Notes under the pieces: model-generated
Told to the model about the DNA's origin: nothing
The model's database searches: none
What the model saw: the letters and a program-made list of their open reading frames with translations, nothing else
From: Caryophanales bacterium
GTDB lineage: Bacteria > Bacillota_I > Bacilli_A > Izemoplasmatales > UBA1188
Length of the DNA stretch: 64,000 nucleotides
Assembly: GCA_016287865.1 (NCBI GenBank)
Contig: JAEEXP010000002.1
Span: forward strand, 1 to 64,000
Direction: 5' to 3'
Made by a program: the position numbers and the translations under genes
Shown here: positions 1 to 64,000 of the stretch, in pieces
How positions within the stretch are numbered: the stretch's first letter is position 1
Layout of the letters: every line of letters begins with the position of its first letter

Positions 1-375
1 ATTGATAGCACTACCTTTTATTAAGTATTGTTTTAGAACGGAGTTAGCCCATTGTCTAAATAAAATACCTCTTTTTGAATTGATTCTATATCCTATTGCA
101 AGTACCATGTCTAAATTATAATGATCTACATAATATGTTTTACCATCTGATGCAGTATGGGCAAAATTTGCCCTAACTGAGTTTTCATTCAATTCTGAAC
201 TACTTATAATGTTTTTGATATGTTTTCCAATCACAGACCTATCTCTTTCAAATAATAGTCCAATTTCGTCTAGCGTTAACCATACAGTATCTTCTTCAGG
301 TGACACATTAACATCTAGACTAAATGCTCCATCTTCAAATTTGATTAATTCATATTTCTTTTCTTGATTATCCAT
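1..375 (-). CDS. RhuM/virulence-protein family DNA-binding-like protein, N-terminal part (truncated at window edge)
   Basis: Reverse-strand ATG at 375 after GGAGG; translation MDNQEKKYELIKFEDGAFSLDVNVSPEEDTVWLTLDEIGLLFERDRSVIGKHIKNIISSSELNENSVRANFAHTASDGKTYYVDHYNLDMVLAIGYRINSKRGILFRQWANSVLKQYLIKGSAIN; strong similarity to the 21208-22071 paralogue. Confidence 0.85.
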   Translation of the reverse strand, partial: MDNQEKKYELIKFEDGAFSLDVNVSPEEDTVWLTLDEIGLLFERDRSVIGKHIKNIISSSELNENSVRANFAHTASDGKTYYVDHYNLDMVLAIGYRINSKRGILFRQWANSVLKQYLIKGSAIN

Positions 376-393
376 ATTATTACCTCCTTGTTT

Positions 394-436
394 TCTCAAA
401 AAAGAAAAGCCTTACTGCATTTAAGCAATAAGGCTT
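394..436 (-). promoter_or_regulatory. Terminator-like hairpin plus T-tract in the 5' leader of the RhuM gene (putative attenuator)
   Basis: Minus strand AAGCCTTATTGC-TTAAAT-GCAGTAAGGCTT followed by TTTTCTTTTTT, then RBS GGAGG and ATG; the gene upstream is divergent, so this is not its terminator. Confidence 0.6.
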
Positions 437-492
437 GAATTTACATTAAGTTGAATTAACAGTTTTTTACTAATAGTTTTACCAACTTTCAT
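421..492 (-). CDS. Putative 23-aa leader peptide MKVGKTISKKLLIQLNVNSSLIA
   Basis: ATG..TAA on the minus strand; stop lies in the loop of the terminator-like hairpin; similar peptide precedes the second RhuM gene. Confidence 0.4.
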   Translation of the reverse strand: MKVGKTISKKLLIQLNVNSSLIA

Positions 493-660
493 AATTAAGA
501 TAATACTACAAATATTACAAAAAAACTATAAGTATTAATAAATGATTAGTGTTTTTTATGTTGGATACTATTAGATAGGATAATTAATAATTAGCTTATA
601 TTATATTTATATAGATATATATCCCATTTTTTTATACAATATAATATATAAAGGTATTAC

Positions 661-1641
661 ATGAATAAATTTGAAATAAGAGAAATAAAATATGATGAAT
701 ATGAAACTTTGCTTGATGTGATGAACACATCTTTTGGCTTTGTGGATGATGAGGTAAAGTTTGAACATATTCTTCCAAAACTATATTATAAAGATAATCC
801 TAATATGATTCATATAGGTGCGTTTGTTGAAGGAAAGCTTGTCACATCAATAGGTCTATATCTATTTAATATGATTAATAATGATAAAAGAATTAGTATT
901 GCTTGCGTGGGTGCTGTCTCAACTTTACCTGAATACAGAAATAAAGGATACTTTACTAAAGTATTAAATAGAGTGATAGAAAAAGCTAAAGAGTTAAATC
1001 TAGATCTACTCTATCTTGGAGGAGACAGAACTAGATATAACCATTTTGGTTTTGAAACCGCAGGAAGATGTATCTACTTTAATTTAAATAAGAGAAATTT
1101 AGGTCAACTCAAAGAAGAATCATATGAATTATATAAGTTAGAAGAAAGTGATACTGAAGTAATTAAAGAACTTCTAGACTTATATAATAAAGAACCTATG
1201 AGAATAGAAAGAACTATAGATAATTTCTATAAAACATTAATTAGTTGGAACTGTACTCCTTATTATGTAAAACAAGAAGGAAAGGTAGTTGGATACTTTA
1301 CATACAAAGAAGGAGAAGTTGATGAACTAATCTTTAATACATCAATAGACACAATGTTTAGAGCTATTTTAGATGTTTCTGATTATGCAATGATGACTCT
1401 TCCAATGTCTTATTACAAAGATGTTATAGATAGAGCGGATTGGTATGTTATTAGATTCGCAGATATGTTTAAAATATTAAACTTACACAATGTAATAAAT
1501 TTCTTAGGCGGAAATGCTTATCAATTAGATCATTTAAAGAATAAAGATGAATTAGAAGTAATAAGACTTGTCCTTGGTGATGCAGCTTATGATAGTGTTA
1601 TTGGAGATAATATGTTTATAAGCCGTACTAATGGCGGATGA
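661..1641 (+). CDS. GNAT family N-acetyltransferase (Eis-like two-domain)
   Basis: GAVSTLPEYRNKGYFTKVL acetyl-CoA-binding motif; 326 aa. Confidence 0.8.
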   Translation: MNKFEIREIKYDEYETLLDVMNTSFGFVDDEVKFEHILPKLYYKDNPNMIHIGAFVEGKLVTSIGLYLFNMINNDKRISIACVGAVSTLPEYRNKGYFTKVLNRVIEKAKELNLDLLYLGGDRTRYNHFGFETAGRCIYFNLNKRNLGQLKEESYELYKLEESDTEVIKELLDLYNKEPMRIERTIDNFYKTLISWNCTPYYVKQEGKVVGYFTYKEGEVDELIFNTSIDTMFRAILDVSDYAMMTLPMSYYKDVIDRADWYVIRFADMFKILNLHNVINFLGGNAYQLDHLKNKDELEVIRLVLGDAAYDSVIGDNMFISRTNGG

Positions 1642-1677
1642 TTTATATAGAAATATAATAAAGGGACGGATTCAATA

Positions 1678-3558
1678 ATGAAAGTTAATGTTATATGTGA
1701 AAAACAAATAAGAGATGGATTAGTTGAACTATCTAAAGAGTTCGATTTTGAGCTCGCTGAATCAATTAATGAAGTATTTTTCATTAAAAGTAATAGAAAC
1801 TTTGTTTCATTTGCTGAAGGTAATATGTATAAAATTGAATATACTGAATTAGTATATGCATTTAGATTATTTGTTCACGTATTAGCTCGTTTTAAGATTA
1901 ATCGTTTCTTTGATTATAACTTTGAATTCAATTCTAAAATTGAATATTTAACTTATATGCTTGACTGCTCTCGTAACGCAGTTATGAAGAATGATAGTAT
2001 AAAGAAACTAATTAGATATTTAGCTTCAATGGGTTATAACCGTTTAATGTTATACACAGAAGATACTTATGAAGTTAAAAAGTATCCATATTTTGGATAC
2101 TTAAGAAATAGATTCACTAAAGATGAAATTAAAGATATTGAAGAATACTGTGATTTGTTTGGTATAGAATTAATCCCTTGTATTCAAACTCTAGCTCACT
2201 TTAACGCTATTACTAGATATCCATCTATGAGTGAACTATTTGATTGTGATGATATTCTTTTAATTGATGAAGAAAAGACATATGAATTTATTGAAGAATT
2301 AATAAAGACATGTAGAGAATACTTTAAAACCAATATAATTCATATTGGAATGGATGAAGCTCACAATGTAGGACGTGGTAAATACCTAGATAAAAACGGT
2401 TATCACGATAGATTAGAATTAATGAATTATCACGTTAAAAGAGTTCTTGATATTTGTAAGAAATATGATTTTAACGCAATGATTTGGAGTGATATGTACG
2501 CGTCCCTCCTCGATGAACATCTAAACGTAAACGTTGAAAAACTAAATGATATGCCTAAAGATGTAGAACTCACTTATTGGGATTACTATAGTACTGATGT
2601 AAATCATTTTGAGATGTTTTTAAATATTCATAAAATGATAGGCAATAAATATAGTTTTGCAGGTGGTGCCTGGAAGTGGATTGGATTTACTCCAGATAAT
2701 AGATATTCACTTAAAGAAATAGAAGCTTCAATGCGTGCTTGTATGAATACTAATACTTACCACTATATTCTTACAGGCTGGGGAGATAATGGTGGGGAAA
2801 CATCACCATTTGATACACTACCATCTCTATACTTCGCATCTTTAATGAGATTTGATTTATTAAAGCTTAATCAAGACATTAATAACTTAATGTTTAATGA
2901 TGAATTTAAACTATTAAGTGATGGCCTTAACTTTAATGAGTTTATGGCTTTAGACTTAAATAATCGTCTCACAAATAGTAGTAATGTTCAAGAAAGAAAT
3001 ACTTCAAATAGATATTTACTCTATAATGATCCACTCCTTGGAGTAATGGATTCAACTATTGATGAAAACTGTGGAAAGATCTTTAGTGAACACGTTAAAG
3101 AATTTGAATCAATTAATTATAAGAATACTAAGTTCTCATATCTATTTGATACTCAATATAGATTAGCTAAAGTACTTTCTATCAAATCACGAATCGGAAT
3201 AGAATTAAGATGCCATTATAAGAATAATGATAAAGAAGCTCTTAAGAGTGATTTAGATAAACTTAAAACATTATTAATTCTTTTAGATGATTTCTATAAT
3301 TCATTTGATACTAAATGGAATAAAGAAAATAGAAGTAATGGTATAGATGTATTTGATTTAAGAGAAGGTGCACTAGAAAGACGAGTTAAAAGAGCTATTA
3401 ATCTAGTTGAGTCATATCTAGATAAGAAAATAGATTCTATCCCTGAACTTGAAGAAGAAATTCTAGATTATTTTGGAAACGATAAAGACCTTAAAAAAGA
3501 ATATGATATCTATGAAAATAGATGGAGAAGAATATCTTCGGTTAATGTAAATGACTAA
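1678..3558 (+). CDS. Glycoside hydrolase family 20-like beta-N-acetylhexosaminidase
   Basis: IHIGMDEAHNVGRG (H-x-G-x-D-E GH20 signature), TIM-barrel-like segments. Confidence 0.8.
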   Translation: MKVNVICEKQIRDGLVELSKEFDFELAESINEVFFIKSNRNFVSFAEGNMYKIEYTELVYAFRLFVHVLARFKINRFFDYNFEFNSKIEYLTYMLDCSRNAVMKNDSIKKLIRYLASMGYNRLMLYTEDTYEVKKYPYFGYLRNRFTKDEIKDIEEYCDLFGIELIPCIQTLAHFNAITRYPSMSELFDCDDILLIDEEKTYEFIEELIKTCREYFKTNIIHIGMDEAHNVGRGKYLDKNGYHDRLELMNYHVKRVLDICKKYDFNAMIWSDMYASLLDEHLNVNVEKLNDMPKDVELTYWDYYSTDVNHFEMFLNIHKMIGNKYSFAGGAWKWIGFTPDNRYSLKEIEASMRACMNTNTYHYILTGWGDNGGETSPFDTLPSLYFASLMRFDLLKLNQDINNLMFNDEFKLLSDGLNFNEFMALDLNNRLTNSSNVQERNTSNRYLLYNDPLLGVMDSTIDENCGKIFSEHVKEFESINYKNTKFSYLFDTQYRLAKVLSIKSRIGIELRCHYKNNDKEALKSDLDKLKTLLILLDDFYNSFDTKWNKENRSNGIDVFDLREGALERRVKRAINLVESYLDKKIDSIPELEEEILDYFGNDKDLKKEYDIYENRWRRISSVNVND

Positions 3559-3571
3559 TAATAAAAGTCAT

Positions 3572-3655
3572 CCCTCAATAGCGAAGAGACTAAACACAGT
3601 GGACTGTAAATCTGCTCTCTACGAGTTTGGTGGTTAAAATCCACTTCATCCACCA
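3572..3655 (+). pseudogene. Decayed tRNA-Tyr(GTA)-like sequence
   Basis: TAGCGAAGAGACTAAACACAGTGGACTGTAAATCTGCTCTCTACGAG...TTAAAAT...CCACCA matches class II tRNA-Tyr layout, but the 5' CCCTCAA does not pair with 3' TTCATCC and the T-loop is TTAAAAT. Confidence 0.55.
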
Positions 3656-3666
3656 CGATAGAATAT

Positions 3667-3703
3667 AATTGTGATTGATAAATCAACCACAATTTTTCTT
3701 TTT
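3667..3703 (+). terminator. Rho-independent terminator
   Basis: AATTGTGaTTGAtaaaTCAAcCACAATTTTTCTTTTTT. Confidence 0.8.
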
Positions 3704-3857
3704 TACACAATGTTTTCACAACTGTCCTATAGTTAGCACATATCTTTTTCCCCTATTGTTGACATACAACGTAAAAAGAAATTACAATTGAACTGTATTA
3801 TTAATAATAATTAAATACTAAACAATAGTAAATATTAGTTACGGGGGTGTTCTTGCT

Positions 3858-6800
3858 GTGAAAAACATTATTAAGACTAAACATTTATCTAGATTATGGT
3901 TAGTAATTCTTGCAGCTGCACTTTGTTTATGTGCGGCTATTTTTGTTAACTCAAAACTAAAAGCACATGCAGATGGTGCTATATCATATGTATCTAAATC
4001 GTGGGATGCTGTAAAAAAAGAAGTTGTTAGTTCACAAGAATCTTGTTCAACATATGAGGTTCTGACTGATTCTAAAACGACGTGGTCAGATGGAAAATGG
4101 TACGTTGTTAATAGCAATCTTACAATTTCAGGAAATGTATACACTTATGGAACAGTTAATTTGATTATTTGTGATGGTTGCACTTTATCAACAAAAACAA
4201 TTAATGCCAATGATAATAAAACATTAAATATTTATGGACAATCGTTGGGAACTGGTACCTTAAATATAACTTCAGGTTATGATTTTACTCCTGGTATTTA
4301 TAATTCAGGAAGTAATCTAAATATACATGGATGTAATATTAATGCAAAGTCAAAAACAGCTGCCGGAATTGGCGGACGTGATTCTTATGCTGGTGGTACA
4401 TTAACTATATATGGTGGAAACATTAATGCATCTTCAACTAGCGGTGCTGGAATTGGCGGAGGTTATAACCAATCTGGTGGTACTATTACCATTTATGGCG
4501 GTAATATTAATGCGACTTCTGCAAACGGTGCTGGAATTGGTGGTGGCCAAAACGGTGCTGGTGCCAATTTATCAATTTTCGGTGGTGTTGTAAGAGCATC
4601 AAGCACTGTAGGTGCTGTTGGTATTGGTGCTGGTGCTGGAAGCAGTGATAATGGTACTTTAACTGTTTTAGATGGTGCGAAAGTATATGGTGGTGATGTT
4701 GAAAACCCTGGTACTGAAATAATAAAAGATGAATTAAATAATTATACTCGTCATAAGTATATGCTTGTTAATACAGGTGATAATAAAATAGAACCTGTCT
4801 ATACAGTTCCAGAAGCCGTTGCTGGTGCAGCAAATCAAAAATTATCTGATGTCACTTTCCAAGATGATCACTGGCATTTTGCAGAACCGAATTCATTAGT
4901 TGGAGATGGCATCAGTAAAGAAATTGTCTACATTTCAGACAATCCTGATGTTTATCAAGAAATACATAAAACAATTGATGTTATAGTAAATGATTATGTT
5001 ACCTATATATCTAAAGAATGGAATGGTAAAGAAGTTGTTGATACTGAAGTTACAACAGCTAACTATTTTACAATTACCGATACAACACTTGAAATGCATA
5101 ATTATACCTATGTACTTAAGAGTGATGTAACAATTAATACTCGTGTTAATGCTACAGGCATAGTAAATATCATACTTTCTAATAATTGTACATTGACTTT
5201 AGTTAAAGGTCTGACTGTTTCTTCACCAAATACTTTGAATATATATAGCCAGGGTGATGGTGAAAACGAGGGTAAGATTGTTGCCGAATTAACCTCTAGT
5301 GACTATTATGCAGCTATCGGTGGAGGTCTTTATTTTAATCCTGGAGAAGGAGATTCAGGTACAATTAATATTTATGGTGGAAATATAACAGCAAGCACTT
5401 GCATTAGAAACAGTCTTGCTGGAGCTGGTATTGGAGGTTCTGCTAATTCAAATAGTGGTCCAATTAATATTTTTGGTGGAACTATAAACGCGACTGGTGG
5501 ATATATGTCACCTGGTATAGGCGGTGGCTATAAAGGATATGGTGGCTATAAAGATATAAATATCGGGCCTATAACAATTTATGGAGGCAATATTACATCA
5601 ACCGGTGGAGATGGTGGACCAGGAATCGGTGGACCAGGTCATACTAGTAGTACTACTGAAAAACCATACTATGCTGGAGTTTTAACTGTTGAGGATATAA
5701 CAATATATGGTGGAAATATTAATGCATATGGTGGAGCAGTAAATACTTCTTACAGTGGAGGAGCGGGTATTGGATTTGGCTATGCTGGTTGTACTACACA
5801 TTCTGGAGAACCAAATGTCGACAATGTTACTCGTGCTGGAAAAATAATAATAAATGGCGGAACAATTAATGCATATGGCGGCAATCGTTCAGCTGGTATT
5901 GGTACAAGTACAATCCTTGGTGATATATCGGTTGAAGCAATTATTATTAACGGTGGTACTATTACAGCAACAGCCTATACTTATGATGGTTCTAAAGGCG
6001 GCGCTGGTATCGGTAGTGGATATGGAGACATTGATTCTGGTTATACTTCTAAAATAATTATTTCTAAAATAGAAATTAATGGTGGAAATGTTACAGCAAC
6101 TGGAGATGCTGGCCCTGGTATTGGATTACCTATCCATGGCACTGATTCATGCATAGAAAATATGATTTTTAATGGTGGAGTAGTTACTGCAATCGGTGAT
6201 GATGATTACGATGGTATCGGTTGTACAAGCACTTCTGATAGTAAATATAGAGGAACAATTACTTTAGGAAATGCAAGCATGGGCGTCATTGGTAATGCAA
6301 CAGGAACTCCTGCTGATACTGATTTAATAAGCGACTATGCAACAAATCGTCCTAAGTATATGATTATAAAATCATTCCACGAACATAGTTGGTCATATGA
6401 AGCAAATGAAGGAACATTAACAGCAACTTGTCAAAACGATAGTTGTTATATAACTGATGGTCTAACTTTAACAATGATTGCACCTTCAGAATTAACATAT
6501 GATGGAACAACTAAAGAAGTTACGTTACAAGCCGGGTATAATGAAGAAGCATTCCCTAATCCTGTTATTAAATACTATAAAGATAACGCTGAAGTAACTG
6601 AATGTATTAATGCTGGAGTATATATTGCAAAAGTAACATTTGGAGATGCTATTGCAACTCTTACATTTGAAATTGCTAAAGAGAACAGTGTTTTATCATC
6701 AGCTCCAACTTCAATATTGAATTTAGAATATACAGGCAATGAACAAGAATTAGTAAATTCTGGCACAGCATCAGGCGGTACAATTCAATATAAGATTGGA

Positions 6801-8507
6801 TTAGATGGTACATATGATGATAATATTCCTGTTGCTTTAAATGCAGGAAATTATAATATCTATTATAAAGTTGTCGGCGATTCTAACCATAATGATATTG
6901 ATGAAGCTGGCCCAATTCAAGTTTCAATTGCTAAAATAAACCCAAGTTATACCGTTCCAACTGGCGTTGAAGCATCTTACGGAGATAAACTAATAGATGT
7001 TGAATTACCAGAAGGTTGGTCTTGGAAAAATGAAACTACAGAAGTAGGTAATGTTGGAAGTAGAGAACATACTGCAATCTTTACTCCTACTGATACTGTT
7101 AACTATAATGAAATAGAAGAAACAGTAGAAATTAGTGTTCAAAAGGGAACTCCAACATATACAAAACCAACTAATTTAGAAGCTACTTTCGGTAATACCT
7201 TAAAGGATATTGAATTACCTAATAACTGGACATGGAAAGAAGAAGATAATTTAGTTGGTAATGCTGGTATTCAAGAACATATCGCAATCTTTACCCCTAC
7301 TGATACTGTTAACTATAATGAAATAGAAGTAACATTAACTATTAGTGTTTTAAAAGCTAACCCTATTTATACAAAACCTACTAATTTAGAAGCTACATAT
7401 GGTGATATGTTATCAACTGTAGAATTACCTGAAAAATGGACTTGGAAAGATCCTAAAGAAAAGGTTGGTAATGCTGGTATTCAACAACATATCGCAATCT
7501 ATACTCCAACTGATGTAAACAACTATAATGTAGTAGAAGATACTTTAAATATAAGTATAGCTAAGGCTAATCCAACATATACAGTTCCGACTGATATTGA
7601 AGCTCCATATGATGTTAAATTATCTAAAGTTGCATTACCAGAAGGATTCTCTTGGATGAATGGAGAACAAGTTGTAAATCAGTGGGGAGATAGCACATAT
7701 AAAGCTAAATTCATTCCATTTGATACTGCTAATTATAATGTTGTTGAAAATATTAACATCAATGTAAATGTTAAATGGATTTTAATAGATCCTTCACAAG
7801 GTGATGTTTCTGTTACCATTAATAATGGTGATACACAATTTGATGTAAACATTAAAGTTCAAATTGAAGTAAAAACAGAAATTTCAACTGAAGAAAAACA
7901 AAAAGATTATCGTAAACTGGGTAAAGAATATATTAATCCAAATGAAGATATTGCTGCAATTTATGATGTTAGATTAATTAGAACTATAAATGGTGTTGAA
8001 GAAGAAATCCAACCATCTGATATTACTCCTGGAACAACTATTTTTGTTCAAATGGCTATTCCTGAAGAACTAGTTGGTAAAGAATTCCGTTTGCTTCATA
8101 TTCATACTGATTCTGATATTTCTGAAATATCTAATTACTCTATTTCTAAAGACGGTAAAACTTTAACAGTAGAAATAGATAAATTAAGTGAATTTGTATT
8201 TGTAGGAGCATCTCAAACAGAAGATAATGGCTTTATCTATAAACATAGTCTTCCTGTTTGGGCAATTATTTTAATTATTGTTGGTTCAATATTAGTACTA
8301 TTCTCAATTTGTTATGTACTAGTGTTCTTTGTATTTAATAAATGGATTAATGTTGATGATAAACAAGTAAGAGTATTCAAATTAGGCCAAAATAATGGCA
8401 AGGTAAGAGTCATTTTAATGAATATAAAATTTGAATATCTTGATGCATCATTAGTATTTAACACTAAAGAACAGGCCAAAAATAATCTTTCAAAAGTAGA
8501 AGAATAA
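3858..8507 (+). CDS. Large surface protein: signal peptide, Gly-rich parallel-beta-helix repeats (carbohydrate-binding Cthe_2159-like), four MBG/Ig-like repeats, C-terminal TM helix and short tail
   Basis: GTG start after GGGGG; repeats of GGTITIYGGNINATSANGAGIGGG; repeats of YTxPTxxEAxYGDxLxxVELPExWxWK..VGNxGxxxHxAIFTPTDTxNYNxxE; TM LPVWAIILIIVGSILVLFSICYVLVFFVF. Confidence 0.8.
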   Translation: MKNIIKTKHLSRLWLVILAAALCLCAAIFVNSKLKAHADGAISYVSKSWDAVKKEVVSSQESCSTYEVLTDSKTTWSDGKWYVVNSNLTISGNVYTYGTVNLIICDGCTLSTKTINANDNKTLNIYGQSLGTGTLNITSGYDFTPGIYNSGSNLNIHGCNINAKSKTAAGIGGRDSYAGGTLTIYGGNINASSTSGAGIGGGYNQSGGTITIYGGNINATSANGAGIGGGQNGAGANLSIFGGVVRASSTVGAVGIGAGAGSSDNGTLTVLDGAKVYGGDVENPGTEIIKDELNNYTRHKYMLVNTGDNKIEPVYTVPEAVAGAANQKLSDVTFQDDHWHFAEPNSLVGDGISKEIVYISDNPDVYQEIHKTIDVIVNDYVTYISKEWNGKEVVDTEVTTANYFTITDTTLEMHNYTYVLKSDVTINTRVNATGIVNIILSNNCTLTLVKGLTVSSPNTLNIYSQGDGENEGKIVAELTSSDYYAAIGGGLYFNPGEGDSGTINIYGGNITASTCIRNSLAGAGIGGSANSNSGPINIFGGTINATGGYMSPGIGGGYKGYGGYKDINIGPITIYGGNITSTGGDGGPGIGGPGHTSSTTEKPYYAGVLTVEDITIYGGNINAYGGAVNTSYSGGAGIGFGYAGCTTHSGEPNVDNVTRAGKIIINGGTINAYGGNRSAGIGTSTILGDISVEAIIINGGTITATAYTYDGSKGGAGIGSGYGDIDSGYTSKIIISKIEINGGNVTATGDAGPGIGLPIHGTDSCIENMIFNGGVVTAIGDDDYDGIGCTSTSDSKYRGTITLGNASMGVIGNATGTPADTDLISDYATNRPKYMIIKSFHEHSWSYEANEGTLTATCQNDSCYITDGLTLTMIAPSELTYDGTTKEVTLQAGYNEEAFPNPVIKYYKDNAEVTECINAGVYIAKVTFGDAIATLTFEIAKENSVLSSAPTSILNLEYTGNEQELVNSGTASGGTIQYKIGLDGTYDDNIPVALNAGNYNIYYKVVGDSNHNDIDEAGPIQVSIAKINPSYTVPTGVEASYGDKLIDVELPEGWSWKNETTEVGNVGSREHTAIFTPTDTVNYNEIEETVEISVQKGTPTYTKPTNLEATFGNTLKDIELPNNWTWKEEDNLVGNAGIQEHIAIFTPTDTVNYNEIEVTLTISVLKANPIYTKPTNLEATYGDMLSTVELPEKWTWKDPKEKVGNAGIQQHIAIYTPTDVNNYNVVEDTLNISIAKANPTYTVPTDIEAPYDVKLSKVALPEGFSWMNGEQVVNQWGDSTYKAKFIPFDTANYNVVENININVNVKWILIDPSQGDVSVTINNGDTQFDVNIKVQIEVKTEISTEEKQKDYRKLGKEYINPNEDIAAIYDVRLIRTINGVEEEIQPSDITPGTTIFVQMAIPEELVGKEFRLLHIHTDSDISEISNYSISKDGKTLTVEIDKLSEFVFVGASQTEDNGFIYKHSLPVWAIILIIVGSILVLFSICYVLVFFVFNKWINVDDKQVRVFKLGQNNGKVRVILMNIKFEYLDASLVFNTKEQAKNNLSKVEE
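6945..7770 (+). repeat. Four tandem MBG/Ig-like coding repeats (~200 bp unit)
   Basis: Near-identical DNA such as ggtaatgctggtattcaagaacatatcgcaatctttac and actgatactgttaactataatgaaatagaag. Confidence 0.85.
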
Positions 8508-8529
8508 TTAACTAACTACGATAAAATTA

Positions 8530-8590
8530 AAGGCACTCGTAAGTGAACTGAACCCCGTTTAGTTCACTTTAATGGTGCCTTCTTAATTTT
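8530..8590 (+). terminator. Nested-stem Rho-independent terminator
   Basis: AAGGCACtcgtAAGTGAACTgaaccccgtttAGTTCACTTtaatGGTGCCTTctta + T-rich tract. Confidence 0.8.
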
Positions 8591-8642
8591 TTATTTATTT
8601 TTTATTAATAATAAGTATAATTATGGTAAGGAGAAATATAGA

Positions 8643-9848
8643 ATGAAAAAAAGAATTATTACATTTTTAATGCTTATAGCTATTCTTGTTTTAACTGGCT
8701 GCAATAAGAAAGTAAACTTTACAGATAGTTTAAAATTTAAAGATAAATTATCTACAAATGAAAAACTTGTTGTAATTGTAAACGTTGAACATGCTATGGT
8801 TAATCTTGTTCAAGTTGAGGGTAATATTAATCAAAAGACTTACAATGAAATTGAAGAAAATAATATTGTTGCAAACGTAACAGAAAAACTTCATTCAGGA
8901 TTCCAAGTTCGTTTTACTGGATCTCTAACTAATACTAATATAAAAAGCGGATTAACAACTGTTCAAGAAGGCAAAATAGAAGTAGATGATTTCTATGATG
9001 AAATGTATGATACTCATGTACATCGTGCAATATATGGCGATGAATCAGACTTAGAATTCGAAGAATATACAATTGAAGAATATCAAGCTTTAAATGAATC
9101 ATATTATAGAGATTTAGTATATGGTGAAGAACTAAGTATACTTAAAGATCTTGATGCTTATAAAGATGGCAGCGGATATGTATTTATATCATCATCTATT
9201 AATAAGAATGTAGAGGGTGTTGCATGGGGTAATACTGTAAAAGAACACACTACAGTTACTAAAACTCAAACTATCGCAAAAGTTAATAGTAACTATCAAC
9301 TTACAAGCATCCAAAAAGTAACTGAGACTCTTACAAATAGAGATACTCAAACTAATGCATGGTACAACAAAGAAACTCAAACTTCATATGAAAGCTCAAG
9401 TTTTAAGTATAAGTATGGCACTAGAAAAGGCGATACTAAGAGAATGGCTGACGTGAGAAAAGAACTAAGTGCTATGATAGTTGGTGAAGTTGGATTAGAA
9501 CTTACTGGAGTAAATAATGATGATAGCTTCGTAGTAAACTTAACTCATAAACGTGATAGTTTACAAAAAGTTCATGTTGTTGGTAGATACACTTTAAACT
9601 ATGATGTTGATAAAGAATTTGAATATAAACCAACTGTATTTGTAACTGTATATAATAAATACAAAGAAACAAGAGATGAATATCCAGTAATATTTGGTAT
9701 ATATTCAGAAAAAGATAATCAATACATTGAATCAGAAAATGTTAAGTTCACATATGTAAAAGGTACACAAGTAATATTTGAATTTGATGTAGAAATTATT
9801 AACGGCCAAGTAAACATTACTGGCGCAAAAGTAGATTTTGTAAAATAA
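8643..9848 (+). CDS. Predicted lipoprotein
   Basis: MKKRIITFLMLIAILVLTGCNKK lipobox; GGAG RBS. Confidence 0.7.
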   Translation: MKKRIITFLMLIAILVLTGCNKKVNFTDSLKFKDKLSTNEKLVVIVNVEHAMVNLVQVEGNINQKTYNEIEENNIVANVTEKLHSGFQVRFTGSLTNTNIKSGLTTVQEGKIEVDDFYDEMYDTHVHRAIYGDESDLEFEEYTIEEYQALNESYYRDLVYGEELSILKDLDAYKDGSGYVFISSSINKNVEGVAWGNTVKEHTTVTKTQTIAKVNSNYQLTSIQKVTETLTNRDTQTNAWYNKETQTSYESSSFKYKYGTRKGDTKRMADVRKELSAMIVGEVGLELTGVNNDDSFVVNLTHKRDSLQKVHVVGRYTLNYDVDKEFEYKPTVFVTVYNKYKETRDEYPVIFGIYSEKDNQYIESENVKFTYVKGTQVIFEFDVEIINGQVNITGAKVDFVK

Positions 9849-9857
9849 TTAATAATC

Positions 9858-9900
9858 AAAAAGCCAGCGAAATAATTAATCGCTGGCTTTTTTATTTTTA
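9858..9900. terminator. Bidirectional terminator between convergent genes
   Basis: AAAAAGCCAGCGAaataattaaTCGCTGGCTTTTTTATTTTTA. Confidence 0.8.
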
Positions 9901-10703
9901 TTAAAGAATTCAACTATTTTATTTGTGGTAATAGTAGTTTGTTCCATATAAGATATTAAAGCTATACCATCACCTTTTTGAAGTGAATAATATGCATATT
10001 GAGTATGGTTGCCACCCTCAATAATAAATTCTTCAAATGTCTTAGGGAAGTTCTTATAATTTTGATTATATAAGTCTTTATTAAGACATAAATCATTTGA
10101 ACCATAAATAGATAAAGTTGGAATAGAATCATCTATTTTCTCAGTTGAATAAGAACCAAGAAGAACAAGTCCTGATACTATATCAGTATGTTTTGCGGCG
10201 TAGCACGCTGCCATAGCTCCACCGAGTGAATGACCCATAATAATATAATTCTTATAATTATTATGTACCTTCACAACTTTATTCATTCTATTTACTCCGA
10301 AGAATGCCATATTGAAAGGCATTCTAACAATATGAGTATCATATCCAGCCTCGGCTAACTTATACATAAGTGGAGCGTAAGCTATCATTTCAACCTTAGC
10401 TCCAGGATAGAATACAATTAATGTATCTTCTCCAGGACCATCAAATAGATAATCACGGTTGTGTTCTGTTACTTCCACAGTAGAAGAAGAATTTAAGTAT
10501 TCTTTAGCTTCAGGAAGTGCTTTGTTATAAGCTGCTAAATAAACATATACGGTAATTAAGAACAACAAAATAGATAATACTGTTCTTTGTAAATGTTTAT
10601 TCTTTATTTTGATTTTTTTAATTTTTTCAACCGCAAAAATGAAAAGGAATGGAAGTCCTATACATACAATTATTGCGGCTGCTACTATTAATAAGTGGTC
10701 CAT
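9876..10703 (-). CDS. Membrane-anchored alpha/beta hydrolase
   Basis: N-terminal TM; GHSLGG nucleophile elbow; GNHTQ near C-terminus. Confidence 0.8.
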   Translation of the reverse strand: MDHLLIVAAAIIVCIGLPFLFIFAVEKIKKIKIKNKHLQRTVLSILLFLITVYVYLAAYNKALPEAKEYLNSSSTVEVTEHNRDYLFDGPGEDTLIVFYPGAKVEMIAYAPLMYKLAEAGYDTHIVRMPFNMAFFGVNRMNKVVKVHNNYKNYIIMGHSLGGAMAACYAAKHTDIVSGLVLLGSYSTEKIDDSIPTLSIYGSNDLCLNKDLYNQNYKNFPKTFEEFIIEGGNHTQYAYYSLQKGDGIALISYMEQTTITTNKIVEFFNKNKKASD

Positions 10704-10778
10704 TTTACTATTACTTTCTACTCTCTTTCCACGCTTTTTAAAGCGTTATAACTATTTTATCATTAAATAGTAATTTGT

Positions 10779-12263
10779 CTATCTTGGATTATATAGTTTC
10801 TTTGCGAAGGCTACTGGTTCTTCGGTAACTTCTATTCCAAGTCTTTTAAATGTATTTAAGTCAACTTCATCCATTAAACAAGAAGAATGAGCTTGAGTTC
10901 CTTTTAGTTTTGGAAGTTGTTTAAGCGCAAGTTCAGATAATGTATTAGTTGATGCTTGAATTGCGAGGGCAATTAATATTTCACCCGCATGAATTCTTGG
11001 ATTATGGTTGTTTAGATCATTTACTTTTAAATCAATAATAGGTTCAATTACTTTTCTTGAAATTAAAGTTAAAGAATCATCAATATGTGCGAGTGATTTA
11101 AGTGAATTAAGAAGAAGAGCTGCAGGCGCACTTAATAGGCTTGATCTTTTACCTGTGACAATCTTTTTAGAATTTAATTCTAAAGACATTACAGGAACTA
11201 GTTCCTTTTGATATTTCTTAAGACAAACTTTAACGCACTTTCTATCATCTGTAGATACGCCGGCTTTATTCATTAATACTTCAGCTTTATCTACACAATC
11301 ATCTGAGAATTTGCCTAGGAAGTTGTTTTTAAGGGTTTGATAGTATCTTCTTACTATTTCATTTTTAGATGCCTGACAAGCCGCCTCATCGTCTACAATC
11401 GCATATCCACACATATTAACTCCCATATCAGTAGGAGAATAATATGGTGATTCACCATAAATATGTTCAAAGATTGTTTTGAGTACTGGGAATGTTTCAA
11501 CGTCTCTATTATAGTTAACTGCGAGTGTGCCATATTTTTCTAAATGGAATGGATCAATCATATTAACATCCATTAAATCTACTGTCGCAGCTTCATATGC
11601 CATATTAACTGGATGGTTTAGTGGGAGATTCCAAATAGGGAATGTTTCATATTTAGCGTATCCAGCTCTAATACCTCTTAAGTTATCATGATATAGTTGA
11701 GAAAGACATGTTGCCATCTTACCTGAACCAGGACCAGGTGCGGTAACAACTACAAGTGGTCTTGTGGTTTCGATATATTCATTCTTTCCAAGACCTTCCT
11801 CAGATACAACAAGAGGAATGTTTTGAGGATAACCATTAATTTTATAGTGTTTATAGACTTTAATATTATTCTTTTCAAGTTTATTTACGAATTCATTAAT
11901 AATAGGTGATTCAGTATAGAATGAAAGAACTACACTTGATACATAAAGACCTGATTCTTTAAACGCATCAATTAGTCTTTCAACTTCGTCTTGGTAAGTG
12001 ATTCCAATATCGTTTCTAACCTTAAGTGAATTGATATCTTGAGAGTTAACAGCGATGATAATTTCCGCTTTATCTTTAAGTTTTAATAATACTTTAAGTT
12101 TTGAATCGGGTTCAAAACCAGGGAGAACTCTTGATGCATGATAGTCATCAAACAATTTTCCTCCAAATTCTAGATAAAGTTTGTCTCCGAACATTTTGAT
12201 TCTTTCATTGATTTTATCTGATTGAATCTTTAAATATTTCTTATTATCAAAAGCTTTTTTCAT
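10779..12263 (-). CDS. DUF1846 family protein
   Basis: MKKAFDNKKYLKIQSDKINERIKMFGDKLYLEFGGKLFDDYHASRVLPGF and VVTAPGPGSGKMATCLSQLYHD typical of DUF1846. Confidence 0.85.
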   Translation of the reverse strand: MKKAFDNKKYLKIQSDKINERIKMFGDKLYLEFGGKLFDDYHASRVLPGFEPDSKLKVLLKLKDKAEIIIAVNSQDINSLKVRNDIGITYQDEVERLIDAFKESGLYVSSVVLSFYTESPIINEFVNKLEKNNIKVYKHYKINGYPQNIPLVVSEEGLGKNEYIETTRPLVVVTAPGPGSGKMATCLSQLYHDNLRGIRAGYAKYETFPIWNLPLNHPVNMAYEAATVDLMDVNMIDPFHLEKYGTLAVNYNRDVETFPVLKTIFEHIYGESPYYSPTDMGVNMCGYAIVDDEAACQASKNEIVRRYYQTLKNNFLGKFSDDCVDKAEVLMNKAGVSTDDRKCVKVCLKKYQKELVPVMSLELNSKKIVTGKRSSLLSAPAALLLNSLKSLAHIDDSLTLISRKVIEPIIDLKVNDLNNHNPRIHAGEILIALAIQASTNTLSELALKQLPKLKGTQAHSSCLMDEVDLNTFKRLGIEVTEEPVAFAKKLYNPR

Positions 12264-12429
12264 AATAGAACCCACCTATATTATATAAAGTCTAAATACA
12301 ACATAATTTAATTATATAATATAAGAGCTCTATCTTACACATAAAAATAAAATAAATTTTTATTTGTAAATCATAATTATTTAGATGTGTTACAATCTAA
12401 TTACAACACACATATTTAAGGAGATAATT

Positions 12430-13359
12430 ATGGCAGGTTTTAAAGAATTAAATCCTAAAGACAACTTTTATCAGACATCGCTTTTCTATCCGATGCCTTT
12501 AGTGCTTATCACAACACTAACTGACGATGGTAAAACTAACATTGGCCCATACTCATTAGTTTTCCCATACTATATCGCAGGTAAAGAATATTATGCGTTT
12601 TTACTTTTATGCAGAAACTCATCTAATACTGCACAAAATATTTTAAGAAGTAAGAAATGCGCATTAAACTTTATTCCTGATGATAAGAAATATTTTAAAG
12701 AAGCAGTAAGAATGGGCTGGCCAGGAGATTCAACTGATGAAAAGATGAAGGGATGTATCTTCACACTAGTTGATGGCTTAAGACAAGAAAAGAATAAAGA
12801 AGAAAAATATCCTAAAGTAGTAAAAGAAGCATTCCAAGTAGTTGAATGTACTTGGGATGACTCACTAGATAACGCAGAAGGTGATAAACCTGGAGAACTT
12901 TCAGGTTATAAAGGACCATTCCATAACTTTAATGGAATCACATCACCTTATGGAGCTCATTTCATCTTAAAAATTGATGATATTATGATGGATGAAAAAT
13001 ACTGGAACTCTATCGTAAATGGAGTAAAGAAGAATAACTTTCCAAGAGTTCCTGTGGATTATGGTTATAGAGATAGTAAGAATTTCTGGTGTTCAAGTCA
13101 TAAGGCACCAAACCCAGAATTACTTCCTGTAAGAGAAACCACAGTAGATTCAGTAAGATACGCAGCTAAAAGACTTCAAACTGACGTTGAGTTTACTGAT
13201 GAAGCACTAGCTATGCTTGTGAATGTTCCACGTATCTTTTTACCTTTAGTATTAAAAGGATGCGTTAAGTGGGCAGAAGAAAATGGCTGTAAGTTAATTA
13301 CTCCAGTTGAGATGAAAGAAATAAACGATAAGAGATCAAAAGAAAAGAAGAATAAATAA
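12430..13359 (+). CDS. Flavin reductase-like (FMN-binding split-barrel) protein
   Basis: AAGGAG RBS before internal ATG; PMPLVLITTLTDDGKTNIGPYS and RNSSNTAQNILRSKKCALNF. Confidence 0.75.
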   Translation: MAGFKELNPKDNFYQTSLFYPMPLVLITTLTDDGKTNIGPYSLVFPYYIAGKEYYAFLLLCRNSSNTAQNILRSKKCALNFIPDDKKYFKEAVRMGWPGDSTDEKMKGCIFTLVDGLRQEKNKEEKYPKVVKEAFQVVECTWDDSLDNAEGDKPGELSGYKGPFHNFNGITSPYGAHFILKIDDIMMDEKYWNSIVNGVKKNNFPRVPVDYGYRDSKNFWCSSHKAPNPELLPVRETTVDSVRYAAKRLQTDVEFTDEALAMLVNVPRIFLPLVLKGCVKWAEENGCKLITPVEMKEINDKRSKEKKNK

Positions 13360-13378
13360 AAGAAAGGCCTATAGTAAG

Positions 13379-14110
13379 CTATAGGTCTTTTTCTTTATAT
13401 TCTATATTACATTCAAATATCTTTTTATCATCTTTCATGAATGTAAAATATGTATAATCATTAGATGCATAAATATCTAATTTCTCATTTTCTTTCATTT
13501 CTTCTTTAAATACCATATTGATTTTAGTGATATCTTTATTTTTATAGAAATCACTATTATTTAAATCTAAGATGAAATCTAAATACTTCACATTATTAAG
13601 ATGATTATTTAAATCTAGGTCAGTATATTTAATAATTCTACTGTCCTTTAATTCTGTCTCTTTAGTTTCAATTGACGAGATCCTTTCCATTTTAACTGAT
13701 GGTGGAGTAACTATTCCTGAATCACTAGAAAGAAGTACTTTTCTAGTCTTGTAATTTAAAAGACACCACAACGATTTAGCTTCAACTAATGTTTCACCAT
13801 TTAAGTCAGTAATTAAGAAAGTTCTAGGATAAATATAGTGAATCATATTATTTGGATAAGTATATAGTAATACTTCCTCAGTATATTTAGGCATTCTCTT
13901 AATGTTTATCTCAAGATTAGTATAAACCCAGATCATTCCTTTATATGTGGTTTTATCAGCCCCTAAATTGATGTATGAGGCACCATTTACTGAAAGGTCT
14001 TGAATTATCTTAAGTAAAGATGAAATAGTAAGCTCAAGCTTATTATTTACCTCGGTTGATTTAATTTGATATTTTTCTTTATAAGTAATTTGTTCATTCA
14101 TAAAATACAT
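13379..14110 (-). CDS. Acyl-ACP thioesterase (FatA/FatB-like)
   Basis: Double hot-dog pattern: GADKTTYKGMIWVYTNLEI, RTFLITDLNGETLVEAKSLWCLLN, TDLDLNNHLNNVKYLDFILD. Confidence 0.85.
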   Translation of the reverse strand: MYFMNEQITYKEKYQIKSTEVNNKLELTISSLLKIIQDLSVNGASYINLGADKTTYKGMIWVYTNLEINIKRMPKYTEEVLLYTYPNNMIHYIYPRTFLITDLNGETLVEAKSLWCLLNYKTRKVLLSSDSGIVTPPSVKMERISSIETKETELKDSRIIKYTDLDLNNHLNNVKYLDFILDLNNSDFYKNKDITKINMVFKEEMKENEKLDIYASNDYTYFTFMKDDKKIFECNIEYKEKDL

Positions 14111-14166
14111 TATAGCAAAAAAGAAGAATGTTATATAATAAATCTTGAGTGAATAAAGGAGAGTTT

Positions 14167-15291
14167 ATGAAAAAGATTATAACTTTAATAGTTTGTGTAT
14201 TAAGTTTGATTCTTACACTTGGCTGTACTAAGAAAACAAACTCTAATACAACAACAAAGAAACCTGTAGAAAGTAGTTCTATAACTATTAAACCTACAAA
14301 TGGTAGTAGTTCTACCACTAAAAAGAATGAAACTACTAAAGCTTTAGTTGATACAACTAAAAAGGAAGAAACTACCACAACTAAAAAGAGTGAACCAGTA
14401 TATAAGGTAATTGACGAAACACATTTACTATTTGGTTCTTATCCACAATCACTTGTGGAAGATGATAGTTTATTAAGTACGCTTAATAGTAAATATTCTA
14501 ATAAGAATGAATGGACTTCATTTGAAGATTATTGGTATGGCGTAGAGGAAGTAGATACATATAAGTATATTGACGTTGTTGAAGGTGACAACAAATATAG
14601 AGGTTTCACATATGAATACGCACGTCCTTACTGCGTTGGTGATGATTCATCATACCTTAAGGATTATGGTTATGCTGAAGAAAATGGAACTTATTGGTTT
14701 AAATGGGAACCTATTAAATGGATTATTTTAAATAATAGTGGAAATAATAAAGATGACTATTTATTAGTATCTGAACTTATTATTGACGCACAAAACTATG
14801 AATTAAATGATGGCAAAAATACATATGCACATGGCGGTGATACTGGTTATGCATCAGATTACGCTTTATCATATATAAGAAATTGGTTAATCACTAGCTT
14901 CTATAATACTGCGTTTACTGAAGCAGAAAAAGAAATCATTTTAGCTAAGACAGTTAATTTAACTAAACTAACATTAAATAATCCAGACACAAACCAATTT
15001 GGATCAAATGAAGTAATTAAAGATAAAGTATTCTTATTATCATACGCAGATATTAATAATACGCACTATTTTGAAACATCAGATGATTTATTCGATGAGG
15101 CAACTGATTACACCTTAGTTAATGGTGGATCTTATTATAGCGAAGGATCATATCACTGCTACTGGCTTAGAAGTCCTGAGTCAGAAGACACAGTAACTAT
15201 AGTTGATGCATATTCATATGCTTATGGTGTAAATACTCTTTTAATTAATGGTGTTAGACCTGCAATCTATATCGATATTACGAATAATTAA
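14167..15291 (+). CDS. Lipoprotein with Thr/Ser/Lys-rich linker and DUF6273-like C-terminal domain
   Basis: MKKIITLIVCVLSLILTLGCTKK lipobox; WLRSPESEDT...GVRPAIYIDI. Confidence 0.75.
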   Translation: MKKIITLIVCVLSLILTLGCTKKTNSNTTTKKPVESSSITIKPTNGSSSTTKKNETTKALVDTTKKEETTTTKKSEPVYKVIDETHLLFGSYPQSLVEDDSLLSTLNSKYSNKNEWTSFEDYWYGVEEVDTYKYIDVVEGDNKYRGFTYEYARPYCVGDDSSYLKDYGYAEENGTYWFKWEPIKWIILNNSGNNKDDYLLVSELIIDAQNYELNDGKNTYAHGGDTGYASDYALSYIRNWLITSFYNTAFTEAEKEIILAKTVNLTKLTLNNPDTNQFGSNEVIKDKVFLLSYADINNTHYFETSDDLFDEATDYTLVNGGSYYSEGSYHCYWLRSPESEDTVTIVDAYSYAYGVNTLLINGVRPAIYIDITNN

Positions 15292-15299
15292 CAAACTAA

Positions 15300-15341
15300 T
15301 TAACAAAACAAATATTTTATAGTAAAATATTAAAGGTTAAA
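15300..15341 (+). promoter_or_regulatory. gap promoter with 9-3-9 palindrome
   Basis: TTAACA-17-TAAAAT; palindrome AATATTTTA-TAG-TAAAATATT (15311-15331) covers the -10; followed by TAAAGGTTAAATA. Confidence 0.5.
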
Positions 15342-15373
15342 TAAAAAAATACTAAACGGAGGAAAATATTAGT

Positions 15374-16408
15374 ATGTCAGTAAGAGTAGCTATTAATGGT
15401 TTTGGTAGAATTGGACGTTTAGCATTCAGACAAATGTTTGGTGCTGAAGGTTATGAAGTTGTTGCAATCAATGACTTAACATCTCCAAAAATGTTAGCAC
15501 ATTTATTAAAGTATGATTCTGCACAAGGAAGATATGAATTTGCAGATCAAGTTGAATGCTCAGAAGAAGGAGCAGCTGAAGGTTGGATTTCAGTAAAAGG
15601 AAAGAAGATTAGAATCTATTCAGAAAAAGACGCAGTTAACTGCCCTTGGAAAGAACTCAATGTAGACGTAGTTCTTGAATGTACAGGTTTCTATGTAACT
15701 AAAGAAAAATCTATGGCTCACATCCAAGCAGGTGCTAAGAAGGTTGTTATCTCTGCTCCAGCTGGAAAAGATTTAAAGACTATCGTATATAATGTTAACC
15801 ATAAGACATTAACTAAGGATGATCAAATTATCAGTGCTGCATCATGCACTACTAACTGCTTAGCTCCTATGGCCAAAGCATTAAATGATTTCGCAGCTAT
15901 CCAATCTGGTATTATGCTTACAGTTCACGCATATACTGGTGACCAAATGGTACTTGATGGACCACACAGAAAGGGCGATTTAAGAAGAGCTAGAGCAGCT
16001 GCAGTTAACATTGTACCTAACTCAACAGGTGCTGCTAAAGCTATCGGTTTAGTTATTCCTGAACTCGATGGTAAACTTATTGGTTCAGCTCAAAGAGTTC
16101 CAGTACCTACAGGTTCAACTACATTACTCTTCGCAGTAGTTAAGAGTGATAAAGAAGTTACTAAAGACGCTATCAACGCTTATATGAAGAGTGTTGCTAA
16201 TGAATCTTATGGATACACAGAAGAACAACTCGTTTCATCTGACGTTATCGGTATGAGATTTGGTTCTTTATTCGACGCTACACAAACTATGGTTTCTAAA
16301 GTTGCTGAAGGAACATATGAAGTTCAAGTTGTTGCTTGGTATGACAATGAAAATTCATATACTTCACAAATGGTTAGAACTATTAAGTACTTCGCTGAAT
16401 TAAAGTAA
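15374..16408 (+). CDS. gap: Glyceraldehyde-3-phosphate dehydrogenase, type I
   Basis: [27 protein letters not shown] active site, [15 protein letters not shown]. Confidence 0.97.
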
Positions 16409-16432
16409 TTAAACTAACTAATTAAAAATCAA

Positions 16433-16464
16433 TATATAGCCTCTCCCGAAAGAGAGGCTATATT
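16433..16464 (+). terminator. Rho-independent terminator
   Basis: ATATAGCCTCTCccgaaaGAGAGGCTATATTT. Confidence 0.75.
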
Positions 16465-16477
16465 TCTATTAAAGGAC

Positions 16478-16987
16478 ATGGCTAATTTATTAATTATTGT
16501 AAACTTTCAAGTTGATTATGTAAGTGGCGCAATTGGTCACCCAAAAGCATTAGAACTTGAAAGTAAAATCTTAAACGCATTAACTGAATACACAGACTTT
16601 ATTTTCACAAAAGAAATCCAAGATGATAACTATTCAAATACTATTGAAGGTAAATATTTAGTCACACCTCATTGCCTAAAAGGCACTGAAGGCGCAGAAA
16701 TCTATGGAAAACTAAAAGAAAAAGAAAAGGATGCCTTAAAGATTTTTGAATCTAATACTTTTGCGTGTCTTGATTTAGCTAATTATCTAAAAGATAAAAC
16801 TTATGATGAGATAGATATTTGTGGACTCAATTCACACGTAAATGTGGCCTCAACCGCCCTTTTAATTAAAGCCGCACTCCCAAATACAAAGATTAAAGTT
16901 AAAAGAGATTTAACTGTATCATATGACTTAACTTTAGAAGAAGAAGCATATGACACACTTCGCGCAAATCATATTGAGGTATTCTAA
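16478..16987 (+). CDS. Isochorismatase/nicotinamidase-like cysteine hydrolase
   Basis: NLLIIVNFQVDYVSGAIG; VTPHCLKGTEGAEI; ICGLNSHVNVASTALL (PncA-like pattern). Confidence 0.75.
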   Translation: MANLLIIVNFQVDYVSGAIGHPKALELESKILNALTEYTDFIFTKEIQDDNYSNTIEGKYLVTPHCLKGTEGAEIYGKLKEKEKDALKIFESNTFACLDLANYLKDKTYDEIDICGLNSHVNVASTALLIKAALPNTKIKVKRDLTVSYDLTLEEEAYDTLRANHIEVF

Positions 16988-17649
16988 TGTTTAAAAGAAG
17001 AGATTTACTATTAACTAAGTCTCAAATAGAAAAATTAGAAAACGCTAAAGTAGCGCTTTTTGTCTTGGGCGGTGTTGGAGGATATACTCTTGAAGCTATC
17101 ACTAGAATGGGCATTAAGAATTTATTCTTATGTGATGGAGACGCATTTGATGAATCAAATCTTAATAGACAAATTCTATCAACTCAAAATGTACTTGGAA
17201 TAAAAAAGGCCTTAGTCGCAAAAGAAAGAGTCTTATCAATTAACCCTCAAGCTAACGTTATAGTATTTGATAAGTTTATTGATGAATCAACTATTAATGA
17301 AATTAACTTTGATTTCGATTACATAATTGATGCGATAGATGATACTAAAGCTAAAGTACTACTAATAAAGAAAGCTAATGAATTAAATATCCCTATCATA
17401 TCTATGATGGGCGCAGGTAATAGACTTAGCGCAAACTTTATTGTCTCAGATATTAATAAGACTGAATATGACCCACTTGCAAAAAAGATGAGATATCTTT
17501 TAAAGAATGAAGGTATTAAACATTTAAAAGTAGTATATACAAAAGACTTACCTTTGAGACAATCTTCTCCAGTTGGTTCTATTTCATATGTAGTAGGTCA
17601 AGCTGGGCTTAAACTCGCAGAAGAAATAATCAAAGATATAATTAGTTAA
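16987..17649 (+). CDS. tcdA: tRNA threonylcarbamoyladenosine dehydratase (ThiF/E1-like)
   Basis: VALFVLGGVGGYTLEAITRMGI, CDGDAFDESNLNRQIL, DAIDDTKAKVLLI. Confidence 0.9.
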   Translation: MFKRRDLLLTKSQIEKLENAKVALFVLGGVGGYTLEAITRMGIKNLFLCDGDAFDESNLNRQILSTQNVLGIKKALVAKERVLSINPQANVIVFDKFIDESTINEINFDFDYIIDAIDDTKAKVLLIKKANELNIPIISMMGAGNRLSANFIVSDINKTEYDPLAKKMRYLLKNEGIKHLKVVYTKDLPLRQSSPVGSISYVVGQAGLKLAEEIIKDIIS

Positions 17650-17671
17650 TGTTATAATTGTATCTATAAAC

Positions 17672-17746
17672 GCTCTCTTAGTTAAATGGATATAACGGAT
17701 CTCTCCTAAGGATTTGTTGCTGGTTCGATTCCGGCAGAGAGCGCCA
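17672..17746 (+). tRNA. tRNA-Arg(CCT), CCA encoded
   Basis: GCTCTCTTAGTTAAATGGATATAACGGATCTCTCCTAAGGATTTGTTGCTGGTTCGATTCCGGCAGAGAGCGCCA; complete cloverleaf. Confidence 0.95.
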
Positions 17747-17767
17747 TTAATATAATAAATAAAGAAT

Positions 17768-18343
17768 ATGGATAATAAAGAACTATATTTAAGTATTAAA
17801 AATGATTTAGACAATTATATAAATGAGAATTATGTCTTTGAAGAGATTGTTTTAAATGTTGCTGAAACTAAAAAAAGAGTTGTTTCAAAGTGTGTTCCCC
17901 CTAAAGGAACGTCTAAACCTAGGCTTTCAAAACCAAAGATGCCTTATGGAAAGGTATTAAGGGAAGTTAAGCCAAGAAGTTTAGATGATTTAATTAATCA
18001 CGTTAATGATACTTTCCAAGAAGCTGTATTCTATCATATTGATACAAAAGGTCTTGATGAAGTAGAAGTATATACCAATGCTCACTTAGATAGAAGATTA
18101 TTTTCTAAGCTTAGATCAAATAGAGATTTTAAACCAAGTAAGAAGACGGCTATATCAATTTGTCTTGGATTAAAACTTAATTTAGATGAGACAAAGGATT
18201 TACTTGAAAAAGCTGGATATACTTTATCTCATTCATCTATAGCTGATTTAATTATTGAATACTTTATTAAAAATAAAGAATATGATTTAAATGTTATTAA
18301 TAGTATTCTATTTGAGTATCACCAAGAATTATTATATGTATAA
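17768..18343 (+). CDS. Protein with the C-terminal HTH-like domain otherwise seen attached to Firmicutes macro-domain proteins
   Basis: KPSKKTAISICLGLKLNLDETKDLLEKAGYTLSHSSIADLIIEYFIKNKEYDLNVINSILFEYHQELL. Confidence 0.6.
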   Translation: MDNKELYLSIKNDLDNYINENYVFEEIVLNVAETKKRVVSKCVPPKGTSKPRLSKPKMPYGKVLREVKPRSLDDLINHVNDTFQEAVFYHIDTKGLDEVEVYTNAHLDRRLFSKLRSNRDFKPSKKTAISICLGLKLNLDETKDLLEKAGYTLSHSSIADLIIEYFIKNKEYDLNVINSILFEYHQELLYV

Positions 18344-18376
18344 AAATGTCGCATTCAATGCGACCTTTTTTATTTT
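18344..18376 (+). terminator. Rho-independent terminator
   Basis: AATGTCGCATtcaATGCGACcTTTTTTATTTT. Confidence 0.75.
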
Positions 18377-18428
18377 AAAAACTTATATAATCCTCATGTA
18401 AATAAATTAAACACGGAGGATTATATTT

Positions 18429-19076
18429 ATGAAAAAAGGTTTAACTGAATTAGTATTTGTATTAGATATGAGTGGATCAATGAGTGGTCTAACTCAAGAC
18501 ACTATTGGAGGATTTAATTCTTTAATAGAGAAACAAAAGAAAGAAGAGGGTGATGCTATTGTTACTCTCGCAGTATTTAATAATGAGGTATATTCAATCT
18601 TTGATAGAATTCCAATCAAAGACGTGAAGAAACTCACAGAAAAAGATTACTGCCCACAAGGTTGTACTGCCTTACTCGATGCGGTAGGATTTACTATCAA
18701 TCATATTGATGCGAAACATCTAGAATTAAAAGATGAATTCTTACCTGAAAAAGTAATGATGGTTATTACCACAGACGGTATGGAAAACTCAAGTGAAGAA
18801 TATACTTATACAAGCATAAGAAGAATGATTGATAAGAAAAAAGAACTTGGTTGGGAATTTATTTTCTTAGGCGCAAATATTGATGTTCAAACTGAAGCAC
18901 GTAAGTTTGGCATTAATGAAGCAAATGCTGCTGAATATAACTGTGATAAAGAAGGCCTAAAAATTAGTTATGATGTCTTAAGTAAGGCAGTATGCCAAGT
19001 TAGAGCGACTGGCTCAGTAGATAAGAAGTGGCGTGCAAAAATTGATAAAGACGTAAAAGAGCGTAAAACTAAATAG
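18429..19076 (+). CDS. vWA (von Willebrand A) domain protein, TerY-like
   Basis: LVFVLDMSGSMSG MIDAS motif; GCTALLDA; MMVITTDGMENSS. Confidence 0.85.
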   Translation: MKKGLTELVFVLDMSGSMSGLTQDTIGGFNSLIEKQKKEEGDAIVTLAVFNNEVYSIFDRIPIKDVKKLTEKDYCPQGCTALLDAVGFTINHIDAKHLELKDEFLPEKVMMVITTDGMENSSEEYTYTSIRRMIDKKKELGWEFIFLGANIDVQTEARKFGINEANAAEYNCDKEGLKISYDVLSKAVCQVRATGSVDKKWRAKIDKDVKERKTK

Positions 19077-19103
19077 ATTTCATTTCATCTCCTTTCTCTT
19101 ACT

Positions 19104-19142
19104 ATAAAAGCTTGCCCCCTCGCAAGCTTTTATAGTTTTTTA
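19104..19142 (+). terminator. Rho-independent terminator
   Basis: TATAAAAGCTTGCcccctcGCAAGCTTTTATAGTTTTTT. Confidence 0.8.
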
Positions 19143-19230
19143 TTTATAAATAAAATATTAAAAATTAAAGGTATGCAACAGACAGTTGCTTGTGTATATA
19201 ATATAATTAAAGTATCATTGTATTAGGAAG

Positions 19231-19692
19231 GTGATTTATATGGAAACAAAAGAAATATTATTACAACTTAGAACTCAAAAAGGATTGTCGCAAGATGAAC
19301 TTGCAGAAAAGATGTTTGTTACAAGACAAGCTGTCTCAAGATGGGAAACTGGCGAAACAATTCCTAATACAGAGACTTTAAAGTTATTATCTAATTTCTA
19401 TCAAGTATCTATTAATACTCTTCTTGGTTCACCAAGAAAGTTAATATGTCAATGCTGTGGCATGCCACTTGAAGATGATTCAATAATTTCAAAAGATGCT
19501 AATGGTGATTTTAATGAAGATTATTGTAAGTGGTGCTATGCAGATGGTGAATATACCTATGATAATATGGACAATCTTATTAATGTATGCGTTAAGCATA
19601 TGGTTAGTCCGGGCTTTAGTGAAGAACAAGTTCGTTCATATATGAAAAACGTTCTTCCAAATTTAAAGTATTGGAAGAATAGAGTTAATTAG
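19231..19692 (+). CDS. XRE-family HTH regulator with C-terminal putative zinc ribbon domain
   Basis: LRTQKGLSQDELAEKMFVTRQAVSRWETGETIPN plus CQCCGMPLEDDSI...DYCKWCYADGEYTY. Confidence 0.9.
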   Translation: MIYMETKEILLQLRTQKGLSQDELAEKMFVTRQAVSRWETGETIPNTETLKLLSNFYQVSINTLLGSPRKLICQCCGMPLEDDSIISKDANGDFNEDYCKWCYADGEYTYDNMDNLINVCVKHMVSPGFSEEQVRSYMKNVLPNLKYWKNRVN

Positions 19693-19730
19693 CATTGACT
19701 AACAAATTATTTAAGTGGTACACTTAAAAA

Positions 19731-19805
19731 TGATCAGACACCATTTAGGGTTAGTCGGGCTAATGCAACAGTAAAACCTGTGGGACAATCCACAGGTTTT
19801 TATCT
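19731..19805 (+). promoter_or_regulatory. Candidate NiCo (czcD-type) riboswitch with terminator expression platform
   Basis: TTGACT-18-TACACT promoter at 19695-19724; CAGACACC..TTAGGG..TCGGGC..GCAACAG..AAACCTGTGGGACAATCCACAGGTTTTT directly before a CDF efflux gene. Confidence 0.6.
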
Positions 19806-19820
19806 ATATAGAGGTGACTT

Positions 19821-20729
19821 ATGAATAACTATAAAAACACAGTTAAAAAAGTAGGAATAGTAACGATTACTTTAAATATATTATTAGCTATTTCTAAAGT
19901 AGTATCAGGTGTATTTGCATCATCTAGTTCTTTAATTTCAGATGGTATACACAGTATGTCTGATATCTTATCAACAATAGTAGTAATGATTGGGGCTAAG
20001 ATGGCCGCAAAAGATGCGGATAAGGAGCATCCTTTTGGCCATGAAAGAATGGAATCTATTGCGACACTAATTCTCGCATTGCTTTTAGTGTTTACCGCAG
20101 CGTTTTTGGGATACAATGCAGTTACTTCATTTATTAGTTGTTTAAATGGTACAAAAGAAGTATCTGAAGGACTAGTGTTATATATTGCATTAGTATTCGC
20201 AGTAGTATCTATAGTCACCAAAGGATGGATGTATTTCTATACTAAGAAAGAGGCAAAAAAGATTAAATCAGAAGCTTTAGCCGCAGATGCGATTCATCAT
20301 CTCACAGATTCTATCTCATCAGTCGCATCACTTCTTGGTGTAATAGGTTTAATTATTGGAAAAGGATTTGCGATTGCTGACCCTATCGCATCATTTATTA
20401 TTGCGTTCTTTATTTTAAAAGTTGCGATAGATATTGGAAGAAAAGCAATCTCAGAAGTTCTTGATACATCTGCGAGTGATGAATTTAATAATAGTATTAG
20501 AAAAGAAATAGAATCTAATCCACAAGTTAAAAAGATTAATTCGTTAAAGACAAGATTATTCGCAAATAAAATATATGTAGAAGTTGAAATCGCAGTAGAC
20601 GATAACTTAACTGTAAAAGAAGGACATGATATCGCTTTATCTATTCATGATTCACTAGAAGAAAAATATGAAGAGATAAAACATTGTATGATACACGTTG
20701 ATCCTGCATCTATAGAAGTAAAAGAATAA
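19821..20729 (+). CDS. Cation diffusion facilitator family transporter
   Basis: SSSLISDGIHSMSDILSTIVVMIG, DKEHPFGHERMESIATLILALLL, ALAADAIHHLTDSISS. Confidence 0.93.
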   Translation: MNNYKNTVKKVGIVTITLNILLAISKVVSGVFASSSSLISDGIHSMSDILSTIVVMIGAKMAAKDADKEHPFGHERMESIATLILALLLVFTAAFLGYNAVTSFISCLNGTKEVSEGLVLYIALVFAVVSIVTKGWMYFYTKKEAKKIKSEALAADAIHHLTDSISSVASLLGVIGLIIGKGFAIADPIASFIIAFFILKVAIDIGRKAISEVLDTSASDEFNNSIRKEIESNPQVKKINSLKTRLFANKIYVEVEIAVDDNLTVKEGHDIALSIHDSLEEKYEEIKHCMIHVDPASIEVKE

Positions 20730-20779
20730 GTGGAGCATTTTGCCCCACTTATTTTATAATTTTAAGTATTTTTTTCTTT

Positions 20780-21219
20780 ACTAGAGTCTTCAATTTGAAC
20801 TACCGAGGATTCCTCGGTTGTTGAGTCATCTAATTCTTCCCCCCCAAAAAAATTAGTTCTACATTTTTGCCAAATACTATTTCTTCAACATTTGCCCATT
20901 TTCTAAATTGAGTGCCGCGATTCGAATAGACCCTATATCCTATAGCAATAATCATATCGAGATTATAGCATTTTACATTGAATGTTTTTTTCATCAGAAG
21001 CAGTAGTTCGGAAATTCCGAACAACTGAATCGTCTAACTCATTTTCTGCAAAAATATGGTTAATATGTTCACTTATATTTACTTTAGATGATTCAAATAA
21101 AGAACATATTTGCTTTAGGCTTAACCATACAGTGTCTTACTCAGGTTCTATCCTCACATCTAGACAAACTTCCCATATTAAATTTGATTAAATCGTATTT
21201 CTTTTCTTCATTTTGCATG
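20780..21219 (-). pseudogene. Decayed RhuM-family gene (third copy, tandem after 21208-22071)
   Basis: Minus-strand MQNEEKKYDLIKF..., CYNLDMIIAIGYRVYSNRGTQFRKWAN, EEIVFGKNVELIF match the intact paralogue but are split by frameshifts/stops and internal deletion. Confidence 0.85.
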
Positions 21220-22071
21220 TTTATGTACTCTTTTTAATATTTCGTTTTTATTAAAGCTTTCGACTTTTATAATACTAAATCTTTTCTTGCCTATACTATT
21301 TATAGAAGTTCCAAGTATGTAAACTAAATCATCCACAATAATATATCTATCGTGAAAAATGTTAGTGTGTATTATTGTAATATTGCTTGGAACTTCTTTA
21401 TTATTTAAATAAGAAGAAGGAGAAGTAATGATAGTCGTCTTTACTTCTACGTCTTTAAGCATAGTCAACAAAAAGTCATCTGCATAATTATCGATAATTA
21501 TTAATTCTTGTTTGGCTAAGAAGAATAACTTTCTTATAAGTGTATAAGGTTCAAAAATTTCTCCCTCAAATATGATTTCTGCGTTTTTACCAAATATAAT
21601 TTCTTCTGCGTTGTTCATTCTTGATTCTAAAGCATTATATTTATTCTCTAAACTAATTAGATTAGTTGAACAAGATAAGCATCTTTCTTCGTTGATAACG
21701 TGACCTTTAAGCAAGAACTCTTTTAATATGGAGTTTGCCCATTGCCTGAATTTAACTGCAATTTTTGAGTTTATTCTATATCCAACTGATATAATCATAT
21801 CGAGATTAAAATATTTAACATTACGTTTGATAACACGATTTCCTTCAACTTGAACTTTTTCCAAAACGGAAATAGTTGAAGTATTTAGTTCACCATCATT
21901 AAGTATATTTGAAATATGCTTACTAATAGCAGGCACATTAACACCAAACAATTGTGCAATTTCATCTTGTGTTAACCATACAGTGTCATCATTTGGTTCG
22001 ACTCTTACATCTAGGCTAAACTCCCCATCTTCAAATTTGATTAAATCGTATTTCCTTTCCTCTTTTTGCAT
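21208..22071 (-). CDS. RhuM-family protein with N-terminal Bro/Rha-like DNA-binding region and C-terminal PLD/ORF6N-associated-like domain
   Basis: GGAGG RBS; DDTVWLTQDEIAQLFGVNVPAISKHISNI...YFNLDMIISVGYRINSKIAVKFRQWANSILKEFLLKG; C-term IIIDNYADDFLLTML...FHDRYIIVDDLVYILGTSINSIGKKRFSI. Confidence 0.85.
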   Translation of the reverse strand: MQKEERKYDLIKFEDGEFSLDVRVEPNDDTVWLTQDEIAQLFGVNVPAISKHISNILNDGELNTSTISVLEKVQVEGNRVIKRNVKYFNLDMIISVGYRINSKIAVKFRQWANSILKEFLLKGHVINEERCLSCSTNLISLENKYNALESRMNNAEEIIFGKNAEIIFEGEIFEPYTLIRKLFFLAKQELIIIDNYADDFLLTMLKDVEVKTTIITSPSSYLNNKEVPSNITIIHTNIFHDRYIIVDDLVYILGTSINSIGKKRFSIIKVESFNKNEILKRVHKHAK

Positions 22072-22088
22072 ATTTATTTCCTCCTTTT

Positions 22089-22178
22089 TTAGCAAAATAA
22101 AAGCCCTATCGAGTATTTCTCAATAGGGCTTGAGTTAATTAGATTTAGTTGTAGCAATTTAATCTTTTTCTTTTTCAT
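22089..22178 (-). CDS. Putative 29-aa leader peptide MKKKKIKLLQLNLINSSPIEKYSIGLLFC
   Basis: GGTGGT RBS and TATAAT upstream; reads through the hairpin and stops 17 nt before the RhuM ATG. Confidence 0.5.
   Translation of the reverse strand: MKKKKIKLLQLNLINSSPIEKYSIGLLFC
22092..22131 (-). promoter_or_regulatory. Terminator-like hairpin in RhuM leader (putative attenuator)
   Basis: Minus strand AAGCCCTATTGAG-AAATA-CTCGATAGGGCTT followed by TTATTTTGC. Confidence 0.6.
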
Positions 22179-22209
22179 AATTACCACCACTTTGATTATA
22201 ACATATTAT

Positions 22210-23226
22210 TTATCTTCCGAACACTTCGTTAAATAATTCTGGGTCATCAGTCATTATGCAGTCAGCGCCAAGTTTAGCCAAATGTTCCATTTCATCTCTA
22301 TCATTAATAGTCCAGAATTGAACGGCTATTCCTCTTTGATGTGCTCTTTTGATGATGGTTTTTCTATCTAATTTTAGTTTAGTAACTTTAATATTAAAAG
22401 AAGTAGGAATTTGAAGACATGCGAAGTCAGCTTTACATAATAGATTAACTCCAAATAATTGAGTTAGAATAAATCCGGCTGCATCTCCAACTGAGGCACC
22501 ACGAAGTAGTGTTGGATGTGTTTCTTTTAAGTATTTTGATATTTCATCGTGGAATGTTCCAATAACTACTCTAGATTTATATTTAGGGAAATAACTAGTT
22601 AAAAGATTATTTAGAATGTCAGCGGCTTTCATTCCTTCTTCGCCACCATTCTTAATTTCAACTATAAACATTAATGTAGGATTTGTTTCATAGAATTCGT
22701 TAAATAATTCTTCAACTTCAAGAATTTGAAGATCATTAGCTTTTAAAACTTCTTGTCTATTAGCTTGATCAACGGATACAAGATTCTCGTATGGTCGATT
22801 TCCGTTTTTGTCTTCAAAATTATAACCAAAGTTAAAGTTTTTAAGTTCTTCTAAAGTGTAATCAGCGATATAGTGTTTATTTGTTGAATCATCAAATAGT
22901 TGAACATCACTCATTCTATCGATATATCCATCATGTGAATATACTAAATATCCATCTTTAGTCATCCATAAATCTGATTCAATAATATCGATATGATAAT
23001 TGTTTACTGCGGCCTTATACGCTTTAAGCGTATTCTCAGGATTATTTAGTGAGCCTCCTCTGTGAGCCGCCAGCATGGGTATATCACTATTCTCATTAAT
23101 AAATAGATTATCTTTGAATGCTTTTCTTGGTGGAATAATATTCACTAAAAAGAAGAATAGTGCGAGTACTCCAACTATTGACGCTAATATTATTAGTCCT
23201 TTTTTATATTTCTTTCTTTTACTCAT
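22210..23226 (-). CDS. Glycerophosphodiester phosphodiesterase family protein, N-terminal TM
   Basis: IPMLAAHRGGSLNNPENTLKAYKAA...IIESDLWMTKDGYLVYSHDGYIDR; QFWTINDRDEMEHLAKLGADCIMTDDPEL. Confidence 0.93.
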   Translation of the reverse strand: MSKRKKYKKGLIILASIVGVLALFFFLVNIIPPRKAFKDNLFINENSDIPMLAAHRGGSLNNPENTLKAYKAAVNNYHIDIIESDLWMTKDGYLVYSHDGYIDRMSDVQLFDDSTNKHYIADYTLEELKNFNFGYNFEDKNGNRPYENLVSVDQANRQEVLKANDLQILEVEELFNEFYETNPTLMFIVEIKNGGEEGMKAADILNNLLTSYFPKYKSRVVIGTFHDEISKYLKETHPTLLRGASVGDAAGFILTQLFGVNLLCKADFACLQIPTSFNIKVTKLKLDRKTIIKRAHQRGIAVQFWTINDRDEMEHLAKLGADCIMTDDPELFNEVFGR

Positions 23227-23273
23227 AAAATTATTATATCACAATGTGATACAATAAACTTGCGAGGTATAGA

Positions 23274-23861
23274 ATGACTGAATTTGAAAAGATGATTAAT
23301 AATGTAATCTATGACCCTATGGATAAAGAGTTAGTTGATTTAAGAACTAAAGCTCATAGATTATCAAAGGATTATAGTGATACATATGATGATGAATTTG
23401 CTAAGAGAAAAGTGATATTAAAAGAGTTACTACCTAATGCATCAGATGATGTGAATATAGAAGGACCAGTATACTTTGATTATGGAGTAAACACATATAT
23501 TGGAAAAAGATTCTTTGCGAACTATAATTTTACTGTATTAGATTGTGCGAAAGTAATAATTGGGGATGATGTCTTTATCGCACCTAATGTATCTATCTAT
23601 ACTGCCTATCATCCAATTAAATATAAAGATAGAAATGGATATGAAAGAGAAGATGGAGTAATCACTGATAAAGAATATGCGAAAGAAATAGTGATTGGAT
23701 CTAACGTATGGATTGGTGGAAGTGTAACTATTTTACCTGGTGTACATATTGGTGATGGATGTGTGATTGGAGCTGGTTCTGTGGTCACAAAAGATACTGA
23801 ACCTAACTCAATTTATGTTGGAAATCCCGCAAAAATGCTTAAAAGAATAGATAATGATTAA
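23274..23861 (+). CDS. Sugar O-acetyltransferase (maltose acetyltransferase-like, LbH)
   Basis: VYFDYGVNTYIGKRFFANYNFTVLDCAKVIIGDDVFIAPNVSIYTAYHP; GSNVWIGGSVTILPGVHIGDGCVIGAGSVVTKD. Confidence 0.93.
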   Translation: MTEFEKMINNVIYDPMDKELVDLRTKAHRLSKDYSDTYDDEFAKRKVILKELLPNASDDVNIEGPVYFDYGVNTYIGKRFFANYNFTVLDCAKVIIGDDVFIAPNVSIYTAYHPIKYKDRNGYEREDGVITDKEYAKEIVIGSNVWIGGSVTILPGVHIGDGCVIGAGSVVTKDTEPNSIYVGNPAKMLKRIDND

Positions 23862-23907
23862 GAAAAAGACATATTTGTTGTCTTTTTTCTTTTATGTAAG
23901 TGTTTTC

Positions 23908-23953
23908 TATATTGTTAAAAACAATATAATTTGATAAAATACTAAAGGTTAAA
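23908..23953 (+). promoter_or_regulatory. hyd operon promoter with 9-3-9 palindromic operator candidate
   Basis: TATATTGTT-AAA-AACAATATA (23908-23928) overlaps -35 TTGTTA; 17-nt spacer to TAAAAT; then ACTAAAGGTTAAATA. Confidence 0.5.
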
Positions 23954-23965
23954 TATATAAAAAAT

Positions 23966-24466
23966 ATGGAGAGTTTTATGGGAAAGTTAAACAAGACTGC
24001 AGAATCTCATATCCTAGAGATTATAAGTAGGTACAAAAACGAAAAAACACCATTAATGCTTATTCTAAGTGACATCCAAAATGAATATGGATACATCCCA
24101 CTAGAAGTACAAGAAATTGTATCAGCTGAAACTGGTATTCCTGTAGCAGAAATTTATGGTGTAGTAACATTCTATTCATATTTTTCTTTAAAACCAAAAG
24201 GAAAGTATGTAATTGGTGTTTGCTTAGGAACTGCTTGCTATGTTAAAGGATCACAAAACATTATCGACAAGTTCCAAGAATTACTTAACATTAAACCTGG
24301 TGAAACTACTGAAGACGGTTTATTCACACTTGATGCATTAAGATGCATTGGTGCATGTGGTATCGCTCCAGCAGTATCTATTAATGGTAAAGTTTATTCT
24401 AAGATGACAGTAAGCCAAGTTTCTGAAGTAATTGAATCTTATAGAAAGGAGGCTCAAAATGTTTAA
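23966..24466 (+). CDS. hydC: NuoE-like [2Fe-2S] subunit of NAD-dependent hydrogenase
   Basis: GVVTFYSYFSLKPKGKYVIGVCLGTACYVKGS; LDALRCIGACGIAPAVSING. Confidence 0.93.
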   Translation: MESFMGKLNKTAESHILEIISRYKNEKTPLMLILSDIQNEYGYIPLEVQEIVSAETGIPVAEIYGVVTFYSYFSLKPKGKYVIGVCLGTACYVKGSQNIIDKFQELLNIKPGETTEDGLFTLDALRCIGACGIAPAVSINGKVYSKMTVSQVSEVIESYRKEAQNV

Positions 24467-26342
24467 GAGTTTTGAAGAATTCGACAAGAAGTCTAATGCT
24501 TGTGTTGAATGCATTGAAAAGAAATTCAATGGCCAAGATGGTAAAAGACACATTTTAGTATGTGGTGGTACAGGCTGTCTTTCTTCTAGATCTGAAGAAA
24601 TCATTGAAAGCTTTGAAGCATTAATTGCTGAAAACCATTATGAAGATAAAGTAACAGTAAACAAAGTAGGTTGCTTTGGTTTCTGTTCACAAGGTCCATT
24701 CGTTAAAATCTTCCCAGAAGATACATTATATAGAATGGTTAAAGTAGAAGATACAAAAGAAATCTTCGAAAAAGATATCATGGGTGGAGAAATTGTTGAA
24801 AGATTACTTTACGTTGATCCACAAACTAAAGAAAAAGTTACTAAACAAGATGATATCAACTTCTATAAGAAACAAATAAGAATCGCTCTTCACGGATGTG
24901 GAGCTATCAATCCTGAACAAATTGAAGAAACACTTGGTGTTGGTTCATTTAAGGGTTTAGAAAGAGCTCTTAAGATGGATAGAGCTGATGTAATTAAAGA
25001 AATCTTAGATTCTGGTTTAAGAGGAAGAGGCGGAGGAGGATTCCCTACAGGCCGTAAATGGCAATTCGCTTATGCTCAACAATCAGATGAAAAATATGTA
25101 GTATGTAACGGTGATGAAGGCGATCCAGGAGCATTCATGGATAGATCTATCCTTGAAGGTAACCCAATCGCAGTTATTGAAGGTATGATGATTGCTGGTT
25201 ATGCAATCGGTGCTAAGAACGGTTATTTCTATGTTCGTGCTGAATACCCAATCGCTGTTAACAGACTTAGAATCGCTATTAAACAAGCTGAAGAACTTGG
25301 TTTAATCGGTGATAACATCATGGGAACTGACTTCTCATTTAGAGTACACTTAAGACTTGGTGCTGGTGCATTCGTTTGTGGTGAAGAAACAGCTCTTTTA
25401 AATTCAATCGAAGGTCAACGTGGTATGCCACGTCCTCGTCCACCATTCCCAGCTGTAAAGGGACTTTGGGGTCAACCAACTATTATCAATAACGTTGAAA
25501 CACTCGCAACTGTTCCATACATCTTAAGAGAAGGTGCTGCTAAGTTTGCATCACTTGGTACTGAAAAATCTAAAGGTACTAAAGTATTCGCGCTTGGTGG
25601 AAAAGTAAATAACGTAGGACTTGTAGAAGTTCCTATGGGTACAACTTTAAGAGAATTAATCTATGATATCGGTGGTGGTATCCCTAATGGTAAGAAGTTT
25701 AAAGCTATTCAAACTGGTGGACCATCTGGAGGATGTTTAACTGTTGATGATCTAGATGCTGAAATCGACTATGATAACTTAATCGCTAGAGGCTCAATGA
25801 TGGGTTCTGGTGGAGCTATCGTTATGGATGAAGATAACTGTATGGTTGACGTAGCTAAGTTCTATATGGAATTTATCTGTGATGAATCATGCGGTAAGTG
25901 TTCTCCTTGTAGAATTGGTACTAAGAGAATGCTTGAAATATTAACAAGAATTACTGAAGGCAAAGGCACTATGCAAGATCTTGAAGACTTAGAAGAACTT
26001 GCAGTAGCAGTTAAGGCTAACTCACTTTGTGGTTTAGGACAAACTGCCGCTAACCCTATCGTATCTACTATGAGTAAATTCAGAAATGAATATCTTGCTC
26101 ATATTCAAGATAAGAAGTGTCCAGCTCATGTATGTAAGAACTTAATGGAATATGTAATTGACAAAGAAAAATGTATCGGTTGTGGTATGTGTGCTAGAAA
26201 CTGCCCTGTTTCAACTATTACTAGAACTGATTACATCGCTCAAGGTCATAAACTTGCATCTATGGAAATTGATCCATCTAAATGTATTAAATGTGGTATG
26301 TGCCAATCTGTATGTAAATTTGGCGCTGTATCAAAGAGATAA
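24459..26342 (+). CDS. hydB: NuoF-like flavoprotein subunit of bifurcating hydrogenase
   Basis: GGAGG RBS before ATG 24459; GLRGRGGGGFPTGRKW, NGDEGDPGAFMDR, ESCGKCSPCRIGT, C-terminal 2x[4Fe-4S] CIGCGMCARNCP/CIKCGMCQSVC. Confidence 0.95.
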   Translation: MFKSFEEFDKKSNACVECIEKKFNGQDGKRHILVCGGTGCLSSRSEEIIESFEALIAENHYEDKVTVNKVGCFGFCSQGPFVKIFPEDTLYRMVKVEDTKEIFEKDIMGGEIVERLLYVDPQTKEKVTKQDDINFYKKQIRIALHGCGAINPEQIEETLGVGSFKGLERALKMDRADVIKEILDSGLRGRGGGGFPTGRKWQFAYAQQSDEKYVVCNGDEGDPGAFMDRSILEGNPIAVIEGMMIAGYAIGAKNGYFYVRAEYPIAVNRLRIAIKQAEELGLIGDNIMGTDFSFRVHLRLGAGAFVCGEETALLNSIEGQRGMPRPRPPFPAVKGLWGQPTIINNVETLATVPYILREGAAKFASLGTEKSKGTKVFALGGKVNNVGLVEVPMGTTLRELIYDIGGGIPNGKKFKAIQTGGPSGGCLTVDDLDAEIDYDNLIARGSMMGSGGAIVMDEDNCMVDVAKFYMEFICDESCGKCSPCRIGTKRMLEILTRITEGKGTMQDLEDLEELAVAVKANSLCGLGQTAANPIVSTMSKFRNEYLAHIQDKKCPAHVCKNLMEYVIDKEKCIGCGMCARNCPVSTITRTDYIAQGHKLASMEIDPSKCIKCGMCQSVCKFGAVSKR

Positions 26343-26356
26343 TGGAGGATATATAA

Positions 26357-28132
26357 ATGGCTAAAATCAATATTAAAATTGAAGGTCAACCATATCAAGT
26401 AGAAGAAGGATTAACAATCCTTGAAGCTGCGAGAGAGTGTGGTTATGAAATCCCTACATTATGTAATTTCAATCATGGTGAATGCTCACTCGCATCTTGC
26501 CGTGTTTGTTTAGTTGAAGCAACAGGTGCTAGAGGCCTCGTTGCATCTTGCGTATATCCAGTAGCTGAAGGAATGGAAATTAAAATCTCATCTCCTAAAG
26601 CAACTCAAGCAAGAAGAGTTTCTGTAGAACTTTTACTCTCTAACCATTCATTCCATTGTCAACAATGTGATAAGAATGGTCACTGCGAATTACTTCACGT
26701 TGCCCAACTCGTTGGCGCAAGAGAAGGTAAATTCTTTGGTTCTAAGAGTGAAACATTCTTAGATCAAAACAACTCATCAATCGTTCGTGATACTTCTAAA
26801 TGTATCCTTTGCGGAAGATGCGTTAATAGATGCGTAAGCATTCATGGAACTGGTATCCTTGGATTTGAAAGAAGAGGATTCAAAACATTTATCGCTCCAG
26901 CTGGAAACAGAGGTTTCGATGAATCTCCATGTTTACTCTGTGGACAATGCGTTAACGTATGTCCAACAGGCGCTTTAATGGAAAAGAGTGAAATTGATAA
27001 GCTTGATGCAGCTATGGCAGCTGGTAAATATGTTATCGTTCAAACCGCTCCTGCAGTTAGAGCTGCTCTTGGTGAAGAATTCGGTCTTCCAGTAGGTACT
27101 CCTGTAACTGGTAAGATGGTTGCTGCATTAAGAAGACTTGGTTTCTATAGAGTTTATGATACTAACTTCGGTGCTGACCTCACTATTATGGAAGAAGCTA
27201 CTGAATTATTATCTAGAATTAAAAATGGTGGAACTCTCCCTATGATTACATCTTGTAGTCCAGGTTGGGTAAACTACGCTGAATATTATTATCCAGAAGT
27301 ACTTGATAACTTATCAACTTGTAAATCTCCACACCAAATGCAAGGTGCTGTAATCAAATCTTACTTCGCTAAAGAAAAAGGTATTGATCCTAAAGATATC
27401 GTTACTGTATCTATCATGCCTTGTACAGCTAAGAAGTTTGAAAAAGACAGAAAAGAAATGGAAGTTGATGGCATAAGAGATGTTGATATCGTATTAACTA
27501 CAAGAGAACTCGCAAGACTCATCAAGAGAAGTGGTATGAACTTCACTAAACTTCCTGATGAAGAATACGATCAAGATATCATGGGTGAATATACTGGTGC
27601 TGGTGTTATCTTCGGTGTTACTGGTGGTGTTATGGAAGCTGCACTCCGTACAGCTTACAAAGTACTTACAGGTAAAGAAAGACAACCAATTGAATTCCAT
27701 GAAGTTAGAGGACTTGAAGGAATCAAAGAAGCTGAAATTGATCTTGGCGCAGCTAAGATTAAAGTTGCAGTTGCATCTGGTATGAAGAACGCATCTAAAC
27801 TCTTAGATCAAATCAAAGCTGGAACTAGCCCATATACATTTATTGAAATTATGTGCTGTCCAGGTGGATGTATCAACGGTGGTGGTCAACCATTTGTTAA
27901 ACCAATGCTTATGCCTAACGAAGACGCTGATATCTATGAAACTTATCGTGCTAAACGTGCTCAAGCATTATACAGTGAAGATGAAAGACAATTATTACGT
28001 CAATCTCACAACAATCCACAAATCCAAGAACTATATAAGAAGTATTTAGGTGAACCTAACTCTCATATAGCTCATGAATTACTACATACTCACTACAATA
28101 AAAACAGAGAAAAATACCCTGTTAAAAAGTAA
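26357..28132 (+). CDS. hydA: [FeFe] hydrogenase catalytic subunit
   Basis: N-term 2Fe-2S, HxxxCxxCxxxxxC (HSFHCQQCDKNGHC), 2x[4Fe-4S], H-cluster motifs TSCSPGW, MPCTAKKFE, EIMCCPGGCINGGGQP. Confidence 0.96.
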   Translation: MAKINIKIEGQPYQVEEGLTILEAARECGYEIPTLCNFNHGECSLASCRVCLVEATGARGLVASCVYPVAEGMEIKISSPKATQARRVSVELLLSNHSFHCQQCDKNGHCELLHVAQLVGAREGKFFGSKSETFLDQNNSSIVRDTSKCILCGRCVNRCVSIHGTGILGFERRGFKTFIAPAGNRGFDESPCLLCGQCVNVCPTGALMEKSEIDKLDAAMAAGKYVIVQTAPAVRAALGEEFGLPVGTPVTGKMVAALRRLGFYRVYDTNFGADLTIMEEATELLSRIKNGGTLPMITSCSPGWVNYAEYYYPEVLDNLSTCKSPHQMQGAVIKSYFAKEKGIDPKDIVTVSIMPCTAKKFEKDRKEMEVDGIRDVDIVLTTRELARLIKRSGMNFTKLPDEEYDQDIMGEYTGAGVIFGVTGGVMEAALRTAYKVLTGKERQPIEFHEVRGLEGIKEAEIDLGAAKIKVAVASGMKNASKLLDQIKAGTSPYTFIEIMCCPGGCINGGGQPFVKPMLMPNEDADIYETYRAKRAQALYSEDERQLLRQSHNNPQIQELYKKYLGEPNSHIAHELLHTHYNKNREKYPVKK

Positions 28133-28140
28133 GTAATATA

Positions 28141-28172
28141 AAAAGTGGTGCAATCGTGTACCACTTTTTTTC
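28141..28172 (+). terminator. Rho-independent terminator after hyd operon
   Basis: AAAAGTGGTgcaatcgtgtACCACTTTTTTTC. Confidence 0.8.
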
Positions 28173-28235
28173 ATTTAAGCACATTTACTTATAAATATAT
28201 AAATGTATTATATGATATAAGTAATGGAGGTTATT

Positions 28236-29075
28236 ATGAAAAATACTACCCAAAAAGTTATACTTATTACTGGTGCATCTTCAGGATTTGGATTTGATGC
28301 GGCTAAACTCCTAAAAGATAAAGGCGCTATTGTTTATGGTGTCGCAAGAAGAGAAGATAAACTCAAAGAATTATCTGAATATGGAATTAATACTTATAAA
28401 TTAGATGTTACTGATTATATTGAATCAGAAAGAGTTGTTAATGAAATCATTAAGAAAGAAGGCAGAATTGATGTTCTTATTAATAATGCTGGATATGGTG
28501 AATTAGGCCCAATAGAAGTTGTCTCAATTGAGAATGCGAAGAAACAAATGGAAGTAAATGTATTTGCTCTAGCTAATATGTGTAAACTTGTAATTCCATC
28601 AATGAGAGAAAATAGAAGCGGAAGAATCATTAATATCTCAAGCGTAGCTGGAAGAGTATCTACATATTATGGTGGTTGGTATAACGTATCTAAGTTTTCT
28701 GTAGAAGCTTTAACTGATTCACTGCGTTTAGACTTAAAGAGATTTGGAATATCAGTAACCGCCATTGAACCAGGCCCATTTAAAACTAACTGGGGAAACA
28801 TTGCCTATAAGAATATACTTGAATCTACTAAAGGAACTATCTATGAAGAAGATGGCATTCAAGTAGCTAACTTCTATAAAAAAGGATATTCAAAAAAGAA
28901 TCTAATTATTCAAGATCCTACTAAAGTATCTAAGAAAATAGTTAAAGTATCACTTAAGAAGCATATTAGAGCGAGATACTTAGTTGGTAACTTTACCGGA
29001 TTCATGGTATATGGTTCTAAACTAATACCTACTAAACTTCTAGATAATATTAAGAGATCTACAAGACTAAAATAA
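28236..29075 (+). CDS. SDR family oxidoreductase
   Basis: GGAGG RBS; ILITGASSGFGFDAAKLL, NNAGYGELGP, YNVSKFSVEALTD. Confidence 0.92.
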   Translation: MKNTTQKVILITGASSGFGFDAAKLLKDKGAIVYGVARREDKLKELSEYGINTYKLDVTDYIESERVVNEIIKKEGRIDVLINNAGYGELGPIEVVSIENAKKQMEVNVFALANMCKLVIPSMRENRSGRIINISSVAGRVSTYYGGWYNVSKFSVEALTDSLRLDLKRFGISVTAIEPGPFKTNWGNIAYKNILESTKGTIYEEDGIQVANFYKKGYSKKNLIIQDPTKVSKKIVKVSLKKHIRARYLVGNFTGFMVYGSKLIPTKLLDNIKRSTRLK

Positions 29076-29077
29076 AA

Positions 29078-29114
29078 GAAAACACATATCGAATAAGCTG
29101 ATATGTGTTTTTAA
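29078..29114. terminator. Bidirectional terminator
   Basis: AAAACACATATCgaataagctGATATGTGTTTTT. Confidence 0.75.
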
Positions 29115-29716
29115 TTTAAAGTGATTATATTATCTTCCTTTTTAATATATCCATCCTTCACAAGTTTAGTTAGTATTCGTGAAACATTTTCTCTTGGAAG
29201 GTTAACAATTTTAGCGAGATTAGTAACTGATTTAATATCAATCTTTCCATCAACATTATTATTCTTTAGATAATAAATAATTCTATCAATATTCTTTTTG
29301 TGAGATAACATTTTAACCTGTTGTTTTATTCTAAATGCTTCAATAGAAATATCACATAAATATGCATTTAAGAATACTTTATTAGCCATTAGAATATTAT
29401 CAAGCGTGTTCTTATTTATTAGCGCAATTTCGCTATTTTTTATAGCTATTACATCACCTAAATATGTACTATTACTCTCATTGAATATCAGAAACTGACC
29501 AAAGAATTCTCCTTCATTAATAGTGCTTATTATTTCTTCTTTATCTTTAAAAGATAGAGTAGAAATATTTAGTTTACCTTTAAGTAAATAGCCTAAATAT
29601 TCACAGGTTTCGCCCTCATTAAAAAGGACGCCTCCACTTTGAGTTTTAGTGGTTATTATTTTCTTTTCATTTATTAATTTTTGTATTTCATGTTTAATAA
29701 TTTCTTTATTTGTCAT
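29111..29716 (-). CDS. Crp/Fnr family transcriptional regulator
   Basis: cNMP-binding-like N-term; HTH SVTNLAKIVNLPRENVSRILTKLVKDGYI. Confidence 0.9.
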   Translation of the reverse strand: MTNKEIIKHEIQKLINEKKIITTKTQSGGVLFNEGETCEYLGYLLKGKLNISTLSFKDKEEIISTINEGEFFGQFLIFNESNSTYLGDVIAIKNSEIALINKNTLDNILMANKVFLNAYLCDISIEAFRIKQQVKMLSHKKNIDRIIYYLKNNNVDGKIDIKSVTNLAKIVNLPRENVSRILTKLVKDGYIKKEDNIITLN

Positions 29717-29729
29717 AATTCACCTATTG

Positions 29730-29745
29730 TGTGATAAACATCACA
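29730..29745. promoter_or_regulatory. CRP/FNR-type operator TGTGA-N6-TCACA
   Basis: Perfect TGTGATAAACATCACA in the divergent intergenic region. Confidence 0.8.
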
Positions 29746-29796
29746 GTATTTAAATTATAACTGAGTTATAATTATTACGCAAGAGAGGTATTAAAA

Positions 29797-30720
29797 ATGA
29801 AGAAATTAATTTTATTTGTATTATCACTAGTAACAGTTTTCACACTTGCATCATGCAAGGTTAAAACTCAAGAAGTGAATATTATTTGTCCAAGTGGTAC
29901 ACCACTTTTAAGTATTGTGAACTATATGGATGAACATAAAGAAGCAAATGTTGAAGTAGCTCAAGGTAGTGATCCACTAGTAGCTGCATTCGCAAAAGAT
30001 TATTATGATGTTATTGTTGCTCCAGTTAATCTAGGTGCTAAATTCTATAACACTAATGGAAACTATGTTTTAGCTAAGACAATCGTTTGGGGTAACTTAT
30101 ATATCGCATCTAAAAACGATATGACAAGTTTTGATGATTTAAATGGTAAAAAGTTAGTAGTATTTGGAAAGAACTCTACTCCAGATATTATCGTTAAAGC
30201 TATTTTAAATTCTAAAACAAATTTAAATGTTGAAATTGAATATGTAGCTGATGTTGCTGAAGCTAATACACTTTTAGTATCAGGTAAGGCTGAATACATT
30301 GTAACTGCTGAACCAAGTATTTCTAAGATTAAAGATGCTAAAGGATTAAAGACTTTAGATCTTCAAGAAGAATACAGTAAGATTAGTGGAACTAGAAGCT
30401 ATCCACAAGCTGGTATCTTCGTACTTAAATCAAAGAAGAACGACAGACTTATAAGAAGCGTTGTTTCATCTTTAATTGAATCTGTAGATTTAACTAACAA
30501 AGAACCAAATGTTACTGCAGTTAAGGCAGTAGAATTAAATGATACATTTAAGACACTTGGTGCTGATGCACTCACAAAAGCTATTCCTAACTGTCACTTT
30601 AATGTATTAAATAAAAAAGAAGAAAAAGAAGCTGTAAATAAATATCTTCAATTAATGATTGATTTAGGCTTCTCAAAACAAGTAGGAGATAAACTCCCTG
30701 ATGAAGAGTTCTTCTTATAA
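29797..30720 (+). CDS. ABC transporter substrate-binding lipoprotein (SsuA/THI5-like)
   Basis: LASCKVKTQEV lipobox; periplasmic-binding fold-like GNLYIASKNDMTSFDDLNGKKLVVFGKNSTPDIIVKAIL. Confidence 0.75.
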   Translation: MKKLILFVLSLVTVFTLASCKVKTQEVNIICPSGTPLLSIVNYMDEHKEANVEVAQGSDPLVAAFAKDYYDVIVAPVNLGAKFYNTNGNYVLAKTIVWGNLYIASKNDMTSFDDLNGKKLVVFGKNSTPDIIVKAILNSKTNLNVEIEYVADVAEANTLLVSGKAEYIVTAEPSISKIKDAKGLKTLDLQEEYSKISGTRSYPQAGIFVLKSKKNDRLIRSVVSSLIESVDLTNKEPNVTAVKAVELNDTFKTLGADALTKAIPNCHFNVLNKKEEKEAVNKYLQLMIDLGFSKQVGDKLPDEEFFL

Positions 30721-31456
30721 GCATTTCATCGTATCATTCACAGTAATTATAGGTTTAATTGTAATCTACGAGATTATATCTTTAACTAGTAAAAATAATT
30801 TATTTATTCCTGATTTTCTAGATATTTTAAAGAATATATTTAATATCTTTAAGAGTGGTAAAGATGTTTTAATCTTACTTAAAACCATTCTTAAAATATT
30901 AATAGTTATTATTTCAAGTTTCTTAATTAGTATTCTCATTCACTATATCTCACATATCTTTAAATACAATAAAGATATAGTGAATCCATTAATCTTTATT
31001 ATTAAGGCATCGCCATTTGCGATAGTATCTGTCTATCTTTATATTTTATTATTCAATAATAAAGAGATAATCCCATATATTGTTTCATTTATGGTTATAT
31101 TCCCTTTAGTATATGATGGAGTAGGTGGAGCATTAAAGATTGATAAGAATATCATTGAAGAAGTTAAAATGCTTAAAGGTTCTACTTTAGAAAAGTATAA
31201 AGAAGTATACCTGCCTTTAGCTCTTCCTCCAATGTTAATCACATTCCTTCAATCAATTTCACTTGGTGTAAAGGTTATGGTTATGAGTGAATATATTGCG
31301 TCAGTAAATAATTCGATTGGTCAAATTATTAATGATGCGAAGCTTAATCTAGACTTCGGTGTAATACTTGCGTGGTTAATATTATTAGTGTTAATAATAG
31401 TGATGTTTGATGTTTTAGTAAGTATTCTTAAAAAGAAATTAAATAAGATTTATTAG
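30701..31456 (+). CDS. ABC transporter permease (SsuC/TauC-like)
   Basis: Overlaps SBP stop by 20 nt; multi-TM; EEVKMLKGSTLEKYKEVYLPLALPPMLITFLQSISLGVKVMVMSEYIAS. Confidence 0.85.
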   Translation: MKSSSYKHFIVSFTVIIGLIVIYEIISLTSKNNLFIPDFLDILKNIFNIFKSGKDVLILLKTILKILIVIISSFLISILIHYISHIFKYNKDIVNPLIFIIKASPFAIVSVYLYILLFNNKEIIPYIVSFMVIFPLVYDGVGGALKIDKNIIEEVKMLKGSTLEKYKEVYLPLALPPMLITFLQSISLGVKVMVMSEYIASVNNSIGQIINDAKLNLDFGVILAWLILLVLIIVMFDVLVSILKKKLNKIY

Positions 31457-31498
31457 TAAAAGGTAGTTTTATAGAATTTAAACCTGGAGGAGTTAAAC

Positions 31499-31858
31499 AT
31501 GGAAGATAATAAATATTTGTGCCCAGAATGTAATGGTGAAATGGTTGCCGAGTACAACAAGCCTGCTTTAACGTTGACTTGCCCTAAATGTGGATGTAAA
31601 ATAGCAACAACAAAGTGGGATGATATTGATGTTGATCCAAACATTTATAAGATTATTGTTATGCCTAATAATGATGAAAGTATTGAATCTATTAAAATAA
31701 TATCAAAATTAACTGGTAAGAATTTTAAAGAATCTAAGGAATTATTGAAAAATGGATTTGTGATATTTGAGGGCTATGCTAATTTTATTAAAGAAAAAAT
31801 AAGTTTAATTTCAAATACACTTGTTAAGTATGAAATTACTCCGCATTTCCCTTATTAA
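31499..31858 (+). CDS. Small protein: N-terminal zinc ribbon plus ribosomal L7/L12 C-terminal-like domain
   Basis: CPECNGEM..CPKCGC; KIIVMPNNDESIESIKIISKLTGKNFKESKELLKNGFVIFEGYANFIKEKISL resembles bL12 CTD. Confidence 0.55.
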   Translation: MEDNKYLCPECNGEMVAEYNKPALTLTCPKCGCKIATTKWDDIDVDPNIYKIIVMPNNDESIESIKIISKLTGKNFKESKELLKNGFVIFEGYANFIKEKISLISNTLVKYEITPHFPY

Positions 31859-31936
31859 TTAAATTGTTCAGAGTGAATATTATTAATATAGTGGTATATT
31901 ATATATGCCACTTATTTTTATTTTAAGGAGTTAAAT

Positions 31937-33148
31937 ATGAAAAAGAATATTTGGGTATATCCAATTAAATCTATGATGAGTTATGGAGATTTAATTAATA
32001 AAGATTCAGCTAAATTATTAGAATCTTTAACTAATAAGTTAAATAACGAATATGAATTTAATATTATTGAAGATTTATCTAAAGTTAAAAAAGATGATTT
32101 TTTATTAATCTTAGTTCAATCAGGCGGATCTGAGGCTATCTTTAAAAATGAAATATATAACACTTATCCAGGACCTTATTATCTTTTAACTTATGGTGCA
32201 TCTAATTCACTAGCTGCATCACTTGAAATACTCACATTCTTAAAAGATAATTCTAAAAAGTGCGAAGTATTACACGGAAACGATGATTATATCGTAGATA
32301 GAATTAAAGCATTATATGAAAATAGAATAAATTCTAAAGTCGTAAGACTTGGAGTAATTGGAAAACCTAGTGATTGGTTAATCTCATCAGAAGTTAATTA
32401 TAATAGAGCTCTTGATGTGTTTAATATTGAACTCATAGATATTGATGATAAAGAAGTAATAGAAGAGATTAATAAAATTAATGAGAAAGGTTTATCTAAT
32501 TCTTATGACTTCAAATACGACAATAAAGAATTAGATAAAGCCTTAAGAATCCATGAAGCTTTAAAAGTAATAGTTAAGAAATATGATTTAGATGGATTCA
32601 CTATTAGATGTTTCGATATTATTAAGGCAGTTAAATCTTCAACTTGCTTGTCTTTAGCTTTATTTAATAAAGAAGGAATAATCGCATCATGTGAAGGAGA
32701 TATTCCTGCGATGATTAGCGCTTATGTTGCACTTAAAGTATTAAACGCTAAAGCATTCCAAGCTAATCCACAATGGATTGATCCAGTAAATAATATAGTT
32801 GAATTTGCTCACTGTACACTTCCTCTTGATATGTCTATAAATACTACACTTGATACGCACTTTGAATCAGGTATTGGAATTGGACTACATGGAGAACTTA
32901 AAACTGGAGATATCACTATTTTAAAGATTAATTCTAGATTAGATGAATTCTATGTAGAAGAAGGAAATCTATTCACTAATGAATATAGAAAAGATAGATG
33001 TAGAACTCAAGTTAAGATTAAACTTAACTTAGATGCTTCATATTTCTTAAGAAGTTCTTTAGGTAACCATCATCAAATAATATATGGTCACCATAAGAAG
33101 GAATTAAAAGAATTCTTAGAATCAAATGGCTTAAGAGAAGTAATATAA
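31937..33148 (+). CDS. L-fucose/L-arabinose isomerase-fold protein
   Basis: YDLDGFTIRCFDIIKAVKSSTCLSLALFNKEGIIASCEGDIPAMISAYVALKVL; FAHCTLPLDM. Confidence 0.65.
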   Translation: MKKNIWVYPIKSMMSYGDLINKDSAKLLESLTNKLNNEYEFNIIEDLSKVKKDDFLLILVQSGGSEAIFKNEIYNTYPGPYYLLTYGASNSLAASLEILTFLKDNSKKCEVLHGNDDYIVDRIKALYENRINSKVVRLGVIGKPSDWLISSEVNYNRALDVFNIELIDIDDKEVIEEINKINEKGLSNSYDFKYDNKELDKALRIHEALKVIVKKYDLDGFTIRCFDIIKAVKSSTCLSLALFNKEGIIASCEGDIPAMISAYVALKVLNAKAFQANPQWIDPVNNIVEFAHCTLPLDMSINTTLDTHFESGIGIGLHGELKTGDITILKINSRLDEFYVEEGNLFTNEYRKDRCRTQVKIKLNLDASYFLRSSLGNHHQIIYGHHKKELKEFLESNGLREVI

Positions 33149-33284
33149 AATACACAGTATTTTCACATTTTTACATCTTTTTCACAAAAACAATGGTTTC
33201 TATAACCATTTTTTTGTATTGTTTTGACTTAGTATAGATTAAGTAATAATATCAAAATGTAGATTTAAAAAGGAGGGAATTATT

Positions 33285-34190
33285 ATGAAAAGAAAATTAA
33301 TTAATATATTCTCAATTATCGCGCTTGTAGCAGTAACTTTATCACTCGTATCTTGCTACGCATCTAAACCTGGTACTTTAAAACAATTAGTTGGTACATA
33401 TGAATTAACTAAATATACACTAAGTAATTCAAATGATAATTCAGATCCTGAAGCTAATGATCAAATAAAGAAAGAAGGAATCGTTGCGTATTTAGTTATA
33501 AAAGATGATGGCACAGGTTTTTATGCTTATAAATCAAGTAGTGAAGCATTAAGAGTTGAAGCTATCAAAGTTAAATATGTATATGATGAAGAAGAAACAA
33601 ATAAAGTAAAAGAAATTAGTTTTACTAATGGCCAAGAAACATCTGGTAAAGATGTTCCTGGATGTGGATATGAAACATTAGGTTTATACTTCAAACTATT
33701 TAAGAAGACTTTAAACCAATCTCATCCTGCAGTATTCGGAAAGAAGACATCTACATCAGTTACTTATACTAAAGTATCTTCTAAGTCAGACTTATCATAT
33801 GTTGAAAAGAAGATGGGTAAATTACCTGAAGTATTACCATTCATCCTTAATGGACTTACTGGTAACTATGTATTAACTTATGATAACCAAAATCTTTATG
33901 AATACTATATCGTATCATTAGATACTGCTACTATGAAAGCTACAGCTAACTATCGTTTAAAATCATCTACTCAAAATGTTAAAGTAGAAAATCAAGTTTT
34001 CACTGTAGAATATAAGACAGGCGAAACTGAGAATTATCTCGAAATCAAGGTTGGAGATTACACACTAATTAGAAGACAAGGTGCTAATGGTCAATTCGTT
34101 AACGTTCTTGACTTAAAAGTTGATGAGTTCACTAATTATTACAACAAAGATTCTAGAAGTGTAAACGAGATTATTAATACTTATAACTAG
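33285..34190 (+). CDS. Predicted lipoprotein
   Basis: GGAGG RBS; MKRKLINIFSIIALVAVTLSLVSCYASK. Confidence 0.7.
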   Translation: MKRKLINIFSIIALVAVTLSLVSCYASKPGTLKQLVGTYELTKYTLSNSNDNSDPEANDQIKKEGIVAYLVIKDDGTGFYAYKSSSEALRVEAIKVKYVYDEEETNKVKEISFTNGQETSGKDVPGCGYETLGLYFKLFKKTLNQSHPAVFGKKTSTSVTYTKVSSKSDLSYVEKKMGKLPEVLPFILNGLTGNYVLTYDNQNLYEYYIVSLDTATMKATANYRLKSSTQNVKVENQVFTVEYKTGETENYLEIKVGDYTLIRRQGANGQFVNVLDLKVDEFTNYYNKDSRSVNEIINTYN

Positions 34191-34210
34191 ACTTAAAAAT
34201 CTATAATATA

Positions 34211-34236
34211 AGCGAGCAAAATTGCTCGCTTTTATT
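34211..34236 (+). terminator. Rho-independent terminator
   Basis: AGCGAGCaaaattGCTCGCTTTTATTTT. Confidence 0.75.
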
Positions 34237-34328
34237 TTCCTTTTTTTCTACCCTTTACATTTATGTAAAGGAGGAGTAAACTAGTGTTAGTGAAATATTT
34301 TAATTTTATTAAAAAAGGGAGAAAAAAC

Positions 34329-34973
34329 ATGAAAAACAAATTATTATCAGTGATGTTTGTTTTACTTGCTTTAGTTCTACTTGTTGGTTGTGAAAAGAAG
34401 ACTCAACCTCAAACAAAGAAACAAGGAAATGAATCATCACAAGTAGTTAATGGTGGAAGCCAAACACAAAAGGGTGATGCTACTACTAAACCAGTAGCAA
34501 AACAAGAAGTAGTTATTACTTTAAGTGCTTCAGATTTCGGTGATGCAGCAACTGAAGAAATTACCGACTATGTTCAAAAGAACATTGAAAAGAATGGCGT
34601 TGGATTCTACGCACACAGTATTATCCGTAGCAGTTACTTACAAGTAGGTGTTGCAAAAGTAAAGAAAGGAGTAATTACAAGACAACCTTCTGTAATTATG
34701 AATACAACTGCTAAGAAAGTTGTAAAGATTGAAATTACTGTTGATGCTGCAAATCAAAACTTTGACGGTAAGATTTTAGTATTTGGTTTCAATGAAGCTA
34801 TTGCTGATTTTGAAGCATTTGCTGCTAAAGGATTAACACCTGTTGAAACTATTCAACTCGCTTCAGGAACAACTACTTATACATATACATTTACTGCAGA
34901 CTATAATTTCTTTGCAATTAGTCCATCTGACAGATTCTTAGCATTAGCTCAACTCAAAGTAACATTTGAATAA
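34329..34973 (+). CDS. Lipoprotein, stand-alone homologue of the N-terminal domain of the next gene product
   Basis: MKNKLLSVMFVLLALVLLVGCEKK; ASDFGDAATEEITDYVQ...NTTAKKVVKIEITV. Confidence 0.7.
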   Translation: MKNKLLSVMFVLLALVLLVGCEKKTQPQTKKQGNESSQVVNGGSQTQKGDATTKPVAKQEVVITLSASDFGDAATEEITDYVQKNIEKNGVGFYAHSIIRSSYLQVGVAKVKKGVITRQPSVIMNTTAKKVVKIEITVDAANQNFDGKILVFGFNEAIADFEAFAAKGLTPVETIQLASGTTTYTYTFTADYNFFAISPSDRFLALAQLKVTFE

Positions 34974-34983
34974 AAATGAAAAC

Positions 34984-35025
34984 AAAGTAAGGATAACAAT
35001 AAATTGTTAATCCTTACTTTTTTCT
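34984..35025 (+). terminator. Rho-independent terminator
   Basis: AAAGTAAGGATaacAATaaATTgttaATCCTTACTTTTTT. Confidence 0.75.
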
Positions 35026-35105
35026 TTACTTTTTATACTTGTGGGTATATAATAAACTCACGTTTAAAATGTAATTTTAAAAGAAATTAATAAAAGGAGT
35101 TATAT

Positions 35106-38100
35106 ATGTTAAAGAAGTTATTAAGCGTGTTTCTTTGCTTAACAGCAGTTTTCTTTTTAGCATCATGCGATAAGAAAACTAAGCCTACAAAGAATAATGG
35201 CAACGAAACAACAACAACACAAAATGGCAGTGGCTCACAAACTCAAGGTTATGGTTCTGAAACTCAAACTAAAGAACAAACTGTTGAGCACACATTTGCT
35301 GCCTCAGACTTTAGAACAACTGGATCTACATACACAGATCTTACAGTTACTAAAGATGGAGTTGAATATTATGCACATATTATCGTTGATGGTGGTAAAC
35401 TTCAATTCCGTGCACCAAAACCTGATCAAAACAAAGAAGGTGCTGTATTAATGAATAAAACTGCTGGAAAAGCAGTTAAGTCTATCACAGTAGTAACAAG
35501 TGATAAACCATATGGAGAAAGAACTCTAGATTTCTATGGTTTTGATGAAGCATTTGATGGTATTGATTCATTTGAGGGCGCAGGACTTGAACCACTTGGT
35601 TCAATTACTATCACAGCTGCTGGTACTTATACATACGAATTTGAAAGTTCACATTTATTCTTTGCTTTCGCAGTATCAGGCGGAGCTCAAAAGTTCGATA
35701 GTATTAAAGTTGTATATGGCGGTGAAGTTAAACCTGTTGAAGTTAAGCCAGCTGATGAAGCTTTAAACACAGCTCTTCAAGCTCTTCAATCATTAACTAA
35801 TTATAAACTTCACTATGCTTATAAAGGTACTGGAGATTTTGCTGATTATCCACTAGATGTTACTCTTTATTTCAAAGGCGATGAAAATGATTCAATTATG
35901 GTTGAAACTACAGAAGAAGACTGGCTCTCTGGTGAAACTTATCCAGTAACTTATTATTACTTCATTAAAGACCTTATTGAATATGTTGAGTTTGAATATG
36001 TAGAATCAGATGAAGAATTTGATTATGGTGATATTGATTGGAGTGATTTCTTAACAAGAAGAAATGCTAATGATGATACTGAAGAATCAAATTGGGTATA
36101 TGTTACTAGTGAAAATGCAGATTTTGATCAATATTACTATGCGTTAAATATTCCAGAGATTGATTTTGATGTTTTAACTTATACTGATTTTGAAAAGATT
36201 GGTGATAATAAATATAGATTAAGCTCAACTAAGATTGATACTGTTTCTGATGATTTCTTCTGTGGAAACGGTAATCTTGAAGGTGATGATACTGACGCTT
36301 ATGGTGATTCATATCACTATGTAACTACTGAAACTTATAAGAGTTTTGAAGTTACTATTGCTGATGGCAATGTATCTAAGATTATCGTTAAATCTAATTA
36401 TACAGAAGTAGATACATATAGTGATGGTGATGAAACATATACTGGTTCATTCACTTATACAATTGAGTTCTCTGAAATTGGTAAAGTTAACTTCACTATT
36501 CCAGAAGCTACAGAATACGTAGGACCAGCTGAAGAAGCTAAAGTTGCTAATGTTTATGAACTCGAAGATGGCGCAAGTGTATCTTTAGCTGCATATGTAA
36601 ATGGTGTTAACACAGCTGAAAAAGTACTTTATGTATGTGATGAAACTGGTTCAATCGCACTTCATTATGATACTCTTGAAACAGTTCCAGCAGTTGGAAA
36701 GATTGTTGAATTCACAGCTACAGTTAAAGTAACTGGTAAACTCTATGAACTCGTATTAACTGAACTTACAATTGATGAAGAAGAAGCAACTTCAATGATC
36801 GGTTATGAAGTTGAAACACTCGAAGATAAAGATGAAACTTACGCTGGTGAAATTATTAACCTCAACTTCGCTATAGTTAAGGAATATGATTTAACAAATA
36901 AACAAATTGTATTTACTACAATCGGTGGTAAAGATATCTCATTAGTATTTGGTGAAGAAGATATGAGCCAAATTGCAACTATCTTCAGAACAGATGACCC
37001 AGTTGGTAAGGCTGTTAGTCTTAAGAATGTTGCTGTTTCATTATCTGGCGATGATTTCATTTTAAGACTTACAGATATAACTTCATACGAATATTCTAAT
37101 GGTCTTAAGACAAATGCTAAAGATATCACAGTTGAATATGATACAGCTATTAAAGATGCACTTGCTGATTTAGTTGTAACATTCTATCAAGATGGTGTTA
37201 AGACAGTCCTTGATGCTGGAGACTATGCAATTGATGATACAGAATATAGAAGAACAAAACCTGGAACATACACAATCATTCTTTCTAAGGGTGATCAAAC
37301 TGCTAAAGTATACGTTCAAGTTAAACTTCCAGAAGGTAAAGTTGATGAATTTACTGAAGATCAAGGTAAGGGTGTTAAATACGCTACTGAAAGATATGGT
37401 GTAAACGTAGGTCTTCCATCTGAAGGTAATGTAAATGTGCTTGTTATTCCAGTTATGTTCACAAATTCACCAGAAAATCTTAAGACTGGTTATAAAGAAC
37501 TCCTTGAAAAAGGATTCAATGGAACTAGTGAAGCTACTGGTTGGGAATCTTTAAGATCATATTATCAAAAAGTATCTTATGGTAAATTAAACTTCACTGC
37601 TACAGTTCTTGATGCATTCATTACTGGTGAAGCTTACCACTTATCTGAAAAAGATTATGAAGAAGGTTATCTTGAAGGATTTGATGCTTTAGATTATAAA
37701 TATTTAGCTAGAGCTATCGCATACTACGATACAACTATTGATTACACTCAATATGATGCTAATAATGATGGTTATATTGATTGCGTATATATGATTTATC
37801 TTGCTCCATATTCAACAAGCGAAGACGCAATGGATTTATGGTGGGCATATACATATGAATACTATGAATCAGGCGAAGAATCTAAATTTGATGGTAAAGC
37901 AATTGATGTATATATGTGGTTAAGTATTGGTTTCTTCACTGAAGAATTAACTGATGATTATGGCCAAGTTCTTGAAAAACAACCAATAGTAAACGCTGAA
38001 ACTGTTATTCATGAAACTGGTCACGCTTTAGGTCTTGATGACTACTATGACTATAATGGTGAAGATAACATTGAAACAGGTGGATTTGGTGGTGGTATCA

Positions 38101-38666
38101 TGATGGATACAAACGTTGGTGATCATGATGCATTCTCTAAAGCATTACTTGGCTGGATTAACCCAACTATCGTAATCAATAAAGACGCTGAATTAACTAT
38201 TGAATCATTAGCTAAAGTTGATGAAGCTGATATCAACAAGAAAGCAATCTTTATCGCTAAAGACTTTAATGGTATATACTATAATGAATTCTATATTATC
38301 TACCTTTACCCTACAACAGGTGTAAATGAAATGATGAAAGGTAATAGTGGCCTTCCAACTGAAACTGGTGTAATGATTCTTCATGTTGTTGCTAATCCTA
38401 AATCTGATAATTCATCAATTACTTCAATTTGGGATGTTACAGAAGCTCATAATGGTAACCCAAGCAATATGCTTATTACAGTAGTAGAAGCTGATGGTGA
38501 TGGTTCTATTGCTAAGAATCAATATTTAGATAATAGTGATTTATGGAAAGCAAACGGCAAACTTGAAGGTATTAAGTGGGCTGATGGATCTAACGCTGGA
38601 TTCACAGTTGAAGTTAAAACTTTAACTAATGGTGAAGCTACAGTCGTTATCGATTTTGCTGAATAA
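35106..38666 (+). CDS. Large secreted lipoprotein metalloprotease (M6/InhA-like zincin) with OB-fold-like and Ig-like modules
   Basis: LASCDKK lipobox; VIHETGHALGLDDYYDY (HExxHxxGLxD); MMDTNVGDHDAFSKALLGW. Confidence 0.85.
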   Translation: MLKKLLSVFLCLTAVFFLASCDKKTKPTKNNGNETTTTQNGSGSQTQGYGSETQTKEQTVEHTFAASDFRTTGSTYTDLTVTKDGVEYYAHIIVDGGKLQFRAPKPDQNKEGAVLMNKTAGKAVKSITVVTSDKPYGERTLDFYGFDEAFDGIDSFEGAGLEPLGSITITAAGTYTYEFESSHLFFAFAVSGGAQKFDSIKVVYGGEVKPVEVKPADEALNTALQALQSLTNYKLHYAYKGTGDFADYPLDVTLYFKGDENDSIMVETTEEDWLSGETYPVTYYYFIKDLIEYVEFEYVESDEEFDYGDIDWSDFLTRRNANDDTEESNWVYVTSENADFDQYYYALNIPEIDFDVLTYTDFEKIGDNKYRLSSTKIDTVSDDFFCGNGNLEGDDTDAYGDSYHYVTTETYKSFEVTIADGNVSKIIVKSNYTEVDTYSDGDETYTGSFTYTIEFSEIGKVNFTIPEATEYVGPAEEAKVANVYELEDGASVSLAAYVNGVNTAEKVLYVCDETGSIALHYDTLETVPAVGKIVEFTATVKVTGKLYELVLTELTIDEEEATSMIGYEVETLEDKDETYAGEIINLNFAIVKEYDLTNKQIVFTTIGGKDISLVFGEEDMSQIATIFRTDDPVGKAVSLKNVAVSLSGDDFILRLTDITSYEYSNGLKTNAKDITVEYDTAIKDALADLVVTFYQDGVKTVLDAGDYAIDDTEYRRTKPGTYTIILSKGDQTAKVYVQVKLPEGKVDEFTEDQGKGVKYATERYGVNVGLPSEGNVNVLVIPVMFTNSPENLKTGYKELLEKGFNGTSEATGWESLRSYYQKVSYGKLNFTATVLDAFITGEAYHLSEKDYEEGYLEGFDALDYKYLARAIAYYDTTIDYTQYDANNDGYIDCVYMIYLAPYSTSEDAMDLWWAYTYEYYESGEESKFDGKAIDVYMWLSIGFFTEELTDDYGQVLEKQPIVNAETVIHETGHALGLDDYYDYNGEDNIETGGFGGGIMMDTNVGDHDAFSKALLGWINPTIVINKDAELTIESLAKVDEADINKKAIFIAKDFNGIYYNEFYIIYLYPTTGVNEMMKGNSGLPTETGVMILHVVANPKSDNSSITSIWDVTEAHNGNPSNMLITVVEADGDGSIAKNQYLDNSDLWKANGKLEGIKWADGSNAGFTVEVKTLTNGEATVVIDFAE

Positions 38667-38683
38667 TTAATAAATTAATTATA

Positions 38684-38716
38684 AAGGCTCTAGACAATCT
38701 AGAGCCTTTTCTTTTT
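38684..38716 (+). terminator. Rho-independent terminator
   Basis: AAAGGCTCTAGAcaaTCTAGAGCCTTTTCTTTTT. Confidence 0.85.
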
Positions 38717-38777
38717 GAGCATATTTCTTGGCTAAAATCTATTATTTGCTATAATTAGAATAAAATTAGGGGGACAT

Positions 38778-39725
38778 ATGAAATATAATAATTCTATTCT
38801 AGAGTTGGTGGGTAATACTCCACTCGTTAAATTAAATAACATTATAGAAGCATTTAACCTAAAAGCGAATCTTTACGCAAAAGTAGAAGCTTTTAATCCA
38901 GCTGGTTCAGTTAAAGATAGAGCTGCCCTTCAAATGATTGAAGATTTAGAAAAAGAAGGAATTATAAATCAAGATACATTATTAATAGAACCAACCTCAG
39001 GAAACACCGGAATTGGCCTTGCGTTTATTTCAAACTATAAAGGATATAACTTAACAGTTGTTATGCCTGATAGTATGAGTAAAGAACGTATTGATTTTAT
39101 GAGATCATATGGTGCAAATGTAGTATTAACTCCTGGAATTAATGGTATGCCTGGTGCTATTAGAAAAGCTAAAGAGATTAATGAGGCAAATCCTAATTCA
39201 ATAATTGTTGGTCAATTCGTTAATGAATCAAATCCTAAAGCACACTACCTTCATACAGCTCCAGAAATCTATGAAGCCCTTGATGGAAAAGTAGATGCTT
39301 TAGTTGCTGGTATTGGAACTGGTGGAACTATTACTGGTATTGGTCACTTCTTAAAAGAAAAAGATGAAAATATCAGAGTAATTGGTGTTGAACCAGAAGC
39401 ATCTCCAGTTCTTACTAAAGGATATTCAGGAAAACATGTAATTCAAGGAATTGGTGCTGGATTTATTCCAGAAATACTTGATAAAGATGTAATTGATGAA
39501 GTTATTGATGTCCCAAATGAAAGTGCACTCAAAACTACTCTCTTACTTTCAAGAGCCGAATCAATTCTTGCGGGTATTTCATCTGGTGCTGCATTATATG
39601 CCGCAATTCAAGTTGCTAAAAGAGATGAATTTAAGGGAAAGAATGTTGTAGTTATATTACCTGATAATGGAGATAGATATATGTCTAGTGGCGTATATCT
39701 AGATAAAGAAGAGGAAGAATCTTAA
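38778..39725 (+). CDS. cysK: Cysteine synthase (PLP-dependent)
   Basis: GNTPLVKLNNI, PAGSVKDRAALQMI, PTSGNTGIGLAF, GIGTGGTITGIG. Confidence 0.95.
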   Translation: MKYNNSILELVGNTPLVKLNNIIEAFNLKANLYAKVEAFNPAGSVKDRAALQMIEDLEKEGIINQDTLLIEPTSGNTGIGLAFISNYKGYNLTVVMPDSMSKERIDFMRSYGANVVLTPGINGMPGAIRKAKEINEANPNSIIVGQFVNESNPKAHYLHTAPEIYEALDGKVDALVAGIGTGGTITGIGHFLKEKDENIRVIGVEPEASPVLTKGYSGKHVIQGIGAGFIPEILDKDVIDEVIDVPNESALKTTLLLSRAESILAGISSGAALYAAIQVAKRDEFKGKNVVVILPDNGDRYMSSGVYLDKEEEES

Positions 39726-39745
39726 TTGATTCTCCCTCTTTTTAA

Positions 39746-40915
39746 TTATCTTTTATTTATTTGAAGTACATAGAATTTTAAGTATTGTGTTTCATCACTT
39801 AAAAGAAGTGAAGGATGATCTGGTGCTTGAGATTTAATTTCAATGCATCTAGCATTTACTTTAGCTTCTCTAGCTGAATCTATTAACATCTTACTAAATA
39901 ATACTGGAGTAATGAAATGGCTACAAGAAGAAGATATTAATATTCCTCCTTCATTAAGTAATTTCATGGCGAGGATATTAATATCTTTATATCCTCTTAA
40001 GGCATCGCTAACTTCACTAACTGATTTAGTAAAGGCAGGTGGGTCTAAGACTATCACATCAAATTTAGTCCCATCTTTCTTAAAGTCTCTTAATACTTTA
40101 AATACATCTCCAGTAATAGTGTCTATATTATTGAATCCGTTTAGTTTAGCGTTTTCTTTAACGTTTTCTATGGCGCGTTCTGAGATATCTACCGCAGTAA
40201 CTTTAAGCGCGTTTGTACAAGCGTTTAAAGAGAATCCTCCACTATTACTGAAACAATCAAGCACAGTTTTACCTTTAGTATATCTTCTTAAAGCTAATCT
40301 ATTGTCTTTTTGATCTAAGAAGTAACCAGTCTTTTGACCTTCTTTAATATGAACTGAAAGTTTTAAACCATTCTCAGTAATAATAACGCTATCAGGTACT
40401 TCACCATATAAAGTTGACTCAATAGATTTAAGACCTTCTTTAGTTCTTAAATTCTCTTCACATCTCTCATATATTCCTTTAGGATTAAATAATTCTATAA
40501 TTGATTCAACTATTATATCTTTCTTTAAATCCATTCCTAGCGAAGATATTTCAATCACATATACATCCTCATATTTATCAATGATAAGACCTGGAAGAGC
40601 GTCAGCTTCACTAAATACCATTCTATAGGCAGAACTTAAGCCTAAGCTAACTCTAAAGTCATTAGCTTTTTTAATTCTTTCTTTAAATAATTCTTTAGAA
40701 TCATCTTCATCTTTATTTAAGAATAATCTAACTAAAACCTTTGATAAATGATTAATATAACCTTTACCTAGGAATTTATCGTCAAATGAATAAACTTCTG
40801 CGAGAGAGCCATTTTTATCTTTATTCTCAACTCGAAGTACTTCATTCGCATAGATAGTGTTAGATCCACTTATTATTCTTTTTTCTTCATTCTTTTTTAA
40901 GATTACTTTATACAT
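39746..40915 (-). CDS. Class I SAM-dependent rRNA methyltransferase (RlmI/RlmO-like, PUA + Rossmann)
   Basis: GLIIDKYEDVYVIEI; GQKTGYFLDQKDNR; VLDCFSNSGGFSL; VIVLDPPAFTKS. Confidence 0.92.
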   Translation of the reverse strand: MYKVILKKNEEKRIISGSNTIYANEVLRVENKDKNGSLAEVYSFDDKFLGKGYINHLSKVLVRLFLNKDEDDSKELFKERIKKANDFRVSLGLSSAYRMVFSEADALPGLIIDKYEDVYVIEISSLGMDLKKDIIVESIIELFNPKGIYERCEENLRTKEGLKSIESTLYGEVPDSVIITENGLKLSVHIKEGQKTGYFLDQKDNRLALRRYTKGKTVLDCFSNSGGFSLNACTNALKVTAVDISERAIENVKENAKLNGFNNIDTITGDVFKVLRDFKKDGTKFDVIVLDPPAFTKSVSEVSDALRGYKDINILAMKLLNEGGILISSSCSHFITPVLFSKMLIDSAREAKVNARCIEIKSQAPDHPSLLLSDETQYLKFYVLQINKR

Positions 40916-40996
40916 AATATCACCTACTTTATTTTACCCTAAAATAAAGAGTTGAAACATATTATTTTCGATTATAATAATTAGTGAGGATTTAAA

Positions 40997-41806
40997 ATGG
41001 CTCAATTAATAATTAATTTTTTGTTTCAATTGTTTTATTATGTAGTCTTAATATTACTTATGGGTTTCGTTATTGGCCTTTTAAATAAATTATTTTATTC
41101 ATTACTTTATAATAATAGAGTGGTTTGTTTTATAACTGGTTTAATTGGTACACCTATTCACGAATTATCACATGCGTTAATGTGTATTATTTTTATGCAT
41201 AAAATAGAAGAAATGAGACTATATAGAATAAGTAATGATGGAGTCCTTGGATACGTTGATCATACATATAATAAGAAGAATATATATGCCGCATCAGGCA
41301 ACTATTTAATTGGTGCAGCACCAATTATAGTTGGAAGCGTTATTATATATTTACTTACTATCTTTCTTCTTAAAGATATGGGATTGGCTATTAATAATGA
41401 AGTTCATAATTTTGTATCATCTCCAATAAGTTTTAATAGTTTTTATATTCTAATAAAGACTACAACTATCAATCTTTTTACTTCATTTTCATTTTACTGG
41501 CAGTCACTTCTATATATATTTATAGTATTGTGTCTTGCCCTTCATATGAATTTATCTAATGCGGATATTAAATGCGCATTACTAGGGTTACCATTTTTAG
41601 TAGTTATATTAGCCCTAGTAAATGTCTTATTATATTATTTACTTGTGAACTGGTATGAACCATTCTTAAATATAATGTTTCTTGGAGGTTCATATCTCCT
41701 CGTTACTTTATTAATATCTTTATTATTCTCACTAGTATTAGTACTGTTTGCCTCATTAATTAGATTAATAATTGTGATACTTAAACCTAGAAATAAAAAT
41801 AGTTAA
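40997..41806 (+). CDS. Multi-TM membrane protein with HExxH motif (M50-like)
   Basis: TGLIGTPIHELSHALMCIIFMHKIEEMRLY. Confidence 0.6.
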   Translation: MAQLIINFLFQLFYYVVLILLMGFVIGLLNKLFYSLLYNNRVVCFITGLIGTPIHELSHALMCIIFMHKIEEMRLYRISNDGVLGYVDHTYNKKNIYAASGNYLIGAAPIIVGSVIIYLLTIFLLKDMGLAINNEVHNFVSSPISFNSFYILIKTTTINLFTSFSFYWQSLLYIFIVLCLALHMNLSNADIKCALLGLPFLVVILALVNVLLYYLLVNWYEPFLNIMFLGGSYLLVTLLISLLFSLVLVLFASLIRLIIVILKPRNKNS

Positions 41807-41865
41807 GCATAACTAACCACTATATTTTTAATATATGTTAGAATACATTATAAAATAAAATATAT

Positions 41866-41937
41866 ACATCTATAGTTAAATGGATATAACGTATCATTCC
41901 GGATGATAAGTTGTGGGTTCGACTCCTGCTAGATGTA
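41866..41937 (+). tRNA. tRNA-Arg(CCG), CCA not encoded
   Basis: ACATCTATAGTTAAATGGATATAACGTATCATTCCGGATGATAAGTTGTGGGTTCGACTCCTGCTAGATGTA; full cloverleaf. Confidence 0.93.
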
Positions 41938-41952
41938 TAATGGAGGAAAAAC

Positions 41953-42420
41953 ATGATTTATGATTTTGTAGTAAAACAAAAGGGTAGTGATGTATCATTA
42001 AGTGAATTTAAAGGCAAAGTATTATTAATCGTTAATACTGCGACTCGTTGTGGATTTACTCCTCAATACACAGGACTTGAAGCATTATATGAAAAATATA
42101 ATGAAAAGGGATTTGAAATTTTAGATTTCCCATGCAATCAATTCTTATTCCAAGCACCTGGATCAGATGAAGAGATTAATGAGTTCTGTTCACTTAACTA
42201 TAATACTAAATTCCCTAGATTCTCTAAGGTTAAAGTAAATGGTAAAGAAGAAGAACCACTATTTAGATTCTTAAAGGATAACGCTCCTGAAAATACAGGT
42301 AAGAATGTTAAATGGAACTTTACTAAATTCTTAGTAGATAGAAGTGGAAATGTTGTTCATAGATTTGAACCAACTGACACTCCTGAATCTATTGAAAAGA
42401 GTATCGAAGAATTATTATAA
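41953..42420 (+). CDS. Glutathione peroxidase family protein (thiol peroxidase, Cys type)
   Basis: VLLIVNTATRCGFTPQYTGLEALYEKY; DFPCNQFLFQAPGSDEEI; KWNFTKFLVD. Confidence 0.94.
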   Translation: MIYDFVVKQKGSDVSLSEFKGKVLLIVNTATRCGFTPQYTGLEALYEKYNEKGFEILDFPCNQFLFQAPGSDEEINEFCSLNYNTKFPRFSKVKVNGKEEEPLFRFLKDNAPENTGKNVKWNFTKFLVDRSGNVVHRFEPTDTPESIEKSIEELL

Positions 42421-42532
42421 GAGATGGATTTAATCCATCTTTTATTTTTTTATTATCCTAATTGAAAAAAGAAAAAGAGAGATTTATAATTTATGTGGAG
42501 TAACAATTTGTAGAAATATATTAGGAGGAAAA

Positions 42533-44020
42533 ATGATTAATTCATTGTTATTTGCAATTCAACCATTTGTTTATGTGCTTATTGGCATAGTTGTAGCTGC
42601 AATTATAATTGTGGCTGTTCTTCTTATTTTAAAATCTAAAAAAGCAAAACAAGAAGATGATGTTGTTGAACCTATCAAAGTAGAAGAATCTAAAGAAGAA
42701 GAATTTGTTCCTGTTGAAGAAGAGGCTGAAGAAGAAGATGATGAAGAAGATGAAGAAGAGGAATTAACTCTTAAAGAATCTATCGAGAAAGCGAGTCATT
42801 CTGAAACTAAAACTGAAATTCATAAACAATTCATTAGAGACTATCTAAGAAAAAGATTCAATGATGAAGTAATAGTAAATGAAAGAGAGAATTATACCTC
42901 AACTGGCCTCCCTCTAGCTGACACTCATTATGTAAATAAAGGTCATATTAAAAAATGCTTTGTTTATGTATATGAAACAGAAGGAACTACACTCCTTTTA
43001 ATTAATGCAGATCACCATTTATCTCATGAACTTCACCAAGAAGGAAAACTTGTAAACAAGAGTTTATTCCCTAAATCAAAAGATCAATGGTATAGCTTAC
43101 CTATTGATTCTAAATATACAAACGAAGATATTGAATATATTCTTGATTACTGTTATTTCTTACCACTTGGTGTAAGAGTTGTAAGAGATAGTGCTAAGAA
43201 AGCAAAAGGTGAAGTAACATTAAAAGAATCTCTAGCTATCGCTAAAGAATCTTCAGTAAATGATATCTTCAATAAGAAGTTCGTTGTAGACCACTTAGAA
43301 GAAAAATACGGTGAAGAAGTAATAGTTAACGAAAGAGCAAACTTCACTTCTACTGGTCTTCCTCTAGCTGATACTCACTATGTAAATAAAGGCGATGTAA
43401 AGAAATGCTTTATCTATGTATATGAAGTAGATGGAACATTACTCTTACTTGGAAATGCTGATAATAAGTTAATGAAAGAACTTAAAGATGAAGGCAAAGT
43501 AGTTAATAAGAGTTTATTCCCTAAATCAAAAGATACATGGCTCTCTATTCCAATTGATTCTAAATATACATCAAGAGACGTTAGATATATTGTAGATTAC
43601 TGCTATGGTCTTCAACTTGGTGAAAAGACAGAAAAAGAAGTAGAACATACTCATCAAGCTCATCACCTAAAAGATGTAGAAGTTAAAGAAAAAGTAACTG
43701 TAGCTGAAGCTGAAGATTTAATCGGTGATGAAGTAGTAAAAGAAGCTATCCACGAAGAATTCGTTAAATCTATAGGTGGCAAGAAAACTATCATAAACAT
43801 TGATATAATCTCAGAAAACTTTAATAGTGGTGATAAAGTAACTATTAAAGAAATGAAAGAAAAAGGATTAATTCAAAGTAAGTTTGATTCAGTTAAAGTT
43901 CTCGCAAGAGGAGTACTTGATAAGAAACTCACAATAGTAGCAGATGACTTCAGTGATGATGCAATAAAGATGATTGTTGCAACAGGCGGAGAAGTAATCG
44001 AACTTAAACAAAAGAAATAG
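42533..44020 (+). CDS. Membrane-anchored protein with acidic linker, two ~130-aa internal repeats and a ribosomal L15-like C-terminal domain
   Basis: N-terminal TM; repeated SxxxIxxxFxxDxLxxxxxxEVIVNERxNxTSTGLPLADTHYVNKG..KKCFxYVYE; C-term KKTIINIDIISENFNSGDKVTIKEMKEKGLIQSKFDSVKVLARGVLDKKLTIVADDFSDDAIKMIVATGGEVIEL. Confidence 0.75.
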   Translation: MINSLLFAIQPFVYVLIGIVVAAIIIVAVLLILKSKKAKQEDDVVEPIKVEESKEEEFVPVEEEAEEEDDEEDEEEELTLKESIEKASHSETKTEIHKQFIRDYLRKRFNDEVIVNERENYTSTGLPLADTHYVNKGHIKKCFVYVYETEGTTLLLINADHHLSHELHQEGKLVNKSLFPKSKDQWYSLPIDSKYTNEDIEYILDYCYFLPLGVRVVRDSAKKAKGEVTLKESLAIAKESSVNDIFNKKFVVDHLEEKYGEEVIVNERANFTSTGLPLADTHYVNKGDVKKCFIYVYEVDGTLLLLGNADNKLMKELKDEGKVVNKSLFPKSKDTWLSIPIDSKYTSRDVRYIVDYCYGLQLGEKTEKEVEHTHQAHHLKDVEVKEKVTVAEAEDLIGDEVVKEAIHEEFVKSIGGKKTIINIDIISENFNSGDKVTIKEMKEKGLIQSKFDSVKVLARGVLDKKLTIVADDFSDDAIKMIVATGGEVIELKQKK

Positions 44021-44033
44021 TTAAATAAATAAT

Positions 44034-44063
44034 AAAAGGATGGATTAATTTCCATCCTTTTTC
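44034..44063. terminator. Rho-independent terminator, repeat copy 1
   Basis: AAGGATGGATTAATTTCCATCCTTTTT, identical to 46001-46027. Confidence 0.8.
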
Positions 44064-44067
44064 TTGT

Positions 44068-44113
44068 AAAAAGGATTTCTTCATATTATAATCAAATCGA
44101 GGAATAAACCATG
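44068..44113 (+). repeat. Promoter-containing direct repeat, copy A
   Basis: aaaaggatttcttcatattataatcaaatcgaggaataaaccat; TATAAT inside; copy B at 45425-45470. Confidence 0.8.
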
Positions 44114-44273
44114 CTTGAATATAACCTTAAAATAGACTACTTATTTTCTAAAAAATATTTAAATATGAAAGTGGTTATGTTCAAGATGAAAGTTATTGTA
44201 GGAATGTAAAAAGTGATTGAAAATTTAGTGGAAAAGATTTCAAGAGCTTTGTTACTTTGAATGGAGATTTAAA

Positions 44274-44684
44274 ATGAATATAAAAAAACTAAATATGTAC
44301 GGCTATCATGATTCCGCTATATCATTTATTAAAATTGAGAAAGGATATGTTAATATTTTCTTTCATAAAGGCCTTTATGTATTAAATGATAATGGATCTG
44401 AAATAGAAAAAAGTGAACCGATAGTATTAAAGATTAAAGTAAATGACTGTTTGGTTGAGGAAACCTCTTTCTTAGTTAACATACTATCTTACAATAGAAA
44501 GAAAAAATATATAGATGTAAATAAATTTAATAACGAAGCACTTAAAAATTCAATTGATATTTCAAACTTATATTATTCTGATTTCAATGATGAAGTTTTA
44601 ATTGTAGCTTCAAGTCGTAAACATGATTACTATTTAATTATTGAGGAGTGCATTGATATAGATTTTGTTTTGCTTGACAATTAA
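44274..44684 (+). CDS. Hypothetical protein
   Basis: 136-aa ORF preceded by GGAGA; no recognised domain. Confidence 0.55.
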   Translation: MNIKKLNMYGYHDSAISFIKIEKGYVNIFFHKGLYVLNDNGSEIEKSEPIVLKIKVNDCLVEETSFLVNILSYNRKKKYIDVNKFNNEALKNSIDISNLYYSDFNDEVLIVASSRKHDYYLIIEECIDIDFVLLDN

Positions 44685-44768
44685 GCTTATAGGAAATAAT
44701 GGTTGAGCAGTCTCGGTGAAATAAAAAAACAAAAATAGTTAGAAAGAAAAAAATGATAGGTTTTTAAT

Positions 44769-45176
44769 ATGAAAATTTATTTCGTTGAATATGTATTTTT
44801 TAAAAAAATAGATAAAACCGATGGTGAAAGAGTGGAACTGCGACTTGGAGCAGGGTTTTGGGTAAACGAAAAGAAAATGGCAGTTGATTTAATAGAAATG
44901 AAGAAAAATCTGAATAAAGGTTGGAGAGTAGAAAAAAAAGCGTTTGATGTGCTTGTTAAAAGAAGACAAAAGAACTTGTATGTTTTAAACTATGAATACG
45001 ATATATCAGATGGCACTACTTTTTATTATCAATTTGAACCTCAAACAAGTTACAAAAAATGTTGGGAACAAATGAAAGAATTAGTCAATAATTCAAAATA
45101 TAAAAATGATTCCACAAAGATTTGCACTAGAGGAAGAGACGGATGGTTTGTTGAAAAATATGAAATAGTATGGTAA
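44769..45176 (+). CDS. Hypothetical protein
   Basis: 135-aa ORF, Trp/Lys-rich; no recognised domain. Confidence 0.55.
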   Translation: MKIYFVEYVFFKKIDKTDGERVELRLGAGFWVNEKKMAVDLIEMKKNLNKGWRVEKKAFDVLVKRRQKNLYVLNYEYDISDGTTFYYQFEPQTSYKKCWEQMKELVNNSKYKNDSTKICTRGRDGWFVEKYEIVW

Positions 45177-45348
45177 TTGTTTCTGAAAATTGTGCACTAT
45201 ATTTGCATTATTGTATAAAATGTTTCTGTTATATCAAACACGCTTGTTAAACATAAATAGTGAATTGATATAAAAACTTTAATATATGTAATTTATAATT
45301 CAATAATTTATGTTAAAGAATAAAATAAATTATATGTAATTGATATGT

Positions 45349-45408
45349 AATGCAATTAAAATGGTTGTTGCTACTGGCGGTGAAGTTATTGAATTAAAAC
45401 AAAAGTAG
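45349..45408 (+). pseudogene. Residual 3' end of an L15-domain paralogue of the 42533-44020 gene
   Basis: NAIKMVVATGGEVIELKQK* versus DAIKMIVATGGEVIELKQKK*, differing largely at synonymous sites. Confidence 0.85.
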
Positions 45409-45424
45409 TATTAAATAAAAAAGA

Positions 45425-45470
45425 AAAAGGATTTCATTATATTATAATCAAATCGAGGAATAAACCATAC
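45425..45470 (+). repeat. Promoter-containing direct repeat, copy B
   Basis: aaaaggatttcattatattataatcaaatcgaggaataaaccat. Confidence 0.8.
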
Positions 45471-45517
45471 CTAATATCATAATTGATGATTTGCTAAAAT
45501 ATTGAGAGGAATTTAAT

Positions 45518-45979
45518 ATGTGGTTTGAAACAAAAGAGTATAACTATGAGGTAATTTCTACCCTTCTATTTATAGGTTTTTCTCCGATTATAGTCATTCA
45601 TGTTTTTTGCCTTATCGGTATAACATTTTATACTAAAACATTTCAGTATCCATTAAAAATACTTTATGTTCTTTTGATATGGTTGGGCTTGTTTGTAGTA
45701 GGATGCATTTTATTATGTGCCTTTTCAAAAAAAATAAAAATTGTATCGAATAATGGTTGTATTTCATTTAATAGTGAAGTAATAAAGAAAAAAAATATCA
45801 AGAAAATAGAATATGTTAAGTTTAATATGTTATTGTTACCATTTTTATATTTTATTAATAAAGGAAATGGATTGATAATGGAAATATCATATATTGGAGA
45901 AAATTACGAGAACAAAGTGTTTTCGTTACGTGTTTCTAATGTTGTTTTTAATAGAATAAAACAAATAATCGATTTATAA
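45518..45979 (+). CDS. Hypothetical membrane protein (two TM helices)
   Basis: GAGAGG RBS; TLLFIGFSPIIVIHVFCLIGI and ILYVLLIWLGLFVVGCILLCAF. Confidence 0.6.
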   Translation: MWFETKEYNYEVISTLLFIGFSPIIVIHVFCLIGITFYTKTFQYPLKILYVLLIWLGLFVVGCILLCAFSKKIKIVSNNGCISFNSEVIKKKNIKKIEYVKFNMLLLPFLYFINKGNGLIMEISYIGENYENKVFSLRVSNVVFNRIKQIIDL

Positions 45980-46000
45980 AATATAAAAAGGGGAATAAGA

Positions 46001-46027
46001 AAGGATGGATTAATTTCCATCCTTTTT
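46001..46027. terminator. Rho-independent terminator, repeat copy 2, overlapping nagA 3' end
   Basis: AAGGATGGATTAATTTCCATCCTTTTT; encodes NagA C-terminal KKDGN-stop on the minus strand. Confidence 0.8.
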
Positions 46028-47158
46028 ATATACGATTTTACCTTCTTTAAATGTCTCTAGTACATGTAGTGAATTATCTAATAATACAAGGTCTGCGAGT
46101 AGGCCTTCTTTAATGGCTCCTCTATCAGTTAATCCTAATGACTTAGATTGATTAAAACTACTAATTTTAGCCAAATCCATTAAATTGATATGGCACAATT
46201 CTTCCATATTTCGGAGGCCCTTATCCATAGATAGTACTGATCCAGCTAAAGGTCCTGTTTTTAGGTATAATGCATTACCTTTATTTACTACATCCATGCC
46301 TTCCATAACGAACTCTTTTTCTTTAGTATTTTTAGGAGATAAAGAGTCTGTGATAATCATGAATCTATTTGGACCAACTATTTTATAATAAGTTTCAAGA
46401 ACGTCTTTTTCAACATGCACAAAGTCACATATTAGTTCTGAATATAGTGTATCAAAATACATTCCAGCCACAACCATTCCAGGACGCTTATGGCTATATG
46501 GACTCATCGCATTATGAACGTGAGTTAGATTAGTGAGTCCATGCTTAATAGCTTCTTCAATATCGTTGAATGTCGCATCGCTATGTCCTGCAGATACTAC
46601 TATATTATTTCTTCTTAGAAGTTTAATAGCTTCTTTAGTGTTAGTTGAAGCTTCAGGTGCGATAGTAATGTATCTTACATAACCTTCGCCAGTAGTAATA
46701 AACTCATTTAGTTCATCTAAATCAATTGGTCTAATATATTTTGGATTTTGAGCTCCAGAATATTTTTTATTAATATATGGACCTTCAAGATGAATTCCAT
46801 AAAGAGATGGATTTATTTTTGCGGCCTCTTTAATATTCTTAATTGCCTCTAATATCTTTTCTTTAGTAGAAGTTAGGGTAGTAGCGAGGAATGTGGTGAC
46901 GCCTTCAGCGTATAATGCATCACAAGCTATTTTAAAGTCTTCAACCTTAGCGTTCATATAATCCACACCATTAGTACCATGAGTATGAAGATCAATAAAG
47001 CCAGGCATTAAGATTTGATTATGACAGTTAATAATTTCACTGTCACCTTCAGTAATAACTTCTTCATAGATTTCATCGATATATTTATCAACGATTTTTA
47101 CTGAACCATGTTCGATGATTCTATAATCTAATACAATTTTTACATCACTTAAAATCAT
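46010..47158 (-). CDS. nagA: N-acetylglucosamine-6-phosphate deacetylase
   Basis: LMPGFIDLHTHGTNGVDYM, GIHLEGPYINKKYSGAQ, VSAGHSDAT, THVHNAM, ITDSLSP. Confidence 0.95.
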   Translation of the reverse strand: MILSDVKIVLDYRIIEHGSVKIVDKYIDEIYEEVITEGDSEIINCHNQILMPGFIDLHTHGTNGVDYMNAKVEDFKIACDALYAEGVTTFLATTLTSTKEKILEAIKNIKEAAKINPSLYGIHLEGPYINKKYSGAQNPKYIRPIDLDELNEFITTGEGYVRYITIAPEASTNTKEAIKLLRRNNIVVSAGHSDATFNDIEEAIKHGLTNLTHVHNAMSPYSHKRPGMVVAGMYFDTLYSELICDFVHVEKDVLETYYKIVGPNRFMIITDSLSPKNTKEKEFVMEGMDVVNKGNALYLKTGPLAGSVLSMDKGLRNMEELCHINLMDLAKISSFNQSKSLGLTDRGAIKEGLLADLVLLDNSLHVLETFKEGKIVYKKDGN

Positions 47159-47868
47159 AATGAATTAGCCTCCTCATCTACGTATATAGTCACATTATTG
47201 TGTTTATTTAATATACTAGCTGGTAAATCATTACTGATTATACCTTTCTTAAGTTCACTAATTACTTTAGCTTTAGCCTTACCTGTTGCGATTAAGACAA
47301 TTTCTCTTGCATTCATTATAGATTTAAGTCCCATAGTTATTGCATATCTTGGTACGTCATCAATAGACGCAAAGAATCTTGAATTATCTTTAATAGTTGA
47401 TTCCTTTAAAGCTTCTATATGAGTTAGTGAATCAAAAGAAGCGCCAGGTTCATTGAATGCAATATGACCATCAGTACCAATACCTAATACTTGAATATCA
47501 ATTCCTCCAGCTTCTTTAATCATCTTATCGTAATATAAAGGGTCTTCATCTTTAATCAGTCCATTTGGGACATATGTATTATTTAAATCAATATCTATAT
47601 GACTAAATAGATTATGATTCATAAAATATCTATAGCTTTGGTCATTCAATTCATCAAGACCGATATATTCATCGAGGTTAAATGTTTTAACATTTTTAAA
47701 ACTTACTTCACCTTCCTTATATCTCTTAATTAATTCCTCATATAAAGGAAGAGGAGTAGAACCAGTCGCAAGACCTAGGACAGGTTTTTCTTTGGTTTTA
47801 ATTAATGAAACAATTCTATCTGCGATATCTTTTGCGATATCGTCTTTATTTAATACAACGTATTTCAT
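47155..47868 (-). CDS. nagB: Glucosamine-6-phosphate deaminase
   Basis: VLGLATGSTPLPLYEELI, TFNLDEYIGL, GIGTDGHIAFNEPG. Confidence 0.96.
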   Translation of the reverse strand: MKYVVLNKDDIAKDIADRIVSLIKTKEKPVLGLATGSTPLPLYEELIKRYKEGEVSFKNVKTFNLDEYIGLDELNDQSYRYFMNHNLFSHIDIDLNNTYVPNGLIKDEDPLYYDKMIKEAGGIDIQVLGIGTDGHIAFNEPGASFDSLTHIEALKESTIKDNSRFFASIDDVPRYAITMGLKSIMNAREIVLIATGKAKAKVISELKKGIISNDLPASILNKHNNVTIYVDEEANSL

Positions 47869-50390
47869 TATCTATTACCTCCTATGAATGTGATAACTAT
47901 AGTATTTTTATCTTTTAAATTATAATCATCAATAAATACTTTTCCATTATCAAGAGCTAAAGGTAAGCCGTTGAATGTAACTGATTCATTTTTACCTTCT
48001 TTAAGTGTTAGGTTAATTAATTTCCCTTTTACAATTACACTTAAAGATGCACTCTTAAATGGTATATGAGATAAAGGTCTAATAGTAATGCCTGATAGAT
48101 TTGGAGTAAATCCAAATACATCAAATACCATCATTTTAATTAATACATTAGCTGAACCAGTAAACCAGTCATTCATTGATTCACCATCAATACCTAAATC
48201 TTGGTTGTATCCATATGAGTTAGACATAATAGAAGGAGTGGTTGAGATGTATCTATGAGTTATTGGAAGAACCTTATATAATTCATTGAATGCATAATCA
48301 GGTTCATTCATTCTAAATAAACTCCAAATACCAAATAAAGCTCCATGAACATATGTAGCTGCGTTTTCTGCGGTACCTTTTGGAAGATTTACAATTCTTC
48401 CTACGCCTTTAGTTCCTCTTTTAAAATATGGTTCAAATGTCTTAAATCCATATTTAGATGAAAGTCTTAAATAAGCACCTAGAATATGATCTCTCATTTC
48501 AGGTTTAACATTAATCATTCCGCTTAATACAAAGAATGCATTAACGGTAAGTGAATCACGAGATTCACCGTCAGGGTCATTAAAGCTTCCAACTTTATAA
48601 CTTCTATTATCTCCCCAACCATGAAGAATTCGAAGTTGGTCTTCATTAGAATCTATAGCGTTTTTAAGTATTCCTTTTTCAATTGTTTTTCTAACTTTAT
48701 TATATTTATTAATTAGCTTTTTGTCATTATTAAACTTGCCTATTATTTGAACTACTTGATCTAAGTTTTCATATAGTTGAAGTGTAGTCATTACTGATAC
48801 ACCATTTCCAAACTCTTTCTTAGGGTCACTAGTAACGCCAAGACCATCTAGTGCGTCATTCCAGTCACCATATAAAGCTTTAACACAAGAAGTAGTTTTA
48901 TCAATATTATTTACTAAATAATCGGTAATTTTAATAAGATGCATATATACACTATCTTTAAGATCTGTATATTCAACTTTATTTCTTCCAACTATTTTAA
49001 AATAACCACAAGTCTCTTTAAGAATTGAATAATCACCAGTAAATGATAGATATCTATAAAGAGCATTAATTACCCAAACACCTTGATCAATAAAGGCACG
49101 AGTATCCATTTGAGGAATCTCTTTATCTCTTGGGATTGAATATTGTCTTGGAAGACGACCTGATGGGTCTGTGAAGTTTAATATTTCAAGTATCTTACTT
49201 CTAGCCTCGTCTGGTTTAAACATTAAACAAGCTTCAATCTGTTGAGCAACATCTCTTACTCCGAGTAAAGATACACCACTATTTTTAGCTAGTGCCGCAA
49301 ATTCAACTTGACCTTCAACGCTTCTTAAAAACTTAGTTAAAAGTTTTGCGTTAATATAGTTTTTACCATCATCAAAAGTCATTTTTAGTGATGGTTCTTT
49401 GAATGTCTTTTTAAGTGATTCAAGTTGATTATCAGCATATCCAGTTAAGTCTCTATTAATAAGTGATAATGCTTCATCTTTATTAAATCTTAAACTAATT
49501 ATGTAGTCTATTGATTCATCTTTAGAGCCTGATAGAGTAAATCCATAGATATCGCCTAAAATAGCGCTATCTGTGAATTGAGTAACTTTTCTTTCCCAAC
49601 CAAATTTACCAACTTCTAAAGTGGTTGCGTTATATATACCTAAAGTAGTAGAACCAGTGTATTCACTCTTAGATGTAGTATGTGATTCAGACTTAATTTT
49701 ATTAATGTTTAATACTCTATTTACTACTGCGAAATTATATAAAGATAAATTTCTATCAATATCCTCTACACTTTCAAATAATGCACCATCTTCAGTAAGA
49801 GATGCTTTTCTAAACCACTTAGTTTCAAAACATTCTTGTGGTGCATGCATAAGAATGAAGTTAAGATAAGTAGAAAAGTAAATATCTTTTTTAGCTCTGC
49901 CTGTATTAATTGCGATGACTGAGAAGATTGGTTCTTTCTTTTCGCTCATAAATACTCTTAATACAAATACTATTTTTTCAACAATAGTGAAATAATATGC
50001 GGCTTCTCTTTTAAATACTGTGAATCTTTCATATTCATCATGAGGACGTTTAGATACTTCAGTTAATGATATTACTTTAAATGTATTATCTTCATTTCTA
50101 ATTCCAGCGAAGAATCCGGTATAAGGCTCTTTTCCTTCACCTGTCTCAGGAATGAAATGGAAAGAAGATTCATTAATGGAGAAATAACCATTTGCGTTTG
50201 CCCAAATGGTTAGTCCATCTTTTGAATATGGATATCTTGTATTTCCAAATTCTCTTGATTCTTGAAGAATGATATTATCATCAAGAATAAAACAATTTGA
50301 AGCTACTTTAGATTCTTCAATTTTGTCTTTGTTACTTCTAAATTCTTGTACGAGTTTAAGAAGATTTAATGCTTCATCTTTAAAACTCAT
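47868..50390 (-). CDS. GH94-like carbohydrate phosphorylase (candidate N,N'-diacetylchitobiose phosphorylase)
   Basis: GH36-type/GH94 catalytic pattern VKALYGDWNDALDGLG; YVHGALFGIWSL; operonic with nagB-nagA. Confidence 0.8.
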   Translation of the reverse strand: MSFKDEALNLLKLVQEFRSNKDKIEESKVASNCFILDDNIILQESREFGNTRYPYSKDGLTIWANANGYFSINESSFHFIPETGEGKEPYTGFFAGIRNEDNTFKVISLTEVSKRPHDEYERFTVFKREAAYYFTIVEKIVFVLRVFMSEKKEPIFSVIAINTGRAKKDIYFSTYLNFILMHAPQECFETKWFRKASLTEDGALFESVEDIDRNLSLYNFAVVNRVLNINKIKSESHTTSKSEYTGSTTLGIYNATTLEVGKFGWERKVTQFTDSAILGDIYGFTLSGSKDESIDYIISLRFNKDEALSLINRDLTGYADNQLESLKKTFKEPSLKMTFDDGKNYINAKLLTKFLRSVEGQVEFAALAKNSGVSLLGVRDVAQQIEACLMFKPDEARSKILEILNFTDPSGRLPRQYSIPRDKEIPQMDTRAFIDQGVWVINALYRYLSFTGDYSILKETCGYFKIVGRNKVEYTDLKDSVYMHLIKITDYLVNNIDKTTSCVKALYGDWNDALDGLGVTSDPKKEFGNGVSVMTTLQLYENLDQVVQIIGKFNNDKKLINKYNKVRKTIEKGILKNAIDSNEDQLRILHGWGDNRSYKVGSFNDPDGESRDSLTVNAFFVLSGMINVKPEMRDHILGAYLRLSSKYGFKTFEPYFKRGTKGVGRIVNLPKGTAENAATYVHGALFGIWSLFRMNEPDYAFNELYKVLPITHRYISTTPSIMSNSYGYNQDLGIDGESMNDWFTGSANVLIKMMVFDVFGFTPNLSGITIRPLSHIPFKSASLSVIVKGKLINLTLKEGKNESVTFNGLPLALDNGKVFIDDYNLKDKNTIVITFIGGNR

Positions 50391-50394
50391 TTTA

Positions 50395-51825
50395 TTATAA
50401 ACCTGCCTGTTGTTTCTTAGAATCCCATTGTGACTTAGCTGCTTGAGCTATATCACTAAATGCTTTATCAAGTGATGTTCCTTTTAACATGTTTTCATAT
50501 GGACGGAGTCCACCAGTAAACCAAATATCAATTAATCCAGATAAATACATAAACTTAGTTGTCTTATCGTCGCCATCATTTAGTTTAGGATAATTAGTAA
50601 AGGCTTTTGTATATTGACTTCTGATGTTTAGAAGATTCTTTGTAAATGAGTTAGTTGCATCACTATCTTGATAGTTGCAGTCATAAGCAAGAAGACCATT
50701 GGCTTCCTTTAAGAATGTCTTACAACCAAAATCACTAACGATTAACTTGATTAACGCTTTAGCTTCAACTTGATGAGTTGATGTAGCTGGAATTGCAAAG
50801 TATTGATCTTCACCAATTGTATATAGAATGTTTTCTTCAACAGCATTTGGAGCTGTAGGAGTCTTCATTAATGCGAGTTCAAATTCTTCACTATTAATTT
50901 CATAACCTAAGATTTCATTATAAATCCAGTCAGAGTTAAACATCATAGCAGCTTCGCCTCTTGCGAACTTTCTTTGTGCATCGTGGTTATCAAGACCAGA
51001 ACAATTCTCAAGAACGTAATCAGTATTTCCAATTAATGCTTGCCACATAGAAGTGGCTTCTTTAAGTTTTGCATATGTAGAATTTTGTGATGAATCAAAG
51101 TTAGAAGCAGAAGAGTAGTTTAAGAATTCTTTGATATTAGCTTCGCCAGCAAGTTGAGCCCACCAAGTATATACAGCATAATCGAAGTAGTCAGTGTTTT
51201 GACCAGTATATACAAATGGAGCAACAGTATAAGATTGGTTTTCTACTGGTAATGCTTCATTAACGATTGTTTCACATAAATCTAATAATTCTTGATAAGT
51301 TGTAGGAACTCTCCAACCATTGTTTTCAAACATTTTCTTATTATAGAAGATTCCACCTGTTGCTTTAATCCAAGGAAGTCTATATGTATGAAGTTTTCCT
51401 TGTGAATCTGGGTAATAGATACTATTTCTATATTCTTGTGATACTTTATCTTTTAACTTAACTCCATCAACTAAATCTTCCATGATGTCATCAAGTTCAG
51501 CAAATTTACCTTGAGCTGCATAAGTCATCCAGTCAACGCCAACAGAAATATATAAGTCATCATCATTCTTTTTAGAATTTATATTTTTATTAATAACTTG
51601 ATCCTCATTAGCAGTAGCTTCTAAGTCCACTTTAATAGTAGGATTATCTAATTCAAATTTTTCAATAATTTTATTCATCCATGTAATACCATAACCTCTA
51701 TTTAATACATGAACTTTAATGTGTGTTTTACCATCAACATTTGTCTTTTTACAGCCAATAAGAACAAACGCAAACAAAAGAAGTGCAATAAAACTAAAAC
51801 ACATCTTAAAAATATTTTTTCTCAT
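50395..51825 (-). CDS. Extracellular solute-binding protein family 1 (sugar ABC transporter lipoprotein)
   Basis: LIGCKKTN lipobox; FARGEAAMMFNSDWIYNEI; YQELLDLCETIV. Confidence 0.9.
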   Translation of the reverse strand: MRKNIFKMCFSFIALLLFAFVLIGCKKTNVDGKTHIKVHVLNRGYGITWMNKIIEKFELDNPTIKVDLEATANEDQVINKNINSKKNDDDLYISVGVDWMTYAAQGKFAELDDIMEDLVDGVKLKDKVSQEYRNSIYYPDSQGKLHTYRLPWIKATGGIFYNKKMFENNGWRVPTTYQELLDLCETIVNEALPVENQSYTVAPFVYTGQNTDYFDYAVYTWWAQLAGEANIKEFLNYSSASNFDSSQNSTYAKLKEATSMWQALIGNTDYVLENCSGLDNHDAQRKFARGEAAMMFNSDWIYNEILGYEINSEEFELALMKTPTAPNAVEENILYTIGEDQYFAIPATSTHQVEAKALIKLIVSDFGCKTFLKEANGLLAYDCNYQDSDATNSFTKNLLNIRSQYTKAFTNYPKLNDGDDKTTKFMYLSGLIDIWFTGGLRPYENMLKGTSLDKAFSDIAQAAKSQWDSKKQQAGL

Positions 51826-52036
51826 AAAATTCTCCTATTTACCTATTTTTAGATATTTTTAACAAATTTAAAAAACTACTTTAATACTACTATATATCAA
51901 AGATATTGTCAATAGAAATGAATATAAAAAAAGATTAACTAATTAAAAATACCTATGTTTTTTAAGTTAATTAAATAATATGTTGAATTAAGCCATTTTA
52001 TATGTTAAAATTTTAGTAGATTGAGGACTTGTTTAT

Positions 52037-53623
52037 ATGAATAAACTTTGGAAAAAACCAATTTTATTTCTATTTTTAGGCATTTTTTTGCTACTTATAG
52101 TAGGCTGTTCAAAGAAAAGTACAATTAATGTTGACAGTAGAAATAAATACATGAATGATTACTATAATAGATTATCTTCGCATAAAAAGAGCGATTCTCC
52201 TTTACTATATGAGGGAATTGAATTAGATTTAGATAATCTATTCTTTGACGACTTTATGGACGGAGTCAATAAAGATAATTGGTATATTGCTAATCAAGCA
52301 TGGGGTACTGGAGGTAACGGTGGTGTTATCAAAGAGAATGTTGGATATACTGATGATGGAATCTTAGTCCTTAAAGGCAATGGAAAATATTATACAGAAG
52401 GAAAGGTAAAAGGAGTTGGTTCATATAAGGATGGATCACTTACTGGAGCTGCCTTAATTTCAAAGTTCACAACAAGACCTGGTAGATATCAAATTAAGAT
52501 GAAAGTATTACCTAGACTAGGTGCGTGTACTGCCTTCTGGGTTTATTCATATGATCAATCAAATGGAAATAACCATGAAATAGATATAGAGCTTCCAGGT
52601 GGAGCTAATTCTACACATGTTATTTCATTTGAAAATGTATTAAATACTAACTACATTACAGTTCAAATGAGAGAATCACAAGATACAAAGTTAACTGAAC
52701 TTGAAGGAATGGATGAAAACTTTGTAGCTTTAAATGACGGAAACTGGCATACCTTTGGATTTGATTGGTATACTGACCCTGAACTTGTAGTTTATTACAT
52801 TGATGGTGTAGTAACCGCAGTATCAAATGTGTTTGTACCATTTGCGGATACTCGTCTTTGGCTTGGTTTATGGTTCCCTAATACATCGGGATTTGTAGGA
52901 GAAGCACTCTTTGAATCAGATGCAATGTATGTAGATTGGGTTGAGTATATTCCATTTAAGAATCAACCATGTGACACTCTTGAAACTACATTTGGAAGAG
53001 ACCAAGTCGCAGCTGATGATGAATATCCTACTACTCCAATTTCAATTGAAACACCTAACAAAGTATCTAATGCAACATTTGAATACGCAAAAACTCATAG
53101 TGATTATGAAAATTATGGTTGGGACTTCAATAAGAGAAACTTAACTAGTGATGAAACTGCGTATTTAAAGAATAAATATAAAGAAGACTATCTAAGTAAT
53201 AATCCGGACGCAACTGATGAAGAGATTAATGATTATATAAATGAAAAGTTAAAAGAACTAAGAAAAACGACATCTTTAAATAATTTCACAAGAATCCTTT
53301 CAAATTCAGGAATGAATGATTCTTATGGAATAGAAGTTAAAGATATAGGAAGAGTGAGACAAGTAATAGATTCTATCTATGATGGATATAATATTGATTT
53401 TAGTTTCTACGCAAAAGGAAAAGGAAAAGTAACTATTCAATTCCAAAATAATATAGATTCTAAGATTAGTGAAATTGTATTCGACATTGATGAATTAGAT
53501 TATAAGAATTTTAAATATCAAGGTATAGCTCCAGAAGGAACTAAGAAAATCATGATTATGGTCGATACAACACTTAATAATGTTGTTTACGCTGATGACT
53601 TCAGTATGTATATCAATAGGTGA
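52037..53623 (+). CDS. Secreted lipoprotein with GH16-like domain and C-terminal carbohydrate-binding-like domain
   Basis: LIVGCSKK lipobox; NHEIDIELPGG catalytic motif; WHTFGFDWYTDPELVVYYIDGV. Confidence 0.9.
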   Translation: MNKLWKKPILFLFLGIFLLLIVGCSKKSTINVDSRNKYMNDYYNRLSSHKKSDSPLLYEGIELDLDNLFFDDFMDGVNKDNWYIANQAWGTGGNGGVIKENVGYTDDGILVLKGNGKYYTEGKVKGVGSYKDGSLTGAALISKFTTRPGRYQIKMKVLPRLGACTAFWVYSYDQSNGNNHEIDIELPGGANSTHVISFENVLNTNYITVQMRESQDTKLTELEGMDENFVALNDGNWHTFGFDWYTDPELVVYYIDGVVTAVSNVFVPFADTRLWLGLWFPNTSGFVGEALFESDAMYVDWVEYIPFKNQPCDTLETTFGRDQVAADDEYPTTPISIETPNKVSNATFEYAKTHSDYENYGWDFNKRNLTSDETAYLKNKYKEDYLSNNPDATDEEINDYINEKLKELRKTTSLNNFTRILSNSGMNDSYGIEVKDIGRVRQVIDSIYDGYNIDFSFYAKGKGKVTIQFQNNIDSKISEIVFDIDELDYKNFKYQGIAPEGTKKIMIMVDTTLNNVVYADDFSMYINR

Positions 53624-53627
53624 TTAT

Positions 53628-54572
53628 ATGATAAAAGGTAAAAGGAGAATTACTAAATCCCAAAAGAAGGATTGGTTATTTGTATTAATAATGCTTTTAT
53701 ACCCAGTACTACAATTCGTTATAGTCTGGGCTTTTGTCAATATTGGATCTTTAGTTATTGCATTCCAACAAACAGATATTAGAGGAAATACTACTTGGTC
53801 ACTAGTAAACTTTAAGTATGCATTTGACTCAATATTCCATTCAACACTAAATACGACAGGAATCAGTGGACTAACTGATGGAATAGTAATGATTATTAAC
53901 TCATTAGGTTATGCGGTTATTACTATCTTTGTATCAATTCCTTTGTCTATGATATTTGCGTACTTTTTAAGTAAAGAAATGCCATTCGCAGGAGTATTTA
54001 GAGTAATATTCTTCCTCCCTAACGTTATTCCAGTAGTGGCACTTACTATGGCATATAATATGCCACTAAAACCTAATGGATATATTTATGAGTTCCTAAA
54101 TTTATTTGGGAAAGCATTTGATATATATAATAGATGGCCGACATCACAACTAATGGTTTATGTATATTGTGTGTGGGCAGGCCTTGGATATAATATTATT
54201 CTTTTAAGTGCGGCAATCGGAAGAATTCCAAAAGAAATCTTTGAATCTGCGAAGATTGATGGAGTAACACATATCAAAGAATTCTTTATGATTGTAGTAC
54301 CACTATCTTGGCCTACAATAGTAACTTTAATTGTTGTAGGACTAACTAATGTGCTTACACTATACTTACAACCTTACCTATTAACTAATGGTACGGGAAG
54401 AGGAAGCACATGGACAATTGCGATGGAGATATTCAGTAATACATCTCAATTTAACCCAATCAACTATAACTCAATGGCGGCGAAAGGCCTCATGTTATCA
54501 CTTGTATGGGCACCAATTGTTCTTGGAGTAAGAAGACTCCTATCAAATGTCAACAAGGATGTTGATTTCTAG
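53628..54572 (+). CDS. Sugar ABC transporter permease
   Basis: Multi-TM; EIFESAKIDGVTHIKEFFMIVVPLSWPTIVTLIVVG (EAA loop). Confidence 0.9.
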   Translation: MIKGKRRITKSQKKDWLFVLIMLLYPVLQFVIVWAFVNIGSLVIAFQQTDIRGNTTWSLVNFKYAFDSIFHSTLNTTGISGLTDGIVMIINSLGYAVITIFVSIPLSMIFAYFLSKEMPFAGVFRVIFFLPNVIPVVALTMAYNMPLKPNGYIYEFLNLFGKAFDIYNRWPTSQLMVYVYCVWAGLGYNIILLSAAIGRIPKEIFESAKIDGVTHIKEFFMIVVPLSWPTIVTLIVVGLTNVLTLYLQPYLLTNGTGRGSTWTIAMEIFSNTSQFNPINYNSMAAKGLMLSLVWAPIVLGVRRLLSNVNKDVDF

Positions 54573-54583
54573 GAGGTTATATT

Positions 54584-55447
54584 ATGGATAAGAAAAGAAG
54601 AATTCATCATAAAAGAAGAAAAATGTCTGCTCCAATGATAATAGTATTTATACTATTCATCATCTATTCAATCAGTATTCTTGCCCCATTTATTTGGATG
54701 TTTATTAACTCGTTTAAGAGTGTTCAAGAATATAATTCAGGTAATTATTTTGGATTACCTAAAGTAATTAAGTTTAGTAATATAGTTGAAGTACTAAAGT
54801 TTGAGATTCATTCTCAAAGTATCTTAAGTATGTTTATCACAAGTATCATTTTAACTGTCACAGGTACTGTCGTTAACGTATTCTTTAGTGCTGTCTCAGC
54901 TTATGTAATTGCGAAATATAAATTCCCTGGAAGAAAGATTATCTATTCAATCGCAATTATTACAATGATTATTCCTATCGTAGGAACTTTACCTGCGATG
55001 GTTAGAATGATGGAAACATTTGGTCTTGATGATTCAATACTTGGAGTATTATTCTTATATTCTGGATGTTTCGGATTTAACTTTGTACTACTTCATAGTT
55101 CATTTAAATCTATTAGTTGGCAATACGCAGAAGCTGCGATTATGGATGGAGCTAATAGATTCCAAATCATGTTCCTTGTAATGTTCCCTATAGCTAAAGG
55201 ACCAATTGTTGCAGTATCCGTACTTGAAGCTATCGCTATTTGGAATGATTATTCTACACCATTCCTCTTCATGAAATCTAATACAACACTCGCAGTAGGA
55301 CTTGAACAGCTTCAAACTGCCGCACAAGGAAAGTATCCACTTCAATTTGCGGCTACAATGATTGCGGTTATCCCAATCGTGATATTATTCGCTATATTCC
55401 AAAAAACTATTATAAGAAATACTGTCGCAGGAGGCTTAAAAGGATAA
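54584..55447 (+). CDS. Sugar ABC transporter permease
   Basis: QYAEAAIMDGANRFQIMFLVMFPIAKGPIVAVSVLEAIAIWNDY (EAA loop). Confidence 0.93.
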   Translation: MDKKRRIHHKRRKMSAPMIIVFILFIIYSISILAPFIWMFINSFKSVQEYNSGNYFGLPKVIKFSNIVEVLKFEIHSQSILSMFITSIILTVTGTVVNVFFSAVSAYVIAKYKFPGRKIIYSIAIITMIIPIVGTLPAMVRMMETFGLDDSILGVLFLYSGCFGFNFVLLHSSFKSISWQYAEAAIMDGANRFQIMFLVMFPIAKGPIVAVSVLEAIAIWNDYSTPFLFMKSNTTLAVGLEQLQTAAQGKYPLQFAATMIAVIPIVILFAIFQKTIIRNTVAGGLKG

Positions 55448-58400
55448 TGAAAAAGATATTAATCTATTTAAGTTTACTTTTATCATTAGTATTCTTAACT
55501 TCATGCGCTAAATATACATATAAAATTGATCAAGAGAAGATCTACATTAGAGATGGAATGACTCTAGATATTTCAAACGATAAGAATATATCTTATAAAG
55601 TATTGAGTAAAATAGATGGAGTATCTATTAATGGGTCTACTATAACTATCTCTGATTCAGTTAAAAATGGTACACAAATCCTTATTGGACTTTTTAATAA
55701 GGATACTTTTATTGCGACTATGATTGGTGAAGTTAAAAAAGATATAGCTAATCCAGTCATTTCATTTACTAATTTAAGTAATAATGTAAAAGACGGAGAT
55801 GATATTAAAGCTTCATCATCTCCAGTTATGTCTATAACTTATAGTTTAAAGAATAACCCAGTGGGTATTCTAATAAATTCTTCTAGTGGTACACTTCATT
55901 TCCTTGATAGTGTTATAGAAGGCACTAAATTTACTGTTATCGCTAGCGCTGGTGGCGCAACTATTGAAAAAGAATTTATCTACGCCAAAGAAAACCTAGT
56001 TACTATAAAAGAAGGAAAAGAAAAATTAATCGTTAGTTCAGATGATCCATTTGAACTTGAAGTATCTTTAGATTTTAAAGGCAATACTGAAGCGATTAAT
56101 GAAGGAATACTCGCAGTAGAACTTAACGGAAAAAAACTTAATCAAAGTGAATATTCATTTATTTCTGATGATCAAACATTAGTTATTAGTGGTAATTCAT
56201 TTAAGAATCTTCCACTAGGATTTAATAAATTAAATATTGTGACTTTAAGAAACTCTATCGAAGGAGAAGTTCTTGTCGCACACTTTATCTCAACCCCAGA
56301 AGATTTAGCTAATATTAATAATACTATTGAATCACTTAATTCATATTATGTCTTAAGCGCAGATATAGATCTTAAAGATTATTTAAGTAAAGGTTCTAAG
56401 GGTTATAACGCTGGAAAAGGATGGAATCCAATTGGTCTTTATAAAGACACAACTGATTCAAGCGCAACTGAATATGCATTTGGTGGTTATTTCGATGGAA
56501 ATGGACACACTATATCTAATTTATATATTAATAGAAATGATGAAAGAGGATTTAACTCTGGACTTTTTGGTTATACCACAGTTAATTCTGTGATTATGAA
56601 CTTAAATGTATCTTCAGATAAAGATCAAACTTATAAGGTTTGTAGTTATTCTGGAGGACTAGTTGGTGCAAATAACGGTACTATTTTAAATTGTAGTGCT
56701 GATGTAGATATCACAGCTGATGATGCACATAAAGTTTTAGGCGGATTTGTTGGACGTAATGAAGGCACCATTAGAAACTCATACTCTATAGGCGCTGTTT
56801 ATTCATCTAATCAAGCTGGTGGCTTTGCTGGTCTTGATATGGGTTTAATTGAAAACTCATATTCAATTCATTCTGACCTACTCTTTGATTCAACTGGAGT
56901 AAGTGATAAAAATTATGTGTTTGAATCAAAAGAGTTATTACTTGCATCAGGATTTACTACACTTAATTATCCATGGATATTAAGAATAAATGATTATCCA
57001 TATATTGAGTCAGTAATCGTAAATAACTCAATTAAAGATATAAAAGTATTAAATCAAGAGTTATATGTCACAAAAGGTGACACATTTAAAGTAGAAATAG
57101 AAGCTATCCCTAAAATAGTAGACACTATCTACACTAAAGAATTTGAAATAATTGAAGGTAATGGTGTAACTATTAATGATCAAGGAATAGTTTCTACAAC
57201 TCAAGCCCAAGATGACTATTTTAAAGTAAAAGTTAAAATGGGTAATATTGAAAAAATAATAAAAGTAAATGTCTATCAAAAACCTAAATCAATCAATTTT
57301 AGGGATACTCAAGAATACACAGTGTCCGCAGGTGATTATATTAAACTTGATGGATATGTGCTACCAGAAAAAGCTCTTCAAGATATTAGATATCAAATAA
57401 CGTCACCTCTTCCAGGAGTTAGAATGTATAGCGATGACGTTATTGAAATTAAAAGAGATGCCTCTTCAGGAACATTTGAAGTAACAGCTTATGCTAGAGA
57501 TATCACAAAAACTATCACTATTAATGTAATTGGTTTTGAAACATTTATAGATTCTACTAAATATTTATTAAGTGATAGAGAAGAAAATGTAGTATTCACT
57601 CTTCCAAGTGGCGCGACAAGTGAATTAGTCACAGTTAAAGCTTACTCAAAAGTTGTTGAATACACAGTTGATGGTGATAACGTAACTATCACATCAACTT
57701 GGCTTAAAGAATTATATGGTGAGAGAATCCCTATTGATTTCGTTACTAAAACTAAAACTTATACGGGTGAGGTTAGAGTGTTAAAGAATCAATATGAATC
57801 ATTCTATACAGTTTATCCAAGAAATACTTTTAAAACATTCCCTAATAATACCTATAGTATTGGCAGTGACTTTAGTGAAGATATCAAGTTTACTCTTCCT
57901 GATACCTTTGATACTTCAAAGATTAAGAGTATCAAGAGATACTATGATGAAATAGAAAGTTCTATAGAAGGATTTAATCTCACACTTAGATATAATGACT
58001 TTAAGGATTTCACAAATAGTGCTGTCCCTGTAGTTATTACACTTGATGATGATACTAAATATTTACTTGAAGTAAATGTATATAGTGATTCAATTAGTTC
58101 ATTCTATTACTTATCAAGAAATAAAGATATTATCTTTAGTGGTCAATCACTAGTAAAAGAAACTGATGAATTGAATAATATTGAACTAGTAGTTGGTGGT
58201 GATATAAAAGATATCAAGTTATACTATGAATCAATTAACTATAGTAAAACTTCAAATAAAATAATAATCGATTTAAGCAATAAGAATTTAGATAAATTTA
58301 AAAAGATTCCTTTAGTAATTACTGCGTCAGATAATTCAAGAGTTGGATATTCTTTAATTATCGTAGATGATAAAGAAGAGGATATTATTATTTCTTCAAA

Positions 58401-58944
58401 AGAAGAATTTATTGAATTTAAGAATGACCACAGTAATTATTCAAAGAATATAGTACTTATTAATGATATAGATTTTGAAGGAATGTCTCTTTCGTCTATT
58501 GGGAGTAATAAAGATGGTGGAGAGTTCACTGGAAAATTCTTTGGAAATGGATACGCACTTAAAAACTTAAACATCACAAGAAATGATTTCTCTGGAGAAT
58601 ATATGTCTGAAGGAGAACTTAAAGGTGATGAGACAGTTAATAAATACCATTCATCATATTACGTTGTAGGATTATTCTCAGTACTTAAAGGAGAATTATA
58701 TGATCTTACACTAGAAAATGTAAATGTATGTCCAACATTTAATTCAACTAAAACTGGAAACTATGTTGGTATAATTAGTGGAAAACTAGAAGGTAAAGCA
58801 ATAAATATTAATTTAATAAACTGTAATTCTGACGCTGCGGCAGACGGTAGCCAAAGAGTAGTAGGAATTATATATGCTACATCATCAGCTGATGCAGTGT
58901 ATGAAGTTATTTATAATGGACAACTCATACAAGGAGGAAAATAA
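55447..58944 (+). CDS. Large surface lipoprotein with GLUG-like motifs
   Basis: LVFLTSCAKYT lipobox; GYFDGNGHTISNLYINRNDERGFNSGLFGY; GKFFGNGYALKNLNITR. Confidence 0.8.
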   Translation: MKKILIYLSLLLSLVFLTSCAKYTYKIDQEKIYIRDGMTLDISNDKNISYKVLSKIDGVSINGSTITISDSVKNGTQILIGLFNKDTFIATMIGEVKKDIANPVISFTNLSNNVKDGDDIKASSSPVMSITYSLKNNPVGILINSSSGTLHFLDSVIEGTKFTVIASAGGATIEKEFIYAKENLVTIKEGKEKLIVSSDDPFELEVSLDFKGNTEAINEGILAVELNGKKLNQSEYSFISDDQTLVISGNSFKNLPLGFNKLNIVTLRNSIEGEVLVAHFISTPEDLANINNTIESLNSYYVLSADIDLKDYLSKGSKGYNAGKGWNPIGLYKDTTDSSATEYAFGGYFDGNGHTISNLYINRNDERGFNSGLFGYTTVNSVIMNLNVSSDKDQTYKVCSYSGGLVGANNGTILNCSADVDITADDAHKVLGGFVGRNEGTIRNSYSIGAVYSSNQAGGFAGLDMGLIENSYSIHSDLLFDSTGVSDKNYVFESKELLLASGFTTLNYPWILRINDYPYIESVIVNNSIKDIKVLNQELYVTKGDTFKVEIEAIPKIVDTIYTKEFEIIEGNGVTINDQGIVSTTQAQDDYFKVKVKMGNIEKIIKVNVYQKPKSINFRDTQEYTVSAGDYIKLDGYVLPEKALQDIRYQITSPLPGVRMYSDDVIEIKRDASSGTFEVTAYARDITKTITINVIGFETFIDSTKYLLSDREENVVFTLPSGATSELVTVKAYSKVVEYTVDGDNVTITSTWLKELYGERIPIDFVTKTKTYTGEVRVLKNQYESFYTVYPRNTFKTFPNNTYSIGSDFSEDIKFTLPDTFDTSKIKSIKRYYDEIESSIEGFNLTLRYNDFKDFTNSAVPVVITLDDDTKYLLEVNVYSDSISSFYYLSRNKDIIFSGQSLVKETDELNNIELVVGGDIKDIKLYYESINYSKTSNKIIIDLSNKNLDKFKKIPLVITASDNSRVGYSLIIVDDKEEDIIISSKEEFIEFKNDHSNYSKNIVLINDIDFEGMSLSSIGSNKDGGEFTGKFFGNGYALKNLNITRNDFSGEYMSEGELKGDETVNKYHSSYYVVGLFSVLKGELYDLTLENVNVCPTFNSTKTGNYVGIISGKLEGKAININLINCNSDAAADGSQRVVGIIYATSSADAVYEVIYNGQLIQGGK

Positions 58945-58945
58945 A

Positions 58946-60076
58946 ATGGTAGGAAAAAATCAATCATACGCAAGACAAGTAAATAATCAATTAGTAATGA
59001 GAGAACTAAGAAAGTCTAATCTATCCGCAACTCAATTAAGCGAAAGATTAAACTTATCTAATGCTGCATTAAGCGCAATTATCTCATCACTACTTGAAAG
59101 GGGATTAATTAAGGTAGTAAAAGATGAACCTAATAAGAATGTAGGACGTCATAGAGTTTACTATACAATCAATGAATCATTTGGAATTATCCTCGTTGTA
59201 TCATTATCAAATCTTTATTCAACTGTGGTTATTTCAGATATGAAGAATAATATCCTTGAAAGAGTTGAATCAAGAATTAATAAATATGACATCAAGATGT
59301 TATATGAACTTGTTCTTCAAATTAAAAACATTCTCTCTGACCAAAAATATAGAGATGTCCCACTTTTAGGTATTGATATTTCTGTACCAGGCTTAGTTGA
59401 TAAGAGTACTGGAAAACTCCAACTCTCAAATCAATTTGATAAAGACTTATTCAGCGAAAAAGAACCTATCGTATCACTTTTTGAACGTCAATTTGATGTC
59501 CCAGTTAAAATCACGAATGATATTAACCTTGCCTGTCTTGGTGAGATGCATCAAGGCTCACTCATTGACTCTCAAAACGGAATGCTTGTTCATATTGATG
59601 AAGGTATTGGTTCTGCATTCATTTTAAATGGTGAACTATATGAAGGCGAAGATGGATTTGCTGGAGAAATTGGTAGAATGCAAATTGGACTTAGAAATAA
59701 GATTGGCGTTTTAGATGATTTCGCATCTATCAGAGCTATTAAAAATATTGCAAAAGAAAAGTATGGAAAAGAGTTCCATACTAAAGAAATAATTGAATTA
59801 TTTAATAGTGATAAAGAAATAAAAGAATATATCCTTGAAACAGCTTATGCACTCGGAATACTTCTTGGAAATATTGAACAATTATTAAATATTAAAAAGA
59901 TTGTTCTTTCAGGCCGTGTAACATTATTCGGTAAAGAATACTTAGCTAAAGTTCAAGAAGGACTCAAAGAAAGAGGCACTAAGTCAACCATAGAATTTAG
60001 TACTTTAAATGATGCATCTATAATTGGTGCAATTTATAAAGCCACTATAGCTCTCACAGATAAAATATTAAGTTAA
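58946..60076 (+). CDS. ROK family transcriptional regulator
   Basis: wHTH LRKSNLSATQLSERLNLSNAALSAIISSLLERGLI; ROK LLGIDISVPGLVDKSTG; GEDGFAGEIGRM. Confidence 0.93.
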   Translation: MVGKNQSYARQVNNQLVMRELRKSNLSATQLSERLNLSNAALSAIISSLLERGLIKVVKDEPNKNVGRHRVYYTINESFGIILVVSLSNLYSTVVISDMKNNILERVESRINKYDIKMLYELVLQIKNILSDQKYRDVPLLGIDISVPGLVDKSTGKLQLSNQFDKDLFSEKEPIVSLFERQFDVPVKITNDINLACLGEMHQGSLIDSQNGMLVHIDEGIGSAFILNGELYEGEDGFAGEIGRMQIGLRNKIGVLDDFASIRAIKNIAKEKYGKEFHTKEIIELFNSDKEIKEYILETAYALGILLGNIEQLLNIKKIVLSGRVTLFGKEYLAKVQEGLKERGTKSTIEFSTLNDASIIGAIYKATIALTDKILS

Positions 60077-60096
60077 ATATTACAAGGAGAATAGTT

Positions 60097-63000
60097 ATGA
60101 AAAAGAAATCTTTATTATTATCCTTATTATTAATAGTATTTTTAGGTTTAACTCTTACTGCATGTAAGACTAAAACTAAATCAAACATAACAACTACTAA
60201 GAAAAATCCTAGTAGTAGTTTAACTGAGTCAACTAAAAATACATCTAGTAAAGATACTACTAAATCAAGTAGTAACACTACTAAACAAACTGAAAAACCT
60301 ACAGAAAAACCTACAGAAACTACTAAGGTTCCAGCGAAGAAGCTTCAAGCTCCATTCCTTTCTCTTGAAAGAAGTATTGTGACCATCACTGGTAGTGAAG
60401 ATGCTTTAAAGTTTAAGGTTTATATAAACGATCAAGTAGTTGAAGAAGAATTAGCTCAAAGAGCTTACGCAATTAATATAACTACACCAGGCACATATCT
60501 AATATACGTTATTGCGCTTGGTGATAATATAACTACACTTGATAGTGATAAATCAAACACTATCACTTATGTAGTAGAAGAACCTCCAATTGAAACAATA
60601 GAGTTAAGAGCTCCATCAATTGTGCTCAATGAACTATTAGGTAAGGTTACTTGGGAGGCTGTTAGTAACGCAACTGCTTATCAATTATATATTAATGATG
60701 AAATAGCAGGAACTCCAATGACTCAAACTGAGTTTGATCTATCAAATATCTTCATTGAAGGCACTTATAAAATTAAAGTTAAAGCATTAGGAGATGGTGC
60801 TTTCTATACAGATAGTAATTTCTCTAATGAAGTTACCTATGTATTACAAAATGTAACATATGATTCTTTAGTAGTGACTGGCACTTTAAAGAAATCTACA
60901 TATATAGCAAATGTAGACACAGAAATTGACTTAACTGGTTTAGTATTTAAAGCAGTTTATAGCGATGGTGAACCAGCAGTATTAGATTATATGGACCTAA
61001 CAGTGTCTGAGATTGACTTCACTACTGCAGGAGAAAAGACTGTGACTATTTCATACAGTGAAATGGGTGAAACTCATAGCACTGAGATAACTATTACAGT
61101 AGTAATTCAAAAAGCAGTTTCAAGCATTGAAATTTCTGTTGCTCCAACAGCTAAGACTGAGTACAGAGTTGGTGATGCGGCTTTAAAACTTGCTGGTATT
61201 ACAATCACTGTAAAATACAATACTGGTACTCAAGATACTAATATCGCAGTTACAAAAGATATGATTGATGATTCATCATATGCATTAGATACAATCGGTC
61301 TTTATCATGTTAAAGTAACTTATGCTGATAAGAGTAATACATTTGATATTAGAGTTGTAGAAGGTGATCCAACACTAGATAGTCTTAAAGTTGAAGGAAC
61401 ACTTACTAAAAATACATTTAATGTAAATCATGTATTAGAACTTAATGACTTAAGTGGTATTTCACTTAGCGCTATTTATAGCGATAATTCTGAAGTTCCA
61501 CTAACTTTATCACTTGAAATGGTTGAGTATGATTTTACTGAACTTGGCGAAAGAGATATTACTATCTCATATCAAACAGTCTCTACAAAAATAACTGTAA
61601 CAATTATAGACTATGTTACAGGTATTCAAGTAGTATCTAAGAGTGGTAATACGTATAAATATGATGTGAGTTCAACAAATGGAAATTTCTTAATAGACAA
61701 TACTATTTATAAGACTTGGGCAGTTGGAACTCCAACACAACTTGCATTTACTGAATGGGAGGATTTATCATTTACAAGTTTAACTCCAGGTCACAGAGAA
61801 ATAACATTCACATTTGGTGAATTTGAAACAAAACAAACTTATGATTTAACATATATAATCACTCAAGCTTCTGAATGGAATATGTTAAACACATATCCTG
61901 ATGGATATTTTGAACTTGGCAATGATATTGATTTTAAGTCAGATACATCAATATCTAAGATGATTGGTCTTGCACCAATGGTATTTAATTCATCTGCTGA
62001 AGACTATTATTTTGATGGTGAAGGAAATGGTGAAGCATCTGCTCAAATTGGTGTAGCTTTTACTGGTAAGTTTGATGGTAAAGGTTATAAACTATTAAAC
62101 TTCAAATATAGACCAGAATCAACTCATGACGTTGATGCTTATGGAGTTGGTTTATTTGGCTTTATTGGAGCTGATGCTATAGTAACTAACTTCACACTTA
62201 AAGGTGCTGACATCAAGGGATGGCAAAGATTTAGCTTTATTGCTGGTATGCTTGAAGGAACATTAAGTGATGTATTAATTGATGAAGATTGTTCAATTAA
62301 ATCGGATGGTGGCTCGTGGGCATCTATGAGTGTTGTTGCATTTAAGCGTGGTGCTGGCATTATGAATAATGTTATATGTCTTCAAATAGAAGCTACACAT
62401 AATTCAGGCACAAAAGAAGTAACACTCACAGGTCAATCATATGGTGATGATAAGATTGTTGATTCATTCGTTGATTCAAAATATGTAACTGAAATAGTAT
62501 CAGTACAAAATGTTAATATTGAAGTTGTTCAAAATCAAACAATTGATTTAAGCACAATTATTTTAAATGTTAAATACATTAATGGTACAACTGGCACTGT
62601 TAATCCTACTAGTTATACTGGACTTGATGCTGGTCTTCTTGGTACTCAAACCATAACATTTAGCTATACATCTTCACACGTTACTGACCCACTAACTATT
62701 GATGTAACTATAACAGTAATTTCAGGACAAAAGACTTTAAAAATAACTGCAAAAGACGAAAGCGCAATTGTGTATATACCTTATAATAACGGTTGGCCAA
62801 TTGATAATATTGATTGGAGCGAGTATGTTACTGCGACAGTTGGTGGATCAAGCTATCAAGTATCAGAATTAAATGCTTACCCAGAATTGTCAACAATAGA
62901 ACAAGGTGTAATTTCAGTAACATTTAGTGGGTCTGCAATGACTACCGACAAGATAAATTTGTTTGTAGCACTTGAAGTTGATTCAAAAGAAGCTTTTATG

Positions 63001-64000
63001 GCTATTTCTGGAAAACCATATACTCGTTTCGTATTAACTCAAGATATAGATTTTGAGGATGAAGAAATTACAAATATTTTTGGAGAAGAAGTTACATTCA
63101 CTGGAGAACTTGATGGAAGAGGACACAAATTATTAAATCTTAATTTATCAGGAACAAATTGTGCCATTTTTAGAAATAATAGCGGAAAAATTATTAACCT
63201 TGAATTATATGGAAAAACATATAGTGAAGGTTATGGAGCAATGCTTGTTTTGGATAATAATGGTGAAATAAGAAATATATACTTTGAAGGTGAAAGTAAT
63301 GTAACAAATGGTGGCCCACTTGTTGCAAACAATAATCGCGGTGGTATTGTCCAAAATGCAGTATTCTATGGAAACATTATTAATGGATGTGGAGTTGCTA
63401 AATATAATGAAGGTAATGTTTCAAATGTAGTAATCGTTTACGATAAAATACCTGGAGAGGATGTCTTTGCTTTTGTTGAAAATCAACCTGGTAATAGTAA
63501 TTTTGTTGAAAGGGTTTCAATACTTGAAGTAGAAGATAATATTGCGGAAGTTAGCGAAGATCTTTGGAATAAGGTGTTAAGCAAATCGCGCATAGTTCTA
63601 AGAGGAATTCGTCAATATAATCAAGGTGATTATTCACAGGCTGATCCTCATCTTGACTTAAATTATATGATTGATAATGACAATGATACATTTACTTGGC
63701 TTCCTGGTTCATCAATGGATTTATTTGCCGTCATTCAAATTGACTTAGGCCAAGCCTATGATGCTAAAAATATTTTCATATCTATGGATGTGAATGATTA
63801 TATTAAGAAATACGAAATACTCTATGCTGAACACGTTAATAACTGGATTTCAGTAGGAGAATTTGAAACAAATGAAGTAATAGTAGAAGTAAACACAAAA
63901 GTTAGATATATCAGAATTTATAAAACACTCCTAGAAATAGGAAATCTTAATTATGATGTTCGAATTCATTCTATTACTCTTAATAAAGAAACAACTAAAT
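60097..64000 (+). CDS. Very large surface lipoprotein: Thr/Ser/Lys stalk, Ig-like repeats, GLUG-like motifs, F5/8-type C (discoidin)-like domain; runs off window
   Basis: GGAG RBS; MKKKSLLLSLLLIVFLGLTLTACKTK lipobox; open to window end; GLGNDIDFKSD.., ELDGRGHKLLNLNLSG, NYMIDNDNDTFTWLPGSSMDLFAVIQIDLGQAYDAKNIFI...VRYIRIYK. Confidence 0.8.
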   Translation, partial: MKKKSLLLSLLLIVFLGLTLTACKTKTKSNITTTKKNPSSSLTESTKNTSSKDTTKSSSNTTKQTEKPTEKPTETTKVPAKKLQAPFLSLERSIVTITGSEDALKFKVYINDQVVEEELAQRAYAINITTPGTYLIYVIALGDNITTLDSDKSNTITYVVEEPPIETIELRAPSIVLNELLGKVTWEAVSNATAYQLYINDEIAGTPMTQTEFDLSNIFIEGTYKIKVKALGDGAFYTDSNFSNEVTYVLQNVTYDSLVVTGTLKKSTYIANVDTEIDLTGLVFKAVYSDGEPAVLDYMDLTVSEIDFTTAGEKTVTISYSEMGETHSTEITITVVIQKAVSSIEISVAPTAKTEYRVGDAALKLAGITITVKYNTGTQDTNIAVTKDMIDDSSYALDTIGLYHVKVTYADKSNTFDIRVVEGDPTLDSLKVEGTLTKNTFNVNHVLELNDLSGISLSAIYSDNSEVPLTLSLEMVEYDFTELGERDITISYQTVSTKITVTIIDYVTGIQVVSKSGNTYKYDVSSTNGNFLIDNTIYKTWAVGTPTQLAFTEWEDLSFTSLTPGHREITFTFGEFETKQTYDLTYIITQASEWNMLNTYPDGYFELGNDIDFKSDTSISKMIGLAPMVFNSSAEDYYFDGEGNGEASAQIGVAFTGKFDGKGYKLLNFKYRPESTHDVDAYGVGLFGFIGADAIVTNFTLKGADIKGWQRFSFIAGMLEGTLSDVLIDEDCSIKSDGGSWASMSVVAFKRGAGIMNNVICLQIEATHNSGTKEVTLTGQSYGDDKIVDSFVDSKYVTEIVSVQNVNIEVVQNQTIDLSTIILNVKYINGTTGTVNPTSYTGLDAGLLGTQTITFSYTSSHVTDPLTIDVTITVISGQKTLKITAKDESAIVYIPYNNGWPIDNIDWSEYVTATVGGSSYQVSELNAYPELSTIEQGVISVTFSGSAMTTDKINLFVALEVDSKEAFMAISGKPYTRFVLTQDIDFEDEEITNIFGEEVTFTGELDGRGHKLLNLNLSGTNCAIFRNNSGKIINLELYGKTYSEGYGAMLVLDNNGEIRNIYFEGESNVTNGGPLVANNNRGGIVQNAVFYGNIINGCGVAKYNEGNVSNVVIVYDKIPGEDVFAFVENQPGNSNFVERVSILEVEDNIAEVSEDLWNKVLSKSRIVLRGIRQYNQGDYSQADPHLDLNYMIDNDNDTFTWLPGSSMDLFAVIQIDLGQAYDAKNIFISMDVNDYIKKYEILYAEHVNNWISVGEFETNEVIVEVNTKVRYIRIYKTLLEIGNLNYDVRIHSITLNKETTK

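Follow-up and report, generated by a model that had tools for sequence, protein, structure and literature searches.

A candidate ribosome-gated transcription attenuator with a Shine-Dalgarno-masking helix ahead of RhuM and YhcG defence-candidate genes

Known attenuators with a leader ORF

In the pyrBI attenuator of E. coli, the leader open reading frame (ORF) reads into or through the terminator, and the coupling between ribosome and RNA polymerase sets the outcome; the system senses UTP and controls a biosynthetic operon. The leader presented here likewise carries an ORF that runs into or through a terminator, but, different from pyrBI, it features a second helix, which is predicted to hide the Shine-Dalgarno (SD) sequence of the leader. 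When a stop codon in E. coli was shifted from 28 bp to only 5 bp ahead of a terminator, termination fell from approximately 90% to less than 10%; a terminator located less than 100 bp into an ORF, in contrast, can remain active as long as the polymerase does not pause (PMC4824070, where the pyrBI attenuator is also named).

The closest precedent with proven logic is the pil1 locus of S. gallolyticus, where termination is prevented by a ribosome that completes the leader peptide at the hairpin or within it (Danne et al. 2014; PMC3894217). The order of elements given there for pil1 and pil3, i.e., promoter, RBS, leader ORF, stem-loop terminator with a T-run, and RBS of the gene, recurs in most leaders of our study with a putative promoter and a putative leader RBS; a stop codon near, in, or after the hairpin recurs as well and would lead to read-through by ribosome occlusion; in both cases, indels can alter the length of the leader. 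However, pil1 and pil3 control pili and not defence candidates, and their phase variation is driven by GCAGA repeats, whereas no GCAGA-like repeats occur in the leaders considered here. Moreover, an SD-masking helix is not described in the accessible part of that report (PMC3894217), and the likeness considered here is one of architecture.

How single-gene defence candidates are silenced and switched on is largely an open question, and in a literature search that covered few subscription papers, neither RhuM nor DUF1016 was found to be connected with attenuation. The kind of attenuator is itself known; what is new in the leader is the putative SD-masking helix and the set of genes that would be controlled. 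The leader is a compact, conserved, and cloneable element, associated with the candidate systems PDC-S05 and PDC-S02 in several families of one class. It marks RhuM and YhcG copies with a putative common control, and with it, reporter assays could directly ask if defence genes are gated by the coupling of transcription and translation.

RhuM genes of the window and their leaders

The window, i.e., the whole stretch of 64,000 nucleotides that was analysed, contains two RhuM genes preceded by the leader, both on the minus strand and named A and B hereafter. RhuM gene A (positions 1 to 375; ATG at 375-373; PF13310) had been described as truncated in an earlier note on this DNA. The gene is indeed cut, but it is the start of the contig that cuts it (window position 1 is C85:1), so that a biological truncation is not shown. 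RhuM copies are often located at contig ends (the window start, G000 C86, and G006 C8), as assembly-breaking repeats would be.

Upstream of the SD of gene A (383 to 388) lies the terminator hairpin T (407 to 436), with 12 bp and the loop TTAAAT (AAGCCTTATTGC-TTAAAT-GCAGTAAGGCTT, read from 436 to 407), directly followed by the U-run TTCTTTTTTG (397 to 406). The leader ORF, MKVGKTISKKLLIQLNVNSSLIA (421 to 492), encodes 23 aa and has its stop in the loop of the hairpin. Both the hairpin with its U-run directly before the RBS and the ORF ending in its loop had been claimed in the earlier note and are borne out by the sequence; in particular, hairpin A is the only terminator-like site between positions 200 and 700, while shuffled sequences give 0.1 such sites per 500-nt stretch. 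The strands of a second helix, P1, which the earlier note had overlooked, map to 482 to 488 (5' strand, AAGTTGG), which is the SD region in relatives and falls within the ORF in A, and to 448 to 454 (3' strand, TCAACTT), which corresponds to the codons for QL of a conserved QLN motif. The gene upstream of leader A encodes a GNAT acetyltransferase (661 to 1641, plus strand) and is divergent, and hairpin A is therefore not its terminator, as had been argued.

No SD precedes ATG492 of leader A. Leaderless initiation is plausible because a -10-like box, TATTAT (500 to 505), ends 7 nt before this ATG, an arrangement that is found also in the leaders of genus g159, where TATAAT, 6 nt, and ATG follow each other in a leaderless-looking order. 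With the support of these relatives, leader A is probably leaderless, as previously suspected.

RhuM gene B (21208 to 22071, minus strand) is complete and encodes 287 aa. Its leader, on the same strand, comprises a -10 box, TATAAT (22195 to 22200), the 5' strand of P1, AGTGGTGGTAATT (22179 to 22191), the leader ORF, MKKKKIKLLQLNLINSSPIEKYSIGLLFC (22089 to 22178), within which lies the 3' strand of P1, AATTGCTACAACT (22147 to 22159), and a 13-bp hairpin T (22101 to 22131), with the stop of the ORF past the U-run. The Pfam model Virulence_RhuM (PF13310) matched A with 69.3 bits and B with 81.2 bits (curated cut-off, 33.7), and the PADLOC HMM PDC-S05 matched residues 7 to 282 of B (E value, 2.7e-71). 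PDC-S05 is a single-gene phage-defence candidate, and a putative role in defence is suspected for RhuM B. The AlphaFold model of this protein (mean pLDDT, 74; pTM, 0.42) presents N-terminal helices with an HTH-like look, one long helix, and a C-terminal part, and in fold comparison it is best matched by TrmBL2, Zucchini, and phospholipase D; because of the low confidence of the model, the fold is taken as a mere hint at function. Just downstream of RhuM B (20830 to 21218, minus strand), we could notice a degraded second RhuM, interrupted by frameshifts and stops, which is probably what is left of a former tandem pair.

The paired changes in the hairpin arms that had been pointed out between A (CCTTA/TAAGG) and B (CCCTA/TAGGG) are real, but A and B are homologous paralogues and not, as had been assumed, two independent occurrences. 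The residues K-LL-QLN-NSS-I are present in both leader peptides, in line with the earlier note. However, to judge selection on the peptide from this similarity alone would be to overestimate it, because the 5' arm of the hairpin partly encodes NSS-I and QLN corresponds to a strand of P1.

Distribution of the leader

The source genome contains five RhuM genes, and the hairpin is present at all four with a readable 5' end, namely, A, B, C (contig 15), and D (contig 50); E starts beyond its contig. Genome G003 has orthologues of B and D that retain the hairpin, and so does a further, new locus in G005. Covariance models made from the leaders (R1 to R3) and run over whole genomes identified approximately 30 homologous leaders, which come from the same genus and, within the class, from two or more further families, with RhuM as the downstream gene in most cases. 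Where RhuM genes stand in tandem, as in G005 and G364, only the first of the pair was found to have a leader ahead of it.

At L189, L191, L209a, and L211, the leader stands ahead of DUF1016/YhcG nuclease genes, which are unrelated to RhuM. The YhcG genes that were checked match PF06250 and PF17761 (3 of 3) and, in PADLOC, PDC-S02 (2 of 2). When a YhcG unit of G309 is compared with a RhuM unit of G364, the leaders show 83% identity over 93 nt, and we regard the leader as homologous across the RhuM and YhcG families. Thus, the architecture of leader ORF and terminator recognized by the earlier note ahead of RhuM is conserved, but it is not specific to RhuM. The note had made its proposal depend on covariation and on homologues, and both are found, since other genera and families possess leader and hairpin with compensatory changes.

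Two contigs of G309, 52 and 77 (L216 and L209), carry units of approximately 1.2 kb, consisting of promoter, leader, hairpin, and YhcG, which are 91% identical and occupy two unrelated sites; the homology stops approximately 37 nt past the gene, and no terminal repeats were seen by eye at the unit ends. At L158 (G000 contig 50), the leader precedes a 101-aa ORF (L158:3846-4151; MSRSEFRWNKKRKHY...) with no match in Pfam or PADLOC.

As to the limits of the distribution, none of 70 public-genome loci of distant RhuM homologues presents a close leader arrangement, and a terminator-like hairpin occurs in 4 of the 70, always at least 84 nt upstream of the start. Phage and plasmid records contain RhuM matches; viral contigs contained neither a relative of the protein nor an exact match of the leader. 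A cmscan of the window against Rfam 15 at the gathering score returned two tRNAs only, with no match for the leader. L182 to L186, L195, L197, L199, and L201 to L206 were discarded as leaders, being weak model matches that look like ordinary terminators.

A few loci show alterations. The C orthologue of G003 (L123, contig 195) was considered as a clean empty site and rejected, as it holds a degraded RhuM, with a deletion from just past the -10 region of the leader into RhuM; the remnant reads IKNIIDDNECDISNVQKNARSIF and then stops. At L174 (G002 contig 26), the leader enters an unrelated hairpin, GGGGCTGTTAAGAAAC..., possibly the end of an insertion sequence. The second hairpin of G163 (L180:378-455, minus strand; contig 39) has no gene behind it, and a similar palindrome, GAGCTGTGAAAAAA, follows it.

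The terminator hairpin

Across 15 leaders, 96% of the alignment cells of T are paired and 7 of the 11 pairs show two-sided changes, counts that lean towards the model because the alignment was fitted to its structure; the earlier MAFFT alignments A2 and A3 leave the picture unchanged. None of 500 shuffles reached the covariation score of T. The stem energies range from -11.5 to -21.3 kcal/mol, and 5 to 8 T occur within the next 9 nt. In the RhuM and YhcG leaders alike, the SD of the gene comes directly after T, so that a transcript started upstream must pass T to express the gene. An intrinsic terminator is thus located between the leader ORF and the RBS of the gene, as in a pil1-type attenuator. 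On the other hand, the leaders were found to contain no conserved sequence upstream of T that could pair with its 5' arm, i.e., no antiterminator helix, and the absence of a conserved helix competing with this arm sets the leader apart from switches of the trp or erm type.

Furthermore, the U-run can pair with an A-run before the SD of the gene at 397 to 414 (minus strand) in A and at the equivalent place in B and D, which would give a weak third helix (TTTTCT/AGAAAA, TTTTA/TAAAA, and TTTTTC/GAAAAA, respectively) with one apparent covarying pair.

Helix P1

The motif strand of P1, UUACAACUU, is complementary to the SD region of the leader, AAGUUGUAA, with 8 to 10 contiguous pairs in many leaders. 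In B, AGUGGUGGUAAUU pairs with AAUUGCUACAACU with one mismatch, the strands being shifted or changed and the pairing kept, and in L158, UUGUACUA is still paired with UAGUACAA, although both strands differ in place or sequence; G303 is a further compensated deviant. G-U pairs occur in P1 of G163, G416, G364a, and G309a. C, G6C8, G221b, D, and the leaderless leaders form the helix weakly or not at all.

Since RNAalifold recovered T and nothing else, P1 was tested by permutation. Over 21 leaders, the duplex between the strands of the same leader has a mean energy of -7.35 kcal/mol, compared to -5.83 ± 0.31 kcal/mol for strands permuted between leaders (0 of 5,000), a result that the kinship of the leaders could inflate, although the deviants B, L158, G303, and G309d are separate leaders. 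With shuffled motifs, the energy is -4.0 kcal/mol. At the level of sequence, the two strands of P1 covary.

The leader ORF

Most leaders present a TATAAT box, often as TATGnTATAAT, together with an SD and an ATG. The spacing from this ATG to the CAACTTAAT-like motif, which encodes QLN, is 27 nt in 16 leaders; almost all of the remaining ones have a different spacing that is still divisible by 3, with the motif out of frame in G309c and G309d. D has neither a leader promoter nor an SD, it lacks P1, and what may be its leader ORF overlaps with the final part of fba.

The stop of the leader ORF lies at -3 nt or later relative to the hairpin in 30 of 30 cases (the choice of ATG being partly conditioned on this), the stops being spread over the base of the hairpin, its 5' arm, loop, and 3' arm, and the sequence past the U-run. 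Shuffled leaders remain open in 12 to 38% of cases each, and this statistic is indicative only, because an ORF extending to the hairpin was in part a criterion for picking the ATG and because the leaders share ancestry. Frame 0 alone is free of stops, and residue similarity is highest in this frame. The codon positions vary almost equally, so that the case for selection on the leader peptide itself is weak.

Possible mechanism and alternative explanations

Based on the sequence features described above and on the analogy with pil1, we think it rather probable, though well short of settled, that the leader is a cis-acting, ribosome-gated transcription attenuator of the pil1 type, equipped with an SD-masking helix and placed before defence-candidate genes. 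The promoter would yield a short transcript with a small leader ORF ending at or within T, before the RBS of the gene, and by default T would stop transcription and keep the gene off. If a ribosome reached the end of the leader with RNA polymerase still near, its footprint would cover the 5' arm of T, the terminator would not fold, and RhuM or YhcG would be transcribed. As P1 would pair the SD region of the leader with the QLN codons, the ribosome would have to engage before the 3' strand of P1 is made, and with this timing the switch would sense how ribosome loading compares with the speed of the polymerase. The sequences themselves show T and P1 with their covariation, the frame, position, and stop of the ORF, and the distribution of the leader; that T terminates transcription in the cell, that translation of the leader relieves it, that P1 acts on the timing, and that a signal is sensed is what we infer from them.

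This attenuator reading is favoured by the presence of one leader before two unrelated gene families and by the precedents of pil1 and of the shifted stop codon in E. coli. Against it, the leaders are short, and E. coli terminators placed less than 100 bp into an ORF escaped repression except where the polymerase paused. Moreover, D is devoid of SD and P1, the leaderless leaders have no P1 and C, G6C8, and G221b only a weak one, and the out-of-frame motif of G309c and G309d, the nearly equal variation of the codon positions, the conditioned ATG picks, and the relatedness of the leaders all weigh on the same side.

A different kind of sensor would be given by a ribosome stalling at xLxxQLN, 8 to 12 nt before T, in response to a drug, an amino acid, or a phage factor, with the stall deciding whether T forms. 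Such an arrest peptide or codon sensor would account for the conservation of QLN even in leaderless leaders, where P1 is missing, and for the nearly constant distance from QLN to T, and it would recall the msrD, yxjB/tlrB, and mef/mel leaders of low-GC bacteria, which likewise combine a leader peptide with a premature terminator, although the genes downstream of our leaders are not resistance genes. However, our leaders lack a conserved antiterminator helix that could respond to the stall; the motif doubles as the 3' strand of P1, and its distance to the stop varies widely. We deem a stall-based sensor unlikely.

Slightly less likely again is a constitutive damper, in which T would keep a toxic gene low by means of a fixed read-through, the leader ORF being incidental or a by-product. 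The position of a Rho-independent terminator directly before a candidate defence gene is shared with type III toxin-antitoxin loci such as ToxIN (PMC5086642), and D keeps T though it has no clear leader ORF. Different from those loci, RhuM and YhcG are not ToxN-like in Pfam searches, and no tandem-repeat antitoxin RNA was found upstream of the terminator. Moreover, a damper leaves unexplained the fixed ATG-to-motif spacing with an SD in many leaders and the covariation of P1.

The strands of P1 are also an inverted repeat in DNA, AAGTTGTAA...TTACAACTT, which could serve as an operator for a regulator such as RhuM itself, given the predicted HTH-like helices at the N terminus of RhuM B, with T acting only as a damper. 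The G-U pairs in the helix, the variable spacing and position of the arms, and the occurrence of the same element at YhcG genes make this very improbable. Even less credit is given to a functional small protein encoded by the leader ORF, e.g., an antitoxin peptide against the downstream nuclease: a basic N terminus and QLN recur among the peptides, and frame 0 is the only open one, but the C termini differ in length and frame among close relatives, and two unrelated downstream proteins share the leader.

The least credible explanation, that the hairpin is the terminator of the upstream gene, could draw on the co-oriented upstream genes of B and D and on the terminator-like hairpins found at most 75 nt upstream of 4 out of the 48 ORFs in the window that reach 120 aa or more, but is refuted for A and C by their divergent upstream genes. 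As for D, a role of the hairpin as the fba terminator was rejected, as the fba terminators of relatives are unrelated in sequence and hairpin D belongs to the RhuM leader family.

Leader length and possible phase variation

It is possible to hypothesize an extension of the attenuator reading, which we advance as a tentative and rather doubtful proposal, whereby the leader would be a swappable RNA switch common to unrelated defence candidates, on when the polymerase slows relative to the ribosomes, with poly(A) slippage adding phase variation. Infection may be a cause of such slowing. In G340, two paralogous copies have A7 and A8, respectively, ahead of the hairpin, a comparison between paralogues and not within one switching locus; one leader stops at the hairpin base, and the other passes the hairpin and enters RhuM in frame. 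Similarly, A6, A7, and A8 occur in G221a, G5C4, and G163, with three end points of the leader ORF.

Follow-up and report, generated by a model that had tools for sequence, protein, structure and literature searches.

This study describes a leader module directly upstream of an intact RhuM-family gene in the window (the whole stretch of 64,000 nucleotides that was analysed), in which a short open reading frame (ORF) with its own Shine-Dalgarno (SD) sequence runs into an intrinsic terminator. Comparison of its copies across the genus shows that the arrangement is more than chance: the short SD-bearing ORF is maintained, and its frame always leads into or past a terminator that is maintained as well. 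A real switch that depends on ribosomes is very probable, and we consider it fairly probable that the module controls RhuM, a candidate defence gene, as a transcription attenuator dependent on translation. This reading is well supported as conserved anatomy, and from it we infer the direction of control (translation meaning ON) and the existence of a releasing signal. A previous description of this DNA, the sequence-only reading, had titled the module a translational attenuator; its layout stands, but the wording does not, because the layout described is that of a transcription attenuator depending on translation. The elements that it listed (TATAAT, GGTGGT, an ATG, a 29-codon ORF passing through a 13-bp hairpin and a stop 17 nt before RhuM) are all exact in the sequence. 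Its attenuation reading is upheld in so far as a conserved leader ORF and a terminator occur together in RhuM's own 5' leader, and relief of termination by the ribosome stays a prediction.

Anatomy of the leader module and the genes behind it

All features of the locus lie on the minus strand (Table 1). The leader ORF extends from its ATG at 22178 to a TAA stop at 22091-22089, ahead of the RhuM ATG at 22071. The hairpin, at 22131-22101, has 13 pairs, a 5-nt loop, a folding energy of -19.6 kcal/mol and the tail TTATTTTG. The stop codon of the phosphodiesterase gene lies 31 nt upstream of the leader ATG. The TATAAT of one copy alone would be weak evidence for a promoter because the sequence is AT-rich; the aligned copies have -10-like boxes 5' of the leader ATG, with an identical TATAAT in G002_C5, G004_C292 and G002_C26.

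Table 1. Features of the RhuM locus in the window
Feature	Position	Strand	Evidence
-10-like TATAAT, probable RhuM leader promoter	22195..22200	-	sequence; without a good -35
Leader ORF Shine-Dalgarno GGTGGT	22183..22188	-	anti-SD duplex -8.8 kcal/mol
Leader ORF, 29 codons, MKKKKIKLLQLNLINSSPIEKYSIGLLFC and stop, with conserved [QK]LN motif	22089..22178	-	frame conservation
Intrinsic terminator hairpin, 13 bp, within leader ORF	22101..22131	-	fold and compensatory changes
U tract, one interruption (TTTTATTTT)	22094..22102	-	pattern kept across copies
RhuM Shine-Dalgarno AAGGAGG	22080..22086	-	sequence
RhuM-family gene, 287 aa, PLD-like C-terminal half	21208..22071	-	PF13310 9.8e-23; PADLOC PDC-S05 2.7e-71
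Decayed second RhuM copy, internal stops; its ATG overlaps the end of intact RhuM	20830..21216	-	
Glycerophosphodiester phosphodiesterase gene, upstream, co-directional	22210..23226	-	PF03009 2e-33

The RhuM family is widespread, has no known function and figures among the phage-defence candidates. The gene in the window matches PF13310 with 81.2 bits against a cut-off of 33.7, and its C-terminal half looks like a PLD fold, with matches to NucT and TrmB in a low-confidence structure model (pLDDT 65). G005:C4 and G002:C29 likewise carry double RhuM genes, in tandem or fused. RhuM copies are often found at contig ends (G006:C9, C3, C32 and C8; the start of G000:C85, and C86; G002:C29), as expected because repeated, recombining genes break assemblies. 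The DUF1016 (YhcG-like) gene fragment behind the module at G006:C29 matches PADLOC PDC-S02. By their PADLOC database labels, RhuM (PDC-S05) and DUF1016 (PDC-S02) are thus candidate single-gene phage-defence families.

Conservation of the hairpin and of the leader frame

Covariance models recover about 12 copies of the module in six of the seven genomes examined for the genus, only G001 being without any, and the genes behind these copies are RhuM genes, one DUF1016 (YhcG-like) gene and one gene of unknown family. The first model, R1, was built from five loci: the window, C15, the C85 edge, G005:C4 and G003:C132. C15 carries a RhuM paralogue in the same genome, with a hairpin and gene start common to both (90% DNA identity); the beginning of its leader differs from that in the window, yet it has a strong SD of its own (-10.9 kcal/mol) and an ATG in the same frame, and the shared part of the leader shows only synonymous changes (AAT/AAC, TAA/TGA). 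G003:C132 is the orthologous locus, where the single change in the leader is again synonymous (TTG/TTA), and variant hairpins lie ahead of RhuM at the C85 contig edge and G005:C4. Matches to R1 precede RhuM at G006:C8, a RhuM remnant at G002:C5, a DUF1016_N gene at G006:C29 and a 101-aa gene of unknown family at G000:C50:40688, with a further match at the contig end of G004:C292; a second model, R2, adds G002:C26 and G006:C32. An exception is C50:8883 with its G003 orthologue, where the hairpin precedes RhuM and follows an aldolase gene, without an SD-bearing leader ORF.

Two side observations concern these loci. At G003:C132 (2608-2868, L040) RhuM is cut down to 86 aa and the leader module is kept. 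Behind the 101-aa gene of G000:C50 (L166, 1960-2200) there are three imperfect tandem hairpins with an attC- or REP-like look (gtcggctacgaagc...atcaccgac; accggtatcgaactc...caaccgg; gtcggctacgacacc...atcaccgac), separated by the direct repeat aattattcata..tcaaataaaaa.

Beyond these copies, covariance-model matches in other genera of the order were weak, lacked a leader frame and were judged to be chance; viral contigs matched neither the hairpin pattern nor RhuM, and the remaining DUF1016 genes whose upstream regions could be seen lack the module. A search of Rfam for riboswitches, T-boxes and other leaders gave two sub-threshold matches only, neither on the module. Among RhuM homologues outside the genus (Bacteroidales, Clostridia and others), a terminator-like hairpin is nearby in 5 of 62, in every case more than 80 nt from the start.

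The hairpin itself is strongly maintained. Across ten copies 96.6% of its pairs are kept and 7 of 12 pairs show double changes, compensatory changes being what the sequence-only reading had proposed to look for in relatives, together with a conserved leader ORF. The covariation score exceeds that of every shuffle and collapses once the partner strand is slid. The interrupted U tract, TTT[AC]TTTT, is found in 9 of 10 distinct copies, compared with 12% of the hairpins of the genome. The same reading had named, as results that would speak against it, a lack of conservation of the frame or hairpin and a hairpin that merely ends the transcript of the upstream phosphodiesterase gene. Neither was found. 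Frame and hairpin are conserved, and the upstream gene is divergent at five other loci (C15, the C85 edge, G005:C4, G002:C5 and G004:C292), and the hairpin there is therefore the downstream gene's own leader terminator. The hairpin as a phosphodiesterase gene terminator was rejected on account of these divergent neighbours; a close orthologue of that gene occurs only in G003. Two other candidates were also rejected. A promoter inside the hairpin (TTGAGA-18-TATTTT, 22123-22094) would lose its -10 in the variant hairpins (TTCTTTT, TATTTTT). As for an insertion targeting terminators, the aldolase genes of RhuM-less relatives have other terminators, and the inserted genes share no 3' end.

Evidence for the leader frame comes from several directions. 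Between the ATG and the hairpin midpoint, the ten aligned copies contain no stop codon in the leader frame, as against 33 in the +1 frame and 29 in the +2 frame; the frame reaches into or past the terminator in all ten, and the distance from ATG to stem stays within 45-56 nt. The added copies were picked by sequence and structure, R1 giving no score to the frame, yet the frame is present in them. In all ten copies searched for it, a [QK]-L-[NY] motif lies in frame (G006_C29 is without the motif), and the codons of [QK]LN vary synonymously, with CTA, CTT or CTC for Leu and AAT or AAC for Asn. When the upstream 110 nt are shuffled, an ORF with SD and ATG reaches the loop by chance in 1.9% of cases for the window, and the rates at the four loci so treated are 1.9%, 1.8%, 0.4% and 0.03%. 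Within 14 stretches of G000 plus the window (about 340 kb, 140 intergenic terminators), an intergenic leader ORF with SD and ATG runs into the stem at only two terminators, those ahead of the RhuM genes of the window and C15, and at 0 of the other 138. Two of the ten copies have a weak SD or an unusual start: the leader SD is weak in G006_C8, and C85_edge starts, in the alignment, with ATT or else with an ATG that lacks an SD. Because the copies are related, these counts are not fully independent.

These observations bear on two simpler explanations. One is that the hairpin is a mere terminator or insulator, either of the upstream gene or guarding an inserted gene, and that the ORF is accidental. 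This compact genome has many terminators directly 5' of genes, the upstream gene in the window is co-directional, and the leaderless hairpin behind the aldolase gene at C50:8883 would fit as well; the five divergent neighbours, the conserved frame and the scarcity of leader ORFs at other intergenic terminators nevertheless disfavour this explanation already, and we regard it as very unlikely. The other is that the leader encodes a small functional protein, for example an antitoxin-like one, with the hairpin just separating the levels of two genes. The short conserved motif would suit such a product. However, the leader peptides vary in length from 20 to 50 aa and have no Pfam match, and their C-terminal halves show no relationship from one copy to the next, since each frame enters the hairpin in its own way, so that a functional peptide seems extremely improbable.

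Proposed mode of action

In the proposed attenuator, transcripts from the leader promoter would by default mostly end at the hairpin, leaving RhuM off. If, by the time RNA polymerase arrives at the U tract, the 5' arm or the loop is covered by a ribosome that began at the leader start, the hairpin would be kept from forming and RhuM would be transcribed. No competing antiterminator was seen in folds of the module. Initiation on the leader may itself be limited by base-pairing between its SD region and the codons that precede the stem; support for this step is weak, with a combined Stouffer z of -3.3 and few copies significant singly.

How closely the ribosome follows RNA polymerase is important here. 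The distance from stop codon to terminator has been used as a proxy for runaway transcription (PMC7858274). In the 14 G000 stretches and the window, the median distance from the upstream stop codon to the start of the terminator is 6 nt, and 70% of terminators start within 12 nt, a spacing that suggests runaway, that is uncoupled, transcription in this lineage. Terminators placed in the first 100 bp of an ORF mostly retain their function in E. coli, where translation cut the efficiency of one located 30 bp into an ORF by only about 10% (PMC4824070). Given these two lines of evidence, a trailing ribosome alone may not suffice. Because the genome looks uncoupled, with terminators close to stop codons, the ON state probably needs pausing or slowing of RNA polymerase, or a ribosome stalled near the [QK]LN codons just 5' of the stem. 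A broader proposal, which we consider quite improbable, is that the module acts as a portable sensor that compares the speeds of RNA polymerase and ribosome in an uncoupled bacterium. RhuM and DUF1016 would then be off since the leader ribosome usually lags behind RNA polymerase, and would come ON if transcription slows, for instance when nucleotides run short or a phage takes over RNA polymerase, or if the ribosome stalls at [QK]LN.

Stalling could also be the whole of the mechanism, a specific signal halting the ribosome just 5' of the stem and so preventing termination, as in antibiotic-inducible attenuators. Candidate signals would be a drug, amino-acid or tRNA shortage, or nascent-peptide arrest at [QK]LN. 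The motif remains in frame, close to the stem, with synonymous changes, and coupled RNA polymerase would not be required. However, the leaders have no single-codon run, the rest of their peptides differ, and [QK]LN may partly be kept for RNA pairing, so that we think this explanation quite unlikely.

The main rival to attenuation is post-transcriptional and, in our view, unlikely. A leader ribosome would melt the hairpin and the pairing between U tract and SD on readthrough mRNA and hand over to the RhuM start, by translational coupling or reinitiation, with the terminator merely setting a low basal level. The short distance between leader stop and RhuM ATG in the window, the overlap of the leader with the next start in G006_C8 and C50b, and the ability of the U tract to pair with the RhuM AGGAGG, possible in readthrough RNA, are all in line with it, and it suits an uncoupled organism. 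In C85_edge, G005_C4, G006_C29 and G004_C292, however, the leader stops within the hairpin, far from the next start, and coupling by itself does not explain why a strong terminator is conserved along with the frame.

A conserved candidate ribosome-dependent attenuator common to RhuM and DUF1016 suggests that both stay silent until a physiological signal releases them, and the leader start, the hairpin and [QK]LN offer concrete handles for finding that signal. The module also poses a test of leader-ORF attenuation in bacteria of a lineage with terminators that seem made for runaway transcription.

Comparison with known attenuators

The sequence-only reading knew of no such description for RhuM-family genes, and among the papers searched likewise none was found on attenuation of RhuM. 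The module differs from amino-acid attenuators of the trp/his type, as neither a regulatory codon run in the leader peptides nor a competing antiterminator in the folds was found. It resembles vmlR and bmrC of B. subtilis (PMC9226507, PMC4191407), also in Bacilli, in having a uORF, an intrinsic terminator and an SD-sequestering structure, there with a resistance gene that is off by default. vmlR, however, uses mutually exclusive anti-antiterminator, antiterminator and terminator stems, whereas the RhuM uORF runs into the terminator itself. Closer is pyrBI (pyrL) of E. coli, the next nearest system, in which a leader ORF acts similarly on a terminator, although it is proteobacterial and pyrimidine-specific. 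The pyrBI leader ORF spans its terminator, and the system senses UTP via pausing in a U-rich stretch. According to the passage of PMC5021804 that cites Roland 1988, leader translation tightly coupled to RNA polymerase prevents formation of the pyrBI terminator. The sequence and gene content of the RhuM module show no U-rich pause stretch before the stem and no pyrimidine gene downstream.

The nearest proven mechanism is that of pil1 in Streptococcus gallolyticus, likewise Gram-positive, with the same promoter, SD, short leader ORF and intrinsic terminator. When the pil1 leader stop lies within or beyond the terminator the locus is ON, readthrough arising from ribosome-induced destabilisation of the stem, and mutations of the RBS/ATG or of the terminator act as predicted (PMC3894217). 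Features of its own are the phase-variable GCAGA repeats that shift the stop codon, and a pilus operon as target rather than a defence-candidate gene; by inspection, the RhuM leader sequences contain no tandem repeat. The likeness is one of layout, and what the RhuM module has in common with pil1 and pyrBI is an SD-bearing leader ORF between promoter and gene, a frame that runs into or past the terminator, and the placing of both in the gene's own leader.
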